A stretch of DNA of 64,000 bases. Origin: Liquidambar formosana (Eukaryota; Streptophyta; Magnoliopsida; Saxifragales; Altingiaceae). A model generated the notes under the pieces. That model was not told the DNA's origin and made no database searches. It worked only from the letters and a program-made list of their open reading frames with translations. The stretch covers positions 31,927,316 to 31,991,315 of the forward strand of contig CM077832.1 of NCBI GenBank assembly GCA_039720395.1, in the 5' to 3' direction. Positions 1 through 64,000 of this stretch are shown piece after piece. The translations under genes and the position numbers were made by a program. The first letter of the stretch is position 1. The number at the start of each line of letters is the position of its first letter.

Positions 1-654
1 GTTTCCACTATTAAAAATACAAAATTACAATGACAAAAAAAAAAAGAGGGGGCCGGGGGGGGAGGGGGGGGGGGGGAATGATTCGTAATTTTATTTAAAT
101 TTATTTAAGTGCTTTGGCCTCATTGAGAAAAAATGGTTAAATTTGATTAAATTTGGTTAAATTTGGTTTATTTTTTGTTAAATTTATTGATGTGCACAAC
201 TTTTGTAAATTATATACAGTTGGGTTTAATTTGTGAATTGGTTCTTATGTGCAACCATTGAGAAAGGCCTTGTCCCACATCAAGTAGGGGGTGTTAGGGG
301 TGGTATATAAGTAAGATTCTACATCTCTAAAAGTTGCTTAGGTTTTTGGATTATGGCGTGCTTGTTATTCATTTATGTCAATGTGTGGTCATGTGACTTT
401 CCCTCTTTTCCCATCTTGTTGAGATCTTGTCCCACATAAGGTTGATTGAGATGGGGGTGTTAAGAGTAGTATATAAGATTTCGCGTTTTTAAAAGTCGCC
501 TACATCTTTTAAAGTATAGCATGCCTATTGTTTCGTCATTTCACCACTTTTAGTTAGTCATGCCAATGCACGGTTCTACTTTTCTCTTTTCCCTATCAAA
601 CTCTTAAAAACCGAAAATATATATATATTAAAAAAAAAATTAAACGGTGCAACC
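1..654. repeat. Repeat-like region with G-rich tract and duplicated promoter-like unit
   Basis: No coding sequence is recognised. A nearly pure G tract lies at about 46-76. Two diverged direct repeats at about 249-400 and 415-560 share the order CTTGTCCCACAT, a G-rich stretch, GGTGTTA, then TATATAAG. This looks like a duplicated promoter-type module of a retroelement LTR or non-autonomous element, but no element boundaries can be set. Confidence 0.4.
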
Positions 655-683
655 ACTGAGAAAAATTTCTGGATCCGCCCCTG
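655..683 (-). mobile_element. Possible hAT-type terminal inverted repeat
   Basis: Read on the minus strand, this stretch begins CAGGGGCGGATCCAG, a typical start of plant hAT termini. The phrase GTGCAACCA-TGAGAAA just inside it also occurs at about 249-265. The other end is not visible and may lie left of the window. Tentative. Confidence 0.25.
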
Positions 684-1925
684 GGGGAGGGGAGGGGGGG
701 GATGAGAAAAATGCCTCATACAACTATGACCTCTCAAACCAAATCCGGAATTAACTCGAACAAGTTTCACTACAAGTCCAACCCAAAAAAGGAAACCGTC
801 TCAAATAATCTAACAACCCGTTTAATTGCCAAGAAAACTTAGGAAAGAAGAAATGAAATTTTGAAATCCCATAACAGGTTGGTGTCAGAAATGCATTTTA
901 CAATTTTCCAAGATTCTTTTTATACCACTTATCAACAATCAAAGAGAGGTTAACAGAACTGAGTCCACCCATTAAAAAAGGGTAACTCTTACCATATCTA
1001 ACAGACCAGGCTACAGGGAACACACCATACAGAAGAGCCTCGAGAAACAAAAATACCCAGCTTCCCAAAATGCTATATCACGTCATTTCGGTTGCGATTG
1101 GGAGAATATAGAGATGAAAGGCAATGTCAAAACCAGGGCTATTGCCCGGCCGATATTGCGTAGAGACTAAAAACCCTAGTTTAAGAAAAATGGGATCATT
1201 TGTAAACCACGCAAGGAAGCTAAAATCATAGGCTATACCCATGGTTATCATACAAAACACAAACTGAGTACATGCCAGATACAAAAATCATATCAACCAC
1301 AAAATCCTGGTTCAATTGCTTCCATAATTCAAATCCAAACCCTAGAAAGACGTTACCACAAAACAGAAAATACCCGTATAGATTGTGAATGCTTCGCTAC
1401 CGAATCGAAGCCAAGATTGGCAAGCCACCTGAATTTACGATGAAATTCGTCAAATGGAGAGAGAGAGAGAGAGAAAGACGTCGGCGGGAAGGATTGAAGA
1501 ATTTTGTGAGGGTTTCAAAATTTTATTTGGTGGCGCCGTATTTTAAAACGCCAAAGGCTATATGGTTGTAATCTTGTACGGGTAGGGCTTCTGAGTGGAA
1601 ACCCACGTGGCCACGCCCCGGTGCTTATGTGCTCTCCCATCTGAGAAGAACTTCCATGGAATTGTTGCATGGCCACTTGGTTCATCCAATCAATTACAGT
1701 CAAGTAAAATCGGATTATGAGACTAAAAAATACATTAACAATCCTACATTACTTGGCTGTGATTGGTTGGTTGCACCACATGGTCCATGCCACGATTCCA
1801 TGGTAGTTCTTACGACATTATAAAGAAGTAGTTGCCACATGTACTAATAAATCAATCTGGTAGGAAGAGTCGGTATCTCTAGCATTGCTCACACGGTCAC
1901 ACATTATGTCATTATTTTTTCAAGG
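684..1925. other. No recognised gene; possible minus-strand 5' UTR
   Basis: No convincing open reading frame. On the minus strand, a CT-rich run (about 1455-1475) is followed by leader-like sequence and short upstream ATGs. This is reminiscent of a plant 5' UTR or first intron of a gene that would continue left of the window, but no conserved protein is encoded here. On the plus strand, 1570-1920 shows nothing recognisable. Confidence 0.2.
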
Positions 1926-1934
1926 GTTTTCTTA
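1926..1934. repeat. 9-bp target site duplication, left copy
   Basis: GTTTTCTTA here is repeated exactly at 2888-2896 on the other side of the inverted-repeat element. A 9-bp duplication is typical of Mutator-like insertions. Confidence 0.75.
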
Positions 1935-2887
1935 GGGTTAGGCTATTGCCACCACTCAAAATACTCTAAGCCCCATTATTTAAAATAATTTGTTAAATTC
2001 TTTATATTTAAATGTAAATTTATTAATAAGAACATGTTTACTTAAAGACTTAAAATTTCCTATCCCCACCCCACTCTACCCCCAACTCCAAAAACATTAC
2101 ACCATCTATAGACTTCATGCTTTCACGAAACCTAACAACGTTGACACTAAATCCATATTTACATTAAAAAAAAAAAAGTATTTCTTATATTATATTGAAT
2201 AATGGACAAGAAAAGTATTGATAAAGATGATATTAGCAACCAAAAGGTAAGTATTTATACACTTTTTATCGAGTTTAACTTAAATTTTTCGTATACTGAA
2301 TTTTGTCTTGTTCGGTTTCTCGACTCTCAATATGTTTACAATGTTCATTTCTGTAACACCGAACTCTTTTAATGCGTTCTGACTTCTAAGTCCGAACAAA
2401 GTTATTTGATTTTGCTTCCTAACTCCGAACAAATGCATATTGTTTACTTGTAAGAGTCTGAACAAGCATGTGTTGTTCCGTTTTAAAACACCGAACAACT
2501 TAACTATACAATAATTGAGAATTGTTCGTTTATGTAACTGTGAATGGATTTTAAGTATTCGTGTTTATAAATCGAAACAAATAAGAAATGTTCGGTTTTA
2601 AAGATCCTAATGTTTTTATATTGTTCTTTTCTATAAAACTGAACATATACACTTTATTTTTACTAATAGGTTCGAACATATATACTTTGTTCTTACTAAT
2701 AGGTCCAAACAAAGAAGAGATGTTTGGTTTTGAGTAACCGAACAATTTGGGGGTGAGATGAAAAAATGTTCAGAGAATTTTTTATTAATGGTATTTTAGG
2801 AAGATAGGAAGTGCTTTTAGTAAAATTTGAGGGGATTTAATTAGTGGGGAGTTTAGAGTATTTTGAGTGGTGGCAATAGCCTGCCCC
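1935..2887. mobile_element. Non-autonomous Mutator-like element (953 bp)
   Basis: The ends form a terminal inverted repeat of about 35 bp. The left end reads GGGTTAGGCTATTGCC and continues CACCACTCAAAATACTCTAA; the right end is its reverse complement with few changes. The element is flanked by a perfect 9-bp duplication (GTTTTCTTA), which points to the Mutator superfamily. It encodes no transposase. Its right half is filled by a 33-bp-period tandem array. The right target duplication overlaps the end of a second inverted-repeat element. Confidence 0.8.
2295..2745. repeat. 33-bp-period minisatellite-like array
   Basis: A GAACAA-like anchor (mostly preceded by CC or TC) recurs at 2361, 2394, 2427, 2460 and 2493, and again at 2641, 2674, 2707 and 2740. 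That is exactly 33 bp apart within each block; the middle block (2500-2640) is less regular. Because 33 is a multiple of three, the minus strand stays open in two segments (2280-2498 and 2551-2745). These read as 11-residue repeats of the form LFG, four variable residues, N, three variable residues. Whether it is translated is unknown. Confidence 0.75.
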
Positions 2888-3100
2888 GTTTTCTTAACAT
2901 ATGTCATAAGGGCAAATGTTAAGCTGTAATTAATTACTCAATCATTGTATTGAAAATGATGAAAATGCATTGTAAATAGTGAAAGTTGCTTGAAAAAAAA
3001 TGTGAAAATGCTTAGAAAACTATGAAAATACATTTTTTCTATGCAATGATTAGGTTATTAATTGTATCTTAACATGTGCCCTTAGGGACGTTAAGAAAAC
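2888..3100. mobile_element. MITE with about 50-bp inverted ends
   Basis: The left end GTTTTCTTAAC, then TAAGGGCA-ATGTTAAG, is matched by the reverse complement at 3042-3100. The inner arms around CAATCATTG also pair. There is no coding capacity. The terminal GTTTTCTTA also served as the target of the neighbouring Mutator-like element. The superfamily is not assigned because no clean duplication of its own is seen. Confidence 0.6.
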
Positions 3101-3159
3101 ACTTTTTATCAAATTGGGTTTGTAGCATCTTTATTCTACTAGACATGGCACACATGAAT

Positions 3160-3370
3160 AATATTTAAATAATAAAAGATCTCTGAAAATTCATAAATTC
3201 TCAAAGATATATATAATATGAAAATCTAATTATTTGTTATTTTTTGTTGAAAACATAAATCTCGTTTGAGAGACATGTACATGTATAATGTTCTTAATAT
3301 GCCTCACATTTAGCTCATTAGAATGGATGCTCAACGCAATATGTTAAACTTCCTTCTATGACTAGGAGTT
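3160..3370. repeat. Left half of a duplicated AT-rich segment
   Basis: This stretch is similar to 10500-10675 (shared ATCTAATTATTTGTTATTTT, then a CTAGGAGTT end). The continuation of this copy resumes at about 10310 after the copia insertion, and the continuation of the second copy resumes at about 11200 after a hAT-like insertion. It is therefore an old local duplication of roughly 0.4 kb, each copy interrupted by a different element. Confidence 0.55.
3366..3370. repeat. Target site duplication GAGTT, left
   Basis: GAGTT precedes the LTR terminus TGTTGG at 3371 and recurs at 10310-10314, immediately after the right edge of the composite copia element. Continuity of the flank with the uninterrupted copy at about 10667-10690 supports it. 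Confidence 0.65.
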
Positions 3371-4654
3371 TGTTGGCCCAAATAATCAACCCTAGAAGTA
3401 GGTGAATTGGGTTGATGCAAAATAAATGGAACTTTAAAAACTTTTGCAAATATAGTAAATTAAACAAGGATGCAAATAACACAATTAATGAAAGCAAATA
3501 AATGAGAGAGAGTTAGAGAAATCAAACACAAAATATAATGAGGTTCGGCTCTCCCACCTACGTCCTCGCCTCAAGAACTCCGCTTGAGGATTCCAAATCT
3601 ACTAACCAATCTCCTTCACAGGTGGAGATCAAACCTTTCACCAATCTACTTGTGGGTGTAGATCAAACCTTTACAATAAATAAATTCCTTTTACTCAATA
3701 AGGGTTATGCCCAACCCTCAATCACTCACAAAGATAGATATGAATTTAGTACAACAACAAATCCTTTTTTATTGGGTGAATGAAGAATTAAGCTCAATCT
3801 AATATGATATTGACAATGAAAGCTCAAGTATATGAATCTAGGGCTTAATAATGGGTAGGAAGAGTATAATCTTTTTCCCTTTTTTAATCAACCATTCCAA
3901 AGTGTTTGAGACATCATTTATATAGCCTTGGATGGTCTATAACCGTTTGGTAACAGCCTTTTCAAAAATAGAGCCGTTTGAGCATTTTTTTGGGGGCTTA
4001 AAAAACTAGCCGTTATTCTGTCAGAACGAGGATTTCAGACGTCTTAAATCCATTTCAGACGTCTTAAATCTATTTTAGATGTCTTAAATAATTTCAGACA
4101 TCTTATTTAGGCATCTTAAATATCCAAAGAGCAAGTATAAGGGTCTGTGAAAAAGACTCAATTTCAAACGTCTTAAATCATTTCAGGCGTCTTAAACTTT
4201 TCAGACATCTTAAACTTTTCAGACGTCTTATTCAGGCATCTTAAATCTAGACAGCAAGATATAGGTTATTTTCTAATTCTAAGTCTATAAATGATTTTCC
4301 AAGTAAAATTTAGGACCTCTTAGGGTCATGATCTATGGTATATCGATTTTATAGTCATTGAGCTTTCATCATTCAACCATTTACATAAAATCCTAACTCT
4401 CACCTAAACACCCAATTCTTCAATATCTTCAAATTCTTCACTTCATGGGGTTCTTGAGAGTTTAATCTTCTCTTCCTTGAAACTCTTTGCTTCTCTTGTT
4501 CTGTTTGGCTTTTTTCTTATGATAACACATTTGAGCATAGAAAAAACCTAACTTATAATAATCAACTCAAATGATAAACATTAGTCCATAATCATTAATG
4601 CTTTGTTATCATCAAAATCATAATATATCATGGAATGAAATCTTCAATCTAACA
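3371..4654 (-). repeat. LTR of gag-only copia element (minus, 1284 bp)
   Basis: On the minus strand this runs from TGTTAG (4654) to CCAACA (3371), i.e. TG...CA, with a purine-rich tract just outside the start. The same sequence in plus orientation, with a deletion of about 350 bp, forms the LTR at 8972-9901. A TATA-like TATATAAA on the minus strand lies at about 3915-3925. Confidence 0.8.
4033..4245 (-). promoter_or_regulatory. Cluster of about 10 TTCAGACGTCTTA-like motifs in U3
   Basis: About ten copies of a near-palindrome centred on AGACGTCT (variants AGACATCT, AGATGTCT, AGGCGTCT, AGGCATCT) lie about 110-330 bp upstream of the LTR TATA box. The inverted LTR at 9178-9245 keeps four copies. 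A role as transcription-factor sites is inferred, not shown. Confidence 0.5.
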
Positions 4655-4670
4655 ATCTCCCCTTTTTTTA
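4655..4670 (-). other. Polypurine tract of gag-only copia element
   Basis: On the minus strand, a run of A followed by GGGGAGAT ends immediately before the LTR start, the expected place for plus-strand priming. Further GGGGGAG-like tracts on the minus strand at about 4750, 4910 and 4965 resemble it. Confidence 0.65.
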
Positions 4671-5140
4671 TGATGAGAAACTATTGATGTTGATCATAAA
4701 ACAATAAGTTTTGAAATTGTTGGAGGGTAATAAATAAACACAATGTTCATGCTCCCCCTAACAATATGCATAATGATACCAATAATAAAGTATGCAATAA
4801 TACCAATGGCTATCATCAATATGCATCTATACCATTTAATGTGTGCATGATACCAAAAATATCAAAAGTAATATCATCATGCATTTTTACATTAAGCTCA
4901 TATTCTCCCCCTAAATCATATACTCATCATGTACAAAGAGAATATAACATCAATTACTAATTTTCTCCCCCTTTGACATCATAAAAAAGAATGATGTTCA
5001 TATATAGTCATGGTACCAAGAGAAAATGTATATTTAAACTCACAAGTTTTCATGCCACACATGAGATTCAAAATATCAATAAGTCTAGCAATGAATAGCA
5101 TCAAAATCATTATGTAGATCATGCTTTCAAGTCTATAATG
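4671..5140 (-). other. 3' noncoding part of gag-only copia element
   Basis: AT-rich sequence without ORFs, containing several CTCCCCCT tracts (purine tracts on the element strand). It corresponds to the region between the last gene and the 3' LTR, and continues at 7740-8250 after the solo LTR insertion. Confidence 0.5.
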
Positions 5141-5145
5141 TGTAT
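5141..5145. repeat. Target site duplication TGTAT, left
   Basis: TGTAT here and at 7735-7739 flank the solo LTR exactly. Confidence 0.8.
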
Positions 5146-7734
5146 TGTAATACCCGTAATTTTTAAATAGGGTATTAAGGGTTTAATCTATGATTAACGT
5201 GGCTAATCCCTTGATTTTTCGAATGATCACATGTATGGGTGATGCATGTTTATGATATTATGATGTTGGATGTGTTTTGATGCTTGTTTTGGTGCATTAA
5301 GTATCTTTTGGGTGCATTTAGCCTTATTTGCAACTTAAGGGTTTAAGTTACTGAAATTTGGCTAAGTGTGGGGAAAAAGTGAATTTTCGTAAATCTTCGT
5401 TTTAAAAGATAATTTTTGGCGGTAATGGGAGTTTATAATATCATAAGACATTAGTGATTTTATGGGAATTTATTAGCATGTTTGGATTGGGTTCCACGCA
5501 TGTTTGTTTTAGGAAAATCTGTTGAGAGACGGATTTTGTACTAAAACTTGGAAATGAGATTTTGATATATTGGGAATTTAATTTTTCTGATATTTTATTT
5601 GGATTCAAATGGGGGGTTATTTGTTTATTTTCATTAAATAAGGCAATGGTATGTACTGTGTGGGTTTATACACATTTGCCTGAGTTACTGGGCATTTTCA
5701 GCAAGGGACGATCGATCATGCCTTGGGGATGATCGATCATAAGGTGCCCCAGAATTGTGATTTTGATTCTGTTTTCCACGATCGATCGTGCCCTCAGACC
5801 ACGATCGATCGTGCATCACGGATTTTGCAAATTTTTTTGCGTCAAATGACGCAAATGCCCCTCACCCCTTATAAAAACCCATCCCCCACGATTTTAGACC
5901 AGATCTAGTCTTTTTGAGGAGGGAGAAAGAGAGAGAGAGAAGGAGAGAAGGAGAAGAGGGGGCGGAGGCTCCACGGCAGGTTCGCCGGAGCACGGCGACC
6001 TCGATCCGACGCTGGCAAGCTCGGATCTAGCGTATTTTGGCCCGATCTACGTGCGTATGGTTGTGGATTTGGGTTTTTCTCTCTCTTTGATGCTTGGGAA
6101 TACATTATTATGGTTGGATTCATCTTCTCCAACCTCTTGGTAGAGCGTGGAGCTTGTTAATGGTGATTTGAGTTTGGATTTCATGGGTTTTGACATGGGT
6201 GTTCATCCCCATCAACTCCTTTTGCATTTTAGAGATATTTTCTTATATTTTAGAGTTAAAGTTTATAATTTCTTTTGGTTTATCATCTTATTCTTACATT
6301 TATGGGTTTATTCATGCACATTGGGGGGTTTTGGTGGTGATTTGGAGTTGGGACCTCCATTATTTTCATTAACCAAGTCATTTGGGAGCTAGGGCTTGGA
6401 TTCGGAGCGCGCATTTGCATCCTAGGGCTTAGACTTCATACTCACAACCTCAAAGGTTACATTTTTCCATGCATTTGGTTGAAGTAGGTGCAATTTACAT
6501 AGGTTTAAACTATTGACATGATAATATGGTATATATTATCATAGTACTTGGTATTCTTGGGCCTAGAATATGTATATATACATGATTTATGGAATAAATC
6601 TTGAAAGGAACTTTGGGTATTTGATAACGTAAATTGGAAATTACGTTTATCAATGAGTTGGTTTGTTTTATATATTCTATGGAATATAATTGTATAGATT
6701 TTATGGGTATTTATGTTGTTAACATAAATTGGTATAATTATGTGATTATTTCCACTATGGTTTATGTGGTATATTTTGGAAGTGATTTTGGATAAAAATC
6801 ATTTTATGGTTTATCGCACTGCATGTTGGGCATAATCATGCATTAAATGGACTTAATGAATACTGGGTAAAAGTATTGCATAAAATGGGTCATTGGAATT
6901 GGACTATTTGCAGTCAATGGGACTTTGCGGTGTTTTCCATTCCTTTGGTCCTGAGGTACTTTTCGGTTCCAGGTAGGAACCCTTCTGTTCTCGAATCAGA
7001 GGCTACTTTCCGGTTCCAGATAGGAACCCTTATGTTGTCCTCTTAGAGGTTGAGTTTAAAATCCTCCGTTTCCGCGCGAAGACTCCTGCGGGAGTGGTCG
7101 ATAATTAATGAATTAATGTAAATTGGACATGAGTCACATGCATTGGGCATTATGCATTATTTGTTTTAAGTTATGGGTTATAACTTATTTTGGAATTTAT
7201 AATATACTTGGTGAGTATATTTTGATTTAAATGATATAATTGGTTTTATTTATATCATTGCTTTAGTTTACTATGTCAAATTGTATCTACTGAGTCGTCA
7301 GACTCACGTCTATTATTTTAAATGTTTTTCAGTATTACAGGACCTGAAGTTATGCGGAGGCACGCTTTCTTGGGATTTATTAATGTATTTTCATAGGATT
7401 AATGAATGTATTTCATTAAATTTTATTCGAGCTATTGGGTTAATGTAAATGTAAATTCAATCCGGGTTGTAATTTTAATTACTTATGGTTGTGTGTATGT
7501 GGAATACGACGCATGGGATGATACCATTTCCATGGATGACAGGAAATTGTTATGTATGGATTTTCATAACAGGTTTTCACGATGGTATGTCCTATCTACA
7601 GATGGGTCATGCCGAAAATTTTTAAAATGATTGAGAATTTTAACACGTGTCATCCACGTTTTATCAAAGGATTTATTAAAGAAAAAGCTTGTTTTATTAT
7701 TTTGATCACGGCTTAATTAATTTGGGTCGTGACA
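5146..7734 (+). mobile_element. Gypsy-like solo LTR (2589 bp)
   Basis: Starts TGTAATACCCG and ends GGGTCGTGACA (TG...CA), with a perfect 5-bp duplication TGTAT on both sides and no internal retrotransposon genes. This is the product expected from LTR-LTR recombination. Length and termini resemble long LTRs of plant Ty3/gypsy (Tekay/Del-like) elements; the lineage is an inference because no internal domain is present. It sits inside the 3' noncoding part of the gag-only copia element, so it is younger. A decayed relative flanks the young copia element at about 39.2-39.6 and 49.3-50.6 kb. Confidence 0.85.
5708..5813. promoter_or_regulatory. Four palindromic GATCGATC motifs upstream of LTR TATA box
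   Basis: Four copies centred on GATCGATC occur at 5708, 5729, 5777 and 5800. The last two are the perfect 14-bp palindrome CACGATCGATCGTG. TATAAAAA follows at 5870, and a GA-rich leader at 5926-5950. This is the U3 promoter region of the solo LTR; function is inferred. Confidence 0.5.
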
Positions 7735-7739
7735 TGTAT
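7735..7739. repeat. Target site duplication TGTAT, right
   Basis: Matches 5141-5145 exactly. Confidence 0.8.
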
Positions 7740-8251
7740 ATAAGCCAAGATTTTGAAAAGAATAGATATCAATTGAAAAATGAACCTTGGGTTAGCATGA
7801 ATTTTTCAGATTTTAAGTATTGAACCACATAAGACTTATAGACAGAGATATGCAATATTAGTCATTTCATGCATCAATCTCATCAAAAAAAGTATATATC
7901 AAGATCAATGGATATATATACAAAACATTATCATCATGCATTGATTTGATTTTAATAATTATAGCATTCTTGCCAGGCTCATGCTTCCACTCTTCAAAGA
8001 ATAAAACTTTTTATAAATAAAGAGGGAGTTCTTACCAATATCACCTTATGAAAAGGTTTCTAACTTTTGAGACTCAAGCATAGTTCATTGGGAGTTCATA
8101 AGTATGAATTGAATTTACCTCCCATCATTTTTCAATGAGCTCATGCTTGAGGTTGCATACCTACAAAATAAAATTATGCAACTTTCTTTGGTACCCAAAC
8201 CATTTTGGGTCCATGAGGGTTAGTACTTAGAATTATAACTCCTTTAAGCTT

Positions 8252-8974
8252 CTAAATACGTTTTGTTTTGACAAAAGAGTTTAGGTAAGATTTTTCCAAA
8301 TTGGTTTTCCCAAAAACACACCTTTGACTCCCCAAAGTTTTATCAAAATTTTCTTTACCATTTGAAAACTTGGTCAAGGTAGGGGTCAAGTTATCAATCT
8401 TTTCTTTTAAAGAAATAGTTTCTTTTTGAAAGTATAATAAAGATTGATTTTTCAAAATATCTTGCTCATTTTTTCTCTTAAAATCGTCATTAAGATTATT
8501 CAAATTTTCAATAAAATTTGAGAGAAAAGAAATTTTCTTTTTCAAAACAATATTTTTATGAACAAGTTTCTCGTATTCTTCAAGTAACTCATCAAAAGAA
8601 ATTTGAAACTCTTCATAATAAGATGATTCATCAAGATTAGAGTTTACCTCCTCTTCTTGTGCCATGAAGCAAAAATGAGCTATATCTTTATCGCTTGATG
8701 CTTTACTTGAGTAATTATCTTCTTCAGCAACTTCATGAGCTTTCATAGTGAGCTCATATGTTGTAAGGTTGCCATTTAGATCACTTAAGCTGATATTGTT
8801 GAAATCCCTTCCTTGAAGAATGGAGGTAGTCAAAAAATCCCAAGTTTTAGGAAGACACCTAAGTATCTTTCTCACCAATTCTGAGTTAGTATAGGTTTTG
8901 CCAAGAGAACTTAATGAATTAACAATAATATTGAAGCGAGTAAACATATTGGAAATAGTCTCATACTCCTTCAA
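8252..8974 (-). pseudogene. Copia Gag, middle and C-terminal part (240 aa)
   Basis: The reading frame matches the Gag of the intact copia element in this window. It contains the motifs MFTRFN, SLGKTYTNSELVRKILR, LPKTW and LSDLNGNL (UBN2/retrotransposon gag type), followed by an acidic stretch and a coiled-coil-like segment with ISLKEKIDNL. The N-terminal part is missing here; it lies in inverted orientation at 9959-10309. The CCHC zinc knuckles found in the intact relative are absent. Beyond the stop, degraded sequence on the same strand still resembles the last Gag residues (a GPKMVWVPK-like stretch, about 8180-8215), so the C-terminus has suffered a deletion or frameshift. No pol follows. 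Gag would form the capsid-like particle; this copy cannot. Confidence 0.75.
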
Positions 8975-9901
8975 GGTTTCATTCCATAAATATATTATGA
9001 TTTTGATAATAACAAAGCATTGATGATTATGGACTAATGTTTATCATTCGAGTTGATCATTATAAGTTAGGTTTTTTCTATGCTCAAATGTGTTATCATA
9101 AGAAGAAAGCCAAAAAGAACAAGAGAAACAAAGAGCTTCAGGGAAGAGAAGATTAAACTCTCAAGAACCCCATGAATAAGACGCCTGAATAAGACGTCTG
9201 AAATTATTTAAGACATCTGAAATGGATTTAAGACATCTGAAATCGTCATTTTGACAAAATAACCGCTAGTTTTTTAAGCCCCAAAAAGTGCTCCAACGGC
9301 TCTATTTTTGAAAGGGCTGCTACCAAACGGTCATAAACCATCAAAGGCTATATAAATGGTGTCTCAAACACTTTGGAATGATGGATTAAAAAAGAGAAAA
9401 ATATTATACTCTTCCTACCCATTATCAAGCCCTAGATTCACATACTTGAGCTTTTATTGTCCATATCATATTAGATTAAGCTTAATTCTTTATTCACCCT
9501 GTCAAGAGGGATTTGTTGTTGTACTAAATTCATATTTATCTTTGTGAGAGATTGAGGGTTGGACATAACCCTTGTTGAGTAAAGGGAATTTGTTTATTGT
9601 AAAGGTTTGATCTACACCCGCAAGTAAATTGGTGAAAGGTTTGATCTCCACCTGTGAAGGAGATTGGTTAGTGGATTTAGAATCTTCAAGTGAAGTTCTT
9701 GTGGCAAGGACGTAGGCGGGAGAGTCTAATCTCGTTATATTTTGTGTTTGATTTCTCTAACTCTCTTATTTATTTGCTTTCATTAATTGTGCTATTTGCA
9801 TCATTGTTTAATTTACTATATTTGCAAAAGTTTTTAAAGTTCCATTTATTTTGCATCAACCCAATTCACTCCCCTTCTAGGTTTGATTATTTGGGCCAAC
9901 A
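8972..9901 (+). repeat. Inverted LTR copy of gag-only copia element (930 bp)
   Basis: Plus-strand sequence matching the reverse complement of 3371-4654. It lacks roughly the first 10 bases and about 350 bp of U3 after CCCCATGA, and ends GGGCCAACA. It carries four AGACGTCT-like motifs (9178-9245) and a TATA box TATATAA at 9349. It joins directly to minus-strand gag on its left, so the outer LTR end is fused to an internal gag position. Confidence 0.75.
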
Positions 9902-9903
9902 AT

Positions 9904-9915
9904 TGGTATCAAAGC
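9904..9915 (+). other. Primer binding site (initiator tRNA-Met type)
   Basis: TGGTATCAAAGC lies two bases after the LTR end. It matches, with one change, the usual plant copia PBS TGGTATCAGAGC complementary to the 3' end of initiator tRNA-Met. The intact element has the exact sequence at 40888. Confidence 0.75.
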
Positions 9916-9958
9916 AAGGCTCTAATTTTGATTTGAAATCTTCACTAGAGTTAAGATC

Positions 9959-10309
9959 ATGTCAAAATATTTTGAAACTCTTATTGCCGAACGTCAATCG
10001 ACCTTAAGGCCACCTTTATTTAATGGCTTTCTATATAATTGTTGGAAAATAAAAATGAGAATTTTTATTCAAGCCTCCAACTATGAAGTATGAAAGGTTA
10101 TTGAAAATGGACCCCATATACCCACTAAGACCCAAGAAGAATGGGATGATAATGACAAGAGATTCATGGAAATCAATGTTAAAGTTATGAATCTTTTATA
10201 TTGTGCACTTGTTCCAAATGAATTTAGTAAAATCTTTAGGTGGCCAAAGAGATATGGGATGCACTAGAAGTTTCCTATGAAGGAACACCTCAAGTTAAAG
10301 AGGCTAACA
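9959..10309 (+). pseudogene. Copia Gag, N-terminal part
   Basis: Starts with ATG after the PBS and resembles the start of the intact Gag (RPPLFNG, then KMRIFIQ). An in-frame TGA lies at 10091-10093, where the relative has a Trp codon, and later frames are broken. The similarity stops after the segment matching YEGTSQVKEA of the intact Gag, very close to where the minus-strand gag fragment (8252-8974) begins. Confidence 0.7.
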
Positions 10310-10314
10310 GAGTT
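10310..10314. repeat. Target site duplication GAGTT, right
   Basis: Matches 3366-3370. The following ATAGTAGGAATA resembles the uninterrupted flank ATAGTAAGAATA at about 10678. Confidence 0.6.
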
Positions 10315-10536
10315 ATAGTAGGAATAGAAAATTGGATATGAAACATGCATAATAGTAGAGATTACGTAAAATTCAAAATAAGTATTTAAAATAAGGGGGG
10401 AAAATAAATATATAAAATTTAAATTAAGGGTGTAATGGTCAATCAATTTTTTTTTTCAAGATATAAACATTTATAGGTAATAAATAATAGTAAATAGCAA
10501 TAGTAGTAATAAATAATAAAAGATATATAAAAATTC

Positions 10537-10583
<47 letters not shown>

Positions 10584-10709
10584 ATGGAAATCTAATTATT
10601 TGTTATTTTTTGTTGATTTAAGTCATAAAAATGAACACTCAACACAATTGGTCAAATTCCTTTCATGGCTAGGAGTTATAGTAAGAATAAGAAGTTGGTT
10701 AGGAGACAT
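10315..10709. repeat. Rest of duplicated AT-rich segment, with microsatellite
   Basis: 10315-10490 continues the copy interrupted at 3370. 10500-10690 is the second copy, similar to 3160-3370. A compound microsatellite of AT (about 10537-10552) and GA (about 10553-10580) interrupts the second copy. No coding sequence. Confidence 0.5.
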
Positions 10710-10907
10710 TAGGAGTGCAACTTAATTCAGGTAGATCCAAGAACTGGACCGGTCCAAGCAATTCGGTCCAAGCAATTTGGTCCAGTTTGGGCCAAACACT
10801 AATCAGTTTGGTTCTCAGGCCATAATTTTAAGAACCGATGAATTTGGTCCAGTTTAAGGGGCTTTAGAATCGACTCGGACCGAATTCCTGAATTACGAGA
10901 AAAAAAT

Positions 10908-10969
<62 letters not shown>

Positions 10970-11197
10970 TATATTAATATACTATACTTCATATATAAGT
11001 ATTATTGAATAAATAATAATACTTATTCAATAAAGTTATTACCTTTTACCAAAAAAAAAAAAAAACTGAGAACCAGACCCTTTTTGCCGTTCCAATCCAA
11101 TATAATTTCTGGTCTAGTTCCGGTCCAATTTCTTAGGTCCCGAATTAATTTGATCCAGTCCAGATATGCCCCTAGCCCGGACCGGGTTGCACCCATA
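10710..11197. mobile_element. hAT-like non-autonomous element (488 bp)
   Basis: Left end TAGGAGTGCAAC and right end GTTGCACCCATA form an inverted repeat. The flanks GGAGACAT (10702-10709) and GGATACAT (11198-11205) form an 8-bp duplication with one mismatch, as expected for hAT. The inside is rich in GGACCGGTCC/GGTCCA words and holds an AT microsatellite at 10911-10966. No transposase. Confidence 0.6.
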
Positions 11198-13836
11198 GGA
11201 TACATGCATCATAATGGAAGCTATGTAAAATTTGAGAAGTGAACGTCATTATCTTTCTTTCTCCTTTTTTTTTCCCCCCTATCTTTTTTGTTGGAAAATA
11301 AACATTCTAATTAAATATGGGAGGCAAATAAGTATTTAAAATTTAAAATATGGTTGTAATGGTTAATCAAAAGTTTTTCTAAGATATAGACTTTTATAAG
11401 TAATATAGATAGATATAGATATAGATAGATAGATATAGATGAGAAAATACTATATACATCTGTTTAAGCGCAAATAACCATCATGAGATCATAAGAGATA
11501 AGAAGTCTGTATATAGCTCGTCATACAGAATATCTCTATTGCACCGGGGTAAGTTTATCAAAAACTATACTAAAATGAGTCAACATGCGACGATCAAAAG
11601 TAAATAGAGAATTTTGGTCTAATACTTTTGAACAAGAAACAACGAATTTTGAGGGGATAGATTTTACATGTAAGAATCATTGGAGGGTTCTCTACCCAAC
11701 CATGTTTTGTGAAGTTCTCCTTCGTGTTTCGGGAGTTTTTCTCCAAGCAACTTGTAGCCAAATTTCCCACCATTGGCCATTGCGGTTGCTGTCATTCCAT
11801 AAATCTTTTATTTTCTCCTTAAACTCCTCAACAAAAAGAAGAAAAATCACCACCTTTTCTTCTCTCTTCCCTTCTCTTCTCTTTTTTCTTTGCTTGTCTC
11901 CCAAACAGCATGATATGAACTCGTCATCACATTAATCTCCCTTGGTATGCAGGAAATCGTGAGCCCGTCATGAATCCAATTTTCCTTGTACCTGCCTCCT
12001 CCAAATCCTGTTCAGAAAAAAAAACTTTTCTCTGTGATAAGGTTATGCACATCTAAACACATAACTCCAATCACATGCTAGGTGATGGATTCTGTGTGTC
12101 TAGGGGACGTATATGCTCATTTCAAAAAATAAAGTGCTGGTCCGACCTATTTTTTCCTAAATTTGCGGCGAAGACGTTGCTTTTGTGATTTGGCCGTGAC
12201 CAGTTTGGCACAGTTTCTTTCGTTTTTGGTGTTGGCGCTGCGCTAAGCTCGTAGATAAGTAGCCTTTATTGCTGCATTTTATCCCTGAGCTAGTGTTTTT
12301 CCTTTTCTTCCCTTTCTTATGCTTAGACTTTTGTCTCAATTTGGGTTGTAGCTTTAATGTTCTGTAGCATTGTTCTCTCTTTCTTGTAGGGGTTGATTCT
12401 CCCCTGCATTTTTGTATCTCAAAAGAGGAAAAATAGAGGCTCTAAGATTTTGTGTTTGTTTAATTGTTTTACCTGTACATTGTGAGTTTAGTGTTCAATG
12501 GCTACTGTAACTGTTGTAGCAAGTAGGGAAACCACTCTGATTCTCCATAGAACCTACTTCTAAACAAAGAATTTTGTTTGCAATCGGGCATCCGATAACA
12601 TGAACAGATTCCCAGTTCTGTCCACATATTTGCGACCAAACAGAGCGCTATTACTGGACATTTGTTAGGAGCTGTTTGGTTGTCAATGGAGATATTTTTA
12701 TTTTTTATTTTATTTTATTTTATTTTTTTAGACAATAGATAAAAACTAACCATAGTCCTAACCCCCTTATATCAACAAATAAAAATCAATGCCTCTTCCT
12801 AAACACTCCTTTTTTCTCCTCTCTTTTCTCTCGGCATTTTTTTTTTTTTTTTTAATGGCTGAAATCACTCATGTAACAAGTGAGGCAAATGCCACCAAAC
12901 TATCATACCATCAACCAATGGAGATTAAACAACTATAACTTCAGTAATGGACTTTTTACTAAAAATGGAGTCCCACAAACATATTGTTTTCTTCGTTAAC
13001 CACAAAGTCCCTTGAACACAACAAATATACTCTTTTGTAAAAAAGCTCAATAGACAAACTTAATCTCCAGGGACAGAAATTAATCCCATAGCAGTTGTCA
13101 TTCTCATACGGTTGCCAGAAATGACATTGTTTATTTCCCACCTCACAATCCTGAGGAACCGTTTAGAGATAAACCCAAGAGTCTAAAGTATTTTCGCAGT
13201 CAATAACCACTGGTACAAGCTACAAAATTGATCCTAACCACTTAACAAATCTGCTTCACTCTGGGCAGTGATGGGCAAACCAAATTGAATAAATCACACA
13301 GATGTCCTAAAAAATTATCCTAACTTCTTCACAAATTTGCTTCACTTTTGGGTAGTAATAGGCAAACAAAATTGAATAAATTACAAAAGATGACGGATTC
13401 TACTAAATTCCTTTGCATACGGAGGCACAACCCAGACAATCAAGCAGAACATACAAAGATTCAGGACACATTTAAGTCCAGCCAGTGAAAATATATTAAT
13501 TAGCAGCATTTGGTCCAAAACTAGAAAAATATCCACACAAAATTGAAAACCATAGCCTACAATAACATGTTCACAACCCATTCAAAGGACACACCTTGCA
13601 TCGTATGTATAGACGAAACGACATATATGACAGGAGACCTCTCAATCAATTGATCGTATTGATCGCTTATTGCATTATGATCTTCCTCACTGTGAAAAAC
13701 GGTTCTTCATTGCCTACTTCAGCAATAAGTTCTGACCTTCCAAGGATTCCAGTAAGCAGAACCTTTCCACAACCTTGTTTTTCTCTTTCCTGGGGAAGTT
13801 GCAGTGAATTCCAACATTTCTTATAAAACAGAAATC
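11198..13836. other. No recognised gene; continuation of duplicated segment, then unique sequence
   Basis: 11198-11420 continues the second copy of the duplicated segment. An AGAT-type microsatellite spans about 11406-11440. Open frames at 11585-11935 and its opposite strand have no recognisable motifs. 12150-12560 looks like transcribed-type sequence (GT- and T-rich, UTR-like), but no protein could be recognised. 13140-13836 lies downstream of the minus-strand gene and probably includes its 3' UTR; no poly(A) signal is assigned with confidence. Confidence 0.3.
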
Positions 13837-14244
13837 TCAGTAAGGTGATTCATGGCCAGGACTATCTGCATGCATGTCCATGGAGGAGTCATTGGAGCTA
13901 GGAGAATTGGAATCCCTGTTTTGGGGATGTGGATAGCTTGTCTCGTTATTTCGGGGTGCATTTCCAGATGACAAATTGTTGTTTGAGTTGTAAGCTCCCT
14001 GTGCCAAGTGATAGTGTTGAAGGCTCCGCCGAACAGGGCTGGAGAGAGCATTCGAGAAAACAGAGTTCTTAGCTTGATCAGCATGCCCAGAACGAATTCC
14101 CTGTCCAGCGGTTGCTGGCCCAAAAGCATTAGAAGAAACCGGGATGCCCGAGTTAGCTAAGTGCATTGCAGTTTGGGAGTGTTGGTGATGGTACTGCAGC
14201 CTGGGTGACATTGGGGGCTCCTCCCCCCCATACTCAAGCTCATT
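13837..14244 (-). CDS. Exon 3 of the plant-conserved gene (135 codons plus stop)
   Basis: Begins after TTTCTGCAG| with [15 protein letters not shown] and ends SPGHESPY then TGA. Rich in Ser, Asn, His and Pro, probably disordered. No transmembrane or signal features. Confidence 0.85.
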   Translation of the reverse strand, partial: NELEYGGEEPPMSPRLQYHHQHSQTAMHLANSGIPVSSNAFGPATAGQGIRSGHADQAKNSVFSNALSSPVRRSLQHYHLAQGAYNSNNNLSSGNAPRNNETSYPHPQNRDSNSPSSNDSSMDMHADSPGHESPY

Positions 14245-17200
14245 CTGCAGAAACATAATAAAATAATTACTGGATCACCTGGTTGTGCCATGGAAATAAA
14301 TCGCTCTATTTGTTTTCAATTAGATAATGAATTCTAGATGAGTTGCCAAAAATTTAAAACCAAAAATGTAAAAGAGTAAAGGATGTCATTTCTTGAACCC
14401 CAGAAATGACCCATAACTGATACACAACAAACTCATTCCAAGTGCTATGAAAAACAATATGGACTCCTTCCACACTGGTGCTACTACTAAAACTACTATT
14501 TCTAAAACCACCACCAGTTTTCTTTTTACCATCATAATCATTGTTGTTGTCTCATCATTATAATTATTATTATCATTTATGAGTTTCAAACGAAAAACAA
14601 ACACTTCATGACACAGAAAAATGCCATCTTGTATAAACAGATTTTCCATTATACATGTAAAAGGATGCATCACATTACTACAATTTGAATTTTAGAAGAT
14701 TATTGTATTTTGTCCCCTTACCCAAAGGTAATCTGTATCAGAAAACTGAAGAATCGCCCATCTTTTGAGCATCGATGATAGAATACCTAATAACAGGTCC
14801 ACTGTAGATTAGGCCTCCTAAAGTCCAAAGGCAAGGCTGCGCCTGTGCAATTCTCTAGTGAAATAAAACCCTATACACCTCCATACAATACGCTTTCAAA
14901 CAAATTATTGCTATTGTACAAAGCAAATAATATATATATATATATATAAGGATAGGATCGGTTGACTCATATAAAGCACTTCATTTTCAAGCCATTGGAT
15001 TCACAAGATCCCAACAATATTCCAAAAGGCTGAGATTGCCAAGCTTCACTCACCATTTGACAAATCAGATGAGGTGCAAAAATGAAGTGCTTTATATGAT
15101 CCCCCCTGATCCTATCCCATATACTTATTCTTAAGATTCATACCTGTATACATAGACTAAAAAATCGACAATATCAACGATATATCAATGATATATCGTC
15201 GGATTGAGGGGTGGCAATACGAAATTCTTATGCGATATATAGGAAATTTGGAAAACAACAAAAATCGAGAGATATATCGATGATATCACGAAATATCGAC
15301 GATATCGCGATAAACTTTACTTCTTGTCTAATTTATTGAATTTATTGTCGAAATATGGTGGATATATCAACCATACCGACTGTTTTTCCCTTTTGCTGAG
15401 TGCTGCTGCATTTTTTTCACAATAATTGTCCTTCACTCCTTCTTCACGTGAAAGAAGAGACAAATGGGCAGTCCTTGCTGCTGCCCAGTGCCAGCCAGCC
15501 CTCCCAACAGCCCTTCGCAGCATTGGTCTTGTACTCTTGTCCTACCTTGAGTTCCTTTACGTGAACAAGAGCCAAAGTGCTCCATTGAATTGCTGAGTGC
15601 TGCTGGAAATGTCCTTGGTAGTGCCAAAGTGCTCCATTATACAACCTGCTGCATCCCTTTTATAATGTTTTTTTTTTTTTTTTTTTTGTTGCATTAAGAA
15701 ACCAGTCCAGTTCTCATTTCCTACTTCCCGTCATCACTTCACTTCATCAGTCATCCTCATCTGGTCATCCCACATTCCCACTATAAGTTAAGTCTATAAG
15801 TTTGTATAATAGAAGAAACATGAAGTTGTGATTTGTGAACAAAAGGAGCAAAGAATGAGCTAAGAAAAATCAAAAGAACCTGAAAAGAAAGCAAGTAGTG
15901 CGCAACAACAAACAACAGTGCAATATCCATATAATCAACCTCCTAGTTATATGCCCAATCCATACTCAATATATCAATTAGTCCCACCAGATACAAATAC
16001 AATCCCAAGATTTTCGGGATCACCAGATTGGGTGTCAAATGAAGAAGTACCTCCAAACTGGTCAACCAGATTTACCGCCACTTGGAACTTGGAATCCTAC
16101 AGCATTCTTCTACCGAAAAATATGACCGTCATTTATAGAATTTCCTATTGAATTATGCTAATTTTATGATGTGGCCAAACTATTATTGTAATATGACCAC
16201 TATGTAAAGGCAGTATAAGGATAGGAATGATGATTTTAAACCACCAAGAAACTCCATGTGGTACTAAACTACTAATGTAACTATGTAAGTATATAAGTGT
16301 TTATTGTGTAAATGATAAATATTTACAAATTTTAATCTCATATGACATTTGGATGTTAAATTTGCATAAATTTCTAATTTTCTATTATTTATTTTCTCAT
16401 CGTATCACATTGTTTATACCCTACACAACACATACTTGTGTTATACACATTTAAATTGCAATATTTTGATGCTAGATTGTGTATTAGAATCTAAATCATT
16501 GTTTCCCAGACTTTCAATAAAAATATTTGTGTTTAAATCATAATATCCACCATATCTTTAAAACGATATTGATATTGTTGATATACCCAACGATATATCC
16601 GATATATCCACATTTTTGGACCCTCAATATATCCATCGATATCAATATTAAAGTCCTTGCCTAGATAATCCCAACCATCATAATGAATTTCACAACCATA
16701 TTTTTGGGGCCATTGTCTAGTGCAATGGTAAGTCTCGAACTACCAAGTGCTCATAAGTTCCAACTCTTGAGAGTGGCCACTTTGTGTAAAAAAATCAAAA
16801 GTTAGGACCGTATCCAACTCATGGATTGAAGTGTGCATTTCAACAACCACTTTCTCTATTTTGATAAATGGGAGTTCACATGGTTTCTTCAAGAGCTCCA
16901 GAGGTTTGAGACAGGGAGATCTGCTATCCCCTTTTCTGTTCATCATAGTGGAGGCCTTTAGTAGACTGATGAGGAGAGCGGAGGAGGTCTTGAGATTTTA
17001 GGAGGGCGGCAAGGAGAAGGTAGTGTTTCCCCTTTACCTATGAGGATGATACGAAGGTGTTTTGTGATCCAAACAAGGAACAACTGAGGTACTTGAGATG
17101 CATCCTACTTTGTTTTGAGGAAATGTCGGGGTTGAAGATAAATTTGAACAAGAGCAAGTTAATAACAATGGGGATGGGCTGGAGTTTAAGGAGTTAGAAT

Positions 17201-20200
17201 ATATCCTGGGGTGTGGTATTGGAAAGCTCCCTTCCACTAACCTCAGTCTTCCACTAGGTATTCACTTCAAAGTAAAAGAACCTTGGAACTCGGTGATTGA
17301 GAGGTTTGAGAGGATGCTTAGTGGATGGACAAAAGAGTATCTCACTAAAAGGGGTAAGCTGACTCTTATAAAAAGCACCTTAGCTAGCCTCCCTATCTAC
17401 TTCATGTCCTTACCTCAAGTTTCAATCTCAATTGCAAATCGGTTGGAAAAGATTCAAAGAGATTTGTTATGGGATAGGCAAGAAGGGGAGAAAAAATTCC
17501 GTTCAGTCAACTGGAACACAGTTTGCTCTCCCACGAAGAAAGGAGGTTTGGGTTTGTGGCCTCTTGTGAAGATAAATCAAGCATTATTAGGAAAATGGCT
17601 TTGGAGATTTGCCATGGAGAGAGGGATGTTGTGGAGAGAGGTGGTAGAATGGCAGTATGGTTGCGAGGAAGGGGAGTGGAGATCTAGAGGGGTGCAGCAT
17701 TCCCATGGTGTAGGGGTGTGAAAAGTTATTATGGGTGGAGTAGAATTGTTTATAGACAAAATGAGTTTTGAGGTAGGGTAAAATTTTGGAAGGATGTTTG
17801 GTGTGGGGATAGGGCTTTGGCTGAGACTTTTCCTAATATGTTTGCTATCGTAGAGGATAAGGAAGCTTGGGTTAGTGATTTGATGGTTTGGTCGGAGGAT
17901 GGGGTGTGTTGGGATGTTAGGTTCTTTAGGGCTCTTCATGACTGGGAGGTGGAGGGGGTGGATCGCCTTTTTGAGACCTTTTATGGGACTATGGTATACA
18001 AAGATAGAGAGGATGTTTGGTGTGGAGGAGGAGTGCGAATGGATTGCTTTTTGTACTACTTTTTATAGTTGTTTGTATGGTCGACAAAGATGTTCCTCTC
18101 CTGCTTCTCTAGTATGGCAATTAGTGGTTCCTACCGAGGTGTTGTTTTTCCTATGGAGTATGGACAGTAACGTGGGGCAAATGTCTCAGTTGGTCTTTTA
18201 GTGTCGTTGAGGCATGGAGGGTTGTGAGCTCTCATAAGCACTCTCTAATGTTTTTTGGAAGATCGCTGCTCATGCACTTTTATGGTCTTGAAGGGAAAAA
18301 GATCACTTCTAAACAACTAAAGGAGAGATTTATAGGTTTTCTTTTTGATTGGGGAATTCCAGAAAGCTGGAGTTTAAGATGCCCTTTGATAGGTTCTAAG
18401 GCAGTTTGCATCAGTGATGCAGCTTGGTGTCTTTTTTGAAGCATTTGTATACCTCGCATGTACTTAGGCTTTTGCCTTTTCATTTAATACAATTTTACTT
18501 CATGAAAAAAAAAAAAAAAACAAGAGACTAAGCAGCATCAAGTCCCAAATCACCTTTGCTTATTTGATGGTTCCAATGTGATTGCCCTCGATATATATAT
18601 TCTGTTCTTTTTTTTCCTTTTTTTCCTTTTTAACATTCTTTCATACATAAAGTTATGTCTCACCCGAGACACGACCAAAACGCACTGACGTCCACAACCA
18701 AAGAATTTGAACCATGAGGTAAAAAGGTAAGCCTGCTTATAGCTAATGTATTCTGGTTAATTCATGGCAATTTGACAACCTGCATTGGAAGAGCAACCTT
18801 AATAGAAATTTCCAAAGGTTCGAAAATGAAAATAAAATAAGTTAAAAATCTAGGTACAGAACACAAAAAGTAAAGCACTACTTCAATTGCAAAGGAAAAA
18901 ACATGAAGCACAGAAGCCATAATAACAATGAAGTAATTTTACACATAAATCATTCTGAAAGAATTGTGAACTAAGAAACCTGCAGATAAGCAACTATATC
19001 AATGGTAGTCGCTCTTGATCCCTCTTCCTGTTGTCTCAAAATCCATTGATAAAGTTTCTCCTGCAAAATAATAATAATAATATGGATAAAATGCATAGAC
19101 TAATCAACAGGTCACATCTATCTATTAAAACAGACACTAGGCATAGAAGAATAAGACTGAGAGCCTAATTGATTGAAAATGATTAACATGTGACCTAGAT
19201 ATTATTTAATATCAGCCACTCTTAAGACAGGGAAGTTCCAGAAAGAAAGCAACCAAAAAAAAAAAAAAATCTAAAGCCAGTTCATATGATGATGACCTTA
19301 TTCAATTTGAGAATAAGAACAATAACAAGAAGAAAGTACCTATTCAGAAGTTACATAAGCAGGCAAACTAGCATATAAACAAACTACAATCTGCAGATAC
19401 ACAGAATCTGAAGTGGAAACATGTTACTTCGAGTAACTGAAACAAAAGGTTAAACAAGAAAACCATCACTTCAGAAATAAGAAGAACTACTTCAAAAAAA
19501 TGGAAACATGCAACTTCAAGTCACCAAAAGAAAGAGTTCAACAAGAAAACCATTGCTTCAAAAATGTAAGATTCTAAAATAAAATAAAATAAAACCTGGA
19601 GGGGTGAATGATTCCACCATCATAAGAGGCGAGGGTGTTTAGGCAGGACTTGGGAGTAATTTAGGATGTTTAGCTTTCACATTGAAGGTCAATTATAGAC
19701 CCAATCAGAAATAAATTATCCGCTTCTATATTATAAGCTCAAGGGTTGTTGGAAAAAACAGTCAATACCTTCCAAATATCAGGGTACAGTCCACCTCAGG
19801 CATCGAAAATTGAAATAGATTCAGAACTATGTAGCTTAAAAGACAGGAAATACATACAGATATGCAAATCTCGAGTCCTATTTGGATTTAAACTAAACAC
19901 ATAAGAGGGACACACATGACAATTAACAACTCCGCCGTAGGTGAAAGTTTAAAGATTCCGTTGACTCCTAAAGCTAAACCTACAGTTAAAAGTGGCCCCT
20001 CTAGAGCTCAATTAATCCCCCTTTCAATACCCCTGATATGCATCTCATAAAGCATATATTCCAAATCAGGTAGAAAGGGCAGGAAATGGAAGTGCAAAGC
20101 AAAATCCAGAGGTAGAAACTAGAAATCTTAAAGAAACTGGGGAACATGGAAGAAAGTAAGTATATAGAATCAACAACGAAGCACATCACTACATCAGACA

Positions 20201-23200
20201 CACTGGAAGAGGCATGTAGGAAACCAATAAGGAAATATATGAGATGTTGTAAAAGTAGAGATTTAAACCATATAGCATTAAAGATGAGGACTCGTGAGTT
20301 TTAATAAAAAAGGATGAGATTAAGAAAAGGTGGGAGTTCTTTTAGCAAATTATTTAATGAGAGTACCACATAATTTAAGCTTGAGAGAACTTAGTAAACC
20401 GAGTGAAGAATGAAGATAAACATTATACGTTTTTTTTAGAAGAATTAGGGTAACCGAAGCAAAAAAGTTTTTTCAATAGGGAAAGCAGTAGGACCAGGTG
20501 AAATTCCAAAAAAATGGAGCTTGAAAGTCCATGTATGACGATAGTGTGCTTTGGTATACTAAATTTTTTAATAAGATATTAAATAATAAAAGGATGTTGG
20601 ATGAATGAAGGAAAAACACTTTGGTGCCATTGTATAAGAACAAAGGTGATATTCAAAGTTGCACTAATTACTGTGTCATTAAGTTCATGAGTCATACGAT
20701 GAAAGTATGAAACTTTGGGAGAAAAGGATAAAGAGAAGGTTAAGACTTTAAAAAAAACCAATGTTAGAGAATCAGTTTGGTTTCATGCAAGGAAGAATGA
20801 TAACAGAAGTTATTTTCTTACTTAGACGATTAATGGAAAAGTATAGAAAAAAAGAAAAGAAAAAGACCTTCATATGGATATGGTGTTTATTTACTTAGAA
20901 AAAGCATATGATAGGGTCCCTTGGGGTGGGTACTAGAAACCTATTAGATATATTGATATAATGAAGGACATGTATGATGGGGCTGTAACTAGAGTTAAAA
21001 TGACCAGAGCAGATACAAGTGAATTTCCTGTCACAACAGGTTTATGCTAGGGATCGGCATTGAGTCCTTATTTTTTTTGCTTTAATTATAGATGAACTGA
21101 CTAGACACATCTATAAAGATTTCCCATGGTGTTTGCTATTTGCTGATGATATAGTATTAGTTCATGAAACTGGAGTAGGAGCAAAAGAACAAGAGGAAGG
21201 CCCAAAGTAACGTGGTTAGAGGTGGTCACTGGTAAGAAAAGATGTGTACTAAGGATTTAACAGTAGATAGAACCCTTGATAGAATTAAATGGCGTAAAAG
21301 GATTCATGTAGCGGAACCCATGTAGTCGGGAATAAGGCTTTAATTGAGTTGTGTTGAGTTGAGTTGAGTTGTAACATGGGCTTAAGAGTAAGAATCCAAA
21401 CTCTACAAGCCCTAAGTTACTGTATAACTTAAAAATTGAGTTAAAAGGAGGAAATATGAAACAACATTAAAATAATAAAAAGAAAAGAAAAGGTTGGTAA
21501 CAAACCCACTTTCATGAAATTGCTTCCAAAACTACTTCTATGGAAAAAAATCCCACTAGCACATGCCTTACTTTCTTCTCAACATTGAATAATATATTTT
21601 ACTTCTAATTACACATGGGGAAAAAAAAATAATAATAATCTAGCTTTGGTCAAATAAAATGTGTCCTTATATATTTCTGTGAACATGACGTGTATGTCAA
21701 TCAGCACATGAATCATGCATCATGAGTATCCTTATTAGTCCTTGCCTTTTGTTAGTGCAAAAACATAAAAGACAATTCACTCTTGTCCCGCCGCATGCAC
21801 AAATAAAAGGAGACATGTCATTAGAAGAAGATGAGAACTTTTTCGTTCATTAAAAATTTGAGATAAGTTTATTTTTAAAAGCTCTTTAGTTGATAGGAAA
21901 GTTTAGAACATGTGTTATTGGGATAATATTTAAATAAGGAGTTAAATAAACAATCTCATCCCTTAACATAACACTGAATATTGGTCCAAGACCAACCTTT
22001 ATCTCTTCTACGTTGTACACATCTCCCATCCTTGAACTCCTTTTAATCATTTCATCCACAAATTTATTTTTTCATTTTTGGTAAATATGAAAAGGAAGAC
22101 AAAAACATTGAGAACCACTCAAAAGTGTTTACTTATGCAGCATAATTATTAGGTGGTACACTAGTTTTCTCTAACGCTAATCGTAAAAAAGGATATTATC
22201 ATGATTAAGACCAATGTAACTGATGTGCTAGTTTTAGCTTTATCAAACTTTGATACAATTTCGAAGGTAAATTTTGATGCTTCTAATGTACAGGGAAGCT
22301 GTGCTTAAGGACACCATATTGCATTATATATTGAGAATTTGAATAATGCAAAGTCCTGTTATTCGTCAGGAGAAGTGAAATTTTATGGTAATGTGAGGAA
22401 TAGCATTACTTAACCCTAAGGAAATTCCATTTTCAATGCATCTTTAATCATGGAAAAACTAAATGATCCACTTCTATGAAACAATTTGACCCTCAAGTAC
22501 AACTAGGTGTTCGTAGCAAAATGATCGATGCAATAAGGCATCATGCTAGTCATCTTGGTATACTTTCCCACACCATTGAGGGTTTTGAATTGACTGGAGC
22601 ATGGTCGATCACTTGGAAAAGTTTTAATGATAAGGGCACAGACATCTCGAGTGAATTTATTTACAAGATAATAAATATTTTATAAAAGCTTTAGTGAATA
22701 CATGAAGGTCGCCCAAAGGATTTTCCTACTTTTCAACTTTATCAATTTCTGATCCTAAAAAGTGAATATTGACACCAGTAAATCAGATGACATAAATATA
22801 ATGCAATGAATCCATCCAATCCCAATGGTTAGTTACATCCAAAGCTAATATGACTTTAAGATAAAAAAAACCCTCAAAAACCTTATCAAGACCAAACCAA
22901 ATAAAATTGTTCAATTTGGACACAATCAGTGAACCTCTATAAGTGTTCCCACAGATGACAGGATGACCTGATATGATAATCTAGCATGTCTCCCTAAGAT
23001 TTACATTTACATGGAATTTAACATAGTTGCCAATTTTTACTTAGATGATAGAGCAAAGAAATATGATCTAACGGACTAGAGTCCGTGATAGGGAGCCATG
23101 GCCCTTGAAATAAAAAGACCTACATTGGCTGAAGGACATTCCTTTGATGCCATGACACTTTTGTCTTGGTGTTAGCTTGTCTTTTATTTCAGGGCTTCAT

Positions 23201-24274
23201 GGCTCGTTATCATGGACTCAAGTCCGTAAGATCATCACTTTGTATCAAGATCTCCTTTTTCTTGTACTAACAACTATTCCTGCTTCGTTAATGCTGAGTT
23301 CCCTTGGTATTAGCAAAAACGTGACAACAGATCTCTCCTTAATTTTGTCACATGTTCAATTTCCTATATAAATATTAATGGACCTTTCAATAATCCATTA
23401 GTCCAAAAATTACATACAGAAATGAGTGCTAATTATAATTTTTTTCAAAGAAGAGTTATATCCATATAAAAGAAGACTACAGGAATCAGCATTTCAACAC
23501 TTCCAATCAGCACTATGAGATGCATACCCTGATAAACCTCACCTCCAAGTAATGTGCCATTGAAAAACACATACCATACAATATCTAAAATGAAACATAA
23601 TTAAGCAGACAGCATGAATCAATGAGACAAATACAAGATACAAAAACAAAAATGCGGAAAGAAATATATGACCCAACCAAAAAAAAAAAAAAAAAAAAAT
23701 CAAATTATTCTTCCCTCAGTTACCAAATGAATGGTGGAGAAACTCTAATAAATCGACATTGGTCTGTTGGGTATCTGAGAAAATGGAATAATTAAATATT
23801 TAAAACAAAATCTCCAATCAACCAAAGCGCCATATGACTACAAGGCTCAGTAGAGTAGACACATTCATCTTTTGTAACAAAGAATATGCTACTTGTCCCA
23901 AATTCAACATCCCAAATGATGTGGCAACATACATAAACATCACAATTCACAACTCCCTCTTCTTTTCTTTTCATCTACTTTCTCAGCAGCCAAACAGAAG
24001 GCACATAAAAAAAGGCAATCGAAACCCAGCAAGCAGAACAATAAGCAGAGAAACCCCAACCGATCAACACACGAAAAATCACCCAAAACAATAAAAGAAA
24101 GAAAGAGGACCGAACCAGCGCGTGCCGTTCACCAGCTTGAAAGGAAAGCCGCTGCTGATTCATGGCGTGCGTGTAGAGCTGAGAGAGGGAGTTCGCCGCG
24201 CTGCAGAAGGTGGTGTACATGGTTCGATCGACCTCGTCGAGGCGCGTGGCGTCGGACTTCCTCTTCTTCGCCAT
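13837..24274 (-). CDS. Three-exon plant-conserved protein, about 215 aa
   Basis: Minus-strand gene with coding exons 24116-24274, 18980-19060 and 13837-14244; all junctions are GT-AG and in phase 0. The N-terminus [20 protein letters not shown] is basic then alpha-helical. Exon 2 encodes a helical [14 protein letters not shown] segment. Exon 3 is Ser/Asn/His/Pro-rich and looks disordered. From memory, this matches a plant family that databases label 'holocarboxylase synthetase' or 'nuclear receptor family 2 group C protein'. No biotin-ligase domain is visible, so the label should not be read as enzyme function. Role and localisation are unknown; the KKRK start could act in nuclear import (inference). 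Introns of 4.7 and 5.1 kb are filled with transposons, yet the exons are clean, with no stops or frameshifts. Confidence 0.85.
14245..14949 (-). other. Intron 2, 3' part; no further features
   Basis: AT-rich intron sequence with an imperfect trinucleotide-like stretch (about 14485-14580) and an AT repeat at about 14930-14948. No coding sequence recognised. Confidence 0.4.
14950..15117. mobile_element. MITE with about 38-bp inverted repeats
   Basis: The left arm GGATAGGATC...CATATAAAGCACTTCATTTT is repeated in inverse at 15080-15117. Between them are about 90 bp of non-repeat sequence. It sits in intron 2 of the minus-strand gene beside an AT microsatellite. The superfamily is not determined. 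Confidence 0.7.
15151..16659. mobile_element. hAT-like element with CGATAT-rich ends (1509 bp)
   Basis: Left end CATAGACTAAAAAATCG and right end (inverse) CAAGGACTTTAATATTG resemble the two termini of the 551-bp element at 25049-25599. Both have dense GATATATC/CGATAT subterminal motifs. The flanks CCTGTATA (15143-15150) and CCTAGATA (16660-16667) match at six of eight bases, fitting an old hAT 8-bp duplication. The inside contains local repeats (GCCAAAGTGCTCCATT twice, about 15570 and 15621) and a Pro/Tyr-rich open frame at 15918-16151 of unknown origin. It lies in intron 2. Confidence 0.6.
15918..16151 (+). other. Open frame of unknown origin inside hAT-like element (77 codons)
   Basis: Encodes a Pro/Tyr/Asn-rich segment ([18 protein letters not shown]). 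It has composition unlike random AT-rich intron sequence and continues into FSGSPDW and EEVPPNW. It might be a decayed exon of the element's own gene or a captured host exon. No family recognised. Confidence 0.25.
16845..18520 (+). mobile_element. 5'-truncated L1-type LINE
   Basis: Begins within the reverse transcriptase domain (FSILINGS, then SRGLRQGD and SPFLF around 16850-16950). It continues through the region after the RT ([30 protein letters not shown]; 17293-17720) into zf-RVT-like sequence ([11 protein letters not shown], about 18120-18160). A 16-base poly(A) tail ends it at 18505-18520. Frameshifts and stops make it a dead copy. It is inserted in intron 2, antisense to the host gene. 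No clear target duplication was found. Confidence 0.8.
17293..17721 (+). pseudogene. LINE reverse-transcriptase ORF fragment
   Basis: 142 codons of the segment downstream of the RT palm typical of plant L1 polymerases ([31 protein letters not shown], then [19 protein letters not shown]). The YADD-box region lies upstream in a broken frame around 17035-17060. Not functional. Confidence 0.75.
18521..18979 (-). other. Intron 2, 5' part
   Basis: Unique AT-rich intron sequence between the LINE tail and exon 2. Nothing recognised. Confidence 0.4.
18980..19060 (-). CDS. Exon 2 of the plant-conserved gene (27 codons)
   Basis: Bounded by TTTTGCAG| upstream and CTGCAG|GT downstream on the minus strand. 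Encodes [14 protein letters not shown] followed by [13 protein letters not shown]. Too short to be found as a free ORF; recognised from family similarity and splice sites. Confidence 0.85.
19061..20234 (-). other. Intron 1, 3' part
   Basis: A- and T-rich intron sequence. Short direct repeats at about 19420-19560 (AAACATG-ACTTC, then AACAAGAAAACCAT-CTTCA) suggest a small tandem duplication. No coding sequence recognised. Confidence 0.35.
20235..21372 (+). mobile_element. RTE-type LINE remnant
   Basis: Broken frames carry RTE-clade reverse transcriptase landmarks in order: a DEIKKRW-like segment (about 20310), an [18 protein letters not shown] segment (about 20620), ENQFGFM (about 20770), an [14 protein letters not shown] segment (about 20900), DMYDGAVT (about 20970), and FADDIVLV (about 21140). 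A deletion then joins to the 3' end ([12 protein letters not shown]). The element ends in a TTGAG repeat (about 21339-21371), typical of RTE tails. Many stops. It lies in intron 1 antisense to the gene. Confidence 0.75.
21373..23062 (-). other. Intron 1, middle
   Basis: No gene or clear element. An open frame at 22476-22685 has no recognisable motif. AT-rich with scattered oligo(A). Confidence 0.35.
23063..23235. mobile_element. MITE with about 55-bp inverted arms
   Basis: The left arm ATGATCTAACGGACTAGAG, continuing through TCCGTGATAGGGAGCCATGG to AAATAAAAAGAC, pairs with the inverse at 23180-23235. The inner loop is short. It lies in intron 1. Confidence 0.6.
23236..24115 (-). other. Intron 1, 5' part
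   Basis: AT-rich intron sequence with a long oligo(A) run at about 23681-23699. Nothing else recognised. Confidence 0.35.
24116..24274 (-). CDS. Exon 1 of the plant-conserved gene (53 codons)
   Basis: Starts at ATG (24272-24274) and ends GCGCTG|GT. An upstream in-frame extension exists but its codons read as low-complexity leader sequence, so the MAKKRKSD start is preferred. Exon length is a multiple of three. Confidence 0.85.
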
Positions 24275-24420
24275 TGAAATGCAAACCCTAGAAGAGAGAG
24301 GCGAAGAGAGAGGAGATGTGGATGTTTTGTATGTGCAATGTGTGTGTATATGTATGTATGTAGGTATTGCGGAAGGTACAAGGAAATGATGAGGTTTTAT
24401 GAGCCAAGGTTGGTAAGTTG
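24275..24420 (-). promoter_or_regulatory. 5' UTR and probable core promoter of the host gene
   Basis: On the minus strand, a CATAAAA box (about 24397-24403) lies about 120 bp before the start codon. It is followed by a CA/TG-rich leader and a CT-rich stretch (CTCCTCTCTCTTCGCCTCTC) just upstream of ATG, as in plant 5' UTRs. The TATA assignment is tentative. Confidence 0.4.
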
Positions 24421-25040
24421 GTAAAGGTGAAGAGGGAGTGGGTATGTGGATATCTTGTGGCCAGCCCCGTGGCATTGTGGTGGCAAAAGATCACCAGCCG
24501 AATTGGAGCCCCCCATATGATTCCCCAAATTTGCTCACCAAATTTAGCAAATTTGGGGGAGGGTGGGAGAGGGTAACACATATTGAAATGTTTTAAAGAT
24601 CCAATGTAGTGGGTTATAAGACAAGTCGAGCTATTTTTTGATCCGTTCATTAAACAACGAGTCTAACTTGAATTGAGATTGGTTTGATTAAAAACTCATT
24701 TTGAATTTATTCGTCAGATAAACAAATCAAGTTTAAACCTTATTTTTTAACTCGTATTTTTATTGAGTCGAGCTTGAGTAGAGTACTTAAAAAATCAATG
24801 AGCTTATTGGTACTTTAAATAAGCAAACTATTCGAACTTGGTTTGAAAATGGCACGATAGAAGGCTCTTTCAAGCTCGCATGTGAGTTAAATGAGCCATG
24901 TTCAAGCATTATTTTTTATTTCGTTGATTTAACAAACCAAGCTAGAGCAATCTATTACTCAACACGGCTCAGGTGGTTTACTACCCTATGAAGAAATTTA
25001 CTCACCATATAGACTAGAGAGGATTCCTTGGAGAGGCATA
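24421..25040. other. Upstream region with degenerate repeat
   Basis: No gene. 24600-24960 contains scattered TCGAGCT, CAAGCT and AAATGAGC words like those of decayed dispersed plant repeats. No termini found. Confidence 0.3.
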
Positions 25041-25048
25041 TCAAAAAC
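25041..25048. repeat. 8-bp target site duplication TCAAAAAC, left
   Basis: Exactly repeated at 25600-25607 on the other side of the CGATAT-rich element. Confidence 0.8.
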
Positions 25049-25599
25049 CAAGGACTTAAATATCGATATTGATGAATATATCGAGGGTCCAAAAATACGG
25101 ATATATCGGATATATCAATGAATATATCGAAAATTTCGATATCGATTCAAAGATATGATGAATATTGTTAGTTAAAGATGTATACTTCCATTGGAACTCT
25201 AGGAACAATAATTAGACTTTAATAAACAGTTTAAAATCAAAATATTGCAAAATAATGAATATTTTAACAAAGTAAATGAAAGTTGTTACTTCATAATACT
25301 TATTTAAGTCCTTAGTATAATTGAAATATTTATATAAATCAATACCAAGAGAGTAAGAGGTGATAATTTTGACACAATAACAAGAAAATGTATATCTCGA
25401 TATCGTTGATATATTTGAGCATGTGAAAAAAAAAAAAGAAGAAGATATTATGGATATATCGAGATTTTATCGAAAATATCGACACTATCGTAACGATATT
25501 TTGCGAAAAAGATATGTTAATTAGATATCGTATCGAGAAGTACGGATACATGGATATATTATGGATATATCAAAGATATCGTGGATATTTTAGTCCATG
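25049..25599. mobile_element. hAT-like non-autonomous element with CGATAT motifs (551 bp)
   Basis: Ends CAAGGACTTAAATATC and, inverted, CATGGACTAAAATATC. The perfect 8-bp duplication TCAAAAAC supports hAT. Subterminal regions hold many GATATATC, CGATATC and TATCGA words. It is the same family as 15151-16659, in opposite orientation and shorter. No transposase. Confidence 0.75.
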
Positions 25600-25686
25600 T
25601 CAAAAACTAAGAAAAGTTCATTATGGTGACAAGCCTCTTTAGCTAGAAAATATGGAACTCCACCTCATAAATTGGGCCAATATTAA

Positions 25687-25842
25687 CTAACAGTTAGACA
25701 TAATAGCACCCGTAGGATAAGAATCAAGGAAATCCTCATTAAGCAAGGTGACAACCACATGGGAATCAATCTCCACTTTGATCAAGTCCACATTGTGGAG
25801 TCTAGAAAGCTTGAGACCGTTTATGAGAGCCCACATTTTCAT
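25687..25842 (-). pseudogene. RNase H-like fragment of a LINE polyprotein
   Basis: 51 codons read MKMWALINGLKLSRLHNVDL then IKVEIDSHVVVTLLNE. This matches the central part of the RNase H domain (RVT_3 type) found at the end of plant L1 polyproteins and related genes, including the E-DS motif. No upstream RT is present, so it is an isolated fragment. Confidence 0.6.
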
Positions 25843-25886
25843 AGCCGCATTGCCTCAACCTCGACACCCTCGTTCTACATGTGGCC

Positions 25887-27287
25887 ATGAACCACGAGTT
25901 TTGAACGCCCTTTTAAAAAAGTGTAGAGATTTAAATAAATTAAAATATGTTTTTAAAGGTTCACAAAAATAAAAATAAACAAGGAATTGTCACCTCATTT
26001 TTCTAGAAAAATAGGAAATCATAAAATATTTTAGAGAAAACCTTTTAAAAACTATAGGAAAAGCAAGTCTTAACAAACCAAAAAGAGGATTTGGAGACTA
26101 AGTTACAATGTGGAAAGGTTCTAAGAAACATCCTATAGGCACCCACATCGCCGCAAAATGGGTTTCTTAATTTATATGGGCTATTTCAATCACTTTCTAA
26201 TTAGTCACAATGCATATGTAAAGAATCATCCATAACCATCCATTCATCCATAAACATCCATAAAACATCCATAAACATTCATAAAACATCCATAAACATC
26301 TATGAACAAATAAGGAGTTTTATGGAAAGCAATAGTGAGAGATAAAAAATAAAAGAAAAGAAAATCTAGGATACAAACCTAGGATACTTTACATCAAATA
26401 AGTGCCTATGTACCTTACATACAAATTTGTAAGGATAAAAGTCCATGTAGTTCGATTGAGAAGGGATTACTCCCTTTAAAATGAACTAATAACCATAAGT
26501 TTCCATTAAAATAAAAGAAGAGTTTTCAAAACTAAGAAGTTTCCAAAAAAAGAATGAGAGAAAATAGGAATTTGAGAAAAATGAGAACTCTTAACAAATA
26601 AGAAGTTTTATAAAAGTAGGAAACTTAAGAGTTATAATTCTATATAAAGAGAATAACCCAAGAAGGAAAAGAGAACAATTCATAACAAAACTCACTATAA
26701 ACCAACTTACCATATGTCAATTATCTCAAAACATTTAGAAATCACCAATTAATCACCCTATGTATGCTATAAGGCAATTATCATGCTCAAACCAACCATA
26801 TTCATGCTTAAATCATCATTAGAAAACCTAAATCAAATCTGGACAAAAGACTAAAACATCCTAAAACATGCTAATAATTATGCAAAAGGCAAAAATCAAA
26901 AGAAAAACAAAATCCTAATATACCCCTATATGCCCTAGACTCACTATCATGCATAAAAATATCAAAAATATGCCAAATATTTATTATTATGATGAAAATA
27001 TCATATAACAATCTAAAATATGAAAAGAAAATAAAATATGATGCATTAGATAATGATTTTACGTAAGAATATGAAATAAGCATCCTTGCGGCGAGTTTTC
27101 TTAAGAAAAACTATCCTAAGATAATTTTATATAGAAAGTACTCCGTATGAATGATTTTTTCACATATCACACTTAAACACATTCCAAAAAGCACCCAAGT
27201 ATAAACTCACCATCTAAAAAGGATAATTATCCTCTAAAAGAATAATCATCAATATACCCATGAAGATGAACCCTATACAGAAAGTGT
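25887..27287 (-). repeat. Truncated long LTR of the C family (minus strand)
   Basis: Reverse-complement similarity to solo LTR C. The LTR 3' end is at 25887 (CGTGGTTCA on the minus strand), and the match then runs leftwards in C coordinates to about 52880 at position 27287. The first roughly 1.4 kb of the LTR is missing. It includes the ATCCATAAAC tandem-like block (26225-26310) seen in C and at 39060-39140. Confidence 0.6.
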
Positions 27288-27470
27288 CACTACAAGAATA
27301 TTGAGTATTGCAAGCATAATTTCACTGGCAGTAGTTCTCTAGCCAGCACATGTTGTGTTTCCCAGCTTACTTTACAGCCAGTATAATGTTCACCGACAGT
27401 AGTTCACTGGCCGGCACATGTTGCGTTTCCTGATTTACTTTTTAGTCAACAAATGTGGTTGCGCGAAAAT
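27288..27470 (+). mobile_element. Possible CACTA transposon end
   Basis: CACTACAAGAA begins at 27288, the usual start of plant CACTA (En/Spm) terminal repeats. Within 150 bp there is a duplicated block (CACTGGC-GTAGTT, AGCCAGCACATGTTG / GGCCGGCACATGTTG). This fits subterminal repeats. Similar GCCGGC/GCTGGC/AGCCA words recur at 38150-38350, but no matching terminal CTTGTAGTG was found there. Tentative. Confidence 0.35.
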
Positions 27471-30400
27471 TCATTTTGCGCGCTTATGAAATTTAAATAG
27501 AGAAAATAAAATAAAAAAGGACATTTCCCAAAGATTCTAATATCTCACCTACGATATTCTTTCTTCTCGAAATTTTCTCTCTTATTCATGCTCCCTATAC
27601 CATGATCTCTCTTTTGAAATTTTTTTCAAAAATTAGAGAAATTTTCTCAAAGATTCTTCCCTAAATCAGAAATCCATTTGCCGTGATATCAACAATGATG
27701 AATTCTTAAAAACCCTAGATATTGAATTTGAGGTGAAATCCATTTGCTCAAGGTGAGATTCTCTTTCAAACGATTTAAACACTTTTGCATTGCTTATATT
27801 GCATTCTCTCTCTTGGTTGATCGATCGACTTTATCTCAGTACTAGATCTATTATAGAAACTCTTTTCTGATTGTGGTATATTTGCATTTCAAACCCTAAT
27901 TTGAAGTAAATCACCTCTTTATGTTGCATTTTCTTGACGTGAGAAGATAAAAAATTGTCTCTCTCAGAACATTACAAAACCTATAATTTGGCTAGGTCTT
28001 TGAATTCTTGTTCCCTTACAATTTCTTCTTTGCTGATTCTTCAATTCACAGTCACTAGATCACAAAATCTGATCTCCAAGTTTGAAATCTCCACTGTTTA
28101 TATCTCTCCAACTCTATTTGCTTTATTGAAGTGTTTGGTTTTCAAGATTGGTAATAAATTTGAGTTTTGACGGAAGGGAAGTCGTCAATTGGAATTTTAG
28201 TGTCTAGAGTTTGATTTGGTTATGATTTTTGTAGCTAAGTGAAGTTACATTAAAAGAAAAAGGCTCCTATTTGGTTGTCGAGAAAGTCGCGGAAAAGAAA
28301 TTTGAAGTTCTACAAACATGACTCTCTCTCTCATTTAAGATTTCTGATGTACAGATTGTTGCAAAAAATGACCAAATATGGAGCTCAAAGCTATCACGAG
28401 TGGATTTTCTTCTGATAACATAGTCTCCATTGCTTAATATAGAGTAAGCAATATTATTTTTGCAGTGCATTCTATATTAGATTTATTGTGCTACCATTTA
28501 CTGATATTCTAACAAATTGCTTCATTCTAATTTCAAACTCACGAATGTGCTAATAGATCCCTATAGAAATTTATTGAAGATTGCAAACTTTGTACTATCC
28601 AGGGCAATTGGTATTCCTAACCAATATGGTATCAACGTTCACCTTTTTATATTTGTGGTTAAAAATTAAATAATACTCCATAATAATATATGCCTATTCT
28701 GGTTTTTGTCTTAACATGTTCTTTGTTAAAATTGATTATTTTTTCAATAAATTAGTGTTAGTTTGTCATTGGATTGACTTGATAATTAAGACTTAAGAGC
28801 AATTTAAAAAAAAATGCATCTTTGGGGTTTCTGGATATTGGTTTGAGGCCATCATTTTGGCTTCATAATGTTAGTACTTGTTAGTAGTAATATAATTATG
28901 GCATTTTATGTTCATTTTTATTTATATATTTATTTTTTGATTGGGTGGTCTTTGTTTTTTGTGGTAGGTATTCTTTTGTCTGGGTTGGTTTTTTACAGTT
29001 TTGTGGTGGCTAGTATATTTAAAGTTTGTTGCTTTAGTTTGACAATAAGTTTTTCTCTTAATAAAGCTCTTGATTTTGTTGAATTAAAAAAAATAAAATA
29101 AATAAAAACAAAACAAAGAGGGCATAGCTATGAAGAGAAAAGCCTCACTGTGTGAATGCTTATCTACTCTGTTTTTGAGTTTCTCTTGTGTCTCGAGTTA
29201 TTTTTATTATAGTTTTTTATGGTTTAGTTGAATTACATCATGTGTGGCTGCTATGGGAGAGTGTTTTGATGCACTATTCTGGTGCTGTGTCATTGTATCC
29301 TATGCTATTTTGCTCTTTGTTTGGCGGTCTTTGAAGCTTTTTAACGTTGCTGTAGGGGTAATAACTTTGCTGCTGCTCTGATTTAATTATAACTTTTGCT
29401 GTAGAGGTAATTGCAATGCAGGTTTTACATGTAATCTTTTTTATTTATGTTGCCTTTATTTATCTCAACATCCTCATTTCAACTCCCCTCATTTTGTGAA
29501 AGTGTTTTTTCATGACTATTTGCCATATTGCATTAGAAAGCATATATTCTATAAAATCTCTAACATCATATACACCCTTCATTTAGAAATAATACCCATA
29601 TGAAGAGGTATGTTTCTTTTCTTAGCCACTTAAGATAAAACAATCTTTTACTTCTATTTTTTTTCTTCATCTTTTGTTGTTGAAGCATTAATTATTTGAT
29701 GTTTATATCTGTAGGTAGGGATACCATTCGATTACAAAATCCTACTCAGGAAAAGTATCCTTTATCTTTATTGCAGAATTCGTGAAGGAATTAGATCATT
29801 GAGATAGGTTACTCTCTATCCTTTACTTACTCACGTTTATGTGGATGTGTTGAAGTTTAAATTTTTCAAAGATGCTACCTCATTTGGGATCATGAATTTG
29901 GTAAAAATCTTTAGGATATATAGCACTGCTCTTTATAGTTGGAATATATTCTTAGCACGTATTCTAATTTTCCCTTATTCATGCAACAAAAAAAATGCAG
30001 AAAGATTGCCTAGGTTTCTCTATTTGCTTATTTTTCCCATCTTAAGTCCAAATTCATCCTAACGGTTATTATTAGCGTCTTATATAACCTTCATTTACCT
30101 CTGATGTTGCAAATTTGAAACTTTGATGTGTAAATAAACTTAATGGAGTTTGCCATGTAGTGATATTGATTATCTGACTTCTTGGCAGGGGTGATCTTAT
30201 AGAAGATGGATTTCGTGACTGGACTAGCCCTTAGCGTAATCAGGTGTTTCTAGGCCCATCAGAGTTTAATATCTGGTTGAATTATTTATAATTTGTCAAA
30301 GTTTTGTTTTGCAAGGACTTTGCCTTATCGACTTGGGGAGAGGAAGAGATCCAAGTCTATTTTCAGACGAGACAGAATTTAATGGCGACTGTTGAACTTC

Positions 30401-30774
30401 TGCCTTTCGTTGAATCGAGATGCAAGAAATTAATCCATGGAAATTTAAGGCCAGTCTCCATTTTTATTATGTAGCTTTTATAGAATGCAGAAGAAAGTAT
30501 TTTCAAACTATACATAAGTACTTTTGTGTGACTGGTCACCAGGTGGATTCTTATAGGCCATAGAAATTTCTTAAATTAATTGATAAAATTATTTTGCTGC
30601 ATATGCATCTATCATTCTTAATTTTGGTTTACCTGTTTTTCCCGATTGAGGATGATGGTGATGTTAATGCTGATTATGCAAAAGAAGACAATAATGATAC
30701 TGATGCCAAACTAGATAGATGTAAGCAAAGACGGTGCCGATAATGAGGATGAAGATGACCGATGTACATGTAAG
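27471..30774. other. No recognised gene
   Basis: T-rich unique-looking sequence with exon-like and UTR-like stretches (27690-27760; 30190-30430) but no recognisable protein. AATAAAGCTC followed by an A-rich run (29060-29115) looks like the 3' end of an old retroposed sequence. If the CACTA end at 27288 is real, this could be its interior. Confidence 0.3.
30767..30774. repeat. 8-bp target site duplication CATGTAAG, left
   Basis: Matches CATGTACG at 37493-37500 in seven of eight bases, flanking the hAT transposon. Confidence 0.65.
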
Positions 30775-30981
30775 TAGGGACGGACCCAGGATTTTATCTT
30801 GGGGGTGGCCAAAGTATGAATAAAAAAAAAATTACCACTCAATAACAAAAAGCATACTAAGATTTAAAATGAAATTAATACGTCAAAAATAAAAATAGCA
30901 TCTATTCAAAGTAGACAAAAGAAAAGACACAAATAACAGTTTCTTAACACATTTCAATTCAATCATCTATCAAAATGGGAC

Positions 30982-33373
30982 TCAAAGTTCTTTCAAATCC
31001 CAAAAATCATCAACTACTGTTTTTGTACTAAATCTCATAGCAATCTCCCTTTCAATGTATAACATCAAAGAGTTCGTCAAAAATTCATCATCCATTTTGT
31101 TGCAAAGTCTAGTTTTTACAATATTCATTGCTGAAAATGCTCGTTCAGTTGTTGCAATAGAAACTGGGAGAGTAAGCACAAGTACAACCATTCTGTAAAC
31201 AAGTTAGTAGACTGTTGATTTCCTCAGTTTTTATTAACCATCAGCACAATTTAGAAATATTTGACAAAATTTTGAAATTCGAGTGTTGGATTACGTTATG
31301 CTCATAATGGTGAAGTTATATTTCCTACCGTTCTTTTTCTTGATTTGTGAAGTCCTGTGGATAAAACTTTTTTACCAACTGACAAATATCATTGATTCTA
31401 AAAGATTCGTATGTATTTTGAGGATCTAGAGTTGAACTAAGGTTAAGCAACTCCACTGCATGCTCACTAAACCGACGATTTAATTCTTGCACTCGATAAT
31501 GATGCTCAATTGTAAAGTCATCTTGTTAATGACAAGCTCGACCTCCTTTTCCAACATAATGAGCATTCATGTCTAGGGACATCTATGTTGCGTGCCTCAC
31601 AAAATAACTTCACATTGGTAAATAAATCATCCCAACCATCATCTCTAAATTTTTGGATTTTTGCTTTAGTGGATGAAATAAGTTCCATAGCATTTAAAAT
31701 GTGTTGAGATTGGCATTGCAAAGCTTGACAAAGAAAATCAGTGATCTGCATAGTTCCTTTCGTGAAATGCAAAATGAAGACAAAATCAAATGTAATCAAT
31801 GTCTGATAAGCTAAGTCTGCATCTCCTCATTGGGAAGTAGTAGTTCCTTCTTTATTGATGTTAAGTAGAACTCAACATGTTGCACTGAACATTTTTATCA
31901 AACTAGAAATTGATCTCAAGTAAGAACTCTAACAAGTATCTCCAACCCGTTATAAAGTGCCAATTTGATTAAGTCTCCTTCCATTCTTAAGCTCATCAAT
32001 ATCAATCAAATGTGCAATTTCAGCAGCTTGAGCATTTCTCAATTCCTCATTATGCTTACATGAAGCACCAATAATATTGACTATAAAAGCCAATTTAGAA
32101 AAAAATTGGTGAACCACAATAACTTCTTTTGATGCTGCCACTAATGCCAATAGTAAAGGATGTATAAAGTAATAAATGTAGTAAGCATATGGACAATCAT
32201 TCAAAACCAAAGCTTGCAACCCATTCCACCTACCTCGCATGTTACTTACGCCATCATATCCTTGCCCTTGGATATTTTGAATATCTAGATTTTCTTGGGA
32301 AAGTATAGAATATACCTCTTTTTTCAAGATTAATGTTATAGTGTCGAAAACATGAACAACCCCAAAAAACTATTCCTGCACAAAGCCATCTTTATCAATA
32401 AATCATAAAACTGTAGCCATTTGCTCCTTCATTAACTCATCGCGTGCTTCATCAACGATTATGCAAAACTTTGCATCACCAATTTCTTCACGAATTGCTT
32501 TCTTCACTTTTTTTGAACAAATATGTGAGATTTCCTTTTGGATTTTTGGTAATGTATAAGAGGTATTTTTGGGAGCATTGGCTATTGCTTCAACAAGCTT
32601 TTTATCACGTGAAACCACTAAATCTAATATTTCATGAAAATTTCCACGATTCAATGAATCAGCGCTTTCATCCTGACCTCTAAAAGCAACACTTTGCATT
32701 GCAAGTACTTGAGCGATATCAATTGTGGTCTTCAACCGTAACTGATTGTTTGCAATTTGTTCAGAAGTGTATTTCTCAACCACCCTTTGTATATGTTGAG
32801 ATTGGTTTATTAAGTCCTCACATGACTGCTCGGCAACTTTATGAAGAGTGTCAGGATCTTTTCCTATATGACTCAGAAAAGCATAATTTTGGCCATCTTT
32901 CTTCCAAGTCTTGAACCCATTAACAGTAAATGCACATTGCCAATGATCCCCAGATGGCTTATTAAAAAAAAAGCATAGTAAACAAAAAGTTGCATCTTTC
33001 TCAAGCGAATATTCAAGCCATGAAGGAAATAGCTTAAACCATGAAGGTTGAAAGCTACGACAATGACTTGATGGTCCAGATTCTAGGTACTTTCAAAGAA
33101 TAGGTTGGTATGGACCAGCTTTAATGTAAGCTCGCCGAATTTCATTTTGCTGATTGACATCATAATGCCATATCTGTTGACGCTTTTCGAGATCACAATC
33201 CAAAGAACTAATATCAAATTATTGACTTCAATTTTTTGAAATTTTGTTGGAGGATTTTCAGAAATGGGGACATCAACATCAGAGGCTGGCAATGATGCAT
33301 CACTAGCATTGACTTCTGAATCATGTGAACTTTTTCTTTTAGACAAGTCCAATATTGCTTTTTGTTTTCCCAT
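30982..33373 (-). pseudogene. hAT transposase (TTF-zinc finger/DUF4371 type), broken
   Basis: Pieces in order on the minus strand: an N-terminal MGKQKAILDLSKRKSS segment (33083-33373); a TTF-type zinc-finger-like part with CLLCFF and GFKTWKK (about 32880-33000); DUF4371 pieces (32403-32783, with RGNFHEILDLVVSRDKKL; 31950-32327, with NIQGQGYDGVSNMRG); a middle piece (31518-31799); and the C-terminal dimerisation region (30982-31191, TERAFSAMNIVKTRL). Several frameshifts and stops separate them, and about 10 residues near 31490 are deleted relative to the second copy at 63.8 kb. Intact members cut and paste their element in the nucleus; this copy cannot. Confidence 0.8.
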
Positions 33374-33623
33374 AATTTACAAATCAAATCAAATAAAATA
33401 CATATTTATAAGTGAATTATGTGTATAATAAATGATATCTACGATGTTACTATATTAAACAAATTCAATTATAGATAAGTTATCACTTAAAGTTTAATTT
33501 CATTACATGACTTCATAATTTATAATATCAATAAAACATAGATCATAGTCCAAACCGCATAATATATGAATTCAAATAATACAACATGTCGACATAATCA
33601 CATAATTAAAAAGATCATACCAC

Positions 33624-33628
33624 TATAT
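33624..33628. repeat. Target site duplication TATAT, left
   Basis: TATAT at 33624-33628 and 36441-36445 flank solo LTR A exactly. Confidence 0.75.
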
Positions 33629-36440
33629 TGTCACACCCCATTTTTGCACCACCTTACTAGGGCTCATCATTTCATGCATGTTTTTGTTTTGTTTTTGAGT
33701 CTAGTCACTTGCATTAGTTTTCTAGAGTCACAAGGACAATGGATATGAATTTTGGTTCAAATTGGAGTTGATCTTGAAGGGATAATAAGAGCTTTTGTGA
33801 CTTGAGGGGCATAATCGTCTTTTAAGTCCCAAACTTTTCATTTGACCTTGGAATGATCTCCAAATTGTCAATTGGAGTTCATATGGATGCATAAGAGGTA
33901 TTTCTAGGTTCAATTTGGTAAGTCAATGGCTCGGGATTAAAATGGCTCGATGTAGTTCAAGTTGGTTAATTGACCCTTCTTTGGGTTAGCTCTAATTGAC
34001 TCACAATTACCAACCAAATCTTTTCAAATTGACTTTCATTAGTCATCATTTTACCCTCAAAAGTGTTTCATGAAGTTCAATTTTGATATGGCCTGATGAT
34101 GAGTTTAGTGTGGTTATTTACGGATTATCCTTGAAGAATTAGTGCGAATCACAGCATAAGATTTTTGGTTAAAATGAAAAGAAAATTATTTTATTAAATT
34201 AGCCATTTTTATCATGACACTAACACGTGTACGTATGTGATGAGTGTGTGTACGCACATACGATACATGTGCATGCGTGTTAGCGGTCAGTCTCCCAATT
34301 TTTATAAAAGACAATTTCCTTTTCCTATTCAGATTAGAAGTCTTTTATCATTATAAAATACCTTTTGATTATTCTCCAAGGAGAGCTAGTCCAGGAAGGA
34401 AAGGGAAACTCCAGATTTCAGCTATAAATACTCTCTTAATGTCTTTAAACAAGGGGGAGGAGAAGAGGGTTTGGAGGGAGTGAAATTCGTCATAATTCAG
34501 CGGTAGATTTTCTGAAAACCAGCAGTCGTATTTTAATCATAACTTTTTCATCCGAAGTCAGAATTTGATGAAATTGGTCTTGTTAGAAAGATAATTCAAT
34601 TCTCTACAACTTTGTATTTCACAAGCTTTGTCCAAATCCAACGTTTTCATACCCAAAAACGCGATTGAAGTTGCTGTTGCTGCAAAGTGACGAAAATCAC
34701 TTTTCTTTTCTCTTGTTCTCTTTTTGTTTTCTATTTCTTTTCAAAGTTGAGTGAGTTTTGATCTCTTTGCTGTGATACCACTTTGACAAAGAGGAGGATT
34801 TGTGTTGGTTTGATTCACTCTAAAGACCTGAGGAGCCACGAACAATTACAAACACAAGGGGAGCCACTTTATGCATTAATACTTGAGTGTTTGAGAGAGA
34901 ATAAGGTATTCTCCTTCTCTATTCAAGCTTAAACTAGGTTTTCATATGGGTTAGGCTTATTGCATGTTAAAGGTAGCCTTTTTTATCATGTATTAACACT
35001 CTAGCTAGTTAATATACATGGAATATCTATTTTTTATCTACTGTTTAGCATGCTTTAGGGCTGTCCTTTAGGTTTCAATGCATAGTTATGATTCTTGTGC
35101 TCCTATTTGTCCTTGTGCTAGGATTAGTGTCATTGCATGTTAGAGTTAGGATTTTCATCATGTTATATTGCTTTAGTTAGTTAATATGCATGATATAATT
35201 TCTGTTTAGTTTGGTTTTAGCATGATTAAAGTATGTCTTGTGAGTTTTTAAGCATATTTGTGAGTTTAGGGTTTTAGAGTCATTGTTTCGTGTTTGTTTT
35301 CATATAGCATGATAAAGTAGACTTTTTTATTGGTTTTTCTTCGTGTTTGCTGTATATGTTTTTCATATGGAGTAAATATGATGTTTTTGCATGCATGTTA
35401 GTATGTTTTAGGGTTTTTTATGCATGATATGGTTCTAGGAATATGTTAGGACTTATTATTGTTCGCTGTTTTGCTGTTAGCATGCTTAGTGGATGATTTT
35501 TAGGCCATGATACTATTCTGTCCAGATTTGCATATCATTGTTTTTGCATGGTTTTGAGCACTTGTAAGGGTGCAAATAGGTGTGGTATTTGTCCTATGGC
35601 AAATAGGGCTGCTCATGTCTGAAATGGCTAATGTTTGGAGCTAATTGCGCTCAGGTAAGTGGGTGTGAAGGTGCCCCAATTCACCTTTCTTCTTAACTCA
35701 TTCTCTTCTCCCTATCTAGGGTTAATTTTTAATACAAGTCTATGGTTTAATCAAAGGTTTCCTTCATAAATAAAATTCTGGTTTTTATTAAAGTTTCCAT
35801 TTTATGGAGTTCTTTCTAAAATCAAACTTTCTATCAAATTCAACTCTCTTGATCAAATAAGGAAACCTAGGGTTTTAACCATAGGTTTATATTAGGTCTT
35901 AACCCTAATTCTAATCGAACTACGTGGACTTTGATCCATGTATTTCGTTGCATGGTACGTAGGCGCTCTTCGTGAGGCTCAAGTCCGTTCTAGGATCCAA
36001 GCATCCTAGGTTCATTTTTGTTTTCTTTTCTTCTTTTTCTTTTTCTGTTTTTATGTGCTTATTATGCATGGATGGATGAATGAAATATATGATATGCATG
36101 CAATTCTTGTGATGATATACTTGCTGATTTTTGTATGGGAAAGATCTTAATTTAGCCCAAATGAACTGAGAGACCGAAAGGGTGACATGGGTGCCTATAG
36201 GCTTTGCCTAGAACCTTCCCATGTCATAACTTAGCCTCCGAATCCCCGATTTCTTTGGTTTTCAAAAGATTGGTTTTTGCCTTTCCTTTTTTATGGAGTC
36301 ATTCAAATTGTTTTCCTAAAACAAACTATTTTTAGGGTTTTCCTTGTTTCCTTTAAAAAATAAGGTGGCGACTCCTTTCCTTTTTCTTTTCAAAACCATT
36401 TTCTTTCAATCCCTTGTGGGCCCAATTTCCGGGGTTCACA
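33629..36440 (+). mobile_element. Gypsy-like solo LTR A (2812 bp)
   Basis: Starts TGTCACACCCC and ends GGGGTTCACA, with a 5-bp duplication TATAT on both sides and no internal genes. The end region shares GAGGTGGCGACTCC-like sequence with LTRs B and C (here AAGGTGGCGACTCC). The TATA box TATAAAA is at 34303. It is inserted in the hAT transposon, so it is younger than it. Lineage gypsy by length and termini only. Confidence 0.85.
34225..34283. promoter_or_regulatory. Palindrome-rich ACGTGTACG/GTGTACGCAC cluster upstream of LTR A TATA box
   Basis: Overlapping near-palindromes (CACGTGTACG, GTACGCACATAC, TACATGTGCATG) fill about 60 bp ending about 20 bp before TATAAAA (34303). The same cluster is kept in the minus-strand LTR at about 61435-61500. 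Function inferred. Confidence 0.4.
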
Positions 36441-36445
36441 TATAT

Positions 36446-37492
36446 GAATTCTAAATTCCCATTTACATTTTCAAATCACAAAAAATAGATATAAATAAAT
36501 AAAGAGGAGGGTAGCACATTGTACCTTGAATCGTGAAAAATGGAAAACTAAATAGCCTTTTATAGCTTATAGAACTTATTGACTTTATTGCATGTTTTTT
36601 AACTGGCCTCTCCAATTTCTTGATGAATCTGATTTATGCAATGGACATAATTAGGCCATGATAGAAGAAAACAATAAAAGATGGAAGATAAAAATTAAAT
36701 ACAAAAAATTAAACAATAACTATTTTATTAATATGGCCACTTTCAAAGAGCCAAAATGATTATTCTTTAAACTCTAATAAAATACAAAATCATAAAGCAA
36801 AAAAAAAAACAAATAAAATTTAAAATAAAACAAAATTTAAAATTAAAACAAAAAAAAAACTTGAAAAAAAATTAAAAAATAAAAAGTAAATAAAAAAAAA
36901 TTGTACCTATTGAGGAGACTCGGTCAGTCGGTGAGAAACTGAGAACGTGAGATCCTGTATGGGCGTATGGCTGTATTCCTACTAGTCTACTAGAGTCTAG
37001 AGGAGGCGCTATACTCTTAAGTCTCAAACTCCTGGTTGCTGAAAAGTTCAAAAAAGTAAGAAAACCTAAAAGCTTTTTTTATTTTTGGTTTAGAGAAAAT
37101 AAAAAGGCAAATAGAAGGGAAAGGTGCACAACTATACAAGACAAATAGTAGGTCAAAACTCAAAAGTACGAAAGGGCTTTTATCTTTTGGGTAATGAATT
37201 TATTTTGGGCTTTGTCTTTGTGTATAAACTCAAAAGGTTTTTGTTTTTTGGACTTTGTCTTTTGGATATATAATTGGTGTTGGACTTTTGGTTATAAAGT
37301 GGGAGTTGGGCCTATTATACATTGTGTTAAAGCAAAAAATTTAAACTTTTTAAAGCAGGGGCCATGATTGGTGTTCAAAGCTCATGTATGTTGTATACTT
37401 ATATATATATACATATTATATAATAGTAGAGGAATTTTTTTAAGCTAGGGGTGGCCATGGCCCCCCTAGACTTAAACTTGGGTCCATCACTG
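36446..37492 (-). other. 5' noncoding part of hAT transposon
   Basis: A-rich sequence (36640-36900 nearly all A/T) between the solo LTR and the right terminal repeat. No ORF; this would be the promoter and leader side of the transposase. Confidence 0.5.
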
Positions 37493-37500
37493 CATGTACG

Positions 37501-38426
37501 TTCTCTTCTTTTTCCTATCTAATTATTTTAACTTTGTTATTTATCCATCTATTGCTTCATTTACATTTCTTGTGCTTTGTGTTTGTAGGATAAACTTTAT
37601 AGGATAAACTTTAGAGCATTGCAAAATATGGTGTCTAGGGATAAACATGGGCGTTTAAGGGTTCAAAAAATTTTATTTCTCCATTTTTCTGTTTTTTGGC
37701 TCTAATAGTCTTTTATCTTAGAGAAAGAGAAGGAACCTGTTGGAAGGTAGTGTGGTTTATTGCTTGTTTATCTTAGTGACTCTTTGAGCCATTAGAACAA
37801 GAGGCAAATGATGTGTCTTTTTGTTTATTAGATTTATGCTTATTTGTCTACTTGTTATTGTGATTTTGGGCTTGCAAAATGGGGCAGTTTCCTTGGCATT
37901 TCCTTTATTTTTTATTTTATGATGAATATTCTTTTAGTTGGCACTTGGCAAGTGTTGATACTTGATAGTTGACAGAATTAGTGGGTTAAAGGCGTTGGTG
38001 GAGTTCGGGTTTGGGTTAGGTTAAATAAAGGGACTAGAGCTTTTGGGAATAACATGGGCTGCTCAATAAAAGCATTTTAAGCTGCCCAATAAATTACCAA
38101 AATGTAACCAAACTGCATTTGAAAAGAAAAATTTCTTATTGTTGACATTTTCCAGCTGTTTTAGAGGCCCTTATTAGTGAGCTTTGTCGGCTGTAGGAAT
38201 AATCAATTGCCAGCTATTGTATTTGCTGGGAATAACCTCTATTCCTAGCCATAATTATACCAACCGGGAAAGCTTTTATCGACTGAGGGTTGGACGGCTG
38301 ATCATGTAACTGCCGGCAAAACCTTTGGCGGCTAAATATCAAGCCTTTGTTGGCTGTTTCAACAGCTAGCAAAGCCAAAGTTTTTTTGGGAATATGTCCG
38401 CCATGCATTTTTCGTAATTGAACATA
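37501..38426. other. No gene; GCCGGC/GCTGGC-rich stretch at 38150-38350
   Basis: No coding sequence recognised. 38150-38350 contains repeated GCCAGC, GCCGGC, GGCTG words, reminiscent of CACTA subterminal repeats at 27300-27440, and then meets the truncated LTR at about 38427. Confidence 0.3.
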
Positions 38427-39173
38427 AGGTGATTAATTGGTGTTTTCTCGATGTTTCGGGATAATTTGCATATGGTAAGTGGTTCATAGTAAGTTTTGTT
38501 ATGAATTGTTCTCTTCTCCCCCTTGGGTTATTGTCTTTACTTTGGATTAGAAGTCTTAAGTTTCCAACTCTCTCAAAATTCTGTTTTATTTAGAGTTCTA
38601 TTCGCTTTTGAATTAAAATCTCTTTAGAAGTCTATTTGAGTTAGAATTCTATTTTTTCTCAAATACCTACTTTTTCTCAAACTATTTTTTGGAAGCTCCT
38701 AAGTTTTTAAAACCTTTCTTAAGTTGGAAACTTAAGGTTTATAGTTCATTGTAAAGGGAGTAACCCCTTCTCAATCGAACTACGTGGACTTTGATCCTTA
38801 CATCTTTGCATGTAAGGTACATAGGCGCTCATTTGATGTTCAAGTCTGCCCTAGGATACTAAGTATCCTAAGTTGTCTTTTTCTTTTTCTTTCTTTTTCT
38901 TTTTTTTTTTTATCCATTTGTCCATCACATATATTGCTAGAGGAGTAGGATGGACCCATGTTTACTCATTTATCCATCACATATTTGCTAGAGGAGTAGG
39001 ATGGATTTGTTATCTTGTTCTCTATCTCTTTACATGCTTTCCATATCTCTCCTATTTGTTCATGGATATTTATATGCTTTGTGGATGTTTATTGCTTTAT
39101 GAATGTCTATGAATGAATGGATAGTTTGTGGATAATTCTTTACATATGCATGGTGACTAATTAGGAAGTGATT
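38427..39173 (+). repeat. Truncated LTR of the C family (plus strand)
   Basis: Closely similar to 53460-54238 of solo LTR C, including GTGTTTTCTCGATGTT, CTTTACTTTGGATTAGAAGT and the GTGACTAATTAGGAAGTGATT end. Both LTR ends are missing. Confidence 0.65.
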
Positions 39174-39598
39174 ACTTGCATCTGCAGAGAGAATATTTTG
39201 CAAAAATCCGTATATTTTAGTTATTTTTCTCGTACATTTTAGATGTCTAATAAAACCAGAGATGGTGTTTTCAGTATTTAGTTTCAAATGATATCAGATG
39301 TCTACAATTCTTGACATACCATTTTTTATAAGTGTGTAAATGATGCATGTACCCCTTAGTCCTTTTAAAACCTATAAAAAATGTCCTTATGGTCTCATTT
39401 TAACATCTTTTTCATTTGAGAAGAATGGGAGATAGTTGGAGAGAGAGAAAGGACATAGAGGAGAGAGAATGTGTGATCTTAGGCTTGAATGTTACCATCT
39501 AGCTCTTACATGTGCATCTAGAGCCTTAATCTTGCTCACTTGGAGGCACATGCAGCATTTGGGTGTTCTCCTTGTTTACCATCTTATCTTACATTTTT
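39174..39598 (+). repeat. Left part of a decayed gypsy-like LTR
   Basis: AT-rich sequence with a GA-rich leader-like stretch (39425-39470), interrupted at 39604 by the young copia element. The continuation at 49265-50610 resembles the second half of the solo LTR at 5146-7734. The left boundary is unclear. Confidence 0.4.
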
Positions 39599-39603
39599 AG
39601 AGT
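39599..39603. repeat. Target site duplication AGAGT, left
   Basis: AGAGT at 39599-39603 equals 49260-49264 and flanks both LTR termini exactly. Confidence 0.9.
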
Positions 39604-40080
39604 TGTTGGCCCCAAGGTTATATAACCAAGGGCATATCCGAGATTTTGATGATAACAAAGGATCGATGTAAGTACTAATGGTTTATTTGTCAAGATTATA
39701 ATCAAAGCTAGGTACTCGAGCATATGGATCCAAAAGAAGCATAAAGATATATGCATATCATGGAACTCAAAGCACACATGCTTATGATATCAAAGATAAT
39801 CAAGCACAAAAGCATACGAGCATAGAAAGCATGCAAAAGACCTACGATCACTCAAGACCAAGCTAGCATCGTCAATGAAGATACTTAAATAGCTATGAGT
39901 GAGGTTATTAGGTTTTTGATGTACTTGATTGCTCAAAATGATCGCTCCCTTGACCTAGATGGACCTTAGGATCCTTGGGTAAACTTAATTCATCACTTGA
40001 ACAAGGCATAAGTTGATACAAATGAACTTGATCGATTTAAACTTGTGATATAATCATTATAAGTTCATTTCTGCCCAAAT

Positions 40081-40232
40081 CAGTCGACTCATTCTTGAAT
40101 CAGTCGACTCATTTAAGCAGAAGAGGTCCTCTGCTCTTGTCTTTTGATTCTGCTCAAATCAGTCTACTGAATTCCCAATTCAGTCGACTGATTTAGCAAA
40201 TCAGTGGACTGAATTGAGTATTCAGTCGACTG
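40081..40232. promoter_or_regulatory. Six CAGTCGACTG-type palindromes in U3 (5' LTR)
   Basis: Copies at 40081, 40101, 40160 (CAGTCTACTG), 40181, 40202 (CAGTGGACTG) and 40223. The core is the palindrome TCAGTCGACTGA. They end 120 bp before the TATA box (40352-40358). Spacing of about 20 bp between several copies suggests repeated protein sites on one face of the helix. Function inferred. Confidence 0.6.
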
Positions 40233-40351
40233 ATTGTGCGATCTCAGAACTCCAACGGCTAGTTTTTGAAAGGTTGTTGAGGCATTAAATGCCACCAAAC
40301 GGCTCTTTCCCGGCATTTATTGCACCAAACGGTCATATTATGCCTAATGCC

Positions 40352-40358
40352 TATATAA
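40352..40358 (+). promoter_or_regulatory. TATA box of copia 5' LTR
   Basis: TATATAA followed by AACAATG; transcription of the genomic RNA would start about 30 bp downstream, near 40385. Confidence 0.6.
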
Positions 40359-40887
40359 ACAATGATTCAAATGCATTTATGTGTATCAATACAAGAGAAT
40401 TCATTGTTTTCATTCTTCTAGCCCTAAATTCATTAAGAGCATTCATTGAGCAATCAATTAGAAGAGAGCTGAGCTTTAATTTTTGTGTTATTCACTCTTA
40501 AAGAGAGTTTCTTTGTAGACACATCTTATCTCTACAAACTTGTAATCAAGGGTTGGTGATAACCCCATTCTTTGCACTTGAAGAAGTGTGGCTGAACAAG
40601 TGTTGGTTGAAAGCACTTGATTTGTAAAGGTTTGCTGCTCCACCTTGAAGGAGAGTGATAGTGGATTGGTGAATCCTCAAGCGAGCTCTTGAGGCGAGGA
40701 CGTAAGCGGGAAGGCTGAACCTCGTTAAATCTTGTGTTTGCATTCTCTTTCTCTTATTCTCTTTACTGTTTATTATTGAGAATATCTCTATTTGCCATAA
40801 TCTGATTTTAGCTTGCTATCATATTTTTTAATTGGCCAATAACCCTATTCACCCCCCCCTCTAGGGTTGTTTACTTGGGACAACAAT

Positions 40888-40900
40888 TGGTATCAGAGCC
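40888..40900 (+). other. Primer binding site for initiator tRNA-Met
   Basis: TGGTATCAGAGCC two bases after the LTR end (AT spacer), complementary to the 3' end of plant initiator tRNA-Met, the standard primer of Ty1/copia elements. Confidence 0.9.
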
Positions 40901-40941
40901 CAACCTCTAGCATTTGACATATTTGTCTTGCGAGGAACGAT

Positions 40942-42660
40942 ATGGCCAACTATAGTGGTAACGGATTCACCGAAGGACAATCGTCCAATAGACCACCACT
41001 TTTCAATGGAGATGCATCTCTATATAATTTCTGGAAAATCAGAATGCAAATTTTTATTCAATCCACTAGCTATGAGCTATGGAATATCACTTCTAAGGGT
41101 CCTTTGATCCCTACTAAGGTGGTAGATGGAGTTACACTTCCTAAAGTACCACAAGAATACACCACAGCTGATCATAAGTCTCTTGAACTTAACTCTAAAG
41201 CCATTGGCTTACTATATTGTGCTTTAACTAATGATGAATTTAGCAAAATCTCTAGGTGCACTAGTGCCAAAGAGATATGGGATACATTAGAAGTCACCTA
41301 TGAAGGGACATCTCAAGTAAAAGAAGCAAAAATCAATATGCTTGTTTGTGAATATGAAATGTTTAAAATGAAAAAGGATGAATCTATTAGAGACATGTTT
41401 GCTAGATTCAATGCTATCATTAATCCTTTAAGTTCTCTTGGAAAGATCTACACTAACTCCGAATTGGTGAGAAAAATTCTTAGGAGCTTGCCTAAGCAAT
41501 GGGATGTCCTCACCACTACTCTACTTCAATCAAAGGAGCTATCATCAATGACCTTGAGTGATCTTGACGGCAACCTAGTCACACAAGAACTCGCATTCAA
41601 AGCTCGTGAAATTGATGAAGGGAAGACATCCAAGAGCATGGCTCTCAAAGCCTCACAAGACGAAGAAGAACCACCAAGTGAAGAGTGTGAGAATGAAGAA
41701 GATGAAGACATGGCTTTCATATCTCACAAGCTCAAAAAGTTCTTCTCTAGAAGAAATCAAGGAAGGAGATTCAACAAGGGTGACTCCTCCAAAAGAATTC
41801 CAAATAGAGGAGAAAACTCAAATAGAGAACCACAAGTGTGTTTTGAATGCAAGAAGCCCGGACATATCAAGATAAATTGTCCTCAACTTAACAACAACTA
41901 CAACAAGACGAGTCACAATAACAACAACTTCAAGGACAATAGAAAATTCAAGAAGAAGGCTTTCACCGTCACATGGGATGATGAAGCAAATAGTGATGAA
42001 GAAGATGAGGAGATTTCTTGTGATCAAGAAGTGGCAAACTTTTGTCTCATGGCAAAAGAGGATGAGGTAATCGAACTCAATTCTATAGAAGAACCTCCCA
42101 CTTATGAAGAATTACAAGATGCACTTGAAGACACTTTTCTTGAATTAAAAAGGTTTTCTCACAAAAACAATGATTTGAAAAAGAACATCTCATCTCTTCA
42201 AGAGGAACTAAATGCTTTGAAACATGAAAATTTAGAATTGAAAAGCAAGATAGACTCAACCCCTACCATTTCTCAATCTAGTCTTGAAAGTGAAAATACT
42301 TCATTGAAAGAAAAGATTGAAGACTTGACTAATACCTTGGCCAAGTTTACCAATGGAAGGGATAACTTGGATAAGATATTAACTAGTCAAAGATGGTGTT
42401 TTGATAAGGCCGGAATTGGTTATCAAGAAAATGTCAAACAAAAATCTTATATTAACTTCTTTCCTAAGCCTAAAGTCTCTAGTACACCTAAAATCTCATG
42501 CACTTATTGTAAGAAGGAGGGACATAACATCTACACTTGCAAAATGAGAAAAAGACCTAAAAGTTTCACCAAGAGGGTGTGGGTAGTTAAGGGAACCTCA
42601 CCTCCTATGGCTAACCCCTATGGACCCAAGAAAGTATGGGTACCAAAGAGAGTTACTTGA
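40942..42660 (+). CDS. gag: Copia Gag (572 aa)
   Basis: Capsid-forming protein. The N-terminal part has NRPPLFNGDASLYNFWKIRM, then SAKEIWDTLEVTYEGTSQVK and SLGKIYTNSELVRKILRSLP (UBN2-type gag, roughly residues 15-220). A CCHC zinc knuckle CFECKKPGHIKINC lies near residue 300. An acidic region and a long coiled-coil (residues about 390-490) follow. A second knuckle, CTYCKKEGHNIYTC, lies near residue 515, and the end is basic (GPKKVWVPKRVT). Two knuckles around a coiled coil fit SIRE-like Gag. The start ATG is 54 bp after the PBS start. It ends with TGA at 42658-42660, out of frame with pol. Confidence 0.95.
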   Translation: MANYSGNGFTEGQSSNRPPLFNGDASLYNFWKIRMQIFIQSTSYELWNITSKGPLIPTKVVDGVTLPKVPQEYTTADHKSLELNSKAIGLLYCALTNDEFSKISRCTSAKEIWDTLEVTYEGTSQVKEAKINMLVCEYEMFKMKKDESIRDMFARFNAIINPLSSLGKIYTNSELVRKILRSLPKQWDVLTTTLLQSKELSSMTLSDLDGNLVTQELAFKAREIDEGKTSKSMALKASQDEEEPPSEECENEEDEDMAFISHKLKKFFSRRNQGRRFNKGDSSKRIPNRGENSNREPQVCFECKKPGHIKINCPQLNNNYNKTSHNNNNFKDNRKFKKKAFTVTWDDEANSDEEDEEISCDQEVANFCLMAKEDEVIELNSIEEPPTYEELQDALEDTFLELKRFSHKNNDLKKNISSLQEELNALKHENLELKSKIDSTPTISQSSLESENTSLKEKIEDLTNTLAKFTNGRDNLDKILTSQRWCFDKAGIGYQENVKQKSYINFFPKPKVSSTPKISCTYCKKEGHNIYTCKMRKRPKSFTKRVWVVKGTSPPMANPYGPKKVWVPKRVT

Positions 42661-42693
42661 ACTTGTGTAGGTATGCTTGAAGTCATCAAGCAA
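42661..42693 (+). other. gag/pol junction: stop codon plus +1 frame change
   Basis: After the gag TGA, the gag frame stays open for 11 codons to a TGA at 42694. The pol frame has a TAG at 42668-42670 and is open afterwards, so the two frames overlap only at 42671-42693. Making Gag-Pol would need stop readthrough plus a +1 shift, or splicing. The gag-only element has a comparable layout (gag stop, then TTGTAGGTATGC on its strand, about 8170-8185). Confidence 0.6.
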
Positions 42694-45600
42694 TGAAAAA
42701 TGGTTTCTTGATAGTGGGTGCTCAAGGCATATGACGGGTGATAGATCAAAGTTCGTCTCTTTGAAGCCCAAGGACGGCGGCTACGTGACATTTGGAGACA
42801 ATGCCAAGGGTAAGATAATTGGCATTGGTAAGGTTGGTAAGAATTCCTCACTTTGTGTTGAAAATGTTTTATTAGTTGATGGTTTAAAGCATAATCTCCT
42901 TAGCATTAGTCAATTATGTGATAAAGGATATAGAGTTACCTTTAAATCCAATAAATGCATAATTGGAGATGAAGATAAGACCCTATTTGTTGCATATAGG
43001 ATTGGTAACATCTATGCTATAGAGTTTGAAGAAATCGCATTACAAAATGTACATTGCTTCTCCGCTTTAAACGAAAATCATTGGTTATGGCATAGAAGAC
43101 TTGGACATGCTAGCATGGATTTAATTTCAAAACTTTCTAGGCATGAACTTGTAAGAGGTTTACCAAAAGCAAAGTTTTCAAAAGATGGAGTTTGTAGTGC
43201 ATGCCAATTTGGAAAACAAACCAAGTCCTCTTTTAAATCAAAGCCTCATATTTCAACTACTAGACCCTTACAACTCATTCATATGGATCTATTTGGACCT
43301 ATTGCAATTGCAAGTCTTGGAGGGAAGCATTATGCATTTGTAATTGTTGATGACTACTCTAGATATACATGGGTGTTCTTCCTTGCACATAAAGATGAGA
43401 CTCATGCTACATTTGTGACATATTGTAGAAGAGTCCAAAATGAGAAAAGCTATACCATTACACATGTTAGGAGTGATAGAGGAAGCGAATTTGTCAATAA
43501 GGATATTGTACAATTTTGTAATGAGAATGGCTTTGGTCACAATTTCTCCGCTCCTAGAACTCCTCAACAAAATGGTGTGGTTGAAAGAAAGAATAGATTA
43601 CTTGAGGAAATGTCTAGAACCATGCTAAATGAACACTCTTTACCTCAATATTTTTGGGCCGAGGCCGTTAATACCGCATGCTATGTAATGAATAGAGTTT
43701 TATTAAGATCTAAACTCGGTAAAACTCCTTATGAACTATGGAATGATAAGAAACCTAACATAGGTTACTTTAAAGTGTTTGGTTGTAAATGCTTTATATT
43801 GAATGATAGAGATAAACTTTCCAAATTTGATTCTAAATCCGATGAAGGTGTGTTTCTTGGCTATTCCATGAAGAGTAAAGCATATAGGGTGTTTAACAAG
43901 AGAACTTTAACTGTTCAAGAATCAATGCATGTTGTATTTGATGAAACTAACCCTCTTGCACCCAAGAAATATGTGGATGATGATGATGATGTAGGTACAA
44001 GCTTGCAAGAACAAGTTGAAACCTTGAGTCTAAATGATAAAGAAGATCCACTAGACAAAGGCAAAGAAAAGGAAGAAGATGAAGTTATTAAAGACAAGAA
44101 TCCGGAAGAAGAAGTTGAAGTTGAAAATGCTCCACTCCATCCGGATGTCACCAAGACTTGGAAATTTGTGAGGAATCATCCTAAAGATCAAATCTTAGGT
44201 GAACCCTCACGTGGGGTAAGAACTCGTTCTTCCATGAGAAATTTATGTGATCATCTTGCTTTCCTATCTCAAATTGAACCTAAGAACATTAATGAAGCTG
44301 AAAATGATGAATCATGGGTCCTTGCTATGCAAGAAGAACTCAATCAATTTGAAAGGAACAAGGTTTGGACCTTGGTACCTAGACCACATGACCATGGAGT
44401 AATTGGAACTAAATGGGTATTTAGAAACAAAAAGGATGAATCCGGAGTTGTTACTAGAAACAAGGCTCGACTTGTAGCCCAAGGTTATAATCAACAAGAA
44501 GGCATAGATTATGATGAAACCTATGCTCCGGTAGCTAGACTAGAAGCCATAAGGATGTTACTTGCCTATGCATGTCATAAAAATTTCAAATTGTTTCAAA
44601 TGGATGTCAAGAGTGCATTTTTAAATGGTTTCATAGAAGAGGAAGTTTATGTTGAACAACCTCCCGGTTTTGAAAGTCATGAATTTCCAAATCATGTTTT
44701 TAAACTAAGAAAAGCTTTATATGGTTTGAAACAAGCTCCTAGAGCTTGGTATGAAAGACTTAGTGGATTTTTACTCAAAAATGGTTTTAAGAGAGGAAAA
44801 CTTGACACCACACTTTTCATTAAAACCATTGATAATGATATGCTTTTAGTGCAAATCTACGTTGATGATATCATTTTTGGATCCACTAATGAGAATCTTT
44901 GCAAAGAATTTTCTAAGATTATGCAGGAAGAATTTGAGATGAGCATGATGGGAGAATTGACATTCTTTCTTGGACTTCAAATCAAACAAACAAAGGAAGG
45001 AACTTTCATCAATCAATCCAAATATGTCAAAGATCTACTCAAAAAGTACGGATTGGAAGATGGTAGAGATTTTTCTACTCCAATGAGCACTTCCATCAAG
45101 ATTGACAAGGATGAAAAGGGTAAAAATGTTGATCAAAAGAAATATAGAGGTATGATTGGAAGTTTACTTTATTTAACCGCAAGTAGACCCGATATCATGT
45201 TTAGTGTTTGCTTATGTGCTAGATTTCAATCATGTCCTAAAGAATCTCACTTGCTTGCTGTTAAGCGTATCTTTAAATACTTAAGTGGCTCAATGAACCT
45301 TGGATTATGGTTTTCTAAGTATACCTCTTTTGATATGCTTAGTTATTCCGATGCGGATTTTGCCGGTGGCAAAGATGACCGCAAAAGCACTAGTGGGACT
45401 TGCCATTTCCTAGGACATTCACTAGTTTCTTGGTTTAGTAAGAAACAAACATCGGTTGCACTCTCAACCACCGAGGCCGAATACATTGCAGCCGGTAGTT
45501 GTTGTGCACAAGTGTTGTACATGAAACAACAACTTGAGGACTATGGACTTCACTTTGACCACATTCCCATTAAATGTGATAATACTAGTGCTATCAACTT

Positions 45601-45814
45601 AACCAAGAACCCCATTCAACACTCACGGACTAAGCACATTGAGATAAGACATCATTTTATTCGTGATCATGTCCAAAGAGGTGATATTGAGATTGATTTC
45701 ATAGGTACCGACCATCAATTGGCCGATATCTTTACTAAACCTCTTCAAGAAGACCGTTTTAACTTCATTAAAAGAGAACTTGGCATGTGTTTAATGCATG
45801 ATGTAGTGAATTGA
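42677..45814 (+). CDS. pol: Copia Pol polyprotein (about 1045 aa)
   Basis: Protease DSG at residues 12-14 ([13 protein letters not shown]). GAG-pre-integrase HHCC motif around residues 135-180 (HRRLGH ... CSACQFGK). Integrase core with MDLFGP, SDRGSEF and [11 protein letters not shown] (D,D,E catalytic residues). RT begins WTLVPRP and TKWVFRNK, with [24 protein letters not shown] and YVDDIIFGS. RNase H has [18 protein letters not shown] and TEAEYIAA and ends near ADIFTKPL. All catalytic motifs look intact and there is no internal stop. The frame opens at 42671 after TAG; the first in-frame ATG is within the protease, so Pol probably depends on gag expression. Ends TGA at 45812-45814. Confidence 0.95.
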
Positions 45815-45922
45815 TGCATATCTTGGTTCTTCTACTCTTATCTTGATGTATGTCTATGTTGTGCTTTGCATTTCACTCACACACTCAAAAGATTTTGGTT
45901 GAAATTGATTTACCTAGTGTTT

Positions 45923-46134
45923 CAGTTGACTGAAAAGTCAAATCAGTCGACTTAATGGGCATTTCAGTCGACTGAATTGACTATTCAGTCCACTGAATCA
46001 GGCCCTGCTCTTGATTGCACTCACTGGGCAAATCAGTCGACTGAAATGGACTTTCAGTCCACTGATTCAGGCAGTAGCCTATGATGCAATTTCCAGGACA
46101 ATTCAGTCGACTGAAATGGTGATTCAGTCGACTG
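45923..46134. promoter_or_regulatory. Eight CAGTCGACTG-type palindromes between pol and third ORF
   Basis: Copies at 45923 (CAGTTGACTG), 45944, 45965, 45986 (CAGTCCACTG), 46034, 46055, 46104 and 46125. It is the same core and similar connecting words (CTGCTCTTGATT, GCAAATCAGT) as the LTR cluster at 40081-40232. This suggests a diverged copy of the LTR enhancer placed in front of the third ORF. Confidence 0.65.
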
Positions 46135-46146
46135 AATCTGCGATTC

Positions 46147-46241
46147 TATAAATATAACACGCGGCTTTTCATTTCAAATCACACCCATTCCCGCGACGTT
46201 TTCACTTCTCTCTCTCTCTAACCTCCAAAACTCTCTCAACA
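46147..46241 (+). promoter_or_regulatory. Putative internal promoter and leader of the third ORF
   Basis: TATAAATA at 46147-46154 lies 13 bp after the last palindrome. It is followed by a CT-rich patch (about 46207-46221) and CAACAATGGCT at the start codon, matching the plant initiation context. This is the layout of a plant core promoter, so a separate mRNA for the third ORF is likely; no transcript data are available. Confidence 0.55.
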
Positions 46242-47656
46242 ATGGCTCCCAAGACAAAGAATCCAGCCAAACGCCCTCACACCGGTGAAGGTTCATCGCG
46301 AAACTTACGACCCAGGGTTCCAAATCCTCCTCCACCGCCGGTGCAACCACCCGTTGAACAACAACCCGACGAAGAGGAAGGCGGAGAGTTTGTCTCTCTC
46401 GATGCACAGCGCAAGTTTGATGAGGACTTCAGTCGTCGCACCGTCGTCTTCGGTAAATATGCCCCTTTGAAGAGCATTTCGTTCTCATTGCAAATTATTT
46501 CCGTCTTTTGGGTTGGGATTCATTCATTTTTCTGAAAAAACCCATGTATACTTATCTTGTGCGCATCTTTTACACCAATCTTGACTATATTAATAATCAC
46601 ATCCTTTGGTCTCAAGTTGGTGGTAGAATTATATCTATGGATCAAAACCTTCTTGCCCAAATCTTTCATATCCCTCGTGGTCAACATCAAATCCTTGTGA
46701 CCAACGAATGGACTCACTTTCAAGGGTATGATCCTATCCAAGCCCTTAATCAGATCTGTGGGCGGAATGATATTGTAAACCGTTTTAAACCCAAAGCCAA
46801 AGAACTAACTCTCAATGCTCGATTGATTCATCACATGATTACATACAATATCCTTCCACGGGGTGGCGGACGTGACCATGTCTCATATTTCGACATTTTT
46901 CTTATCTGGTGCATCATGAATACCATTCCCATTGATTTACCTTTTATCATTTCCAATCATATTGTCGATTGCCAAAAGAAGAAAGTGGCTAGTCTCCCCT
47001 ACGGCTTCGCTCTGACTTGTGTTTTTGAACATTTCCAAATACCTCTTGATGAGGAAGCCGTAGTCGCCATCTCTCACACCAACACCTACTCCGACATGAC
47101 TCTTAAACAAATGCACTACAAGTTTACTTCCAGGGGTTGGGTACCGAAAGATGATCCGGATGAGGTGACCGATGAAGAACAGGAGGCTGATGACCCTGTT
47201 CCTCCTAGTGAAGAGGAGCAGCAACCACATGAGGAGCCTGGTGAGCATGGCATGGATGTTGAGCCTCCACAGCCCCCTCCTGCGTTTGAGCCTCCTCCCT
47301 TTGAGCCTCCACAGCAGCCACCTATCCCTCCTGCTGGTGTTCAGACCATTTTGACAGCTATACAGGGTCTGCAGGTCTCCATGGATGGCATTGGCACTCG
47401 TCTCTTGGCTCTTGAGAACCGTCAGACACAAATCGAGAATGATATGGACACCTTGAAGCGTTATGGTGATATCTTTACGACTCAGGTGGACCAGCGTCTT
47501 GCCAGGACAGAGACTGATATACGCACTGTGCGTAACTCATTGACAGCCATTGAGCGATATGCCCGTCGCAATGCACCACCGCCTCCACCACCACCTCCTG
47601 CCCCTGAAGATGCGGACGCACCTGGTCTTCCTGAGCATATTGACTTGGACCCCTAG
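46242..47656 (+). pseudogene. Third (env-like/additional) ORF of SIRE-type element, one frameshift
   Basis: The first part (46242-46535 frame) starts MAPKTKNPAKRPHTGEGSSR, is Pro-rich, and reaches RRTVVFGKYAP. The second part (to 47656) has GWDSFIFLKKPMYTYLVRIF, IHHMITYNILPRGG and FEHFQIPLDEEAV, similar to the 'putative plant transposon protein' domain. Pro/Glu-rich and coiled-coil segments follow, with a Pro8 run near the end. The parts lie in different frames. The second frame is open from 46457, and protein similarity is best explained by a 1-base indel at about 46457-46466, near a CCCC run. Together they would span about 470 codons. This ORF is a known SIRE/Maximus feature of unknown function; no clear signal peptide or membrane anchor is seen. 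A cryptic intron is a less likely explanation. Confidence 0.7.
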
Positions 47657-47962
47657 CTTTTTGTCTGATGACAAAAGGGGGAGATATTTTTTGATTGATG
47701 TATCTTGAACATCTAACTTATTTTGAACACACAATGACTTGACACATTCCTAGTTATCTATAACTGTTAACTTATGACTTTTTGGTTATGTTTTGAACTA
47801 TTTCCACAGTTGATTATAATCAGTTTATTTGCTTTACAATGCTTTGTGCTCATTGCTTATTACTTGCATTTCAATTATGCATATTGTGAGGGGGAGCTTG
47901 CTCCATATATATCATGTGCTTTATTTCCCTACCTGCCATATACATCAATAGTTTGTCATCAT
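47657..47962 (+). other. Noncoding region with extra polypurine tracts
   Basis: An upstream PPT-like ACAAAAGGGGGAGAT lies at 47671-47685 and a GAGGGGGAG at about 47888-47896. Both resemble the true PPT before the 3' LTR. No ORF. Confidence 0.55.
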
Positions 47963-47977
47963 CAAAAAGGGGGAGAT
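47963..47977 (+). other. Polypurine tract of copia element
   Basis: AAAAAGGGGGAGAT immediately before the 3' LTR start TGTTGG at 47978, the plus-strand priming site. Confidence 0.9.
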
Positions 47978-49259
47978 TGTTGGCCCCAAGGTTATATAAC
48001 CAAGGGCATATCCGAGATTTTGATGATAACAAAGGATCGATGTAAGTACTAATGGTTTATTTGTCAAGATTATAATCAAAGCTAGGTACTCGAGCATATG
48101 GATCCAAAAGAAGCATAAAGATATATGCATATCATGGAACTCAAAGCACACATGCTTATGATATCAAAGATAATCAAGCACAAAAGCATACGAGCATAGA
48201 AAGCATGCAAAAGACCTACGATCACTCAAGACCAAGCTAGCATCGTCAATGAAGATACTTAAATAGCTATGAGTGAGGTTATTAGGTTTTTGATGTACTT
48301 GATTGCTCAAAATGATCGCTCCCTTGACCTAGATGGACCTTAGGATCCTTGGGTAAACTTAATTCATCACTTGAACAAGGCATAAGTTGATACAAATGAA
48401 CTTGATCGATTTAAACTTGTGATATAATCATTATAAGTTCATTTCTGCCCAAATCAGTCGACTCATTCTTGAATCAGTCGACTCATTTAAGCAGAAGAGG
48501 TCCTCTGCTCTTGTCTTTTGATTCTGCTCAAATCAGTCCACTGAATTCCCAATTCAGTCGACTGATTTAGCAAATCAGTGGACTGAATTGAGTATTCAGT
48601 CGACTGATTGTGCGATCTCAGAACTCCAACGGCTAGTTTTTGAAAGGTTGTTGAGGCATTAAATGCCACCAAACAGCTCTTTCCCGGCATTTATTGCACC
48701 AAACGGTCATATTATGCCTAATGCCTATATAAACAATGATTCAAATGCATTTATGTGTATCAATACAAGAGAATTCATTGTTTTCATTCTTCTAGCCCTA
48801 AATTCATTAAGAGCATTCATTGAGCAATCAATTAGAAGAGAGCTGAGCTTTAATTTTTGTGTTATTCACTCTTAAAGAGAGTTTCTTTGTAGACACATCT
48901 TATCTCTACAAACTTGTAATCAAGGGTTGGTGATAACCCCATTCTTTGCACTTGAAGAAGTGTGGCTGAACAAGTGTTGGTTGAAAGCACTTGATTTGTA
49001 AAGGTTTGCTGCTCCACCTTGAAGGAGAGTGATAGTGGATTGGTGAATCCTCAAGCGAGCTCTTGAGGCGAGGACGTAGGCAGGAAGGCTGAACCTCGTT
49101 AAATCTTGTGTTTGCATTCTCTTTCTCTTATTCTCTTTACTGTTTATTATTGAGAATATCTCTATTTGCCATAATATGATTTTAGCTTGCTATCATATTT
49201 TTTAATTGGCCAATAACCCTATTCACCCCCCCCTCTAGGGTTGTTTACTTGGGACAACA
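47978..49259 (+). repeat. 3' LTR of copia element (1282 bp)
   Basis: Same length as the 5' LTR, with about five substitutions. Palindrome cluster at 48455-48606, TATA box at about 48726. Ends GGACAACA followed by AGAGT. Confidence 0.95.
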
Positions 49260-49264
49260 AGAGT
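49260..49264. repeat. Target site duplication AGAGT, right
   Basis: Equals 39599-39603. Confidence 0.9.
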
Positions 49265-50610
49265 TAATCCTGTTTGTTGGAGCTTGGATTTGGAAGCTAG
49301 GCATGGATTTCACCTCCATCTTCATCCTTTCTATATCTATTTGCATTTTCTTTGCTAACACTTTGAAGTAGGTGTAATTTTTATGATTTTCAACTCTTGT
49401 CATGATAATAAGGTTACATATATCACCATGTAAATTAGATTTAAAGTTGTATTAATGTATTTTAGGTATGAATATTGTAATAGCATGGTTTAATTTACTA
49501 TATGTATTTTACAAGTGTGACATGTAATGGGGTTAGATTTATTTAATGAAATGTGGATTAATTGCTCTTTATGATTTGTGGTGTAGAATTCGTAAATATG
49601 TTTTATATGGTCAGTCGTATAATCATTATGGAAATTTTATGCAAAGTAATGCATGATGTTTACAATAGGAAAACATGTAAACAACTAAATATTGAAATGA
49701 GGCTTTATTTTGTTAGTTAATTGTGGACCTATTATCATAATTGACACAATCACATTGCATAAGGGTATAAGGTATATCATTATTGGAATAACAATGCATT
49801 GAAAATGGACTTAATAAAATACTTAGTAGAAGTTAGGGCTACTAGAGTTTGGGGATTACTCTTCGTGCATGTATTTCACAAGTGTGTACATACATCTAGT
49901 ATAAAAAGTGTTATAAACCATAACAGAAAAAACACCAGGCTCCACACAAAGTTGAGCTATTGCTATGTTGTCCCAAATTTTAGACTATTATTGTGTTGGA
50001 CTCTTAGGGTGGTTGTCTCCATATTCCAGTCACGATGACCCCTTCGGAAGAAGTTTGGTAATTGATTAAATTATGTGAATCAAACACAGAGTCCCATAAT
50101 TGCATTCATAGCACGACGTTCATGAATTCATTTTTAGCATAATTATTTAGTTCTATTTATTATCACGCTATAGTTTTATCTCCATGAAAATTATATTTAC
50201 TAAATATTGCTCACATCTATATTATTTAACCATTTTTGTAGAGAAAGCTAGGGTTGGAGAAACCTCACCTTGAATTATGAATTGACACTATGCTATAATG
50301 TGCTTGGATATTTGCTAGTTAGATTTTAATGATGGACATGTACTTTTATTTGAATGAATATGCTAACTTAAGTAGATTTTATTTCATGTGGATTATGGTG
50401 TAAGCGATGATACCATGAATGGATGCATAATAGGAAATATTTTACAAAATGTTTCAAATAAATTATGGATTCTATGATGGTATGCATTAATGGATGGGTC
50501 ACACCAAAATTTTATAAATCATAGAATAAAAATGGCCATCCATTGCTAATCAAATGTTTTTATTAAAAGATACTCATTTTTTATTATCAAATTAGGTTTA
50601 AAAGGATGAG
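49265..50610 (+). repeat. Right part of a decayed gypsy-like LTR
   Basis: Shares order and words with 6470-7734 of the solo LTR (GAAGTAGGTG-AATTT, TCATGATAATA, then GATGATACCAT, GATGGTATG, GATGGGTCA). It is heavily diverged. It is the host site of the young copia element, whose left flank is at 39174-39598. The end near 50610 is approximate. Confidence 0.5.
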
Positions 50611-50667
50611 TGGCACATGAAACCAAAATTACATGAACTAGGGTAGGTATGCATGCAGACAAACCAT

Positions 50668-50748
50668 CTATCCAAAGTCTCCATAATGGTTATGAAGGAT
50701 CCCATTCACACAAGCCTCCCCAAGATTGCCCTCTATAGAGTTGTCCAT
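50668..50748 (-). pseudogene. RNase H N-terminal fragment of a LINE-type polyprotein
   Basis: 26 codons read MDNSIEGNLGEACVNGILHN then HYGDFG. This resembles the first strands of the RNase H domain (consensus DGS-x-GNPG-x-AG-x-GG-x-LRDH), with the catalytic Asp retained. Surrounding frames are broken. Isolated remnant. Confidence 0.5.
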
Positions 50749-51217
50749 GTTGAACTTGTACTATGCACCTATTTGATAGGTGGTCCAATTGACATATTTG
50801 CAAAAAATTTCTCATACAAGAAAAGAGCGTGTGAATGATAGAAAAAAACCCAATTTAGTATTGGCCAAACATTAATTTCCAAACTCTTTACAATAAGGGA
50901 AAGAGTGATTGAAAATTGTGTAGCATTACGATTATTCTAAATGTACCAACACACAAAAAGAGAAATATAAATATTCCAAGAATTATTTAGGTAACTATGA
51001 AAGTTAGAACTATAATAGTTGGATCTAGCAAATTCACAAAGAAAGTGAAAAAATGAATGGTTAAGGCTTAAGTCCCCTAGGAGAGACCAATGATGCACAG
51101 CTTGGTGGCAATCCTTTAGTTTCCTCGCAAGGGAAAAGGGGGTAGAATAGACAATCATTGACATTTCTCCTATTCAAAAGGCTTCACATGTGAAGCTTGA
51201 AGTGGTATTTCTTTTAG
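50749..51217. other. No recognised gene
   Basis: AT-rich; may be more of the decayed LINE whose RNase H piece lies just left. Nothing else recognised. Confidence 0.3.
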
Positions 51218-51493
51218 GGTAAATTATATAAAACTACCCTGAATTTATGTCCATTTTCATTTTAGTACCCTCAAATTCAAATCTAGTTTAATTGGACGCT
51301 AAATTATACGAGTAGTAATTTGATACCCTCCATTAATGCGAACTACAATGTTAGTGAAATTTAGGAAAAACCTTCACGTAATAATCACGTGGCGGCAACT
51401 TACTTTAAAATGGAAATTATGCTATTCTCTTATTAAAATGTTCTGCGGTTGGGTTCTAATAATGAATTGGAGGAGTAAAATAAGAAAGTCACA

Positions 51494-51498
51494 ATAAG
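51494..51498. repeat. Target site duplication ATAAG, left
   Basis: ATAAG at 51494-51498 and 57581-57585 flank solo LTR C. Confidence 0.75.
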
Positions 51499-52147
51499 TG
51501 TAGACACCCCATTTTCACCCCCATCAGATCATGATAGCATTTGGTTAGGTTTAGAAGCATCTAGGAGTCCTTAAGCATTAAAGGACACTTTTGCCTTTTT
51601 AAGCCTTAGGAGAATAGGTCATCATTGTATGCATGTTTATGTCTCTTTATTGAGTCCCATCACTTGCATTTAGTTTCTAGGATCATTTTGGATATGTGTG
51701 TCAAATTTGGTTCGATTCTAGATAGGTTTGGATAGTTAATTAGAATTTTTGAGACTTGAAGGGCAATTTCGTCTTTTACTTCGTATATTTTCCAATTGAC
51801 CTCCAAATTTGTTCCAAAGTGTTCCATTGATCTTAGAATAATGAAATAAGTCCAATTTAAGAGCCAATTTAATTTATTGAATAAGTTTCAGATTGGTTTA
51901 CCATATTACCCTATGGTTAATTGACCATTTTTCAATTAATCGTCTTATAAAAACCCAGCCACCTGACCGTGGTCAGGGATTTTTGGTTCAAGAATATTCT
52001 AAACTTATTTTACATTGAATCCTTAAAATTTTGGTTTTTGAATCACTCAAATTGGAGTTAAAATGAAGAATTTATGTCTGTTTGAAGTTCGGAGTCCGAA
52101 ATGGGCTAGAATTTCAAAAACTGAGGAAACCTGAGATTGGTCTTGGG

Positions 52148-52205
52148 TGACCGGTTCACCCCAACTGGTCCAACTGGTCCAACCGGTTTACCCCAACCGG
52201 TCACC
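52148..52205. promoter_or_regulatory. ACCGGT/ACTGGTCC palindrome cluster in LTR C
   Basis: GACCGGTTC, AACTGGTCC twice, AACCGGTTT and AACCGGTCA within 58 bp, about 200 bp upstream of TATAAATA (52407). Followed by TCACCCGAGG-CTCCGTCCT, a block also present after the cluster in LTR B. Confidence 0.5.
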
Positions 52206-54272
52206 CGAGGCCTCCGTCCTGTTTTATCTTTCTTTGAGATTTTGACAGAATAGGACACTTTTACTCCGAATTTCTGCCTTCCAAAGGACTTCTAAGCCTA
52301 CTGGGAGGTGGTTTTGAGTTGTTTAACATTCATGGGATTTAATTACAGCCCTAGATTGGTTTTATGGTGAATTAATCTCAACTATTGGTTCACATGGTTA
52401 ATTGGTTATAAATAGAGGCTCATTCATCAGCATAAGAGACTTTTAGACCATTTAACACTTCATATTCATTAGAGAGAGAGGGAGAACGAGTTGGCACTCA
52501 CCCATATCACTTGGAGAAGGCTTCCTACTAGGAGAACTAGAAGGGAACCAAGCCAAAGAGAAGCAAAAACACAGCGAAAACCTTTGCTTTGTTGTAAGTC
52601 TCCTTTGCATCGTTTTACGATTCCTTTTTCTTCTACTCCATTCTTTGCATAGTTATGGCTTAGAATTGATTTAGGAATCATATATACTCTAGATCTTAGA
52701 GTGTATATGATTCAAATATGATGTGAAAGCATGCTAGTAGAGTAGGATTGCGAATTTTTTGCTGTTAGGATAGTTTCTCTCTTAAGGATAGAGGTGCGTT
52801 TTGCATAGAAAATTAGTTAATGTCTTTAGGCTATTTTCTCTTCATGGTTCAATTATATGCATGATTTTAAGCATCTTTTGTATAGGACACTTGCTGTGTA
52901 AGCCTCATCTTCATAGGTGTATGGATGATTATTATTTTCGAGGATAATTATCGTCCTTAGAGGGTGAGGTTGTGCATAGGTGCTTTCTAGAGTGTGTTTG
53001 AGTGCGTTGTGAGTTTCTTTGCATTCTTAGGTATATATTTTACGTAGGATATATGAAAAAATCAGTCATGCGGAGTGGTTTATACGTAATATTATCTCCG
53101 GATAGTCTTACTTAAGAAAGCTCGCTATAAGGATGATTATTTCATATACTTACATAAAGTACTTACCTAAGCCATCATGTTAGATTTTATTTTCATATTT
53201 TGAATTTTCATATGATATTTTCATCATGGTAATTCATATTTAGCATGTTTTTGATAGTTTTGTGCATGTTAGGGTGTTTATAGCATGTAGGAGCATATTA
53301 AGATTTTGTTTCTCTTTTGATTTTTGTTATTTGCATGAGTATTAGGTCATTATATGCATGTTTAGTATTCTATCCAGATTTGATTTAGCTTTTCTAATAA
53401 TGATTTGAGTATGAATATGGTTTATTTGAGCTTAATAATTGCCCTATAGAATACATGGGGTAATTAATTGGTGTTTTCTCGATGTTGCGGGATAATTTGC
53501 ATATGGTAAGTGGTTCATGGTAAGTTTTGTGTGAATCGTTCTCTTCTCCCCCACTCGGGTTATTGTCTTTACTTTGGATTAGAAGTCCTAAGTTTTCAAC
53601 TCTCTTAAAATTTTGTTTTACTTGGAGTTCTATCTCTTTTAGAATTCTACTTTTCCTAAAACTCCTTTTTAAATTAGAGTTCTATCTCCTTTAGAATTCT
53701 ACTTTTCTTAAACTTTTTTTTGGATAAGAGTTCTTTCTCTTTTTGAATTCTATCCTTTCTTAAATTCCTATTTTTGGAAACTCCTAAGTTTTTAAAACCT
53801 TTCTTAAGTTGGAAACTTAGGGTTTATAGTTCATTGTAAAGGGAGTAACCCCTTCTCAATCGAACTACATAGACTTTGATCTTTACATCTTTGCATGTAA
53901 GGTACGTAGGCGTTCATTTGATGTTCAAGTTCGCCCTAGGATACTAAGTATCCTAAATTTTCCTTTTTTCTTTTTATCCATTTGTCCATCATATATTTGC
54001 TAGAGGAGTAGAATGGATCCATGCTTTTTCATTTATCCATCATATATTTGCTAGAGGAGTAGGATGGATCTGTTTCTTATGCTCCATCTCTCTTAAATGC
54101 TTTCCATACATTTCCTATTTGTTCATGGATGTTTACATGTTTTGTGGATGTTTATTGCTTTATGGATGTTCATGGATGAATGTGGATGATTTATGGATGA
54201 TTCTTTACATATGCATGGTGACTAATTAGGAAGTGATTGAAATAGCCCATATAAATTTAGATACCCATTTTG

Positions 54273-54277
54273 GGGCG
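54273..54277. repeat. Target site duplication GGGCG, left
   Basis: GGGCG at 54273-54277 and 57281-57285 flank solo LTR B. Confidence 0.8.
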
Positions 54278-57200
54278 TGTCACACCCCATTTTTGTCACC
54301 TTAACTAGGACATATCATTTCATGTAGGATTTTGAGTTCTTTTTTAGTCTAATCTTTTGCATTGAGTTTCTATGGCATTGGTTATTATGTGTATGAATTT
54401 TGAAGTGATTTGGAGTTCATTTCGATAGTCAATAAGAACTTTTGCGACTTTAAGGGCATAATCGTCTTTTAAGCCGTATATTTTTCATTTGACTTTGGAA
54501 TGAATCCCAAGTCATTCCCTTGAGTTCATATGGTTATATAGAGTCTATATATAGGTTCAATTTCATGAATTAATGGTTTAAGATCAATTCGGCTCATAAC
54601 GGTTCGAGTTGGCTAAAAGACCCTTTCTTGGTTTGCTCAAATTGACTCACAAGACCTAATCAATTTTCTCTCATTTAACTTCAATTGGCTTTATTTACAT
54701 CCTAGGTATGTTTAGAAAGATTGAATTTCGATTGGGAAAGCATTTGGTTTGACCTTGTGGACAAACCCAAGCTTAGCGACGGTGAGGCACCATGGTTAAC
54801 CACCTTTATAAAACCTAACCATGCACCCATGGTTAAGGATTTTTGTCCTGAAATGCTTAAAAATGTGTTCCCCTTCGAAACACGGTCGTTTTGGCTTTTA
54901 TTTCGTCAAAATCGGACTTAATTTGATCATTTTAGGACTTCTAAAGCGATTAGGAGTCAAAACCAGAGCGAACTGGAGCAAGGCCTCGGCTAACCGTCCG
55001 GGGGTGGACGGTCAGCCGTCTAAGCCCAGACGACTGACCGACCAGGCCTAGTTGGTCACCCGAGGACTCCGTCCTCAACTAGGTTTCTGACTCTTTTTTC
55101 CCTCTTTTGACGGTTTCCTCCGCCTTTACAACTTGTTTCCTCTTAGGATTGTGTAAATTTGAGTTTTTTGAGCACCAAGAGAGTCTCTAATAGCCCTAGG
55201 ATCATTATCTAATGAATTAATCTTAGCCATTGGTTTAGGAGGTCAGTTCTCTATATAAAGGACATGATATTCAGCACATAGAGGAAGTTAATTGCACTTT
55301 ACACTTAAAGAGAGAGGGAGCTACGAGTTTGGAGAGCTAGAAGGACATCAAGAGGAGTCTCTTCAACCCTAAGCAAGCAAGAGAACAAGGAGTTTGAAGA
55401 CAAGGAAGGTTCTACAAGAGGTAAGCACTTCTTTTGAATGCTGAACATGGGTTTTCTCTTTCTCCTTCTCCTTCTTCTTCTATGATAGTTCTAGTGCATG
55501 ATATAACTCCATATGTTAGGATAGGGTTTTTATGATGTGTTATGAATGATTTTGAGATGATTTATGGCTTTATATGCTTGATAATCCCTGGTTTACTAAG
55601 GTTTTGAAAGCATTATCTTTTCTATCCTCTTAAATCATGCATAGTTCACATGTTTAGGTCGTTGTGATAATTGTCATGAGTTGATACTTCTGTTAGTTAA
55701 TATATATGATATGAATGATATTCATGATGATTTGAGCATGTGTTAGAGTCCTTTCATAGGTTTTTATGCATAGTTGTGAGATTAGGGTTTCGATAACCCT
55801 AAAATCACACAAGTTTCATACAGCATGCTTAGCTTAACTTTTTGAGTTATTTCTCATCATAGTCATTCTATATATGCTGCATATAGTTGAATCATGCTAG
55901 GTTTGCATTCATGTAGTGGGTTTTATAGGGTTTTTGGAGATATTATCATTTTCCAAGGATAATTATTCTTTTTGTTAAGTAGGGTTTTGCATGAGAGCTT
56001 TCTGTGATGTGTTTAAGCATGAAATTGCTTTTGTTGTGTTCTAATATACATATTTTACGTGAGATATGATGATTGCACCTCCTCATAATAACTTTTTTAT
56101 GTGAAATTATCTTTGGATAGTTTTGCTTAAGAAAGCTCGCCGTAGGAAGGTCTATTTTCATGTGTTACATAAAATGTTATCTTTTTGGCAAGAGTAGACT
56201 TTGCTATCATGTTTATTGATATTGTGGGGGTCTCTCATGATTGTTAGTGTTTTTTTGGTAGGTTTTAATGCATATAGGATAGGTCATTGCATATAAGATT
56301 GAGTTGAGGTTTGTGGTTATTCATTATTCTTGTTGTTTGCATGATAAATAGATGATTTTAGGCCTTGTCATGATTCTGTCCAGATTAGTATGTTGTTCTT
56401 CTTGCATAGTTTTGTGCACTTGTAAGGATGCAAACAGGTACAATAATTGTCCTATTGCAAATAGGGCTACTATTGCTTGAAATTGCTAATGCTTAGAGCT
56501 ATTGCGCTCAGGTAAGTGGGTTTGAAGGTGCCCCAATTCATCTTTCTTTTCTTATTTTTTCTCTTCTCCCTCCTAGGGTTATTTTTTAATATGGACATAT
56601 GGTAACTATCAAGGATTTCCTTCATTAATAAAATTCTGGTTTTCTATCAAAGTTTCCATCTTGTGGAAGTTTTCAATTTTGGACTATTCAATACATTCTC
56701 GAACAAGGAAACCTAGGGTTTTTACCATAGGTTTGTATTAGGTTTTAACCCTATTCTTTTTGAACTACGTGGACTTTGATCCATGTATTTCGCTGCATGG
56801 TATGTAGGTGCTCGTTTTAAGGCTCAAGTCCGTTCTAGGATCCAAGTATCCTAGGTTCTTTTCTTTTCTTTTTTTTTTTTCTGTTTTGTTTTATTTGTTT
56901 GATTATGCATGGATGAGATGGATGGATGGAATATATGTTATGCATGCTGCTTTGTGATGATATATGCTGATATTTGAGTGAAAAAGATCTTAAATTAGCC
57001 CAATCAAATTAAGAGACCAACTCGGGCGATGTGGGTGCCTATGGGCTTTGCCCAGAACCTTCACACGTCGTAACTTAGCCCCCGAATCCAATTTTCTGGT
57101 TTTAAAGATTTTGCTTTTCCTTTAATGGAGTTATGTGTTTTTTGAAAATAAAACATTTTTAGGGTTTTCCTCTTTTCCTTAAAAAATGAGGTGGCGACTC

Positions 57201-57280
57201 CTTTTCGTTTGTTGTCTTTTAAACCCGTATTTTTATCTTGCCAAACCTTTGTAGGCGCCACGCTTTTTCGTAGGTTCACA
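54278..57280 (+). mobile_element. Gypsy-like solo LTR B (3003 bp) nested in LTR C
   Basis: Starts TGTCACACCCC and ends GTAGGTTCACA, with duplication GGGCG. TATATAA lies at 55252. No internal genes. The insertion point in C (GGGCG|ATGTGGGTGCC) is a sequence also present inside B itself (about 57023), so B entered its relative at a conserved family motif. Confidence 0.9.
54991..55058. promoter_or_regulatory. CCGTC/GACGG inverted-motif cluster in LTR B
   Basis: ACCGTCC, GGACGGTCAG, CCGTCT, AGACGACTGACCG and GGTCACC within about 70 bp, about 200 bp upstream of the TATA box. The following CACCCGAGGACTCCGTCCT is shared with LTR C, while the palindromic core differs. Confidence 0.45.
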
Positions 57281-57822
57281 GGGCGATGTGGGTGCCTATA
57301 GGATGTTTCCTAGAACCTTCCCACATCGTAACTTAGTCTCCGAATCTTTTCTTGTTTTGTAAGACTTGCTTTTTCTTGATCGGAGTCATGTGTTTGGTTT
57401 TTAAAGATTTCCTTTAAAAACTATTTTCAAGGTTTTCCTTTTTTCCTTAAAAAATGAGGTGGCGATTCCTAGTTTGTTATGTTTTTGTGAACCTTTTAAA
57501 AATCAGATTTTTATTCATTTAAATATCTACAAGTCCTTTTAAAAGAAGGTTTCCTCCCCGATTGAAACCCGTGGTTCACAATAAGATAAAGGTATAATCG
57601 CCATTTTTAAAGTAAATTGCCTTGAGACAAGGGCATAATAGCCATTTTCAAAGTAAATTGTCATCACATGATGGTTTTCTATCAATTTCATTTACTTTGT
57701 GCCAACGAAGGATACTAAATTGTCATATTTGTATAGTTTAGAGTCCATTTTGACTAGTTTTGATGTTGAGGACATTAAAGTAAAAATGGATCTAAAATTC
57801 AAGATAGTTTTCTATAATCTAC

Positions 57823-59006
57823 TGTTTCTTCTATTATATATTTTCTACTTTTAAGTTACATGTCTAATCTAATTTGTTGCTTTGAATCCATAAATTGCTT
57901 CAAATTTTTTAACTTTTATTTATTTTTAATTTTTTGGTTTTAAGATATGGGGTCTCATTTGTGGCACCATTAGTGTTGGGCATTACTTTGAATCCATAAT
58001 TGTCGTCGCTCTATGTAGTTTAGTTTCTTCCCTAAGTTGATTATGATTTTTAACTAAAAAATTCTACTAAAAAATATAGAAGTGATTCAAAAAAGTCAAT
58101 CATCATATCTTTTACCAGTTCGTTTAAGTATTCACACAAAAAAAATTCGGCGAGCAAAAAAGCAGATTGTAAAATTAGAGAAGTATCAAAGATGTCTTTT
58201 CTTTTGTTGCAATTTCTTTATAGTAAAGTGCAAAGAATTTAATTTTTTTTTTAAAAAAAAAGACTTTTTCTACTTGTCAAAAGTATTTTTAGAATGTCCA
58301 ACCAATCAATAAGGCAATATTTGGTTGGGGGTTTCATTCATGGGAAAGGGTTTTCATTCTCGATTCCAGTGTTTGGGATCGACACATTCCCGGGCAAGGG
58401 TTATTCCGGAAGTGTTAGGATTCCCACAAACAATAGTGTATTGAGAGCCTCTCCTAGAAAGATAGGATTTATAAGAGCATGGACTCCTAAACTATTAGGC
58501 ATCAATATATATTCTTAGAAGTTAGAACATCCATTCTTCTTTATCATTATAAAAATAAATAAATAAATAAAGGAAGAAAGAAAGAAAGAAGAGAGAGAAA
58601 ACATCCATAAGGAAACAATGTAGGCACACGTACGTTCATCCACTCATAGATGTGTCATGTGTGTATATAGTATATACATAGATATTCTATCTCATATTGG
58701 ATTCGACAATACAAGAATTCAAGGAATTATTCATCTTAACCTCCAGGGGTTGGTCAATTGTTCTCAATACTTATATCTCAAGAAGAGAAATGTTTTGGGT
58801 TCAATTTCTCACTTTCTCTTGGCGCCAGTCACCAATCATGTTTATCCAGAATGCTAATTGATGTGGAGAAACTGAGTGAACACTAACTTACCTATATTCA
58901 AGGATTAGTCATACCAAAAATCTTAATAACCTTGGCCGGAAAAAAAAAAAAAAAAAGGAAAAAAAAAATAGTAATTCCATTTCCCCAACTATCACTAAAA
59001 AAGTTG
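57823..59006. other. No recognised gene
   Basis: Open frames at 58082-58518 show no recognisable motif. Simple AAAT/GAAA repeats lie at 58550-58600, and an oligo(A) run at about 58940-58970. Confidence 0.3.
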
Positions 59007-59169
59007 AGAGAATTACAAATAGGTCCAGCTACGAGCAAAAAATTACAATTCAACTACAGTTGGTAGTCATTCTTAGTTAAGTTAGTAGTCATTTATTAGT
59101 ATGTTAGTAATCATTTGTATTGAATTGTAATTGTTTGCTTGTAGCCAGACCTATTTGTAATTCAATCTC
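59007..59169. mobile_element. Small foldback MITE
   Basis: GAATTACAAATAGGTC-GCTAC, then AATTACAATTCAA, is repeated in inverse at 59118-59165, leaving a short AGT-rich loop. About 160 bp, no coding capacity. Confidence 0.7.
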
Positions 59170-59424
59170 ATTGGTAATAGGGCTGGCCTGAGTCTTTTGC
59201 AAACCTACGAGGTGACGAAGTTCTGAACAATATTTGGATTGATCTTGGGCCTAAACTAATGTATCTTGGATGGGTCGAGGTCTAGTCATTTATTGAATGG
59301 ATTGTACTCAAGTCAGAGTTGCCTTGCCCCAAGAATTATCCAACTATCCTAGTGTATAGTTAACAGAGGCCTTACTTTGCCTCTTAGCTTAACCCATTAC
59401 ACGCAAAATGCTACTTGGTTTATA

Positions 59425-59658
59425 AGGTCCGTTTGGTTCATGTTTTTTATTTTTAAAAGTAAAGAGATGAAATTTTTTTGATAGTTTTTTATAGTGTAAA
59501 CTTTTAATGGTTATTTTTAAAATTTGAGGTAGCAGGCATTTCTCGCTATCTCAACTTTTAAAAGTAACTTCCAAAATTTTTCACACCCAAAACTTTCATT
59601 TTTTTTTCTTATTTTTAAAATTAAAAAACAGGAAGTAGAAGTTTATCCAAACGGGCCT
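59425..59658. mobile_element. hAT-like MITE
   Basis: Ends AGGTCCGTTTGG and, inverted, AGGCCCGTTTGG, with the following T/A-rich arms also pairing. GTTTGG-type ends are common in plant hAT-derived MITEs. About 234 bp. The target duplication is not clear. Confidence 0.55.
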
Positions 59659-60174
59659 AAGGTTATGACTTGGAGAGATTTAGAGTACGTAAATGCATGA
59701 ACATTTAGGGTTACTAGGAATAATGCACATGTGTCGTAGTTCTTATGTATATTTCATCTGTCATATCACCATTTTAGTTTTGCATTGCTTTGCAATGAAA
59801 CTACAATAACAATTTAAAGTCATGCATATGCATATTTATATGCCATTTACTTTTGTGTCCAATGACATTACCAAACCACTTTTAAACAGACATATCAACT
59901 TTTGAACCACAGAATGGCTAAGAGAGGCCCAAAAATTTAATCATTGAAAAACCTTTTTATAATCCATGCATAGATATAGAAGCATTTTAGAATTGAAAAA
60001 GAACTTCAAATCGCCAGTTAACCTAATAACAGCATCCATGATCCTACTTCTCCATTCCAATGTTTCATATGCGATGGTTTCACATACATTTCTATGTAAA
60101 CACAATATTTTATTTCATTTAAAAACGAGAAATATATGCTTCCTTCAACTAGTGGTCAATTCCACCTTTTATAT
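59659..60174. other. No recognised gene
   Basis: AT-rich sequence; nothing recognised. Confidence 0.3.
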
Positions 60175-60179
60175 AAACC
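60175..60179. repeat. Target site duplication AAACC, left
   Basis: AAACC at 60175-60179 and 61673-61677 flank the minus-strand solo LTR D. Confidence 0.7.
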
Positions 60180-61672
60180 TGTGAGCACCACGTCCTAAAC
60201 CACACGGCTCAGGAGTACGCTACAAGCCAGGAGGGCTAGCGCAAAGAGGAGTCACCATCCAATTTGTCTTAGGAACTAACTTGGAACCTAACAGGGTCTA
60301 ACTCGTCATAACCAGAGAGGGTTTGGAGCTAGAGTACATCATTGGGAAGGTGTAAGGCACCCAACAAACACCGGTCGAAATTGCCCCCACACATAATTAT
60401 TGGCTTTAATTAATTAATTATTTAATTAAATTCCACTCTAAGCATGCAAGCAAATTATGGCACACATGATGACCAAAATAATGAATAAATAAAGAAAAGA
60501 TAATAAAAAATATATAAGAAAATAGAGATCAGAATATACAAAAGACTAATCGGATACTAATCAACTAGGAGCAAAACTAAATAAAATAACAAATCTATTT
60601 GCCAGAAAGAAGGTACATACGTATCACTGATAGGTGCATATGCACCTAATGGGAATTTCACACAAAATCGCAAAACTCACATATCAATCTACATCATTCA
60701 TCCCAAAATAAATAAAATATATAGAAATAAATACAAATAAATACGAATATAAAAACTAAACCTAAATCATGCAAATTATGCTTTAGACAAAAATAAAATA
60801 AAATAAAAATAATAAAATAAAAACTAGAATAAAAAGCTAAATAAAACCAAATTTACCGACTTTGTAATTATTCATTGTCCCTCAGGTCTTTGGATTGAAT
60901 CAAGCCAACACAAATTCTCTCTTCGTCGAAATGTTATCACAGCAAAGAGATCAAAACTCACTCAACTTTGAAAAAAGATAGAAAATGAGAGAAAATAAGA
61001 GCAAAGAAAAGTGATCTTCGTCACTTTGCATCAACAGAAACTTCAATCGAGTTTTTGGGTATGAAAACGTTGAAATTGGACAAAACTCGTGACATATAAA
61101 GTTCTAGAGAATTGAATTATCTTTCTAATAAAACCAATTTCATCTAATTCTGAGTTCAAAGTCAAAAGTTATGATTAAAATACGTTCGCTGGTTTTTAGG
61201 AAAAAAAAAACTGCTGCTGAATTATGACGAATTTCACTCTCTCAAAACTCTTTTCTCCTCCCACCTTTCTAAAGTATTAAAAGAATAAATATATATCTGA
61301 AAATTAGGGTTTTCCTTTCCTTCCTAAACTAGGTTTCTTGAAGAATAATCAAAAGATATTTCCAATAACGATAAAAGTCTTCTAATTAGAATAAGAAACG
61401 AGAATTGTCTTTTCTAAAATTAGGAGAGTGACCGCTAACACGCATACGCATGTATCGTATGTGCGTACACATACCTATCACATATGCGCACATGTTAGTG
61501 ATATGATAAAAATGATTAATTTAATGAAAAAATTTTCCTTTATTTTAAACAAATAATCTCATGCTGTGATTCGCACTAATCCTTTAAGGATAATCCGTAA
61601 ATAACCAAACTAAACTTATCATCAAGGTCACGGGACTTAAGATGACAATGGGTACAAAATGGGGTTTATACA
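60180..61672 (-). mobile_element. Gypsy-like solo LTR D (1493 bp, minus strand)
   Basis: On the minus strand it runs from TGTATAAACCCC (61672) to GTGCTCACA (60180), with AAACC on both sides. Its middle matches solo LTR A (34080-34870), including the ACGCACATACGATACATG cluster and the AACGTTTTCATACCCAAAAA block. It is about half as long as A, so it is a shorter family or carries large internal deletions. Confidence 0.75.
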
Positions 61673-61677
61673 AAACC

Positions 61678-63113
61678 ACACGCATTGGTTTGATGAGATA
61701 TGTTGTGTAAATCTCATGGGATGCGTCTATTCCACCTTAAGTTAAAGATAAGACATATGACTCCTCCAATTGTACCCACACACAAAATTTTTTTTAAAAA
61801 AAAAAAGAGGAGAGAGAAAGAGAGAGAGAGAGAAGAAATGACTGCATTTTGTTTTGGTGATCAAAATCATGCCTGATTTGCGACAATGAACAACACATAT
61901 ATCATCTAAAGGTATAAATTTTATTTACATTCAATATTCGCCATTTTAGAAGCTTAATTTCTCTCTCTGATTTTTTTTAATCCCTCCATAGGAGATATTT
62001 ATTTCCTTTATTTGTAGCTTAAATTTTTATAAGGGTAAAATGTAAAAAACCTCCTCCTATTATTACCCATTTTTCACTTTATGCTCCTCTATTAAAAAAC
62101 CCACCAAAGACCTCCTTATTGTCTCGGGGTATGCTGTTAACTGCAAAGTGAAAAATCCATTTTACCTTTGTACGAAAATTATTAAAATATTAATATTTAA
62201 GTTTTAAAAAATAGTTTTTAAATATATTTATGAAATGATAGTTTTACCCTAAATCCCCCTTACGTTTTCCCCACAGATGGTCTAGCTTCTCTATCGCCGA
62301 TGACGCACTGCTACTGCCCTCCCTTATCTCTCATCAGAGGTCTCTCTCTTTTTTCCCCTTTTTTTTTCTTCTTTTTCTTTAGGCTCGAGAACCCAAATTG
62401 ATTTTACCCAAAAAAAATAAAAATAAAAATAAACAAAGAAGATGGGGGAGGGAGACCTCCGACGAGGGTTGACACCGGCATCCATGGCTACCCCTTTCTT
62501 TCTTTTTTCTTTTTTTTTTTTTCCTCTTTCTTTAAGCTTTGCACACAATCCCGCCGGTGGAGAACAATGGCACGACAATAGAAGAGGTCTTCTCTAGCAA
62601 CTTCTCTGCCAAATGGGGGAAAAGTGGGAAAAAGGGGAAGTCTTCCTTTCTCAGCCATCAAACCTTCAACCACCTACCATCATTGCACACAATCTTACTG
62701 GTGGAGAACGATGGCAAGATGGTGACGTCGTGACAGCGGTCTTCTTTCTCAAAGACCTACATAACCCTAGCCCCTATAATTGTTGATAGTGCCGGTGGGA
62801 ATGGGTTTCTCGTTGATCTGCTACGAGAATGGGTTCTTGTTGATCTTCTACCCCCATCCATAGGTTTCTTGTTGATCTGCTATGGAAATGGGTTCTATTT
62901 CTTCACCGTGGGTTTTTTTTTTTTTCATGGACTGCCATGGCTTCTAGTTGTCGGCATCAACTCTTGCCAGAGGAGTGGCGATGACACATTGAAAAAAAAT
63001 TATTTCCTTCCTAGTATGTAGTTGCCTTCACTTTCGCAATAGTCAGATGGGCAGCATCGATCTTCGACAGTCTGAGATTTTGAACAGCATAATTTCAACC
63101 TAGTTCTTGCGTT
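61678..63113. other. No recognised gene; possible decayed element
   Basis: Contains a GA-rich run (61800-61840), T/C-rich tracts, and two imperfect direct repeats around GCACACAATC-GGTGGAGAAC-ATGGCA (62540 and 62685). 62030-62170 resembles one arm of a MITE. No credible ORF. Confidence 0.3.
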
Positions 63114-64000
63114 CAAGGACAGACCCAAGATTTTATCTTGGGGGTGGCCAAAGTATGAATAAAAAAAATTTTACCACTCAAGAACAAAAAGCATACTAAG
63201 ATTTGAAACAAAATTAATAAGTCAAAAATAAAACTAACATCTATTCAAAGTAGACAAAAGAAAAGACACAAATAACAATTTCTTAACACATTTCAATTCA
63301 ATCATCTATCAAAATGGGACCTGACATTCTTTCAAATCTTGAAAATCATCAACTACTATTTCTGTACTAAATCTCATAGCAATCTCCCTTTTAATGTATA
63401 ACATCAAAGAGTTCATCAAAAATTCATCATCCATTTTGTTGCGAAGTCTGGTTTTCACATTATTCATAGCTGAAAATGCTCGTTTAGTTGTTGTAGTAGA
63501 AACAGGGAGAGTAAGTACAAGTACAATCACTCTGTAAACAAGTTGGTAGACTGTTGATTTCCTTGTTTTTACCAACCATTGGCACAGTTCAGAAATATTT
63601 GACAAAATTTTGAAATCTGAGTGTCGGATTACATTATGCTCATAATGGTGAAGTTCTATTTCCAACTGTTCTTTTTCTTGATCCGTGAAGTCTCGTGGAT
63701 AAAACTTTTTTACCAACTGACAAATATCATCGATTCTAAAAGATTCGTATGCATTTCGAGGATCTAGAGCTGAACTAAGGCTAAGCAACTCCACTGCATG
63801 CTCACTAAACCGACGATTTAATTCTTGCAATTAAAAATCTATTGTGGCACAAAAAATATCCACTCGATAATAATGCTCAATTGTAAAGTCTTCTTGTTGA
63901 TGACGAGCTCGACCTCTTCTTCCAACATAACGAGCATTCATGTCCGGGACATCAATGTTGCGTGCCTCACAAAACAACTTCACATTGGTAAGTAAATCAT
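63114..64000 (-). mobile_element. Second copy of the hAT transposon, cut by window end
   Basis: Starts CAAGGACAGACCCAAG and is nearly collinear with 30775-31660 of the first copy, including the transposase C-terminus on the minus strand. The right end is outside the window. Confidence 0.8.
63309..64000 (-). pseudogene. hAT transposase C-terminal part (partial)
   Basis: A continuous 173-codon frame (63309-63830) has LSLSSALDPRNAYESFRIDD, QLVKKFYPRDFTDQEKEQLE and the hAT dimerisation region (LVLTLPVST, KRAFSAMNNVKTRLRNKMDD). Directly upstream on the minus strand, at about 63832, a TAA interrupts the frame; beyond it the transposase continues (NVKLFCEARNIDVPDMNARY). It is better preserved than the copy at 30982-31799. 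Confidence 0.75.

Follow-up and report, generated by a model that had tools for sequence, protein, structure and literature searches.

The window, a stretch of 64,000 nucleotides from Liquidambar formosana, contains at positions 39604 to 49259 an element that, by the marks described below, is a young Sirevirus-type copia LTR retrotransposon. It is the host of the linker between pol and a third ORF (ORF3) and shows the following organization.

39604 to 40885, forward strand: 5' LTR of 1282 bp, differing from the 3' LTR by 5 mismatches; the target-site duplication is AGAGT (5 bp)
40080 to 40233, forward strand: LTR palindrome array, six sites starting at 40080, 40100, 40159, 40180, 40201, and 40222
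40351 to 40359, forward strand: LTR TATA box CTATATAAA, 120 bp past the core of the last palindrome
40942 to 42660, forward strand: gag ORF (PF14223), with a CX2CX4HX4C motif readable in the translation
42731 to 45814, forward strand: pol ORF, integrase and reverse transcriptase; stop codon at 45812 to 45814
45815 to 46241, forward strand: linker between pol and ORF3, 427 bp
45922 to 46135, forward strand: linker palindrome array, eight sites starting at 45922, 45943, 45964, 45985, 46033, 46054, 46103, and 46124
46146 to 46155, forward strand: putative internal promoter, TATA box CTATAAATAT
46175 to 46190, forward strand: expected transcription start zone, placed by a TATA-to-start distance of about 30 bp
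46199 to 46226, forward strand: CT-rich leader patch; no ATG between the TATA box and the ORF3 start
46242 to 47656, forward strand: ORF3 (PF20167), frame broken into the pieces 46242 to 46532 and 46544 to 47656; intact copies encode 474 amino acids
47676 to 47975, forward strand: three polypurine tracts, AGGGGGAG, at 47676, 47889, and 47968
47978 to 49259, forward strand: 3' LTR, containing six palindromes (48454 to 48607) and a TATA box at 48725

The last polypurine tract, AGGGGGAG at 47968, lies 10 bp before the start of the 3' LTR at 47978 and, with two further copies upstream, constitutes one Sirevirus mark. Two others can be read directly from the sequence, namely, the 5' LTR junction CA/ATTGG/TATCAGAGC (40884 to 40899) and a C-rich signal close to the end of the LTR (40850 to 40866), both of which are described as Sirevirus features (PMC2829016). 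The gag and pol domains of Ty1/copia elements (Pseudoviridae) are represented by PF14223, PF07727, and PF00665. Elsewhere in the window, a degenerate and rearranged Sirevirus-like element occupies 3402 to 10307, with LTR-like arms at 3402 to 4628 and 8990 to 9869 in opposite orientation and gag matches on both strands; it does not carry the AGTCGACT palindrome. A long AT dinucleotide microsatellite is found at 10883 to 10975.

The linker between the end of pol at 45814 and the ORF3 start codon at 46242 has exactly the length of 427 bp given in the initial annotation. It carries an array of 12-bp palindromic sites, TCAGTCGACTGA, built around the core AGTCGACT and lacking a CGG-CCG signature. 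The earlier counts of eight palindromes in the linker and six in each LTR are reproduced when sites at most one mismatch from TCAGTCGACTGA are considered, with four perfect sites in the linker and two in each LTR. Within the window, TCAGTCGACTGA has 23 matches with at most two mismatches compared to 1.44 expected, a number reached in none of 100 shuffles, and it is the sole perfect 12-bp palindrome with at least three copies (two-letter words excluded). The sites of the linker are spaced at 21 bp inside blocks and at 48 to 49 bp from block to block, and those of the LTR mostly at 20 to 21 bp with a single gap of 59. The composition of the linker array, with a G+C content of 0.44 and an observed/expected CpG ratio of 0.46, is not that of a CpG island.

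A TATA box was reported soon after the array, and indeed TATAAATA starts at 46147, separated by 11 bases from the last palindrome. The element contains three copies of the longer form CTATAWAWA, one per LTR and one in the linker (46146), of the 10 found in the window. Outside the element, TATAWAW lies 8 to 20 nucleotides downstream of ∼1.8% of the window positions, and CTATAWAWA lies downstream of 0.17%. The CT-rich patch (22 pyrimidines in 25 bases from 46199) and the good start context (AACAATGGC at the ORF3 ATG) noted earlier are likewise present. Eight ATGs occur between pol and ORF3, the last of them at 46116, and the interval from the TATA box to the ORF3 start is free of ATGs. A bacterial promoter scan was not applicable.

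All comparative data derive from one genome, that of the host (718 Mb). A search with the linker yields 323 candidates, of which the best 40 were scored; these comprise the window copy, 38 other full-length linkers, and one linker (L069) cut at base 228, which contains three palindromes only. The selection by linker similarity means that decayed or lost arrays are underrepresented in this set. The initial annotation had asked whether most other copies lack the palindromes and the TATA box at this place. This check leaves its reading standing, as all 38 other full-length linkers, picked by similarity, possess both, with 8 to 10 palindromes (at most one mismatch) followed by TATAWAW 11 to 15 bp past the last palindrome. 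The ORF3 start reads ACAATGGC in 37 of the 38 linkers, and in these the TATA box is located 91 to 95 nucleotides upstream with no ATG in between; in L055, the ORF3 start is not found at the expected place. The number of palindromes changes mostly by whole 21-bp units, from 8 to 9 to 10, with the array being kept. Two forms of the TATA box, TATAAATATAAC and the TATATATA type, occur at the same place, and each copy still conforms to TATAWAW; the alternative forms were noted for L039, L048, L052, L055, L056, and L058. The existence of two forms explains why the TATA positions of subgroup B are more variable than their neighbors (mean pairwise value of 0.098). The boundary between the polypurine tract and the 3' LTR can be read in 37 of the 38 copies, 36 of which show three to six palindromes and CTATAWAWA, with L039 showing neither.

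The linker is probably an internal promoter from which RNA polymerase II would transcribe ORF3, with an upstream array in common with the LTR and one dimeric factor expected on both. The upstream part would be the palindromic array, with sites like those that make up the upstream part of the LTR promoter, and the core part would consist of the TATA box, the short CT-rich and ATG-free leader, and the good start context. Transcription generally starts about 30 bp past a TATA box, and a start at this distance would give the ORF3 mRNA a leader of about 60 nucleotides. One dimeric DNA-binding factor, encoded by either the host or the element, would bind both arrays and in this way couple the genomic RNA and the ORF3 mRNA. 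The sequence-based parts of this model are the arrays, the TATA box, the leader, their presence across copies, the selection on ORF3, and the matching palindrome types, while the start, the factor binding, and the coupling are its predicted parts.

In contrast to a promoter, splicing would supply ORF3 from an LTR-initiated RNA, as proposed for the env-like genes of Athila and BAGY2, and would leave the array with some other purpose. Splicing is the cited model for other plant env-like genes (PMC2829016), and candidate acceptors of the form TTCAG/T are present inside the palindromes. However, no AG acceptor is located within 46128 to 46241, which disfavors splicing, and the 16 AG sites of the linker have only 8 to 13 pyrimidines in the preceding 20 bases. 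Use of 15 of these 16 sites leaves one to five upstream ATGs, and the sole AG that leaves none, at 46127, is preceded by 9 pyrimidines in 20 bases. The conservation of the TATA box 91 to 95 nucleotides before the ATG in 37 of the 38 copies is also left unexplained, and a spliced origin of ORF3 is considered unlikely. What holds of the earlier preference for a promoter over splicing is that splicing is the less likely route, given the lack of an AG in 46128 to 46241 and the ATGs left by 15 of the 16 upstream sites. Stop suppression, reported for SIRE1 (cited in PMC2829016), differs from the situation here, where read-through of pol meets another stop after 46 codons.

The linker and LTR arrays agree not only in the core but also in the bases beside it. 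Among the C-type copies, to which the window copy belongs, C precedes the AGTCGACT core (one mismatch allowed) at 357 of 375 sites in the linkers of 38 copies and at 210 of 211 in the LTRs of 37 copies. A related family whose ORF3 is ∼40% identical carries TAGTCGACTA-type sites in both linker and LTR. In this T-type family, every one of the 28 linker sites and 39 LTR sites has T in front of the core, which is followed by A at 27 of the linker sites and at all of the LTR sites; the sample consists of seven linker/LTR pairs, L070 and six taken from 40 scored of 320 candidates. The distance of 120 bp from the core of the last LTR palindrome to the TATA box of the window copy recurs in all seven T-type pairs but L089, for which no TATA box was found after the last LTR palindrome; one of the other six shows an extra TATAWA at 18 bp. 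Past the last linker palindrome, none of the seven T-type linkers contains TATAWA, with a TTTAAAA-like sequence instead, so that a TATA box is not present throughout. In the 43% and the 42% relative, one copy each, TATAWA is likewise missing past the last linker palindrome.

Pairs of intermediate identity show a graded picture. The 84% pair is of the C type in linker and LTR, and the 81% pair has C at six of seven linker sites but at three of six LTR sites, while the 75% pair (L075 and L081) is mixed in both. The 60% pair allows no comparison, with no site in the stretch fetched as LTR (L098). For the 43% and 42% pairs, the LTR stretches (L082 and L083) are presumed ones, as no polypurine tract was found; the 43% pair has TGGTCGACTA-like sites in the linker and the presumed LTR, and the 42% pair has one site only in the presumed LTR. 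The linker of a relative with 42% ORF3 identity (L072) shows another array layout, with four TAGTTGACTA sites 71 bp apart in a tandem repeat. In L076 and L089 to L094, the central CpG of the palindrome is often TpG or CpA, as expected from the decay of methylated CpG.

The occurrence of the same palindrome type in the LTR and linker of each family suggests one factor for both arrays, or copying between them, or both. The strict core, the symmetrical change of the flanking bases, and the 21-bp spacing, which corresponds to two helical turns, are suggestive of a homodimer on one face of the helix. The palindromes of LTR and linker might instead be RNA or DNA hairpins, serving as a small-RNA source or in RNA dimerization or packaging, and not factor sites. 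The arrays fold far better than shuffled sequences (z-scores of −9.5 for the linker and −7.6 for the LTR), although such pairing is inherent in palindromes and the z-score is therefore not independent evidence. The LTR palindromes of maize Sireviruses are hotspots of small-RNA mapping (PMC5311732). Hairpins, however, require neither an identical flanking base at every site nor a repeated 21-bp spacing, and they leave the arrangement of TATA box, leader, and start unexplained. This makes a pure hairpin role quite improbable compared with that of binding sites in a promoter.

The common origin of the two arrays is reflected in their spacers. For this comparison, spacers were scored in register against shuffled spacers, using one copy per family and masking the 8-bp cores together with four flanking bases on either side. 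Linker C compared to LTR C is equaled by 7 of 500 shuffles, with the common word CTGCTCTTG situated 28 bases before a palindrome in both; linker T compared to LTR T is equaled by none of 500, with the common word TTTGGCTACTG. The two linkers show no similarity to each other (482 of 500 shuffles as good), and the two LTRs give 306 of 500 in register but share three 7-mers (6 of 500). The cross pairs reach 41 of 500 (LTR C and linker T) and 350 of 500 (linker C and LTR T). Each linker array is thus nearer to its own LTR than to the linker of the other family, which suggests copying or conversion after the families parted. Tests with the window copy only give 0 to 44 of 1,000 shuffles as good, depending on scoring and masking, with other values at 1 and 10 of 1,000; the stricter masking weakens the similarity, with 12 and 44 of 1,000 shuffles as good. 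The likeness of the connecting words to the LTR, as claimed originally, is moderately supported in the window copy and more clearly so in the two-family test. Concerning the further suggestion that the element may have copied the array from its LTR, it is the shared ancestry with the LTR array that finds support, in two families with one copy each.

Recombination has probably also affected the linkers within the family. Subgroup D comprises 10 copies (L059 to L068) with a common diverged linker. One of them, L030 (another label for L059), differs from the window copy at 36 of 286 bases in 45815 to 46102 (13 of 105 before the array, 5 of 72 in palindromes, and 18 of 109 in spacers), compared to 7 of 1,500 in pol, 0 of 139 in 46103 to 46241, and 26 of 1,415 in ORF3. 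The contrast between palindromes and spacers is marginal in this copy (5 of 72 versus 18 of 109; P = 0.045, or 0.067 with the bases before the array added). In a multiple alignment, subgroup D differs from the window copy and L031 by 0.19 in the prearray and spacer bases and by 0.04 in the palindromes. The linker block of subgroup D, with the greater part of the array in it, probably stems from an exchange with a divergent lineage, and the block has retained the array. One edge of the exchanged block appears to fall inside the palindrome array in the L030 comparison.

Exchanges of this kind, seen in the diverged linkers of the 10 copies L059 to L068 and in the L030 block at 45815 to 46102 with nearly unchanged flanks, together with the family-specific spacer words common to linker and LTR arrays, would also be compatible with an array that is a by-product of template switching between LTR and linker, a recombination-prone repeat with no promoter function. 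This explanation is very improbable, as the palindromes diverge less than the spacers between subfamilies and as the array is present in 38 of 38 full-length linkers examined, which were picked by linker similarity.

The divergence between subfamilies was followed in more distant relatives. A protein search of the host genome with ORF3 gives 151 matches from 150 scored of 835 candidates, with identities down to 39%, and the upstream linkers of 10 relatives were fetched, chosen to span the identity range. Seven of the 10 (ORF3 60 to 100% identical) possess 8 to 10 palindromes at up to two mismatches with a TATA box just after them. The other three (ORF3 40 to 43% identical) have no palindrome of the exact type and no TATAWA after the array, which is made up of four to five sites with a AGTCGACT-like core. 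Compared to L077, the palindromes differ less than the spacers in L073 (8 of 96 versus 39 of 119; P = 9e-6), L074 (15 of 120 versus 31 of 136; P = 0.023), and L076 (10 of 108 versus 39 of 128; P = 4e-5), and in the three comparisons combined, the TATA box differs at 1 of 33 positions and the leader at 43 of 243. The test was run without L078, L079, and L075, the last of which (the 75% pair) has a different array layout. Four T-type comparisons also show smaller differences in palindromes than in spacers (P = 0.015, 0.13, 0.032, and 0.026). Homogenization within the arrays could mimic such selection on the palindromes.

The gene downstream of the proposed promoter is maintained in the family. 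In the window copy, the frame of ORF3 is broken by a stop at 46533, and the remainder, 46544 to 47656, is open in a different frame, a break overlooked in the initial annotation. Among 38 copies examined, 37 bear the ATG, and ORF3 is open for at least 400 amino acids from it in 25 of these, with a typical length of 474 amino acids. The pN/pS ratio is 0.08 for the window copy versus the other copies, 0.05 for the window copy versus subgroup D, and 0.07 for the others versus subgroup D, as calculated from the 26 of 38 copies whose C-terminal ORF3 piece aligns without a gap or stop. By this measure, ORF3 is under purifying selection, and the values of 0.05 to 0.08 indicate that the protein is maintained in the family, though lost in the window copy.

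A Pfam scan of ORF3 gives PF20167 alone above the cutoff (E value of 1.3e-17), spanning residues 93 to 271 of an intact copy. From the N terminus onward, the intact protein comprises a basic segment, the PF20167 domain, a part rich in proline and acidic residues, and a C-terminal region modeled as one 80-residue helix at low overall model confidence (mean pLDDT of 60 for the ORF3 piece). As regards the transmembrane and coiled-coil segments expected of a Sirevirus ENV-like gene, the observations are this helix and a best 19-residue hydropathy window of the C-terminal piece that reaches 1.96 and lies inside the PF20167 match. Comparison with solved structures gives one weak match (E value of 0.07). 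Protein searches with the ORF3 piece return 1 match when it is used alone and 76 with a two-sequence profile; all are named Catharanthus roseus, and most contain PF20167. No match was found in IMG/VR with the palindrome pair, the ORF3 piece, or the pol piece or in GTDB contigs with the palindrome pair, both being collections from which host records are possibly excluded. PF20167 is also reported for the 3' ORF of sunflower Athila, for which a nuclear location is predicted (PMC11728184). Unlike the copia element described here, Athila belongs to the gypsy elements, and the part of that paper concerned with the 3' ORF describes no promoter arrangement for it.

By analogy, ORF3 is a possible regulator that binds the palindromes. 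A more far-reaching and, on balance, doubtful proposal is that ORF3 encodes not an envelope but a nuclear, palindrome-binding protein acting on the LTR and on its own internal promoter in a self-feeding circuit like that of foamy viruses, and that families diverge by a joint change of binding specificity and palindromes, C type versus T type, in the manner of VANC proteins. Here, the basic N terminus, the PF20167 domain, and the acidic and proline-rich part would belong to a regulator, with the C-terminal helix acting as a coiled coil for dimerization. The foamy virus protein Tas binds to the internal promoter and, most likely, to elements in U3 as well (PMC3798896); both systems place an internal promoter before a 3' gene, with response elements there and in the LTR U3. 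Where foamy virus has Tas as its binding factor, the factor here is a predicted one, and the scan of ORF3 gives PF20167 alone. The VANC/VANDAL system resembles the present one in its short, repeated noncoding motifs of a plant transposon, which vary from one related family to another in step with the binding protein (PMC5735166 and PMC12844716). It differs in that VANDALs are DNA transposons with a 9-base motif that the relevant sections of those papers do not call palindromic and in that demethylation is demonstrated for VANC.

The closest known arrangement is found in the Sireviruses themselves. Bousios et al. (2010) described palindromic repeated motifs (RM boxes) in 13 Sireviruses and extra motif copies upstream of ENV in all nine Sireviruses with both ENV and the motif (PMC2829016). 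Those authors favored an internal promoter, with no promoter conclusively identified, and attributed the internal-promoter hypothesis to Peterson-Burch and Voytas (2002); the hypothesis is mentioned again in a later paper (PMC3414828). The element described here shares with those Sireviruses the hallmarks of the genus as well as palindromic motifs, one and the same motif occurring in the LTR and in the linker before the extra gene (PMC2829016). The RM-box definition of at least eight palindromic copies, located in the LTR and, where there is an ENV-like gene, also in the linker, compares with six copies per LTR and eight in the linker at this locus. RM boxes before ENV are therefore already described, and the design is not new in kind. 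One difference lies in the core: all elements of the 2010 table except Tnd-1, 12 of 13 in total, have CGG-CCG (PMC2829016), while the core here is AGTCGACT, with no CGG-CCG and no CpG-island composition. Furthermore, the TATA box, leader, and start context are defined here and followed across copies, and two families of one genome carry different motifs, each common to LTR and linker.

Searches of the literature for proof of an internal promoter in a Sirevirus, or for LTR-linker coevolution, led among the matches listed only to the RM-box paper and the later mention of the hypothesis (PMC2829016 and PMC3414828), and no report was found of a matching LTR/linker motif difference between families. 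The exact 10-base palindrome string occurs in 29 papers, with no retrotransposon title among the 20 listed, and the portions consulted of three further papers (PMC6696364, PMC3599292, and PMC10398659) add nothing further. The new aspects would be the comparative evidence from the host genome, a defined candidate core promoter over many copies, and the matching motif difference between two families.

These results bear on how plant retrotransposons express a third gene and on the role of that gene. The family offers one genome with dozens of copies, many with an intact and selected ORF3, and a discrete, TATA-containing candidate promoter, as well as a related family in which both arrays carry another motif.
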